A DNA stretch of 36,783 nucleotides, taken from Ectocarpus siliculosus. Lineage: Eukaryota > Sar > Phaeophyceae > Ectocarpales > Ectocarpaceae. Shown here piece after piece: positions 1-36,783 of the stretch. The notes below the pieces were generated by a model. That model was not told the origin of the DNA and did no database searches. It saw only the letters and a program-made list of their open reading frames with translations. Numbering within the stretch: position 1 is the stretch's first letter; each line of letters starts with the position of its first letter. Made by a program: the position numbers and the translations under genes. The stretch spans positions 4,457 to 41,239 of the forward strand of contig FN648677.1 in NCBI GenBank assembly GCA_000310025.1, given 5' to 3'.

Positions 1-38
1 CGTCCCAGGGCTGTCCCATGGGACGTCCCACGTGGGCT
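1..38 (-). repeat. Edge of a palindrome-rich dispersed repeat
   Basis: The first bases, read as the reverse complement, match the start of the island at 12515: a CCCACGTGGGAC block, then GTCCCATGGGAC, then AGCCCTGGGA. The match continues outward into the flank (ATTATTG and GTACTTACAT) up to about position 56. The window therefore opens inside an inverted second copy of the repeat. The rest of this copy lies outside the window. Confidence 0.75.
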
Positions 39-56
39 CCCAATAATGTAAGTACC

Positions 57-537
57 CCAAAATACTTTATTTACTAAACACACCCTGGCAGAGAATCTAC
101 ACACCAATAATCAGAGCACCCCTTCAAATAAATGCAATATCTAGAGGGATGCGATAAGACCCAAGGAACTGTCTTTGCGATTATAATAGCGGCACCCGGC
201 ATACATATATAGCAGCCAACAGACAAACTCATCATGTGTATGTGAGTGTGCAGCGGGCGTCATGTGAAATAACCGCACCGCCGTAATAGCCAGAAAGGCG
301 TAACGGTAGTCACGGACAACAACAAACGGTGCGTGTGTTCCGCAGCTACCACCGTAGAGGGCGGAATTATGGACGGGCAACGTACATTACATATGTATGC
401 GGTAACCAACTATTCATGATGTTTCGAGTAGTCCACACCACGTGTGCCACAGCGGCGCAAGCTTGTGTAACAAGCAGCGGCGTGTGTGTGCAGAAGCGTG
501 CAATTGGAACCAAAAAAATGTGTGTGTGTACGCAGTA
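57..537. other. Non-coding stretch, GT/CA-rich
   Basis: No gene is supported here. Short frames on both strands overlap each other and match no family I know. The stretch is rich in GTGTGTG and GCGTGTG runs, especially 480-537, and blends into the degenerate repeats that follow. Confidence 0.5.
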
Positions 538-1243
538 GCGTGCAAGTGCAACCAGGCGGTCGCACGGATTTGAATTTGACTACAAATAAATAAGGTATGG
601 CATACATGTACTTCCATGATGTGAGGACCGGCAACAGCTGCAGGCCTTCATCAATAGAGTGGCAGCTAGGTACGTGAAACACCAATAGCCAGGTTGGTTG
701 TTGTGGACACACCCGTGCAACAGCCAACAAGACGACACCTGCGGCGGACAAAACATCAGCGTGCCTGTGTGCAGTGTGCAGCAGGGTTTTCGTCGTGAAG
801 AAAATGCGTGGACAGCAACAGTTGGGCAATGGCGTGTAGCAGCTAACAACCACAATGTCGATAGTTGCACAAACGTAAAAGCACAGCAACACGTAAACCT
901 GTTGTGGACAAACATCAGCGTGTCTGTGTACCGGGATTTTCGTCATGAAAAAACTGCGTGCGCAATGATAGGGGGGGGGGGCAACGGCGTGAAACAACTA
1001 ACCATTGAAACGGTGGTGAGTCGACTAACAATGCCATCGGCGCATGTATGCAGCAGTAACAAACACCAAAAGCGTACACGTGCAACCAGGTGGTCGCACG
1101 AATTTGACTTTGACTAAATACGTACCTGGTATGACATTCCATGATGTGAGGACCGGGCAACAGCGGCAGGCCTTTATCAATAGAGTGTCAACTAGATACT
1201 AGGTGCATGAAACACCCAATAGCCATGGTTGGTTGTGGAAACG
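538..1243. repeat. Pair of direct repeats about 525 bp apart
   Basis: A segment at about 538-705 recurs diverged at about 1074-1243. Both contain GTGCAACCAGG, a TTTGACT stretch, CCATGATGTGAGGACCGG, AATAGAGTG and GGTTGGTTGT in the same order. The DNA between them (706-1073) has its own weaker internal repeat, a TTTTCGTC-TGAA block at about 787 and again at about 937, plus a G run at about 970. This looks like an old tandem duplication or a decaying satellite. No coding role is visible. Confidence 0.65.
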
Positions 1244-1281
1244 CCGACAAGAACCGTCTGTTGTTGGTTATTTATTTATTT

Positions 1282-1516
1282 ATTTTGTTTTCTTTCGAAT
1301 TGCTTCATTATTTCTTCGGTTTCTAGGCTACGTGTTGGGGAGAGAGACGCACGAAACGCTCATCGTCTCTCCGGCCGCGTTAGCTGCAAAGGCCGGCGTC
1401 AACTCTTACAAATCCATCTCTCTCCCCACCAATACTAGCCGGGGGACTACGACTGCAAACGCAGGAGTCCCAAAACTGACCAAGTCCTCAAATGGTACAC
1501 ACCATTCTACAACACC
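1282..1516. repeat. Repeat A, copy 1
   Basis: This 235-bp repeat starts ATTTTGTTTTCTTTCG and ends CTACAACACC. It matches 1851-2085 with essentially one difference, a C/A in CACCAATACT against CACAAATACT. It contains a small stem, GGAGAGAGACG pairing with CGTCTCTCC. Confidence 0.9.
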
Positions 1517-1584
1517 TGACTAGATACCGAATATTCCCGAACTTATGCCCCCACCTTCAAAAGAAAAGGGATGGGAGGGCGGGA

Positions 1585-1854
1585 TTTTCTAAACTGCCGC
1601 CGCTACTGCGTTAGGCGGCTGCTGCTGTCCTTCCGTTGCTTCACGCGCTCTGTAGCTGTCACACGTTACCCCACTTTGCTACAGCCCCTACGTGGACTCG
1701 ATCACGGAAAGACACCCCCAACTATAGACTAATAATTCCAAACACCGTGACCCTGGGTTTCCGGTAGAAAATGAAGCCAAATTCAAATTCGACTGTTACA
1801 AAATAAACACCAGTTTATTCTATCTGCTTCGACGAACAAACCTTCCTTTTATTT
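1585..1854. repeat. Repeat B, copy 1
   Basis: This 270-bp repeat starts TTTTCTAAACTGCCGCC and ends CCTTCCTTTTATTT. It matches 2624-2893 with about five single-base differences. A diverged relative lies at 29949-30215. Confidence 0.9.
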
Positions 1855-2085
1855 TGTTTTCTTTCGAATTGCTTCATTATTTCTTCGGTTTCTAGGCTAC
1901 GTGTTGGGGAGAGAGACGCACGAAACGCTCATCGTCTCTCCGGCCGCGTTAGCTGCAAAGGCCGGCGTCAACTCTTACAAATCCATCTCTCTCCCCACAA
2001 ATACTAGCCGGGGGACTACGACTGCAAACGCAGGAGTCCCAAAACTGACCAAGTCCTCAAATGGTACACACCATTCTACAACACC
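1851..2085. repeat. Repeat A, copy 2
   Basis: This is the second copy of A. It starts on the ATTT shared with the end of B copy 1 and ends immediately before the recombinase-bearing interior. It is the same length as copy 1. Confidence 0.9.
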
Positions 2086-2126
2086 CACATCGAGGTCAGT
2101 TTCTGGACGACTACCGAATAAGTCAA

Positions 2127-2597
2127 CTATCCGTTCCCCCAGACGGTCCCCTCCCCCGGCTGTCTCGATACGATCCTACTGCCGTCTGTAAGTTTCCGTG
2201 ACACTCGCCGCGAATCCTCTACATTGTTTCGCGCGTACGGCTTATATGCATCCGACCTCCACTTCCCTTCTCTCTGAATCACTCGTTCTGCGATGTCTCC
2301 GCCCGATGCAAGAGCCGTCGCGCCTCCAATTCGCAACGAGTGCAACGCGTACTCCTGGGGGTTACGCCCCGACTTCGCTACCACTTCTCTGACTGCACGG
2401 AGGGCAGCAGTATACCTCACTACTCTCACTGCTCTTCCACTACGGTACGAAGCCAACGGTGCGGAGTCAGGCAACGTCGCATGACACGATAACAGCTCCA
2501 CCACAAGAGCCACCGCGCCGCCGCGTGCTCTCACACCTGACTGCGGTCCGGTGACTTCGTCTCGATATGGAGAGTCGCGTGCTGGTCGCTTCCCCAA
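2127..2597 (-). pseudogene. Tyrosine recombinase, C-terminal fragment
   Basis: A 156-codon minus-strand frame ends in the catalytic half of a tyrosine recombinase (DNA strand exchange by a phosphotyrosine intermediate). Visible motifs are HSLRIGGATA, with His86 and Arg89 of the H-x-x-R box, then GKW (Trp113 in the usual His/Trp position), then SDAYKPYARNN with the candidate nucleophile at Tyr121 or Tyr118. The N-terminal half with the first catalytic arginine is missing, and residues 1-40 do not look conserved, so the start codon is arbitrary. The motif style fits DIRS/Ngaro and Crypton-like recombinases. It fills most of the 538-bp interior between the A and B repeats, so it should be the remnant that mobilised this element. 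Identification as a tyrosine recombinase is firm; the subfamily is not. Confidence 0.8.
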
Positions 2598-2623
2598 TGC
2601 TTGCGCCGTGTCCCGTCCCGCCC

Positions 2624-2893
2624 TTTTCTAAACTGCCGCCGCTACTGCGTTAGGCGGCTGCTGCTGTCCTTCCGTTGCTTCACGCGCTCTGTAGCTGTCA
2701 CACGTTACCCGACTTTGCTACAGCCCCTGCGTGGACTCGATCACGGAATGACACCCCCAACTATAGACGAATAATTCCAAACACCGTGACCCTGGGTTTC
2801 CGGTAGAAAATGAAGCCAAATTCTAATTCGACTGTTACAAAATAAACACCAGTTTATTCTATCTGCTTCGACGAACAAACCTTCCTTTTATTT
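2624..2893. repeat. Repeat B, copy 2
   Basis: This is the second copy of B, ending in the same CCTTCCTTTTATTT as copy 1, after which the flank reads ATTGCATAG. It has the same 270-bp length as copy 1. Confidence 0.9.
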
Positions 2894-4280
2894 ATTGCAT
2901 AGTCTAAGTGTCCGCAGAATACATGTAGTAGATGTTTCCGTGCCAAAGAGGACTGCGGAACATCTTCCGACATCCATACGGTACACATGCCCACCGACAT
3001 CGCAGTGCAAACGTATGGTACGACCAGACCTCCCTCGTAGCCTTCTAAAGAGAAGCGCGCGTAGCTGCACAGCCATCAAGACGTAAGAGTCAAGGTGCTG
3101 ACCACACCATCAGCGCGTGTGCAGCAGCGATCAGCAGTCGATCCGTCCAAATCGAACAAAACATTCGTGAGCACAACAGCTGCGCATGTAAATAGAAATA
3201 CATAGCTGTAATGTAAACAACAGCAAATTAACCCTTTACAACAGCAAGGTGAAACTGTAACTGTTGTATCGATAACAATCAAGGGAAAGGCAACAACCAT
3301 CCCGGCGTGCGTGTGCAGCCGCACTCAGTCCAAACGAAATAAGACCGTCGTGAGCACCGTGAGGACACGGCGTGTGCAAGAGGGATCAGAGAGCGGCACA
3401 ACGGTTTGCAATTGTTTGCAACATCCAACGAGACGTAACTAACTGTGGAACGTCTGACAGCAACATCGGCGTCTTATGTGCAACAACAGCTGATCAGTGC
3501 AAAACGAACAAGACAGTCAGTCATCAGAGAACAAGCTGTGTCCGGCGACCCGCAGTCAAACGAATTAATTGTGTTGATTGCGTGACCTTCATGGGAGAAC
3601 GTCAACACAACGAACGGTGCGCGCACCGAATTGTATAAAACGAGAGTGTAGCTGAAGCAATAACCACACAACAAGAAGGAGGCACTCCTTCGTGGTGCGA
3701 CCCCAGGCCGCCTCATCAGTGTATATGGCAGACATACATGTGTGAGACCAAGCAGCCATGTGCGCCCCAGAGTTGTGGACAAACTGAACACCGAGCAGGT
3801 GTTCCACGGGCAACATTCGTGCGTGTGCCAACAGTGCTGCATCGTTCGCAACGGAACCATACAGCAGTGCCATCCGACACACGACGCGCGCGCATGTCTC
3901 TCCGCGCGAACAGACAGCCTAGCACGGGCATGACACGTCAACTTGGAGTACGGTGTCATACCCCGAAGAAAACTCGCACGCGAACCAACGGGTGCAGGTG
4001 TCAGCAAGAAACAAAAAAAAACAATTCGTGTGTGTGCTTTTTTTTTTTTTTTTTTCGAGAACTATCAAGCCATAACGTAGTAGTTCCGCAGAAAAAAATG
4101 ATGCATGTCCGCACATAAGACCACCATGGTTGCAGTGTCCACGTCAAGAATACCGCCAAACACCATCCTCTGGTTTGTCGTGTGCCCAGTGAGCAGCGCT
4201 GTTGGAAGAAGCGGCACTCAGATGTGGGCACTCCCCCCAAACGCAAAAGCACGTCCTCTAACGACGAGCCCTGATCGCTC
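2894..4280. other. Non-coding, degenerate GTGTGCAGC-type repeats
   Basis: No gene is supported. A weak motif, roughly TCCAAA-CGAA-AAGAC followed by TCGTGAGCAC, recurs at about 3145, 3326 and 3498 (spacing about 175 bp) among many GCGTGTGCA and AACAGC words. It resembles the repeats at 480-1070. Open frames up to 177 codons exist on both strands but have no recognisable domain and overlap one another. An A run and an 18-bp T run sit at about 4013-4056. Confidence 0.5.
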
Positions 4281-4700
4281 AACTCATGCGGTTGCGGTCA
4301 AAGGACCCCCCAAGGTCCAACGTAGCCCCCCCCCGTGCCCGGCACCAGCGCGGTGTAGCACGGCGAAGCATAGGCCGCGAAGGTCGCGTCCACGAACGTG
4401 GCCGTGTAGCGGTCAGGTTGAGGAGTGGAGGTAAACGCGGGCCCACCGGTGAGCGCGCAGTCGCTGTGGGGCCGAGAGAGCCACCGCCAAGCAGTCGCCG
4501 AAGCCGCCGCGGCGGAACGCCGCGTGTTGCGAGGCGGCCTGTTACTCTGTCAAGTATTTCCTGTCTCCTCGATAGCTCCGGCGTATTTCGGGAGAGAGAA
4601 AGGGGACTGAACAAGGTAGAGTCATTTTCCAACATGCTTCATGGGATATCTGACTCTTCCCGATTTCGTTCCGAAATCCGGATTCATCTCAAATCCGAGA
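4280..4700. other. GC-rich island, possible coding remnant
   Basis: The stretch at about 4286-4550 is markedly more GC-rich than its neighbours. A minus-strand frame across about 4290-4460 gives a plausible but unrecognised peptide containing DRYTATFVDATFAAY and GTGGGYVGPWG, with no start and an early stop. It could be a fragment of a transposon gene, but I cannot assign it. The plus-strand frame over the same bases is arginine-rich low complexity. Confidence 0.2.
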
Positions 4701-4708
4701 CTACTTCT

Positions 4709-5301
4709 GTATTCATGCGTGACTCTCCCACAGGCAACAACCCTGGTAAGTAGCGCTGTGGCGAAAACAAGCCGCCACCACCCACACACTATATATGTGT
4801 GTGGTTTAGGCATTTACACTTCTGTATTCATGCGTGAATCGCCCACAGGCAACAACCCTGGTAAGTAGCGCTGTTGCGAAAAGAAGACCACCACCACAGC
4901 CACCTCACACTATATATTATATGTGTGTGGTTTCGGCATTTACCCTTCTGTGTTCATGCGTGACTCGCCCACAGGCAACAGCCCTGGAAGTAGCGCCGTA
5001 GCGAAAACAAGCCCACCACCACGGCCACAACCCACACACAGTTTATGTGTGTCGTTTCGGCAATTACACCTCTGTATTCATGCGTGACTCGCCCACAGGC
5101 AACAACCCTGGTAAGTAGGGCTGTTGTGAAAACGAGCCCACCACCCAGCCGCGACACACAGTTTATGTGTGTGGTTTGGGCATTCACACTTGTTCATGCG
5201 TGACTCGCCCACAGGCAACAATCCTGGTAAGTAGCGCTGTGGCGAAAACAATCCCACCACCACGGCCGCCACACACTATTTATTTGTGTGGTTTCGGCAT
5301 T
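4709..5301 (+). repeat. Five-copy minisatellite, units about 111-126 bp
   Basis: Units start near 4709, 4824, 4950, 5074 and 5190. Each begins with a TTCATGCGTGA word, then CCCACAGGCAACA, CCTGGTAAGTAG, a CCACCACC stretch, and a CACACACTATATATGTGTGTG inverted repeat (shortened or altered in some copies). Each intact unit carries a 12-codon mini-ORF that reads MRDSPTGNNPGK and a stop; copy 2 has Glu for Asp and copy 3 has lost one base at its end. The same bases also form an AG acceptor, 12 nt, and a GTAAGT donor. The array ends about 320 bp upstream of the transposase start at 5626. Confidence 0.85.
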
Positions 5302-5625
5302 AGGGAGTTTCGGCGTTTTTTTTTGTTTTGTCAGACAAACTGGTCAGACAAAAGGCTCAGATATTTTTGGGTGGATATTTTATCCGACCGAGTTGCCTCA
5401 GATATTTTCGGCGGCGGGATCAGTGCCGAATGGATCTGACGTGGCGGTGGGTTTCGCACTGATTGGCCAAAGGCTGAGCATAGTTGAGCCGCATATTTTC
5501 TCGCCGCACCCGCTGCACAGGACTGTGCGCTGTGCGCACCACCAGCAATCGGTGTGCTGTGTGCCCTCTTCTCTCACTTAGTTGTCAGTCACGGCCTCAG
5601 TTGCCTGTGGACTAACAGTGAAGTG
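5302..5625 (+). promoter_or_regulatory. Upstream region of the PIF/Harbinger gene
   Basis: This is the gap between the minisatellite and the first ATG of the transposase. It contains a T run, a TCAGACAAA doublet at about 5328-5352, and an AT-rich block with two AGATATTTT words (about 5358 and 5400). It presumably holds the promoter and 5' untranslated region. No TATA box or terminal inverted repeat could be fixed. Confidence 0.3.
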
Positions 5626-8582
5626 ATGCCTCGCCTACGCATTAGAGAGAGAGTAGCACGTAGGACCCGTGCGCTTGCGTTCCTCCAACCGCTAGCGGCT
5701 TGCGAACTACACTCTCAAATGTGGTTCTGGGCACACATCGGCTTCATCTACACGGTTGGGCGGCTTCCTATCGACGACACGGCAACCCCTTTGCCCGCGA
5801 GGGACATCTTCACGTTCTTGAGCGCACAGGACTGCATCAACTTTCTCCGCTTTTCTCGAGAACAGGTATGTAGGTCAGGCCAGGAATAACTGCTGTTTGC
5901 GCTCCTGCTGCTCCTACAGCAGCAGCGCTGGTGTACGTGTATAGGTCGCAGAGGTTTGGGTCGTCCGGGCATCTCTCTCTCTGCCTGTCTCTCTCTGTCT
6001 GTCTCTCTGCCTCTCTCTGTCTCTCTCTCCTCTCTCTGTCCCTTTCTTACTGCGTCTGTCTCTCTGTGTGTCTGTGTTTCAGCGTGTCTATTGTATATGC
6101 TCTTACCTTAGCCCTCTGTGTGCCTGCCTGTCGGTTTACCTCGATCTACAAAAGTCTAGACTGTACAGGTTTCAAACCACACCTCTATATTTTTTCATGT
6201 GTGCCTCTCTTTTTTGCTCCCTGTGAGCCTCTCCCGCACACTTTCTCGCGACGACTCGATGCTGATCCCCGGAATAGAGAAGAAGTAGACTGCGTACACA
6301 TGGCATACAGTATAGAATTGTAAAGGCAAGGCTCCTCGTAATTCTTCGATAAAACCCAGGTATGCAATCCGGTGTGACTACAGAACGGGACCGAAAATGA
6401 CGAAAAATTAGGCTGAAAACAAATTACTCAAATGTTTTCGAAAACTATGAAAAGAGGGCTTTCACAGGTCAACCTCGGTGAAGACATAAGGAACAAGGGG
6501 TAGCTGGTGGGGCATGTCCAATAAGAAACGTCCCACTGCTGAGTCTGTCATGCTCCCACCCCCTGCCTAGGTGTGTAGTGTTCCGGTAGGGGGGGAGAGT
6601 TTTTTTTTCGCGGCTCGGTTGGCGCTACTCCAATGTTCGCCATACCGAACTGTCGGTTTAATACTGCATGAAGGCGCGTTGTTGTTCCCTTCGCCAGAAA
6701 TAAGAGAATAAGCAAGTATGAGATTCAGCAGGATGCGACAGCCCACAGGAATAAGAAAACGGCTTGAAGACAGTAGCCGACTTCGGCTGGTCCTTCTGCC
6801 CAACATCAGAAATTGAGGCTCGACCCGATTTGGACGTTCCTTATCTCCGGGGCCGTTCTGTAGTGTCAGTGACCGGCAATGTCTACCGCAGTACCTGCGC
6901 CATGCTGGGTCCTGTACTGCATTCGCATACGACCAGACGTACATATTTTGCGTAGCATCCGACGGGTACCACGCAAGCCATATATCGTATGCTCAGGACA
7001 GATTCGAGTTCTCGTCGTCCTTATTGCGTTGGCGTCCTGCTGGAGTCCATCGATGAAACGAGACGTTGACTTCGTGCTGACCACTGACCCCTGTGTTTTT
7101 AGGTAGTGGGGATTATTGGGTCGCGTAATCTCATGCAATCCTGCCGTAGCCCCCACGAACTTGTCCACTGATTAATACACTCTTTTTGCCGCGCCCGATG
7201 CCGTTTGTTGCTGCCGAACCGTAGATCATCATCACGGTGCAGCACCTCTGTGTGCCAGACATGATTCGGACAGACTGTGGGTACGTCATCGCTGGGCGTA
7301 CGGCACTCTGCGTGCTGCTGTATCGGCTGGCTTTCCCGTGCCGGTACAAGGACATGCGCTTGATATTTCACAGGTCGGATTCATGTCTCTGCGAAACCTT
7401 CAACTACATGCTGCACTTCATGAATGAGACGTGGGGGTCGATGCTGACCCTAGATTTAGGGAGGCTGGTACCGCGGCTGGACTTTTTCGCAGAGAGGCTA
7501 CAGACATGGGGTTGTCCCCTGCCCAACTGCTGGGCGTTCATCGACGGCACCGTGCGCGCTATCTGTAGGTGCGTGTTCAGTAGCACCAAGCAAGAGGATC
7601 AATTGGTCCATTATAACACCCTCAGTCGTCATGGTCCTGTTGTTTTCTACTCCAATCCCATGATTGTCTTCTAAAGAACATTGGCCGTTTCCCTTCACCG
7701 GGAGGTTATCTCCGCCATCTCGTGGTGTACATTTGGAGCGCATAGTACAACTGCCGAGAGACAGGTCCACCCAAACTTCTCCACAGTCCCTTATTTGCTG
7801 AAAACCTGTAGCGGCCCGCAGGAGTTAAGAATACCCGTCATACGGCAGCAATAAACATAGTCGTTATTTGTAAGACCCCCGGTTGTTGTCCGTGCACGTG
7901 TCCTCACCCTACACGCGAGGAGGGCGTGACACCAAACGCATTCTGGCATTTGCGAGCCTTCTCGGTGTTTGCGTAATCGTGTTGGAGGAGCATTTGGTCC
8001 CCCCAATTCCTTTCTGACCCTGCTTGTACGTAATTGTTGCACCTGGGGTATTCGACAGGACGATACGAGAGCAACGCGCGTTCTTCAACGGACACAAGCG
8101 CTACCACGCGATTAAGCTCCAGAGTGTTGTCACTCCGGACGGCATCATGGTAGACCTCTTTGGGCCGGAGCTGGGCACTCGGCATGACGTCCACCTGTTG
8201 CACGAGTCTGGTGTGCTCGTGATGTGCCAAGAACACATGAACAGTGCATCTGGAGACCCGTACGTCGTCTACGGGGACCCCGCGTATGGCATGAGTACCC
8301 ACCTCAACTGCCCGTACTCCGCGGAGGCGTATGGTCCCCTATCGGCGGGTATGATTGAGTTCAACAAGCAAATGAGTGCATGCAGAGTCGCCGTGGAGTG
8401 GGTATTCAAGGAGATGACGTCGAAGTGGGCATTCGTTGCGCTCAAGAACCAACAGAAGCATCTTCTGAGCCCCATAGGGGTACGTACAGTACATCCACAG
8501 CTGCTTGAACGGGGGCAACGAGATCTCCCAGTTTTTCGAGTGCCCACCGCCGTCGTTAGAGGAGTACCTGGGTGTTGCGTAA
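5626..8582 (+). CDS. PIF/Harbinger DDE transposase, three exons, one frameshift
   Basis: This gene encodes the DDE nuclease that cuts and moves PIF/Harbinger DNA transposons. Exons are 5626-5865, 7225-7568 and 8059-8582, giving about 368 residues, normal for the family. Exon 1 ends in the N-terminal signature FLRFSREQ. Exon 2 has GRTALCVLLYRLAFP and FIDGT, with the first catalytic Asp at about residue 187. Exon 3 opens with QRAFFNGHKRYHAIKLQ and carries GDPAYG (Asp about 268) and AVEWVF (Glu about 308), completing the triad. Donors are CAG/GTATG and TAG/GTGCG; acceptors are GTAG and ACAG. The joins restore family-typical sequence across both introns. The tail (YVQYIHSC, then FFECPPPSLEEYL) is one base out of frame, after ATAGGGG at about 8479. 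This could be a real lesion or an error in the G run. The ATG at 5626 is the first in frame that gives a sensible N-terminus. Confidence 0.88.
5970..6075 (+). repeat. CTCTCTGT microsatellite
   Basis: Imperfect repeats of CTCTCTGTCT and CTCTCTGCCT run for about 100 bp inside intron 1. Confidence 0.8.
6761..6835 (+). repeat. Dispersed 70-bp segment, copy 1
   Basis: GACTTCGGCTGGTCCTTC, a variable 20 bp, and then GGCTCGACCCG recur in the opposite orientation at about 20575-20646. The copies are clearly diverged, roughly three quarters identical by eye. This copy lies in intron 1 of the transposase. Confidence 0.65.
7569..8058 (+). other. Intron 2 of the PIF/Harbinger gene
   Basis: This 490-bp intron begins GTGCGT and ends TCGACAG. 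It splits an arginine codon (phase 2). Removing it joins RAICR to TIREQRAFFNGHKR, the standard order in this family. Confidence 0.85.
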
Positions 8583-9547
8583 GATTGTATGCAGAACGCG
8601 TACTGTTCCCATTCGTGTGTGGTCGCGGTATCGCCACGATGAATGGTCGGCGTACGACTACTACTGTGCTCTGGTGACTCTAGTATCCGTCTTGTCTTCC
8701 TTTCATCGGTGATCCTAATGGCTTGTGGCTTGCGGAAACTGAACGGATAGTATTGGGCCGTACGCGCAGAAGTGGTAATGGTCAACAAGCTGAAACATCG
8801 TTTTTGTTCCAATCTTTTGTTCGAGTGGCGAAATGCTCCTGCAGGAATGCTGGTGTCATGAAGATATTTGCTGAGGAATATTCTTGTGGATTGGCATCTT
8901 GAGAAGTACTGAGAAGCGATCTGGATGGCGATCGCAGTTCAACCTTGTACGGCGTTGGTTTTCGGGGGAGGATCCGTCATTAATTGGTGATTGGTGGAGA
9001 CGGGTTTGGACGGAAGAGGTAGGATTTGGGAGAGGGTACTGTCTTGAGGGGACAGAATATGTACTGATGGATGAAGAAACATGATTAGGTATTTGGTGAA
9101 TCAACGGATTCCAGACGGTGACGTCTTGCAGGACACCGTTGTCTGGGGAGATTCAGTACGAATTGGAACGATGGACTATCAATGTTGGGATTGAGGCTAC
9201 TAAGGCCACGTTGCGCGATGTGAGGCCAAGAATCAATATATCGTATCTACTGTAGTACCGACGGGCTGCTGTAAGTACTCAGTATGTACGGATCGCACTA
9301 GGTACGGATAGCACTAGGTTTGGATCTACGGAGATCTAGGTTGCGTGTATCATGTTGGTATGCGTTTTGTAGAAGGGCGATACCCCTTCTACGTGCATGG
9401 ACACCAGTCCCAAACTTCGTTTTTGTTCACGATCCAATTACAAATTTTGTATCTGACTAGAGATACCTAAGGTCAACTTGGGGACGAAACATGCAAAAAT
9501 GAAAGCTGGAGGGAGGGTCAACAGCAACGTGCGGTAAAGCATGAGTT
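8583..9547. other. Downstream of PIF/Harbinger, no assigned gene
   Basis: No gene is assigned. A plus-strand frame at 8884-9084 (66 codons, with RRWFSGEDPSLIGDWWRRVW) looks protein-like but matches nothing I know, and it could belong to the second ORF that Harbinger elements often carry. At 9286-9320, GTACGGAT-GCACTAGG is repeated twice. I could not find a terminal inverted repeat pairing with the 5.3-kb side. Confidence 0.3.
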
Positions 9548-9982
9548 TTATTTTCCGCCCAAGTTTGCTTGTCGTTTCAGTATTGCCGCGCGCTGGTACA
9601 GCGGGCAGATACTCTTGTTCGGGAGGTGTTGGCCACGCTTAGATGCCAGCGGCTCCCCTCGAGGCTCACGCCCGCCTGCGGCGTCCGGGTTGTTGCCAGA
9701 TAGTGAAGCAAAAAAGTCAATTACGGGAAACGGCTCCGCGGGTAGTTGCTTGGGAACTCTGGCTAGCATTTTCGTGATATGTTACAAGCAACGGCCCGAT
9801 ACACCGATCGGGGGCCCTCGCTCGGTCAGTGGTAAGTTGTTGCCGTCCGGGCGTGCTTCGAAGCCACCGATGAACCTAAGCATCCGAAACGCACGAAGAC
9901 CCAACACACAACCAACAACCAAGAGCACCCAGGAAATGCACGGCTGGCCGTTGCCCCATCTGGATCTGTGCTTTGATGTCAT
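9548..9982 (-). pseudogene. Hypothetical small membrane protein with an internal stop
   Basis: Two minus-strand frames (9982 to 9782 and 9769 to 9548) are in the same phase and separated by one TAA. Together they span about 145 codons. The first begins with a basic stretch (MTSKHRSRWGNG), then a hydrophobic segment (ISWVLLVVGCVLGL) and then arginines, which suits a single-pass or signal-anchor protein. The second has no recognised domain. An AATAAA overlaps the final stop. A longer plus-strand frame (9615-10172, 185 codons) covers the same DNA and cannot be excluded. I do not recognise either product. Confidence 0.25.
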
Positions 9983-11005
9983 GCCGCCTACGGCTCGCTA
10001 CATGTTATTTTGTGTGGGTCTACATCGTACGCAGTGGAACGCTAGCGCGTGTTTGGGTGGTGTGAGCTTCTTCTATTGTTGCAATAGTCACCGCGACCTT
10101 TGCGTGCCCAACGCGACCGAACCCCGTCTTGATTCAGACCGGTTCCGTCGTTGGCGATGTGATTCTCAGTAGTCATCACTGTGTGGTGTGGGGATGGTTT
10201 GGAGTATTTATCAGAGATGAACTCTGTATTTTCTCCGGCGGCCCTAGTTGCTTTTATTTTATCTTTTTTTTGTCTGATTTGGGAAGTCGCATCTTCGATA
10301 TTTATTTGAGGTTGAGTATTGGATTGAACATAACGTATCTGTCTTGGGGATGAAGGCTTGTGGGTGTTGACGACCCGTATCGGCTCTCGAAGAGGTGTTG
10401 TTGGTTGTCGTAAAAAAAGGGTAGTCCTAATTTACTCTTGACTTGGTGCGTGCTCTCTCCGCAGTGTGTCGCGCAAGCAAGTAGAACGTGCGTATGCAGC
10501 AATGACCGTTGATGTACATAAACAGAGCACCCGATTGTGCATTCTTATTAGACACAAGTCAAAGGCGAACTCAAGTGCTCTGTGTAAGCCTGTACGTGTC
10601 CTGTGCCGCTGCAGCGCGGCGTGCCAACTCACTTGTTGTGCCGCTGGACCCTTTAGTACGAGAGGTCTGGCTCTGAGTATGCAGGAAGGTCGGAAGGAGA
10701 AGAAGATGGTTTGGTGGAAATGTAACTACTTGATCAGTGGAGACCACAAAGAATGTAGAGAGACAGAGGGGTAGTGAACCCCGGAGAAGAAGAGAGGTCG
10801 AGAAACCTCAAAGGAGCAAAGGGAGAGGATGGGGCGAGTACGCGGTCATCCTCGAAATCAGGGAAGCACACCTATCCGACAACGTCGACCAATCACACGT
10901 GTTCAGAGTGCGGTACTGGTAAGCTACGATACGTTTCTGGAAGGCTGACTTCAACACCATGCTCTCGAATTTGTGCCACGTATGCACATCAGTATTGTAC
11001 TTGCA
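9983..11005. other. No assigned gene
   Basis: Only short frames of 60 to 102 codons are present, on both strands, and none has a recognisable domain. One plus-strand frame at about 10774-11016 has a CSECGTGK word, but no partner cysteine pattern convinces me. Confidence 0.35.
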
Positions 11006-11007
11006 CG

Positions 11008-11245
11008 CACAAGTGATTACTTGCACTGACGTACGACAAACCGCGGAATACAGCTTCAACAATTGAACTACTTCCAAATTCGACTGCTGAGCGCATACGA
11101 ACGAATATTCGTTCAGTCAAGCACGCAAGTCTGGGTTACTTGCTGCGGTACGTATCCTTTCATACACGCAAGTCAGAGGCACTTGCCACAACTACCCGAT
11201 GCATACATATTTCCGAGCACGCATATCTGAGCTACTTGCACTATG
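11008..11245. repeat. Cluster of imperfect GCAAGT/ACTTGC inverted repeats
   Basis: The pattern CACGCAAGT, about 6-8 bp, and then (T)ACTTGC occurs near 11008, 11121, 11164 and 11217 with small changes. It can form short hairpins. A perfect 16-bp palindrome, GAACGAATATTCGTTC, lies at 11099-11114 between the first two. Confidence 0.55.
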
Positions 11246-11734
11246 ACATATTTCTGGAAATCTAGGCTATGCAGAATATTTCTGGATATGAAACACGGAA
11301 CATCAACCATGTCTCCATATTCCGAGTATGACAGACCATACGGAATTTTACCTACTACATGACCAAGCGACATTGACAATATTTGAACTAGTCAAACTGA
11401 CTACCTGTTGCTGAAGCTACGGTAGTGCCAAATATTCCAACAATCTGCATCCACGACTTCCCAGGGTGGGCTATAAGCATTGTACGAGCATTTCATGAAC
11501 GTTGTATGGGCGTTAATTGGATATTTTTAATTTTCTTTGGATATGGATATTTGTCGTCGTTGAGGGGTGTTCAAGTAGCTTAAATGAAGATCAAAATCCC
11601 AGCCCCGCTCCCTCACTCTCCGAGTGGGCGCTGAGCGGACCTGGTATAAGAAGGCTAAAACAAGAAATCCAAAAACAACTGTGCGTACCCGAAGCCAGGA
11701 GCAACGAACTTGCTCCCTTCCCTAGGGTACTTAC
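11246..11734. other. No assigned gene; flank of the foldback element
   Basis: No coding region is supported. The last bases (about 11726-11745, GTACTTACATATATTATTG) match the outer flank of the palindrome repeat seen at the window start. The DNA immediately left of the foldback element therefore belonged to that repeat before the insertion. Confidence 0.45.
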
Positions 11735-11745
11735 ATATATTATTG

Positions 11746-11989
11746 AGCAGTGGGCAAAATCGGGTACACCCGGTCCAATCACGGCCATAATCGGGTACCC
11801 CTACAAGACGCTGATGGGGGCGACCGAATGACACAATCTGATTGGCCGAAGCCCGCTCCTACCCGACCTTGGCCGTCTTTCGGCCGGGTGCACCCGATCT
11901 TGGCTACTCACCCCCCGGAGGGATACCCGGTTTTTCTTTCCCCTACCCGAAAATGGCTGGATTGTTCGGCCAAAACCTATGCACACAAG
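11746..11989 (+). repeat. Left terminal inverted repeat of the foldback element
   Basis: This 244-bp arm pairs with 12255-12499. It contains nested words such as CGGGTACACCCGG and CGGGTGCACCCG, so each arm also carries short palindromes. Confidence 0.9.
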
Positions 11990-12254
11990 GACACGTCAGC
12001 AATGCCCTGCCCTCGAATTCTGCCAGGCGACCCGCGGGGGGAGGCGACCCACCTCAGGCGGTGGAACTCTCGTTTGGGGGAAACGGCGGTCGGTCGGTAC
12101 AAATGATCGCGAGGAGGAGCTGGATGAATACATCACACACGAGATGCGATACACACGAAGTACTAGAAAGAAATAGACATATTCTTCTGCTTCCCGCCGC
12201 TTTCTCATTGGGGACAAACGAGCACCCACAAGTGCGGTGTGCGACGAACCCGTG

Positions 12255-12499
12255 CTTGTGTGCATGGGTTTTGGTCGAACAGCCCAGCCATTTTCGGGTA
12301 GGGGAAAGAAAAATTGGGTATCCCTCCAGGGGGTGAGTAGCCAAGGTCGGGTGCACCCGGCGGAAAGACGGCAAAAGGTCGGGTAGGAGCGGGCTTCGGC
12401 CAATCAGATGGTTTCATTCGGTCGCTCCCATCAGCGTCTTGTAGGGGTACCCGATTATGGCCGTGATTGGACCGGGTGTACCCGATTTTGCCCACTGCT
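12255..12499 (-). repeat. Right terminal inverted repeat of the foldback element
   Basis: This 245-bp arm is the reverse complement of 11746-11989 with scattered substitutions and one or two indels. It ends GCCCACTGCT next to the right target duplication. Confidence 0.9.
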
Positions 12500-12514
12500 A
12501 TACATTATTGCAAG

Positions 12515-12971
12515 CCCACGTGGGACGTCCCATTGGACAGCCCTGGGATGTCCCACGTGTCCCATGGGACAGCTAGGGCCGTCCCATGGCGTCCCATGGG
12601 ACAGGTGCGACGTCCCGTGGGACGCGTGGGCCTTCCCTTGAGACACGTGGAACTGCCCGCGGAACACGTGGGACGTTCCACCTGTCCCATGGGACGGCCC
12701 ACGTATACCATGGGACGTCCCACGTATGGGCTGTCCTATTGGATACGCGAAGTCCAATAGAAAACAACAAAGACACACCAAAACTCCCCCTCTTTGTGTC
12801 TACAGAAGTGGGACGGACCACGGAACACGTGCACGATCGCAGCCCGTCCCCCCCGCTAACTTTTGATGTCCCACAGCCACACGTTGCTTCCCGATCGGAC
12901 GCGTGGGGAGTCCAATGTCCGCCCCATGGGGCTGGAACATTCAATGGCTGTCCCATGGGACACGTGGGAGG
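12515..12971. repeat. Palindrome island, 21-bp period
   Basis: About ten units run from 12515 to 12744. Each is a 12-bp palindrome close to GTCCCATGGGAC followed by a 9-bp piece close to ACGTGGGAC or GTCCCACGT, for a 21-bp period. A central segment (about 12745-12890) without the pattern follows, then a shorter arm (12892-12971) ending TCCCATGGGACACGTGGGAG, which is roughly the inverse of the left start. The whole thus has inverted ends around a unique core. Open frames through it encode only low-complexity peptides and are not genes. Confidence 0.8.
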
Positions 12972-13870
12972 TGGTCATGATCTGCGATTCCCCACCGAAC
13001 CACACCCTAGACTATACGTGCATCTATTGGTCGGCGGCATCATGTGACAGGTGCACGACGCGCGCCCGGTTGTTCGCATCGAATTGAAGTATGCTTCGAG
13101 GTCGCAGGAGGTTCCCCATCCGGTCATGGTCGTCGCGGTATAGTCAAACGTTCTTGGTCGATGTCTGGTGAATACTGCTGTACCCCAACAGGAAATAGAG
13201 CCACCATGTATGTATTTTCCCATACTACAAGTAAGGAATGTGTCACGACCCGACGACCATACTTTGAGTACCTATAAAACATGATTTTTAGCTGTCTGTG
13301 TGGATGTCGGTACCGTTATTATGATGGTAGAGATGGTAATCATTCATGCATGTTCCAACCCTAAGCTCGCCGGAAAGTATATGAACTCTTACCAGCGGAT
13401 ATCAGCAAAGAAAGGCAAACTGCCGTGATTACCCAATAGCTGTTATACCACTGTCTCAAACGGCTCACATTCAACTAGTTGCTGCAACTGTATTCCAAAC
13501 GGAGAAGAAAATGTAGCCCAGCAAAGTTCCAAAAATTCCTCGAGAGCTTATGAATTATACACCCCGCAAGCGCCAGAACAAAATGCAGGCTACTCTCTAC
13601 CCGTAGTGCAGCTCAGCTCAAAGTTCCAAAATGTACTGGAACGTGTGAGAACATCCGTCCAGTCGCAACATTCACATGTACTGCTGCTTTAGTCGGAATG
13701 TCTTTCTTTGCCCGCTTTGCGCCCTTGGTACGTCGTGCACAGTCGGCACACGCACCACCTTTATTCCTTTCAGCCCATCCCTGAAGGCGAGGGCGCTTGG
13801 TGCCCGATGCTGGAGACCTTGTAACCATAACATCGTGACATGATGTCCGACTGATTTCGGCGATTGCTTT
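12972..13870. other. No assigned gene
   Basis: No gene is supported. A minus-strand frame at 13613-13828 (71 codons) has a CADC word followed by a basic run and might be a scrap of a zinc-binding transposase tail, but neighbouring frames are equally open and the assignment fails. Confidence 0.3.
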
Positions 13871-14127
13871 TCACGGTGCACCGTGATCAAGGCCTCCGTT
13901 TTGCTCGGTTCAAGATACGGAGGAAATCAGACCGCTCCGTGAAAAATCGAAAAAACCGTGCTACGAATTCACCTCCCCGTTCCGCTCCGTGACATCAACC
14001 GCTCCGTGAGACTCTTTCTCTCGAAAAACGGCTCCACCACGTATCTAATATCTATGCAAAAACCGCTCGGCTCCGTGAAAGTTCTGAACAGAGTTTATCC
14101 GCGCCGCAGAGCGGGTACACTCCGTGA
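13871..14127 (+). repeat. Cluster of CCGCTCCGTGA motifs
   Basis: The 11-mer CCGCTCCGTGA is exact at 13932, 13982 and 13999. Near copies are CGGCTCCGTGA at 14068 and ACACTCCGTGA at 14117, all in one orientation. A perfect 16-bp palindrome, TCACGGTGCACCGTGA, lies at 13871-13886 and contains the CCGTGA core in both orientations. Such clustering suits a protein-binding array or a transposon end, but the element is not identified. Confidence 0.7.
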
Positions 14128-14836
14128 ACCATCCTGTCCTCGTGAGAAGGGTTTTTGGCTAGGGATTAAATTTTTAGAAATATGATTCCTGTAAACAAGT
14201 TCCTCCAGTCAAACACAACATTGTCGAACGCCTTTGACGGCGTCGGAAACAACCATCTCAATTTGGTTGGAAGATGGATCCCAGTTGTCGTAAACGGTGT
14301 ATGCGTCGCTTGTTGTCCGCCATTCAATGCCGTACACCTTTCCCCCGTCACGTCAGGTGCGAACACAAACACATGCGCGGGATAAGCATCGGGAGGTGAT
14401 GAGGGTACCGAGGAGAGGATAGGCCTATCTGCGTCGTGTCAATGAGTTAAGGCCGAACACGATAATTGTCTCTGGACACATGACAAGCCACGAGGAAGGT
14501 CTTTTTTCACATCGCACGTACGGCTGACGGTGGACACACCAAAAGGGAGAGACGCCCGGGCAGTGGTCGTATTCTACGACGCACGATCTGCAACCCAAAG
14601 ACATACACTTGTCAGGTGCAAGAAAAACCACAAAACAGTACCTGAAGGGCATTCTCGACTTTTCAACCCAAAGAAATATTTCTTTTATGGAGTTAGCGAA
14701 CAAATGAGGGTCATTTCTGATAGTGTATACAACACACCGCTATTAATCTTCGAGTTGGACGGGTCGACCAGGAATAACAACCGGAAGCGCAATCCTCACC
14801 TCGACCTCGGGCCTTTGGAGGCAAATCATCGAGGCA
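14128..14836. other. No assigned gene; flank of the Mutator-like remnant
   Basis: A plus-strand frame at 14530-14943 (137 codons) is open but I recognise no domain in it; it may be the poorly conserved N-terminus of the transposase remnant that follows. Confidence 0.3.
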
Positions 14837-15840
14837 TTGGCGAAGCGGTTGAGCCTCGTATCCCCAATTTGTGGTTCACACCCCCACGGCAGAAAGAATG
14901 TCTTGGCCCTCGAGTGTGCCAACAAGAGATTCGTAAAAGTTGAATGGGCAAAGGATATGGCGTCCGCGCACAGCATTGCCCGCAGATCTTCCCAGAGTGG
15001 CCGTTTCTATTGTCAGCATGGAGAAGGTCGCAAAATAAACGACTGGTCAGGGCCCACATTTGACGCAGCTACCGGGATTGGAACACTTTGTCTGCACCAT
15101 GATACGCGGCCGATCGGTACAAACCGGAAGACAAGACCGTCACACGTTTTGGTGTGAATGTCGTTCGGTCTTGGAAAAATGGCCATCAACGTGTACGTTT
15201 TTCATGCATGTCCATGTTGGATGTTACAAAAACGACCGTGCTTCGGCGCTGAGGAAGCAGTGTATATCTTCCTGAACTTGGGCAAGATTGAATTTGAGAC
15301 GCTCACGCGCATTCGCCCAATTAAACAAACTGGTCACTCTGTCTGGGGACAAGGACTTCCCGTACTTGCACAACGTGGTCGCTCACATCCACCCACCTTG
15401 TGCGTTTCCACGATCATCCCGTTCGTCCCAAGCATTCCCTGGCTGTTGAGCTCTTCCATTACTCTGAAGGTAGGATTGAGAAAACCCTCATCTTGCCCAT
15501 TTGTAACAAATATCAAACTGTCCCACTGCTTGCTGGCTATAACGTACAAATTATGATATTGAGCGTTGGTACTGCTAGAGTCGAGTGCTCATCGAGATGG
15601 AACACACGCCTTGTACTTCGCTGTGCAGCCCATACCGCGTTGAACTGAACCACTCAGCTGCCCTTACGTCGTTTGTTTCGGCCGAAAATGCGACCGAACT
15701 GACGCGCCTCGGAGCTGTTTTCCACGACACCCTCGTGAACGGGAAAGAACCGTGGCAAACTTCGAGATCTGTCCAACTTCGGTGTCGTCGTGTGTATTCT
15801 GCAAAATACACACGCCTCAGGAACAAACGAACATGATTGA
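14837..15840 (+). pseudogene. Decayed Mutator-like (MULE) transposase
   Basis: Mutator-like transposases are DDE enzymes, often with an N-terminal FAR1-type zinc domain. Fragments in several plus-strand frames fall in the expected order. FVKVEWAKDMASAHSIA then SGRFYC resembles the zinc domain (about 14930-15015). EEAVYIFLNLGKIEFETL resembles the helical linker (about 15250-15300). NKYQTVPLLAGYN then SVGTARVE resembles the start of the catalytic core, around the usual D-TYKTN-PLL region (about 15505-15590). TSFVSAENATELTRLGAVF resembles the second-aspartate block (about 15670-15725). The catalytic aspartates themselves are not clearly present, and frameshifts and stops separate the pieces. This is family-level inference from pattern, not a firm call. 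The non-autonomous foldback element at 11746 is of the same superfamily, but no link is shown. Confidence 0.4.
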
Positions 15841-17259
15841 CGTGTTGTTGATCTCTCCGTAAGAAGGGCATTAGACGTTGGTCTAGATAGTGGTGTAGAG
15901 AAAATACAGTACAAAGAGGATGGAGGATACGATCTTGCTGTACCGCTAGTAGTGCAACGAAACCAAAGATTTCTGATGCGTTTTGCAGTACTGCGTCACG
16001 CCAATCTCTAAGTGTCCGGGAATGCACGGACTCAGTTAAGTGGACCAGATCTCAGGGGTAGTCTCCCCTCTGAGACGCGCCGGTTGCCAGAAACAACGAA
16101 AGATACAGGGTGGGAATGTCCCTGTTCTGGAATAGCTAGATAAGTGGATTCTTCCAAGCCGCCAATCGATCTTGCATGGGAAATACGTCTGATGGACATC
16201 GCGGAGTTTGATATCAACAACCGCAAACTTCATGAGTACGGTACCTGCCCGTAATTGTGATGGCGCGTGTTCGGCCTGAAAATATCCCCGGACCGAATGT
16301 GCAAGACTAGATATCCAGCCCCTTTTCTTTCGAGCGGCGAGATTGACCCGGTCATTGGTGAACCGGGTTCCTCTTCATCTGCAGCGAGTCGGTGTCGTGG
16401 TGTTGAACAAGAATCTTCTCCACCAAACGATTCCTGGAAGAACACGGCTTCGCACCCTCTCATCTTCACATTCCTCATGCATGTCTGAAGGTCTGGATGA
16501 AGATCTGCACAACCAAACGATAATGTCGCGCACGAGGATTAACAGAAATTACGGTTCGTTGCATATTTTCCCAGATTCTTACTTCGGCCTGTATGCTACG
16601 CAATGACCGAAACCGGCAACCCAACCCTGACAATCATCTCGAACGCGAACCATCAATATTCTGTTTCTTCATGATGGGGAAAACATTACATGTCGGGAGA
16701 TTTTCATCGACCATTACACAAACGTGCAGTACTAGAATACACGATCGTGGTACTCCCGAATCCGTGGAGTATTTTATATGTTTCCTGCACGTGATTGGCT
16801 ACAGGCTATTTCACGAAAATGAACCAAAATGTTTAACTACAGTTACCAGACGAAATAAGTACACACTGTTGACACATGTGGTATGATAGTGACCCCCACG
16901 AGCAAGGGAAAAAATCATCGTGGCCGGAATTTCAATCAGAGCCGTGGCCAAAATGCAATGGGTATAAATGTGTGTGAAGGTTCAAAGTCTTACTCCAAAA
17001 AACGGCGTGAGGTTTCGTGTTGAACCTTGTTGTGCCCATTTCCTTCAACCAGCTTGTACCAAGCGGAACATGACAACTAACACAATATACGAACACCCGT
17101 TTTCGTAAACATTTGTCACGCACACTTTTTCACAGCAAGGCCTTTGCCCGATAACGAAACAACAACCAAAGGGTTTTTACCGTTTATTCGGTTCGCGCGC
17201 GCTCCCTCGATGACTCTCTGTCGCGGACAGACCTCAGACCGGCTCTGAAGACCTTCGAA
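15841..17259. other. No assigned gene
   Basis: Only short, mutually overlapping frames are present. The minus-strand frame at 15575-16027 (150 codons) overlaps the MULE-like remnant and has no domain. No repeats stand out. Confidence 0.35.
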
Positions 17260-17760
17260 ACCAGTTGTCACGTGTTGCTGTCCAGCACCGTGAGTATTGT
17301 TTTCGAAAGCGAAACTGAACAGGTTCGTGGACGACTTAAATTTTTCCCCGCTCTCCGTTGGCAAGCGCACGTCTATGTCGGGCAGCTCAAGCTGAAACGA
17401 GTACCGCCGAACAAGCAGCGGGCATGGAAAAACAAAATGGGGCTTCTTCGAAATTCGTTGTGGTGCGTGAAATGTAAAGTATACTACTGCGTTATAGGGG
17501 AACTTTCTGCTTTGTGTAGAGCCTACGTCCGAGAGTACGCACAGCATTCGTGTTGTATTCTGCCTCCATACCGAGGATCGTTAAATGTAAGCACTGGGTT
17601 GGACTACGCTTCCTACGCCGGGAGAAGTCCTCGCATGGTATATCGCTCCGCGCTGAGAAAGCACACCTGGTGTTCCTCAGCGCGGAACTGTAAAGGTATT
17701 TTACATGGTGCACCAACCTTCCGCCTGGTGGGTGGGGTGCGGTGGTTGTTTGATGTTTAG
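17260..17760 (+). pseudogene. Open frame with a possible zinc-ribbon tail
   Basis: The plus-strand frame 17272-17760 (162 codons) includes LKFFPALRWQAHVYVGQLK and then NSLWCVKCKVYYC. The C-x2-C-x4-C cluster after a basic stretch resembles the C-terminal cysteine-rich tail of piggyBac-type transposases, but the upstream catalytic core is not visible. The first half is also open on the minus strand (17116-17547, 143 codons). I regard it as a possible transposase scrap and nothing more. Confidence 0.22.
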
Positions 17761-19365
17761 ATCACCCTGTACACGCGATAACAATGGGTACACAGCGATA
17801 GGTGCGTGTCGCTCACGTCCGTATCAAGACCAGAAGTAGTGCACGCGCGCATTCTTGTGTGTTTGATATATTGCTGGACAAGCAGAGTGCATTTGATAGC
17901 GCATATCTATTCGGTTATCAGTTTTAGCTTTATCTTTCTAGAAGAAGTTTTCTTCTGGTGAACATCGATTTCGGACGTACGTATGTTCGGCAGGTGTCAT
18001 TCTGAGCATCGCAACTTGCTGAGTCGTATTACGAAGGTAAGTGCGTCGCTAGAATTACTTTTTGCTGTCGACTTAGTGCAAAACATATGATTGGTCGACC
18101 TTACATGGAGTACGTTGAATACACGCAACAGAACACGTCAGGCGGATCTTTGCCCAGGCGGTAATGTTGTCTGATTGGTCGACACTTTGGGATACAAGTT
18201 TAAGTGTGTTGTCATCGGTATGCTTTGGTTTGATTGTGCAGCTCCCGTGCAGCCCCCATCCTCTCGCCTTTTCTTGCTTCCTGTCTCTCTGACATATTAA
18301 CCGGAACATTTCGTCAACTAGTTTCCCACCAGGGAACTCTTCGTCGTCGTGCAAGAGCCCGCTGGCAGACCTCTCTCGCGGAGGTTAATTGCCACGAGCA
18401 GTGTAAGCCGTGTCGCAACGCACCACGTGCGGAAACGCTGTGCTTTGATGTATGCTTATGTCCGACCGCATGATCGCATGAGGTGCGTTGCTTGCGTGCA
18501 TCGGACGTCACTGGCCTTAGAACATCTGGTATCGTACGCATGAGCTGCAGACAGATATTTGAATCGTTCTCTTTCCACACACATGACAAGCTCGTGCTAA
18601 ACGCCATCTAGGTACGCAAGTTTCGTCAGCTTGAAGCTGCACACCACACCTCCATTCCTGAAAGTGGTCTCAAGAATTTCGTGACCGAGCTGCCACTAGT
18701 GTTCGGAGCGAAAAAAGGAAGTGTCTCTTTGCGCGTAAAAAATTGTCCCCAAGGTGCATGATTTGTTTTGAATTGTGAATCCGTCCGTCAAACCGTATTG
18801 TTGCATGTATTATGTCTTCATACTGAGGGTCATTTCATGTATGAGTTGTATTGGAATAGACCTCCTGTGCCAGAATGTGGTGTCGCCCATCCTTCGTTTC
18901 ATCCGTTGGCTTTGGGTAATTTGACCACCCACTCGGCGCGAGATGATCTCACCCGAACTTCTTATATATGCCCTACCGGCCTCAATGAATCCGCATATGA
19001 GGCGATTTCTTGTCTGAACGCTGCCAGCAGGGCGTTTAGGTTGGCAGAGCGCTTCCCACAGAACCTCTCGCCACCGCACGCCAACCCCCGACCCCCAGGA
19101 TGTGATCCCACCGCCGTTCCCACAATATGTTGATCGACAGACCTTCCACACGAACGGAACACATGGTACCTTGTATGGTCGTCCGCAACAAAAGGAAGCT
19201 CTCCCCACTTACCTTCCGTCGTCACTATCAGGAACAAGTGCCCGATGGTCAGGTCTCAACCCACGTGCTGAGCCGCCGCTACGCACATCGTAACCGCACG
19301 AAAGGCACAACACTCCACGACCGCTTCGCTAGATGCCTCACCACTGGCAGTTCTGATAAGCCGCT
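17761..19365. other. No assigned gene; a few exon-like pieces
   Basis: No gene is established. A minus-strand frame at about 18270-18354 reads DDEEFPGGKLVDEMFRL, and plus-strand frames at 18768-19133 and 19127-19414 (with VVRNKRKLSPLTFRRHYQE) look protein-like. None has a recognisable domain or convincing splice partner. Confidence 0.25.
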
Positions 19366-19695
19366 CATGGGGCACCCATGGGCAACCCATGGGCACTTCA
19401 TGGACTGCCCATAAGCTGCCCATGAGTGGGCCCATTGGCAGCCCACGAAGTGCCGACCGTGGGCACTCCAACCTACTTCGGCACCTGGATATCAACCTAG
19501 AATTACGCCACCCAGCACCAACCTAGCACGTTCGTTGGGCTCAAGGTTGGGGTTGGGGGTGTTGAGCGGTATGCTCCTTCCAACGCAGGTTCATGTCTCG
19601 GAGTACCCTGGTTCCTGGTGAAGGGCACTAATTGACGGTTCATGGGCCACCCGTGGGCTGTCCACGGGCTACCCATGGCTTGTTTGTGGGCGTTC
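19366..19695. repeat. Second palindrome island, 11-bp period
   Basis: The left arm (about 19366-19460) repeats units near ACCCATGGGCA with an 11-bp period, degenerating rightward through GCCCATAAGCT, GCCCATGAGTGG and GCCCATTGGCA. A core without the pattern (about 19461-19635) follows. The right arm (about 19636-19695) again has 11-bp units such as ACCCGTGGGCT, GTCCACGGGCT and ACCCATGGCTT. The arm-core-arm build mirrors the 12.5-kb island, but the unit and period differ. Confidence 0.7.
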
Positions 19696-20785
19696 GCCAC
19701 GGGCGGTGCGGCTACTCTGTAGAGGTGTGGAAGACCGAACTCATAGCTATCGGTGGCGACCCCGTCGTAAGCGATAGTGCAGCCCCGCTGCCAAACAAAA
19801 ATGACGCCAAGTAGATTGCCAGCGCGAGCGACCCGCATCCTTAGTTGCGGGAGGCACGTGTGCACGACCTAACCCTCACGTCAATTTTCGACCTGCGCGA
19901 CGCAAGCATGCGTTGTGCCCGACTACGCAATCGTATTTTACCGGCGAGACGCGGTCGAGATCGATAAGACCCACGAACCCGTCGGGAGCCGTCGGCAGTT
20001 TTAAAATCACCTGACTGGCCTGGAATCTGTTAGCTTAGATATTTCGTCGAAATAATTAACCCAATTCGCTGGCCCCTAAAGATCTCGTGGAGGACATCAA
20101 CATGGTGGACAGTAGTGGATGTAGGTCCTCGCCTGACGCGATTTCGATCAAATCAAATTTTCCGGTTTTCATGGTTCAGCTGGAAAGTCCAGTTTTCTAC
20201 AGTGAGGCCAACTTACCACTTTCACTTGACAGCAGAACGCCATGGAGAACACGCTTGATATCGCCATGTAGTGGTTCCCCGATCGTCCTGGGGAGGTTTA
20301 CATGGCCGAATTTAGTGATAACTTTCTTCTCACGTTGTAGGGACCGAGCCATGTGTGGAGTAGCGTACTAGCGATGTTCAAAAATCGAAATAAAAACGGT
20401 GTGGTAAATGGCGGTTGGTCGGAATTCATACCGATTCATTTTAAAATTTGGATATATTTGAAGGAAAAAGCTGTAAATCGAGATCTGCCGGCTGTGTGTC
20501 CAAAAATGCTTTGTTTTTCTTTTCGGTCTTCGATTGGTTGTTACCGATGCGCCCGCGGTGTAGAAAAGTCATCAACGGGTCGAGCCTGAATCCCTTTTTT
20601 TGGGTCGAAGGACCAGCCGAAGTCACATACTTTTTTCAAAGGCATTTCTTGTTCCTTAGGACTGTCGCATCCTCCTGGTTCTCTTCTTTCTCAAGTACTT
20701 CGTATGTATGTCTTGATTTCTGCCTTTCATCTCCGAGGACAATCTGCTTCTCGAAGAGGGCCTTCAAACCCGTACAGCGGACAGC
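19696..20785. other. No assigned gene; holds a dispersed repeat
   Basis: No gene is supported. It contains the second, inverted copy of the dispersed 70-bp segment (20575-20646). Frames on both strands are short or low complexity. Confidence 0.35.
20575..20646 (-). repeat. Dispersed 70-bp segment, copy 2
   Basis: The reverse complement reads GACTTCGGCTGGTCCTTC, about 20 variable bases and then GGCTCGACCCG, matching 6761-6835. Confidence 0.65.
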
Positions 20786-21643
20786 ATGTGCTTGTCCGCG
20801 TCTTTGCCAGAAGTAAGTCCAGTACAGCACATAGAGCAGCAGGGCAGGGGCGCGGGGGGCGCGGCAAAAATATCCACTCTGCCCCCTACAATGCAGTGTT
20901 CAGCTAGACAGGAGGTGGGAGCACTGCAAGAGCAACAGTCAGTGCGGTCTTTCTTACTAGAAGCGATCCCCCAGCTACCCCTTGTTTTTAATGTTGGCAC
21001 CGAGGTTGAGCTGTGTTTCTTAGCCCATTTTAATATTTATCCTAAGAACTTGAGCCGTTTTTCTTTACGGAATTTCATCTCACCTACGGGCACTATCTGT
21101 AGCACAGATCTTCGGAGAATTCCTCAAATAGGATGTGGTTGTGAAGATGTACCAAATACCTCCCTGGTCTCCGACCAATTCACCAAAGCCAACCCTACCC
21201 CTGTACCCTTGACACCCGTGTTCTACTCGTCTCAAGTTTTGCTGAAGACGGGAATAGTTCAAGCAGCACACCAGCAACCCCAACTGAGTATAATTTGTCG
21301 TTGTTCCATTAAACTTAACCAGCATAGACCAGAGCAATACCCCGCATATACACAGCTAACATCTTCAGAACGGGAAAAGTGTACTGCTCAGTCGAGAAGC
21401 TTACCTATTTTGTCGAGGGAACCGAGAGTCAAAACACCGCCCGGCCAGGACGGGGTAGACTTTCTGATGTCCGCCTCGTCAGGTGTGATGGCATGCGGAC
21501 ATCCCTTGTCCTGCTCGGTTTTCGTGCAAGAAACAACACCCGACAACCCACCGTTACAGCACGATCGGTGCATCTGCCCAGGCGTGGCGTACGAGTGTAT
21601 TGCTAGCGTACAGCTCGACGAGGAAAAACGTCGTGAAACATGA
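20786..21643 (+). CDS. Hypothetical 285-codon open frame
   Basis: This is the longest uninterrupted plus-strand frame in the window that is not explained by a transposon. It starts with ATG and ends TGA. The predicted peptide has no recognisable domain, no signal peptide and no obvious repeats. It is cysteine-containing with mixed composition. At this base composition a chance frame of 285 codons somewhere in 37 kb is unlikely but possible. There are no neighbours to give context. It could be a real gene, a transposon accessory ORF or a chance frame. Confidence 0.25.
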   Translation: MCLSASLPEVSPVQHIEQQGRGAGGAAKISTLPPTMQCSARQEVGALQEQQSVRSFLLEAIPQLPLVFNVGTEVELCFLAHFNIYPKNLSRFSLRNFISPTGTICSTDLRRIPQIGCGCEDVPNTSLVSDQFTKANPTPVPLTPVFYSSQVLLKTGIVQAAHQQPQLSIICRCSIKLNQHRPEQYPAYTQLTSSEREKCTAQSRSLPILSREPRVKTPPGQDGVDFLMSASSGVMACGHPLSCSVFVQETTPDNPPLQHDRCICPGVAYECIASVQLDEEKRRET

Positions 21644-22296
21644 CGTGTTTTTTGTGCACCTCCTACTTCGAGCGACGGGTGGTGCTGGCATCGACACAAC
21701 AAATTTCGTAACTCGGTTCGGAAATCGTCTGATGCATCCCCATGTGCGGCGTATCAATAAAACGAACTACTGTAGGGCCTAGTATTGCCCCTCCGCCCCC
21801 CAATGGGGTTAGGGCAGCAAAAGCATGACGGATGATGGTGAAGGTCTGGTAGGAAGGTGAGTAAAACAAGAAGAACAAGTACGACCCGTACCCTTTTACT
21901 CTGTATATGTGCGACACCCGAATATTAAATTCTATCATGTAGACTTGAGAGAACAGCCGATAATTTTCTACTGTACAACTTCTTGCGAAGTCCAGACCTC
22001 GTTTTTTGTACTCTTTTTCAGAGGCACTATAGTGTGACGCCACGTGCGTGGTCGTTTTGGCGTTCACACCTGCAGGAATTCACTCGACGCCCGCGCAGTT
22101 CCACCAAACTTCATTGCCAAGCAAACCTCTTTCCAACATATTGTGAGCCATCGACTGAAGATGTGTTGCTACAGAAGTATCTGGCTCGTTCGTCTGTCGC
22201 GCCCGAAGACCAAGAAAGAGGCACACCACATTTGACTTTTTGCTGGCTCTTGTGACAAGATTTGAGGACACACGTCACATCGACCACCACCCTGTC
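21644..22296. other. No assigned gene
   Basis: Only short overlapping frames are present and no domain is recognised. Confidence 0.35.
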
Positions 22297-23318
22297 TCAG
22301 AATACGCGGTTGCAAACGTCGATGGTGACGAATCCGTTTACATACGCCCGACCTCTGTTGTAGGCTGACTTCGGGCTTTCGTGCTTCCGAGTAGTTGTGT
22401 ATCTGGTTGTCGTTTGAAAACGTGTCCAACTACCCTCGCAACAGAGAGCACGTGTTGCGGAGTGCTGTGCCACAATGAGAAAAATGTGTGTGTGTGTGTG
22501 TGCAAACCAGCCTCTTCCTACCCTCCGCCTGCCGTTTCGTTTGCCAGATATTTGGGGTCCCTCTGGCGCACACACACGATTGTTTGTGTCGTTTGCAGTG
22601 GGCATGAAGCCAACGGGGTGTCTCATGGGGAGCTCGGTCAACCAGCAGCTGTTCCAAGTACCGCTATTTATGGCAGAAGAATGTTGCAAGAACATTCCGA
22701 GTTGTGCAACTTTTCTTGCAACTTTCCCCATGTACGCGCCGTATGGGAGAGAAACGTTGCGCAACAAGTTTCGGATTTTTTTTCTCGGTTTTGAAACTTT
22801 TTCTAGGAACAACAAAGATGCAAACCTGGAGGAAACGGTCTGCAACTGGTTTCGCGACGAAGGTGCACAAAAACCGTTGGGCGTAACTTCCGCACATGTA
22901 CGTCGAGCTGCTACCGCGGTGCATCGGTACCACGCACGCAGACCCTCCAGCTTCGATTGTGGGAAGGCCGTTACCACCGATATCTCGACGAACGCTTAAC
23001 GAGCTGCCTCGTCAATGGCATCTGGAAGGATATAATGCGAAGGTGTGGAGTCTTGAGGTGCCGAATACGGCGGGAAAAATGTTCGTGCTGTGCACAACCG
23101 TCAACGGTCGCGGGTTTGGTTATTCACCGAAGTCTTTCGGAAGGAGAAAGCAACAGCAACAGCAAAAGCAAGCCCACTCGGCGGCAGATAGCCCTCTTTT
23201 TCATCTTTCATGCCCAAGGTTTGGTGCCGTGGGGCATCCTCCGCGTCGAGATATTTTCATCGACCCTACAGAGAAATTCCCACGTCAGAAAGCGGTTGAT
23301 TCGATTTTCCAGCAATAG
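22297..23318. other. Unresolved overlapping open frames on both strands
   Basis: A minus-strand frame (22297-22977, 226 codons) overlaps plus-strand frames 22475-22999 (174 codons) and 22896-23318 (140 codons). The plus frames could be one protein broken by a frameshift near 22960: the first has NLEETVCNWFRDEG, the second GYNAKVWSLEVPNTAGK and VNGRGFGYSPKSFG, then a glutamine run from a CAA/CAG-rich stretch at 23150-23172. I recognise no family and cannot decide the strand. A (GT)n tract lies at 22485-22502. Confidence 0.25.
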
Positions 23319-24149
23319 CTGTTCACAGGAGGAGGCCACAGCAACAGCAATGCCACCCCGACGAAGCTAGCTATACCTAGCATCTTTCTGGTACCAGGTT
23401 AGATGCCTTGGGATATCGTGAGTGTTGTACGAAAATATGACAAGACTACTTTTTTCCCACACGCTCTGACCGTAGTTTTCGCAGTGTGATGTGAAAGGCG
23501 TATGCCTGCTTCTCGCTTTTGGTAAAAAAGAAAACGAACAGGCCTCTGCATTCCGCCAGTCCCGGCAGAAAACGTTCTGTCTTATAAGCGAGCACCAAAT
23601 ATTACATTGACAAACGTTCCCGACCAATAGTTTCACATAGACTGCTTTGCTTTCAACACTTTGCTGCCGTAGAAAGCAATGTATAGAGATCAATATCTCG
23701 CATAGGAAAAATACCAGTTCCTCGAGATCAAGTGGACTTCGGTCCTCTGGGTGGTAAAAAAGCAATTTTAACCAATATTTGACCTTTAAAAACTCCCTAA
23801 ATAGCTTGCGACAGTGGAAAACCAAGTCGAGTGCCTGAGGTGTACGACATGATGCAAACGCGCAGGCGGAAGTGGGCAGCACCAAAAACCGTTAACGCCC
23901 GGCGATATGCATATAGAGGTGAGGAACCACAAATGTATGTGTGCGTAAAGCTGCGGAACCCTCGTCCAAATGAGGAATTCATCTGTGTTCTGAGGAGCCC
24001 TCGTGTCAGTTACCCCAATCCAACGATGCATCCAGTCACTCACGTAGCTGTTGCGAGGGAGTTAAGTCCGGGAGTCACCTTCAGTGGCTCCACCTTCGCC
24101 GGAGGGTCCCCCCGGAGCGCCCGACGAAATGCGCCGAACCGGCTTCTAA
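23319..24149. other. No assigned gene; upstream flank of the retroelement
   Basis: The minus-strand frame 23367-23885 (172 codons) and the plus-strand frame 23831-24208 (125 codons) have no recognised domain. The 5' end repeat expected for the retroelement that follows was not found here by eye. Confidence 0.3.
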
Positions 24150-25129
24150 GGATCTCTTTCAGACGCGTTACACCCGCCGACGACAAGCCGTTTCCCGCGG
24201 CCTGTTGAACCGCGTGATTCAGAGCTACCTTGCGCTGGACCTCCCCTTTTTCGGTACCATAGACATAATGGGCCCTCGAGACATTGCCCGAGTCACCGCT
24301 TCATCATGAACGTCCACGGGTAATTCTTCGTTGCTGTGTTGCGGCGGTCGGTCGTTTGGGCGTCCCTGTGACATTCGTGTTTGTCGCTTGATGCAGTGGG
24401 AGACCAAGTTCACGGGGTTGTTGGAGCTCGTGCCGGACCTAGCGAGGGCCATGTCTGTGAGGCCGCTGGTTTGCGCGGATCTCATCGGCCGGGTACACAA
24501 ATAGGTGGTGGCTTTGGAGCGACTCTACACGTCAGTCACTCCTATTTCAAGCAGGAGAGACCGTTTACGGCGATTCTCCTAGGAGTTATCGAGGAGGCAC
24601 AGGGCTCGCAGGACCTGGTGGTAGGCTGTGTTGCTCTACACAATGAGTTGTCGTCCTCCGCCCAGAAAAATCGGGCGATCGACCGGGAGACGGTACGGAA
24701 GCAACTCAAAGAGGCGCGCCTTCGAGCGGACCTCTCGAAGAACCACCCTGCATTGATCGGGGGAGGCATGGCTGGGGTCGGGGGCGGTTACGGAGCCCAC
24801 GGAATACACCCTTAAGCCCTAGCACGGGCGTTTAACGCTGCAGCGCGATTTTCGCAGGGGCCACCGGCCTTCGCGATGCACGCCCAGTCCATGTTCGGCG
24901 GGCAAGGCACTATGGACCGTCACCATACAGGGGCGGTGGACGCGGATCACGAGACGGAAGGCAGGGCGGTCGTAATGGGCGCGGGGGTGGTAGAGGAGTC
25001 GGAGCCCCGGCTTGCGGGAGGTGCTCCGCGGCCGGAAGGCCGGCCAACCACTCTTATCGTGCGTGCCTTCAGCAGCATTGTTTCAAATGCGGCCAATATG
25101 GCCATGTTCAGCGTTTCTGCCCGAACTAG
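24150..25129 (+). pseudogene. Retroelement Gag, zinc-knuckle type
   Basis: Gag packages the retroelement RNA. The C-terminal part (24836-25129, codons starting at 24836) has an RG-rich tract (YRGGGRGSRDGRQGGRNGRG) and then two CCHC-like clusters. The first is CGRC with a distant HSYRAC. The second is CFKCGQYGHVQRFC at 25079-25120, a textbook C-x2-C-x4-H-x4-C knuckle. It ends at TAG 25127-25129. Upstream, a helical, charged stretch (LHNELSSSAQKNRAIDRET) lies in another frame, closed by TAA at 24816 and resuming as ALARAFNAAARFSQG. At least two frameshifts and one stop are therefore needed. The N-terminus is uncertain; 24150 is where Gag-like frames begin (YTRRRQAVSRGLLNRVIQ). Confidence 0.7.
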
Positions 25130-25925
25130 TTGACGTTTGCATAAGGTACCCCACGGGAGGTGGGTTGTAGGGCCGTTGGTGAGCAAATGGGTAGCATAAG
25201 TAGGAGGGTGCCCGCACGTACAGTGGCAGTGTTTTCGGTCTGCATCGTACACGGGGTACAGCACCAGGACGTAGACAAGGGTACTGGAGGAGAACAACAC
25301 CTCGTTTTTTGGGTGAGCGTTCAACTAACGAATAAAAAATAAAAAGAGAACATGTGTACAATCAATGAAACGTGGGCAACATATGGAGTGCCACCGGAGC
25401 GGCGGGACGGCCGGTCCGGCGAAGGGACAAACTAACGCACACAACGAATATTGGAGCGACGCGTGGTCGGCGTTTTTTCGTTTGCACGGAGACTTGCAGC
25501 ACGCATTTGGCGCACAACACAAATTTTATAGCAAATATAAAACGAACTCACGCGCTTGCTCGGTCAAACGTGTTTGCACCGCTGCACCGTGCCCTTTCTT
25601 GGCTTGGACTTCGGTCGACAAAAGGGTGATTTGGCTCGCTAGATTATTTTCGCTATGTAAGAACGTACACATGCACGCATGTGTAGAAGGACAGACACGA
25701 ACAGTACCTCGTGAAGGCCTTTGAGACCACAGTCCTCGTGTTGCACCATGACCCAGGTTGGAGAGGGAGCAGATGATTTTCTGCGCGAGCGCACACGACG
25801 AGTAGCGAAAATCCGTACAGGCTCTGTTGGGAAAAATGGAGCGAGCGAGCAAAATGTCCAGCGCCCAGATGTCGACCTCAGTCCAGACGTTTTGATGAAG
25901 GAGCAGCCCGGGGTGACACGCACAA
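25130..25925 (+). other. Gag-pol gap of the retroelement
   Basis: No conserved domain is visible. Short frames such as the one at 25365-25724 are open. The gap probably holds the decayed N-terminus of the polymerase protein. AATAAAAAATAAAA lies at about 25331. Confidence 0.35.
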
Positions 25926-28112
25926 GCGCCAGTGTGGAGGCAGGGCGATTTTGTTCCCGGTCACCTCAAGTACCACGTGGCGTTTTGGGAAAAAGTTTGT
26001 TTTTCGTGTGTACGCCTGACAAAGGCGATGTATCTAAGAGGGTATTGGCCCGAAGACAGAAGGATCGTTTCAAGGCAAGGAGTACAGAGGCTCAGAAATG
26101 ACAACTGTCGAACTGCCCAACCATGTACCCGAGGCGTTCGAAGTTTTCGTGGACGAGCACGTGAGGGTTACACGGGAAATTGGGGGTGGTAGTGCCGTCG
26201 GAGACGGTGGCAGATACCTCGAAATACCCTAAGCCACACGCGCGCTGGTTGAACCTTACGGGCAACCAGTACCCTCTCAAGATGGATGCCGTAGGAGAAG
26301 TGGCTCAGTGCACATGGCCAGGAGCTTTTCAGATGACAGCGGATCACAAGTCAGGTTTCCATCACGTACCACTCGATAAGGCATCGTGTCATTACTTCGT
26401 TTTTGCGTGGCGAGGCAGGTATAACGTAATTACGGCACTGTGTTTTGGTTGGTGCTCGTCTCTTTACAAATACCACTCACTTTCGGCGGTCGTTTCAAGA
26501 TACCTTCGCAAAAAAGGGACCCCGCTGCTCACGTGGATAGACGGTTTCTACTTCACGAATTTAAGAGCGACACGGGAGCTCTACCCGGCGATTCAGGCAA
26601 AGGCGGCGACGGTAACCGCGTACGTGGTGATGAAGGTATTCTACAAGGCAGGGTACTTTATGTCGATCGACAAGTCCGAATTGGAGGCTACGACCTGTTT
26701 GATCTTTTTGGGGGTTGTATGCGACTCGATCGAGAAACATTTCTTCATCCCGGAGTCGAAGCTCGATAAGTTGGAAGCGATATCAGTCGAGGCACTAGAG
26801 CAGGAGGTCATTTGTTTCGGACGCTAGAGAAGCTGGCAGGCAAGTGTACAAGCATGTCGGTGGCGTGCCCCGCCCCAGCGTTGTATACGCATCACATGTA
26901 CCAGGCCATAGGCAAGCATCAACGGGGAGGGGGCCGAGAGCAGAACACGGAGATCGCCGTGACGAGGAATTGCGGATTGCGTCCTGAGATAGAGAACTGG
27001 ATGGAAGTGCGAAAGGCGATCAACGGGGCATCGTGGTACAAGGCGGTGCACCAGACTTTGCACATCGAGGGAGCCTCAGACGTCTCATCGCGAGGATGGG
27101 GAGGTCTCTTGTCCAGGCGAGGAAGTGTTGAGAGCAGCGGGAGATTTTCCGGATGTGTAGTCCACGAGGCACATCAACGAGCAAGAAGCGTACGCGTTGA
27201 AGCAGACGTTGGTGTGGTACTGTAAGGAGCGGCCGAAACGCGGCCCAAACAAGTCCAGGGGTCGACGTTGGTGATAGAGGTAGACAACGAGGCGCTTTTG
27301 TACGCGGCGAAGAGAGAAGATCGACGAATTCCTGTTTGCACAAAGTACTCACCGAGTTGGTTTGGCTGCAAGCGAACGAGGACTTCACCCTGAGGTTGCA
27401 GTGGGTGTGCTCGCGCGACAACGCCCAAGCGGACGACTTGTCAAGACCAGACGCGGATTCGTATGTAAGGTTGCAGGAGGCGAGTGTTGCGGAGTTGTGG
27501 AAGTGGTCGGGCCGACGTTTTGACATGGATTGGATGGCGACAAAAGCTTCCGCGCAGTGGGTACCAGGAAGTGGGAACAAGCTGCCTTTCTATTCTCGTT
27601 TTCACGTGGAGGGAGGTGCAGGGACGGACGTGCTTTGTTATGATTTACGATACATGCCAGGTTCACAAACGCCGTGTTTCGGTTTCTGCTTTCCGCCCAC
27701 AGCTATGGTGGGTGTGATATTGCAACGAATGGCAGAATGCAAGGCGCAGGCAGTGTTATTAGTACCAGACCGGCAGCAGGCGTGGTACCCAATGTTGGCA
27801 GACGCGACAGTGCGAGCGGTTCAGGCAAATACAGCTTCGATGGAGAGTCGATGCGCGACAATGCACTGGTACACGCGATTCTTACGATCGCAGAAGACTG
27901 GGCGAGCGGTGGAGATGGGGGAAACGCAACCGAGGGACGTGGTGCACTATTTGTGTTGGTTAGACTCATGCGGCAAAAGGAGGCGAACGGTAGTCCATGT
28001 ACGGGACTGCACAACCGTAGGTACGACGAGTTTAGAGGAGTGTTCCACGGAGAAAGGAACATGTACGAAAAGATACGCACACGATTCGTTGCGAACTGAT
28101 CATGTCTCGTAG
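25926..28112 (+). pseudogene. Reverse transcriptase and RNase H of the retroelement
   Basis: This protein would copy element RNA into DNA. An N-terminal helix block (HLKYHVAFWEKV, LRGYWPEDR) is followed in another frame by VFVDEHV and then GVVVPSETV, WLNLTGNQYPLKMD, the motif-A region ADHKSGFHHVPL and the motif-C region TWIDGFYF (26534-26545). Motif C should be two adjacent aspartates; here the second is Gly. RNase H follows: LAGKCTSMSVACPAPALY, then ASDVSSRGWGG (first Asp, 27079), NEQEAYAL in another frame (Glu), VIEVDNEALL (Asp, about 27283) and RDNAQADDLSR (last Asp). All four acidic residues survive, but in three frames. The conserved DIRS-type tail (MDWMATKAS to FPPTAMVGVILQRM) is intact at 27336-28112. 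Several frameshifts make it a pseudogene. Confidence 0.82.
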
Positions 28113-29019
28113 TTAGCCGAAGCTTGTGAGAAGGAGATGGGTTGTACTCATGACTGGAATAGCCAAAGACGGACAGGAAATCCGGTAAGAAGTGAGCTAG
28201 TAACACAGTACATGCGGTTCACGACACGACAGCAGAAGAAGGCACGTGTACTGGTCAAGCAAGCGCCGGCAATCCTGCGCAGTCATTTACATCAGATGGT
28301 AGTCCCGATGAGAATTGAGATTGACTATGCCACATCGAAGGTGAAGAAAGTAAGCTTGGCAAGGGACGTGGCGTTTTTTATGGTAGCTTTCAATACTACC
28401 AAACGGGGCGATGAGCTAGTGAGCACACTCATTCAGCGCATTATGAGATTGCCAAATAAGAGCTGCTTGATGTTCAGTTCCCAGTGGGGCAGGACGCAGA
28501 GGGACGGAGCAGACCACGTGGTAACGGTAGAGTACGACTTCGAATGTTTGCCCTTGTGTCCAGTAAGAGCGATAGAGCGATACGTGAAGGTTGGCAAGTT
28601 CATGGGTTGGGATATGACCTCCGGGTATTTGTTCTCGGCGATATCGGAGGAGAAGAGGAGTGGACACCCGAAGAGAAAGACGAAGCCGGTCACGGCTAGT
28701 TACATGACCGCAGCATTGAAGGATACGCCAAGGAGTCGGGGCTCGAGCAGGAGTTTTCAATGCGTGCGTTAGGGCGGGAGGCGCCATTTCGAGGGCTTCG
28801 GCAGGAGAGTCCATGTCGGCTATCATGCAAGGAGCTTACTGGGAGAACCCGAAGACGGCGTGGAGGTAAATGAGACTTATGGAAGTGGTAGCGCCTGGAT
28901 CGGGGACCGAAGGGGTGATTGAGGGAGTTGCGGAGGAGCAGAAAAGACAATTGAACGAGTTTCCCTTGAGCGAGAAGAGCCGTTCATTGGCGGCGTTTGG
29001 AAACAAGCCTCTATTGTAA
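28113..29019 (+). pseudogene. Tyrosine recombinase of the retroelement
   Basis: This enzyme would integrate the element without target duplication. The core at 28137-28772 has ARDVAFFMVAFNTTKRGDELV with the first catalytic Arg at 28404-28406, then CPVRAIERYV. The second box reads RAGGAISRASAGESM from 28771, one base out of frame with the upstream part. The expected H-x-x-R appears as R-A-L-R, so its His seems changed. The codon 32 positions after the box Arg, where the nucleophilic Tyr is expected (the related minus-strand recombinase at 2127-2597 has Tyr121 there), is TAA (28867-28869). The same frame then stays open to TAA at 29017-29019. A 12-bp A run follows. The copy cannot make an active recombinase. 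Confidence 0.78.
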
Positions 29020-29094
29020 AAAAAAAAAAGGTGAATATAGTATGGGATAATATCCTTTAAATTGAGATTGGAAGGAAAGAAGGAGATTGGGGTG

Positions 29095-29180
29095 GTGTCT
29101 TCACCAGCCGCGGGGGGTGAGGACACTGTCTCATCCCACACTATATGGTAAGAACAAACCGTCACGAAGATACTAATGTA
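29095..29180 (+). repeat. Hairpin-bearing end repeat, copy 1
   Basis: It starts GTGTCTTCACC, has a GC-rich loop and then GGTGAGGACAC, followed by CCCACACTA and AACCGTCACGAAGATA. The first two parts form an 11-bp stem with one G-T pair. It is repeated at 29461-29548. Confidence 0.85.
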
Positions 29181-29460
29181 TTCTGAGGAACGGATCTGGG
29201 AATGTTCTCAACAATTTCCAGAACCGTGCACAGACAAAAGAACGGATATCAGAGAAAGCAATTGCACCATCGCTTATTTTGTGCGACCGAGTGCCGACAC
29301 GGGAAACAGGAGGCAAGAGGGAGAAAGTTAAAACACCGCCCACCCTCCCCACAAACGTTTGTTCTTCAAATAACGTCGAATAAAGTAGCGTCGATGAGTG
29401 GGGTTGTCAAATGAGCACTGAACCTAAGATACACTCATCGACGAACACTTTTCACGACGG
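29181..29460 (+). other. Spacer between the end repeats
   Basis: This 280-bp segment would be A2 if the element has split direct repeats, with A1 upstream of Gag. I could not find the A1 partner by eye. No ORF of note is present. Confidence 0.4.
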
Positions 29461-29548
29461 GTGTCTTCACCAGCCCAGCGGGAGGTGAGGACACTGTCTT
29501 ATCCCACACTAAATGGGAAGAATAAACCGTCACGAAGATATTGATGTA
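29461..29548 (+). repeat. Hairpin-bearing end repeat, copy 2
   Basis: This is the second copy of the 29095-29180 repeat, with about ten differences and a two-base longer loop. It probably marks the 3' end of the retroelement. Confidence 0.85.
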
Positions 29549-29948
29549 AGTTCATACAGGAGGGCTGAATCGGTAATCAACAACTGCACGAGTACATACG
29601 GTATGCGCGACAATAGATAAAGATCGTGCCCACCATGTGGTACGTCCAGCAATCCACAACCTTCAAGATCGTTCTTTGTTATCCGAGTAACGTTCCCGGT
29701 AGTCCCGCCGAAAGCTGCGACCGGTGCACACGTACACACGTTCATACACCCCCCCTATCATCGAACACAAGTAAACGTTCCAACATCACCATATGTGATG
29801 CCATGGTGTCTGTCACCGACGGACGACACGCCACTACCGACGAGGACGACGAACGCAGGCGAGTACCAACTGTGTGCCATATTGTGGCAAAGATCGTAAG
29901 CATTCAGGAAATATGACAGATTGTCTGTTTTTGTTTGTTTTTTCAATA
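29549..29948. other. No assigned gene
   Basis: Short frames only, with no recognisable domain. The stretch separates the retroelement from a solo terminal-repeat relative. Confidence 0.35.
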
Positions 29949-30215
29949 TTTTGCTAAGCTGCGCCACCGCACTGGGCGGCAGTTGCTGTCCTTCCGTTTC
30001 TTCACGCGCTCTGTGGCTCCCACGCCTTACTCAACAAGCTACAGTGCTGCGAGTTCTCGTGCACAAAATGGCATCAAAGACGAATTTGTTTCGACACCCG
30101 TGACCCCGGGTTTCCCGACAGATAAAGAAGCCTAATCTACATGGTTCGTTTCAATAGTAACCTCAGGTTATTCTCTCTGCTCCACCACTATCCTTTCCTT
30201 TTCTTTGTTCGAACC
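29949..30215 (+). repeat. Diverged solo relative of repeat B
   Basis: It shares with repeat B (1585-1854) the order TTTTGCTAAGCTGC, GGCGGC, TTGCTGTCCTTCCGTT, CTTCACGCGCTCTGT, GTGACCC-GGGTTTCC and a TTATTCTCTCTGCT block. Identity is perhaps two thirds by eye. It is in the same orientation as the B copies, opposite to what the neighbouring plus-strand retroelement would need, so it is probably an independent remnant. Confidence 0.65.
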
Positions 30216-30307
30216 AAGGCACATTGGTGGCGAATAGCAGAACATTCGGCAGCGACTACAGCACCCAGTATTCGACCCAACGCGCGTGATGCTTCCACTA
30301 CGCCTGG

Positions 30308-30357
30308 CTGTTGTTGTTGTTGTTGTTTCTGCTGCTGCTGCTGCTGTTTTTGTTGTT
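30308..30357 (+). repeat. TTG/CTG trinucleotide microsatellite
   Basis: A CTG(TTG)n tract passes into (CTG)n and back to TTG over about 50 bp. Confidence 0.9.
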
Positions 30358-30577
30358 AGCGTACGTGTTCGTGTTGTCTTGACGTTAACCGCTGACGTCA
30401 TCCGTCCGCACTGATCCGCTTCACTCGGTCGATTGCCGTGTTCACCAATTAACTTACTATACACGATCCGCTTCCAACCTTTCTTAGCGTGCGTGCACAT
30501 GGATCTAAACCAAGTTGCGATTTATCCGGAAAAATAATTGAACCGTTCTTCTCCGCAGTAATACGGCAGTACATAGA

Positions 30578-30594
30578 GTTAGGGTTAGGGTAAG
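30578..30594 (+). repeat. Short TTAGGG-like tract
   Basis: GTTAGGGTTAGGGTAAG contains two TTAGGG units. It is too short to be more than an interstitial trace or chance. Confidence 0.4.
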
Positions 30595-30859
30595 TACTTC
30601 TGTACAGACTGCATGTCTGTCGGCGACAACCATTTCATGCCCACGAAACCAACCTTATCGCAGTCACCCCCACATGATTTCCGCTAGATAATCGAGAAAT
30701 TATTTGCCTTTGAAAAACATACCCAGTCACCCCGTTCTGTGTTCCTCGCCACCGACCAACACCACATACGCAGGCAGAAGACGCGGAAGCGGGATCGCAT
30801 CGACTACACTCGCAACAACCTGCCATCAACGACAGATAACGTCGAACGCACTCCCGTAC

Positions 30860-33440
30860 CAAACCTGAAATCAACTACCGCAGGCGAGCGGCCCACATCC
30901 GCCACAAAAATCTCGTTAACGAAAGCAGGCGCGCGAAACACTGTAATTTCAAGCGTCAGACCGCACAAAAGGAGCGAAGAACCGCCATATTCGCGAACAA
31001 CAGGCGTCGCTTGGACGACATTGTGCATGAAGCAGACGACGTGTCGCGCCTACAAGGTTTATCGTCAGACGACATGAAGCCCTGCAAGCTACGCGGGAAA
31101 GAATAGGTATCCGTGTAAGGAATGCCGACCCGTGCCATCATTGTGGAGCCAAGCTCTTCGCCAAGAGAATCTGAAGGGATATGCTGCAAAAACGGCAAAC
31201 ACGTGCTCCCTGCACTGCCCTCGCTGAGATGTACACTTCCAATGACCATTGGGCCCGACAATTCCGGAAAGATTCCTGGGCGTACAACTACCGCAACAAT
31301 TTTGCGTCCATGAACGTCGACGAAGGCGAGTTGAAAAATATGTTTGGGGACCATCTACTATCCGTCCAAGGAAGGCGAGGTCACTGTTCTGTTGCAACAA
31401 AATCCATCTGTGTAAATTGTCTGTGTTTTAATATTTCACCGTCGTAGTTACTTTTCTCCATGCATCGTCTTATCCACCGTGCAATTTTTATTTATACATC
31501 CGCATTTTTCTTTTTTCTGCCATGTCATGCATACTTTTGTCGAACTTGCAGGACTTATCATTCTATCAGGAAAATAACGCATTCCAACAAACAACGGCTA
31601 CTGCACGACCCCGACTACGCCTACGGTCAGGTGGATAAGCGTGTTATGCAAACAATTCGGACCGCCTTGCGAGAAGTTTCGCCATATATATCGGGCTGAG
31701 AGTGGCTTTGAGCAAAAGGTACGTAGCACCCTCGCGTGCTCGCTATCTGTCTGTCATCTATCCAACGATTCCTCCTCACCATACATCATCATTTCGTTGC
31801 AGGCACGGACCCGATGCAAACAGTGCCTTCGCACCATCCTTCCTTTCCTGTCATTCCTCTCCCCCACGACTTCTTTAGGTGGGCTTCCGACGTCATGTCC
31901 AATTCCCTGGCTCTTACGTACCCGGGAGCGCCTTCGTCCGAAATCGTCGCTGGCGATGCACGCACCACGGGTGTTTTGCCGAAAGGTACGGCAATGACAA
32001 GAACTCTCACTAGAGAGACAAACAAGATTTCTGCGTGGGACAGGGACTACTTCCCTTTGACGTTAATCTCGCTTTTCCCGGAGGATGGAGTATCTAGTTG
32101 GCACCGTGATCAAAGGAGCTCTACCGGGCACAAAATTACTCTCGCACAATAGCTAACGCAGTTATTGGCGAGAGAACCGAGTTTCCACTAGCATAATCCA
32201 TTCGTGAAGGAATTCGCCTTCGATGTCTTCAGTTCTATCGAAGACCAGCGTCTGACTTTTCATGCCTTCAACCAAGACAAGTACCGCACCTCTCTACACC
32301 ACAAGTCGGCGGCTTCACGGATCCCCCGGTCACCGGAAACCCATCTCCCGCGGCAGGTTATGCCATCATTCTGTCGAGCTTTAGCGGTGTATCCGCTGAC
32401 CAAGCCAAGAAACTTTCCGAAGCCATGGCCATTTTACCACACTCCTACCAATGCGTATTACTTCGTCACCGCACCATGCAACACCGTGAGTCATGTGTGT
32501 TATAATAAACCACCTTGCGTCGTCTAGCGACGCCCGCAACTTTTTCATTACTCGGACCGTTCATTTGTACCAGCGTAATTCGCTCAAAACCGTGCGTCTG
32601 CTTTTTTTCCTCACTGTGAACAACTCTCTTTGTTTACATCCCCTCAACAGAAGTGGTCGAGATCAAGGCACACCTCTACGACGGACGGACAGCTTTCGAT
32701 ATGGCCGAACTGTGTGCGCGTGTTTCAAAACACAAGCTGGACGTTTTGTTGCAGGTAACGTTTCCAATGTTGTCGTCACGATCATAATCCATGTTCTATA
32801 CGCGTTTCTCCCACCGTTTGCTTTTTCTATTTCCAATTCCATTTGGATATATGAAGATAAATTACTCCGTTGGCATCTCCTCGCATATTCTGACCTTTTC
32901 CACCTCCCTCCACGCGCATTCGCAGGCACCTTTCGAACGCAGCTCTTGCCTCACGGCTTTAACCTACAGGATTGCTGTCATCGAATTCCAGGTGACTGCT
33001 TTCATCCTGTCTACAGTACAAGCTTTCATCTGCCGTCATGTGTGGCAAAAAACATGCACCTGCTTTTGACGCACTCGTACCTCGGTTCCGCTACTTGTAG
33101 ACAAGACTCTGCACCGCGACGTCATCATCGTTTACTACTCGTGTGCATCCCCTCCTGCCCCCCCCCTTTGATCCCATCTCTGACGCACTTCCATATGATA
33201 GAACCGGGGTCTTCCTCACTCGCACATCGTCTTCCAAATTTCCGACGACCACAAAACGGACAACGCGCAGTGCATCGACGAACACATCAGCGCGACGTGG
33301 CCAGACCGTGACTAAAGACCCGCAACTATACACCATCGTCGAGAAGTTCACGACGCACAAGAATTGCAGCAGTCAATGCCGTTTATGCTACCAGGACGGG
33401 ATGAGGCAATGCAAAAAGGGATTCCCTAAGGGCCGTTTTA
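30860..33440 (+). pseudogene. Helitron Rep protein, intron-containing and decayed
   Basis: Helitron Rep is an HUH endonuclease for rolling-circle transposition. Family blocks appear in order: an Arg-rich N-terminus (about 30870-31060), the zinc region CHHCGAKLFAK with CCKNGKHVLP (31130-31210), FASMNVDEGELKN and LSVQGR (31300-31375), DPDYAYGQVDKRVMQTIR (31608-31680), YFPLTLISLFPEDG (32050-32092), FNQDKYRT, YYFVTAPCNT joined to KW, VEIKAHLYDGRTAFDM, YRIAVIEFQ, then NRGLPHSHIVFQI (HUH motif H-S-H, 33202-33240), and DPQLYTIVEKF with KKGFPKG (33317-33430). Introns: 31719-31802, 32486-32650, 32755-32925 and 32992-33201, all GT-AG. An acceptor also lies at 31551. At least six frameshifts and in-frame TAG codons at 32150 and 32189 show that it is dead. 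The helicase domain is absent downstream, so the copy is also truncated. Confidence 0.85.
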
Positions 33441-34412
33441 ATCGTTTCCAAATCTCTGTTCCAAATTTCCAAACTACGGTTCCAAATATTTGGAAGCCAG
33501 CAAGATTCGTTTCAAACGCGCTGCACGGCAACTTTCCAAATAAATCTCGCCGCGTGTGATGGCGAGTGGGCATGCGCCTATAATCCCACCACGCACTCCA
33601 CAGACAACGTCCCCACACGCGCGACACCACGGGAGGGCCCAACATAGATAGGGTTAGTGGTCACCAAGGGCAAATCCCGGCTGGATGCAGCGAACAGGGC
33701 GATTAACGGCGCTGCTGTAGGTCCAGCCGCTTTCGGTTTTCCGTGCTCGGCAGGCCGCCAGACAACACCTCAGGCCAAGGCCAGCAAAGGCGAAGCAGCA
33801 AGATGCTGAGAGCATGTCCTCCTTGCTGGATATCGTCAGCCAGGTTGTTGAAAGGAGAAGCCATCATGTCTCGGGCCTCGAGGTTGCAGCAGCAGGTGTG
33901 TGAGAAGCTACTTCTGAAGTAGTCTGTCTCTCTCGTCATCTGATTATGTATGTCAGCCTGGTGTGTCCGCCTGGTGTGCCGCCCGGTGTGTGTGTGTGTG
34001 TGTCGCTCTCGTCCCGGCTCTCTTGTCTCGCCGCACCACTCGCGCACCCGCAATATCACCCCAACTCTTCGTCTCGCACTGCATATCGACGCATGTGTCT
34101 GGTGGTATTCTTGGTTCAATAACCTGCTGTACCCACATGTGTGCTTTTCTTGTATCATGGCCTCTGACTCTGTCTGTACGTTACACTTCGAAGCATGCTG
34201 GTGCCACTGCGCTGCTGTTACCCACTGCGTCGGTGTACAGCAGTAGTCTGCCTGGGCACATACTACTTCTGCGTCGCCGAAACTACTGCTTATCTCCGAA
34301 ACCTGCTGTAATATGTCAGTCAAGTCGGCAGCATTGGTAAATCGTTTTTTTTGGTAATCTGACATGAATACCATGTACACAATTTGTACACCATATATTT
34401 ATATTTTCGCAG
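33441..34412. other. No assigned gene; downstream of the Helitron remnant
   Basis: Helitron similarity stops soon after KKGFPKG at about 33430. Three TTCCAAAT-type words at 33448-33490 form a small local repeat. A GT microsatellite lies at 33987-34004. The minus-strand frame 33703-34380 (225 codons) overlaps plus frames and has no recognisable domain. Confidence 0.35.
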
Positions 34413-34588
34413 TCATGCGTTGTGCGTGTTATCCACAGCTGCAGCCATTCTGCCAGCGTACGATCCCTGTGAGACAGGAGGCGGATTGTTTGGTACAGCA
34501 GTACAATGTATTCGTCAGAATACCCTCCACCACCCTGCGGCTATTGTCGTCACCAAATGTGCGCGGCCACGAAGCGAGAAAAATACTG
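34413..34588 (+). other. Possible internal exon, unidentified
   Basis: The segment is bounded by an AT/T-rich tract ending CGCAG and by a GTAGGT donor. Two of three frames are open. One reads AAAILPAYDPCETGGGLFGTAV, split here as AAAILPAYDPCETG and GGLFGTAV, and looks protein-like. No family is recognised and no partner exon is established. Confidence 0.2.
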
Positions 34589-35636
34589 GTAGGTTTGATC
34601 CTAGACCTACCGCTCTCTGTAATAGCCCCGCACCCGCCAATTTTCGAGGTGCGAATGCTACAACATTTGACTTGAGCGTCCCGCAAACGTGGCCACTTTT
34701 TTTACGCCTTCAAGGCGAAAAAGCCGCTGCAGGGGGCGATCGCACGTATTGCAGCCGGAAGAGCAGATTAAGAAATGGTGTCTTCCTCGCGTGACCGAGT
34801 GGACGGCTGGTAGAGGAAAGGCCTTCCTGAGAGCACAGGACTCAGCTGGCGCGAAAGCAGAACTCGACAACGAGGATACAGCGCGGAGAAACGGGGTACC
34901 GACTACGGCATTCTGGAGGACTTCAACAACGAAATAGTGAAGGTGATCTCCGAACGCCAGAATCGATTCAGGCAGCCAACCTCTTTGATTTTTCTTCTCG
35001 CCACAGAACGAGCTTGCACGATGATATCTTAATCCTGTTCTCCGCTGGCATCGGTAGGAAGGAACCGCCTTTTCTGAGCTATCCCACGCCCCCATCATAG
35101 TGTGCCATCTGCCAACGTTGTTGCTACCTTGTCTCGAGTGCTTGCGCAAAAAAATAAATCGTTTACAGTAGCAGTATTGCCGTGCAATTTCCGCCCACCC
35201 GGTCCCCCCCCGATCGCCCTTCTCGCTTATTTTTGCGACTGTTAACATGTCGCAGGTTGACGGAGCGGTGGAGGAATATCTCGCAGCATGAGGGAGGGAT
35301 GAGAGCGAGAGGGAATTGGGTGGGGATATGGGGGGGCTCGTTGCTGTGGGGGTGATCCAGGTGGCGCACCTGCTTCATCGCTAAACATTTCTGGGACACA
35401 TCGTTTAGCACAACGTGTTTTCGATACCTTCGGGTTTTGGCGTCCCTTGCATTCGTACTTGGTTATGCATGTCGATGTGGTTCCTGGAAGGCCGAAGCAC
35501 TTGCCATTCTAGGTTTGAAAGGACGGGGGGGACGGTACGGTGGCAACTTTTGTTTTTGTTTCACGCCACTCGTAAAACCGTGGGATACTTGTTTCGTAAA
35601 AGGCGAAGAAAGCATTGGTACGTTGCTTTGTGCGTG
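34589..35636. other. No assigned gene
   Basis: A minus-strand frame (34658-35248, 196 codons) and plus frames (34689-34937; 35437-35649, the latter hydrophobic) overlap or adjoin. None is recognised. Confidence 0.3.
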
Positions 35637-36407
35637 CTACACGCAATAAATATTTGTAGGTAAAGTTCCTCTTAAGGAAACAAGCATTGCATAAGAATTG
35701 AATGACACCTGCTGAAATGTAAGTGCAAAAATGTTTGGGGCAGCGTCACATGCGTGCGTACTTTGCGGAGCAGGAAGGAGAGCTGAGCCCATGCTCCAAA
35801 ATATACTTCGGCCTGACACCGATGCCGGGCGACTTTTTTTTTTGCCCTGTAGTAGCCCGTTTGACGAACGACCATTCAGCATGGCTATGTGTATGGTCCA
35901 TACAACGTCCGTGTTGTGTGTCTCGTTGCAAAAAATCGTGCATTTTCTGGAAACGTAGTGTGTTTTTGGAGGTAACTCCCAGCTTGTAAAGTTGTGTGGT
36001 CCATACAACGTCCGTGTTGTGTCTCGCTGCTCTCCTTGTGCAGTTTCTTTTTTGGGGTGTGTTTTTTTTTTGAGGTCGTGTGGCCGCTGTATCGAACGCG
36101 GCGAAATATTCGCTTCGGCAAGCATGTGGTCACTTGACGATTGAATACAGCATCTAGCGTTTTTTGTTTTGTCTTTCAACAGCAGTAGCTTCGCAATTAT
36201 ATGATAAAGTGTACTACTACAAGAACAGACTAAGAGGGCCCACCCACAGCCGTGCCGGATGGCACGCACGCTTGATCCTAACATCGCACCGCAAGCTACC
36301 AACAGAATGAATGTGCATGAGTGCGAAAAAACGTTTGTCCGTCCGACGTCGGAAGTCAACGGAGCACCAACTACGAAGTTGAGGGGGGGGGGAGTTCCCC
36401 GGGTCAC
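35637..36407 (-). CDS. Hypothetical 256-codon open frame
   Basis: An ATG-to-stop frame on the minus strand carries no recognisable domain. It has one weakly hydrophobic stretch near residues 30-40 and a lysine-rich stretch encoded by homopolymeric A/T tracts. It runs through the direct repeat at 35893-36027, so two short peptide segments inside it resemble each other in different frames. Treat it as a probable chance frame; its length alone is the argument for it. Confidence 0.15.
   Translation of the reverse strand: MTRGTPPPLNFVVGAPLTSDVGRTNVFSHSCTFILLVACGAMLGSSVRAIRHGCGWALLVCSCSSTLYHIIAKLLLLKDKTKNARCCIQSSSDHMLAEANISPRSIQRPHDLKKKTHPKKETAQGEQRDTTRTLYGPHNFTSWELPPKTHYVSRKCTIFCNETHNTDVVWTIHIAMLNGRSSNGLLQGKKKSRPASVSGRSIFWSMGSALLPAPQSTHACDAAPNIFALTFQQVSFNSYAMLVSLRGTLPTNIYCV
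35893..36027 (+). repeat. Short direct repeat, about 105 bp apart
   Basis: TGGTCCATACAACGTCCGTG followed by TTGTGT occurs at about 35893 and 35998. Each carries a small ACAAC/GTTGT stem. Confidence 0.75.
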
Positions 36408-36783
36408 CTACGCGGGGTATCGCCACCCTGCCGCACAAGGCACGTGGCGAAACAAAATAAAAACAAAAGATTCTCCAAAACATCCGGAAGAAGTGGAAAT
36501 AATCATGTTCTCCCCCCCCGTGAGACGCAAAACCAAGTCGAACAAAACACCAAGCTGCAGCCCCATCCCTGTATCAAACATGAACTAACCTGAACGGCAC
36601 CGACACAGCAAAAACAAAAAGAGAAAAAAAACACATACGTACGCACGTACGCACGTCTCCGCCCTGCAAGCGGGCAGGCGAGTCGCGCCTACGACTCCCG
36701 CATCCTGAATGTCTACGCATCTATACCACGCCCTTGTCCCGACCCCCCCCCCCCCCCCAAAAATTTTGAGGGGTTTTAAAAAA
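36408..36783. other. Low-complexity end of the window
   Basis: No gene is seen. An ACGT-rich tract (ACGTACGCACGTACGCACGT) lies at about 36636-36658 and a run of about 17 C at 36745-36761, followed by AAAAATTTTGAGGGG and T/A runs. The last bases could be a contig end. Confidence 0.5.

Follow-up and report, generated by a model that had tools for sequence, protein, structure and literature searches.

Introduction

TOC1 of Chlamydomonas is a coding-poor element with split direct repeats (SDRs) and internal tandem repeats, and Cryptons are tyrosine recombinase (YR) DNA transposons that are not known to carry such split repeats. The SDR order A1-ORFs-B1A2B2 is described for Ngaro, PAT and VIPER elements (PMC8547959, PMC4157794, PMC6681497, PMC9210276), and isolated AB repeats are reported for the Ngaros of Cafeteria (PMC8547959). 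VIPER has a short form, SIRE, whose two parts of 185 and 220 bp flank about 30 bp of exclusive sequence and which corresponds to A2-B2 (PMC6681497). Target duplication is absent from the insertions of VIPER and TATE (PMC12278014) and from those of DIRS1-like elements (PMC3266345), and Cryptons carry a YR domain only (PMC4157794). A brown-alga repeat library counts 15 Ngaro and five PAT-like families for Ectocarpus, and the EsV-1-7 domain has proliferated in brown algae (PMC12477816).

Here we analyse a window of 36,783 nucleotides from Ectocarpus siliculosus (positions 4,457 to 41,239 of contig FN648677.1, assembly GCA_000310025.1), to which all coordinates refer unless a locus is named. In it lies what is best read as a non-autonomous YR element with split direct repeats, a copy shortened by an internal deletion and belonging to a family that is numerous and was recently active.

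Results

Anatomy of the copy in the window

Repeat detection on the window returned two pairs of direct repeats, 1279-1516 with 1848-2085 and 1585-1854 with 2624-2893, bearing out the A-B-A-B arrangement around a YR fragment that a first-pass annotation had read from the letters alone. The lengths it gave, 235 and 270 bp, did not hold. Comparison with other copies fixes the ends of the element exactly, at 1279-2886 (1608 bp), with A repeats of 238 bp and B repeats of 263 bp; the extra 7 bp of the 270-bp B are a chance likeness between the start of A2 and the right flank. A1 and A2 differ at one position, B1 and B2 at five.

All parts were assigned to the minus strand, that of the recombinase. 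At one outer end lies A1 (1279-1516), which starts with TTTATTTTG at 1279 and is the 3' terminal repeat (Y2) on the recombinase strand; it is followed by a spacer of 68 bp (1517-1584), already seen in the annotation, and by B1 (X2, 1585-1847), terminating in CCTTCCT. A2 (Y1, 1848-2085) comes next, and the B1|A2 joint at 1847|1848 is the right terminus of the element joined exactly, end to end, with its left terminus. Between A2 and B2 lies the interior (2086-2623, 538 bp), which carries the minus-strand YR in truncated form and is made of a recombinase side (2086-2564), whose ORF at 2127-2597 (-) retains YR residues 271-415, and of 59 bp from the far side (2565-2623). B2 (X1, 2624-2886), again with CCTTCCT, is the other outer end and the 5' terminal repeat on the recombinase strand. 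The order on that strand is X1-interior-Y1X2-spacer-Y2 (X being B and Y being A), that is, the PAT/Ngaro split order the annotation had proposed, and it recurs in the full copies L009, L012 and L017. These repeats are direct, unlike the inverted terminal repeats with an internal complementary region of DIRS1-like elements, and none of the six inverted pairs listed for positions 1-6000 has arms at both ends of the element.

The surroundings of the copy are a (TTTA)n tract. Elsewhere the window contains five degenerate tandem copies of a unit of roughly 120 bp (4659-5301), a DDE_Tnp_4 transposase fragment (8018-8677 (+), Pfam E 3e-19) and a short remnant of a DIRS-type recombinase (19339-19172 (-), 41% over 63 aa).

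Full-length relatives and subfamilies

Searching the assembly (189 Mb, 492 contigs) with A and B, a check that the annotation had recommended, gave 355 first-look candidates for A and 338 for B, the best 40 of each being scored. The same assembly gives 150 scored matches, out of 880 candidates, to the EsV-1-7 motif family, which was found in none of 14 control genomes, as fits a brown alga. The search with A and B revealed many copies with full-length relatives among them, and the suspected recent mobility of the family is supported. The gap-free copy L012 (C12) measures 6514 bp and runs from A1-spacer-B1-A2 through its interior to B2 at the opposite end; L009 resembles it, with a 100-base gap. 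The interior of the window copy consists of the first 479 and the last 59 bp of the full-copy interior; compared with L012, 4.9 kb has been deleted at 2564|2565, with no microhomology. What had been described as a very short element is a deletion of one of 6.5 kb. We also considered that the window copy might be an amplified mini-element, against which stands the deletion joint itself: the window copy is its only full-length match among the best 40 scored of 279 candidates.

Six loci (L013-L018) represent an older subfamily, with recombinases 81-85% identical. A-spacer-B-A stands at one end in five of them (L013, L014, L016, L017 and L018) and, within the stretch examined, B2 is whole in L017 and partial in L014; L015 has a single A and B2, which is the A-interior-B form. 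Among the loci examined, 50 carry a pair of A repeats spaced at the standard distance, with spacer and B between the two in all 50; the spacer occurs in two subfamilies. It can hardly be, as had been suggested, the sign of tandem circles at this particular locus.

The long non-coding interior of L009 is a tandem array (3823-5090) with periods of about 95 and 251 bp, and L010, L012 and L013 match it much as it matches itself, which suggests that the array is common to these copies. L078 and L079 hold related repeats with A (89%) and spacer. In viral contigs, 27 pattern matches yielded no relative of the element.

Single-unit forms

Twenty A1 ends were picked for having no listed YR alongside, and so form a non-random sample. 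Seven are A-spacer-B units (L097 without its B end, L100 running into a gap), seven pass from A into the interior without spacer-B1-A2, two are standard and four rearranged. One of the seven spacer-less forms, L086, was read to both ends and is a 1.6-kb A-interior-B. The single-unit forms match recombination between B1 and B2 and between A1 and A2, or two circles resolved from the full circle. The earlier description of two joined units, A-spacer-B and A-interior-B, is right as to SDR topology, and both units occur alone; it fails as an event at this locus, being a trait of the family.

The tyrosine recombinase

Full copies have a minus-strand YR ORF of 415 aa, whose residues 271-415 are matched by the window ORF at 98%. 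The 415-aa protein shows the motifs ITRSDE (204), GHKAD (255), HSLRIGG (345) and GKWRSDAYKPY (370), arranged as the catalytic residues are in tyrosine recombinases; the window fragment retains HxxR, W and Y and is missing the first part, with ITRSDE and GHKAD. In BLASTP against the recombinases of DIRS-type elements of the same genome that bear a reverse transcriptase (RT), only the box HSLRIGG...GKWRSDAYKPY aligned (E 3e-5), and hhalign gave a probability of 32% (E 5e-4). Pfam recognised no integrase domain in the protein, a domain that is present below cut-off in the DIRS-type recombinases of the genome; a PDB profile search returned no recombinase and four weak unrelated matches (best E 0.09), and AlphaFold modelled the window fragment with a pLDDT of 37. 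The protein is probably a YR, an identification supported by motifs and position, and less by score. Judged by its sequence, it appears too diverged from the RT-bearing elements of the genome for placement.

Of 755 YR candidates the best 101 were scored. The 102 matches listed include 47 that span residues 1-415, 43 of them without a stop, and 13 that have the top score in common. Between subfamilies the YR changes less at amino-acid than at silent sites, with dN/dS of 0.39, 0.44 and 0.50 over 327 codons in three mutually dependent comparisons. Upstream of the YR ORF, and overlapping it, is a second ORF, with Pfam matches below cut-off.

Search for a reverse transcriptase

The only two ORFs of at least 200 aa in the gap-free L012 are the YR and an antisense frame, so that ORF length gives no RT. 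In tblastn, two RT proteins of the same genome found no RT in eight loci (L009, L010, L012, L013, L014, L016, L017 and L018, some incomplete and L009 gapped; best E 0.25), and they had no match in the element of the window, in agreement with the annotation. Each of the two does detect relatives of the other, at 38-59% identity. Both come from this genome and neither is of Ngaro type, and an unusual RT may have escaped them. Their C-terminal part is presumably an MT domain, which PAT elements have and Ngaro elements lack; this too found no match by tblastn, and Pfam recognises no MT even in those two proteins. RT and RNase H were found in none of the loci tested, which is why we do not file the element as an autonomous member of its class but, at most, as a non-autonomous relative. 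As for an RT partner with A/B termini, none was seen, the four RT loci that were read showing no A/B likeness.

The window has an RT-bearing element of its own, detected at about 25.7-27.8 kb by tblastn with the RT proteins. The stretch 25700-29000 (+) has the make-up of a DIRS/PAT-type element, RT-RNase H-YR, in a decayed state, with pieces 35-63% identical to L074 proteins; downstream of its recombinase, 71 bp are directly repeated at 29110 and 29478. At 29950-30206 (+) lies an isolated B-like repeat, 68-70% identical to B1/B2, with no A repeat near. We discarded this element as a partner: no A is nearby, and the plus-strand B-like repeat adjoins a plus-strand recombinase, whereas in the family studied here a plus-strand B goes with a minus-strand recombinase, which suggests that the two are not partners. 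The N-terminal part of DIRS-type recombinases matches the ALOG domain of plants in the window (27201-28112 (+)), in L074 (1791-3380) and in L077 (5355-6911), above cut-off in L074 only; this domain has reportedly been proposed to be related to DIRS-type recombinases.

Ends, flanks and insertion sites

Among the 100 matches listed out of 118, the left end is exactly TTTATTTTG in 83 outer left ends, the others being four internal joints and 13 ends with different letters. On the right the element ends with CCTTCCT, beyond which the flank is variable (76 sites, found with a pattern that includes CCTTCC and requires non-G at two further positions, so that some sites are missed). The right flanks are T-rich: of 72 of them, 61 have T at +2, 55 at +3, 52 at +5 and 47 at +6. 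G occupies -1 in 41 of 81 left flanks.

Empty sites, whose search had also been advised, were found in two cases. The C57 copy lies within the B repeat of another copy, where it splits ACCAG|TTTATTC without gain or loss. A solo A-spacer-B unit is inserted in the L010 copy at a T-run that is uninterrupted in L009, the lengths of the run differing by one. In both comparisons (n=2) insertion left no target duplication and no duplicated target core, which speaks against tandem circles at this locus. The position of the window copy in a (TTTA)n tract fits the same insertion rule. The ATTT noted at all three junctions is indeed there in the window copy, but it is not a conserved core: other copies' right flanks vary directly after CCTTCCT, which rules it out as a recombination core. 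A duplicated 3-bp core, TTT, was dropped because TTT is absent from some right flanks (e.g. L012).

Renewal of the A repeats

We compared A1 with A2 in 50 copies that passed a length filter, omitting L001, L003 and L005 as duplicate or partial. Nine variants, in eight copies, are private to one copy and yet found in both its A1 and its A2; for seven variants occurring in at least two copies, A1 and A2 agree in 38 of 39 cases; and none of the variants is specific to A1, or to A2, across several of the 50 copies. Non-consensus cells shared by the two repeats number 47, against a mean of 5.5 when A2 is permuted among copies (reached in 0 of 2000 shuffles), a null that is imperfect since copies are related. 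Such variants, common to A1 and A2 within copies, indicate that both repeats are renewed from one source, in the manner of LTRs. Reverse transcription across the inner joint would be the simplest cause, and gene conversion could be an alternative one. A further 45 variants are confined to a single repeat, as expected of mutation after insertion. They are in excess in A2, with 32 against 13 in A1. For B1 and B2, the 12 pairs (three with a truncated B) yield too few variants informative on concerted evolution, and no fixed difference between the two.

Discussion

The repeats A1 ... B1 A2 B2 of the SDR-YR class are whole in the window copy, L009, L012 and L017 and partly present in the others, a YR is encoded (weak or nil by methods other than the BLASTP box), and target duplication is absent in two cases. 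The element resembles Ngaro in the order of its split direct repeats, the YR beside the inner repeats, a length of about 6 kb and AB solo forms (PMC8547959, PMC9210276); this likeness is one of description, and the element differs in having no detected RT/RNase H and a 68-bp spacer between A2 and B2. The VIPER of trypanosomatids, also compared by description, shares with it the A1 ... B1 A2 B2 order and the lack of target duplication (PMC12278014), but encodes RT/RH. SIRE parallels the element in being a short form found on its own and in having a spacer that separates A2 from B2 (PMC6681497), and its exclusive sequence between the two parts means that such a spacer is not new. The PAT group, TOC and Kangaroo included, likewise has split direct repeats, together with RT/RH and an MT domain (PMC4157794), neither of which was found in the element. 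With Cryptons the element shares the YR as its sole recognisable enzyme; it does not belong with them, since split repeats are present in each of the 50 two-A copies.

We consider it probable that this is an SDR YR retroelement of Ngaro/PAT/VIPER type that has kept its recombinase, lacks an RT and is supplied with one in trans. The mechanism we infer from the anatomy and the variant patterns would be the following. An RNA spanning X1 to Y2 would be copied by the RT of another element, with the Y1|X2 joint as the template that closes the ends into a circle, and the element's own YR would then integrate the circle into the chromosome by recombination at its joint. Lying between X2 and Y2 as a single copy, the spacer would simply be carried along, and A-spacer-B and A-interior-B would arise by B1xB2 and A1xA2 recombination or from two corresponding smaller circles.

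A doubtful alternative is an SDR lineage that has permanently lost its RT, in which the YR is under selection, the element moves as DNA circles only or with RT stolen from unrelated elements, and A-spacer-B and A-interior-B are given off as two competent sub-circles. An improbable one is a DNA-only YR transposon that evolved split repeats and whose excised circle reinserts by a Crypton-like mechanism, with no RNA step. The tested copies do encode a constrained YR and no detectable RT, the insertion is clean and without duplication in two cases, and both single-unit forms are products to be expected if a YR resolved such a circle at its two identical joints. However, excision and reinsertion alone fail to homogenise A1 and A2 or to yield many near-identical copies, for which gene conversion and a replicative gain would be needed, and SDRs are described for RT elements (PMC6681497, PMC4157794, PMC8547959). 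The homogenisation of A1 and A2 argues against a Crypton and for an RNA step.

It is also conceivable, and quite improbable, that the genome contains a full master of this family, complete with RT, that was not reached, the 6.5-kb copies being deletion derivatives that outnumber it. Since only the best candidates were scored (101 of 755 for YR, 40 of 355 for A), rarer and distant members may be hidden, and related repeats at 70-89% do exist. Yet neither the L009/L012 type nor the L013/L014/L016/L017/L018 type gave an RT match, which would make the loss of RT old, and the YR stays constrained. Finally, a tandem integration, peculiar to this locus, of two circles at a short ATTT core, one of the circles having an internal deletion, would account for the repeat order and for the likeness to TTTATTT that the three joints of the window copy show. 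This is a scarcely credible reading when all 50 two-A copies have the same spacer and order and right flanks have no common ATTT core.

Among the papers that literature searches listed, no title or opening of an abstract describes an SDR family that keeps its YR and is devoid of RT, and the published brown-alga library may well include this family already (PMC12477816). What we report belongs to a known class of elements, with modest peculiarities: a regular spacer, and a YR kept without a detectable RT. The A1/A2 pattern over 50 copies provides evidence from many insertions for the renewal of both repeats from a single source in each round, as models of these elements require. Being young and present in many copies, with filled and empty sites, an end-to-end joint, solo units and a YR without RT, the family is a testbed for the roles of split repeats.
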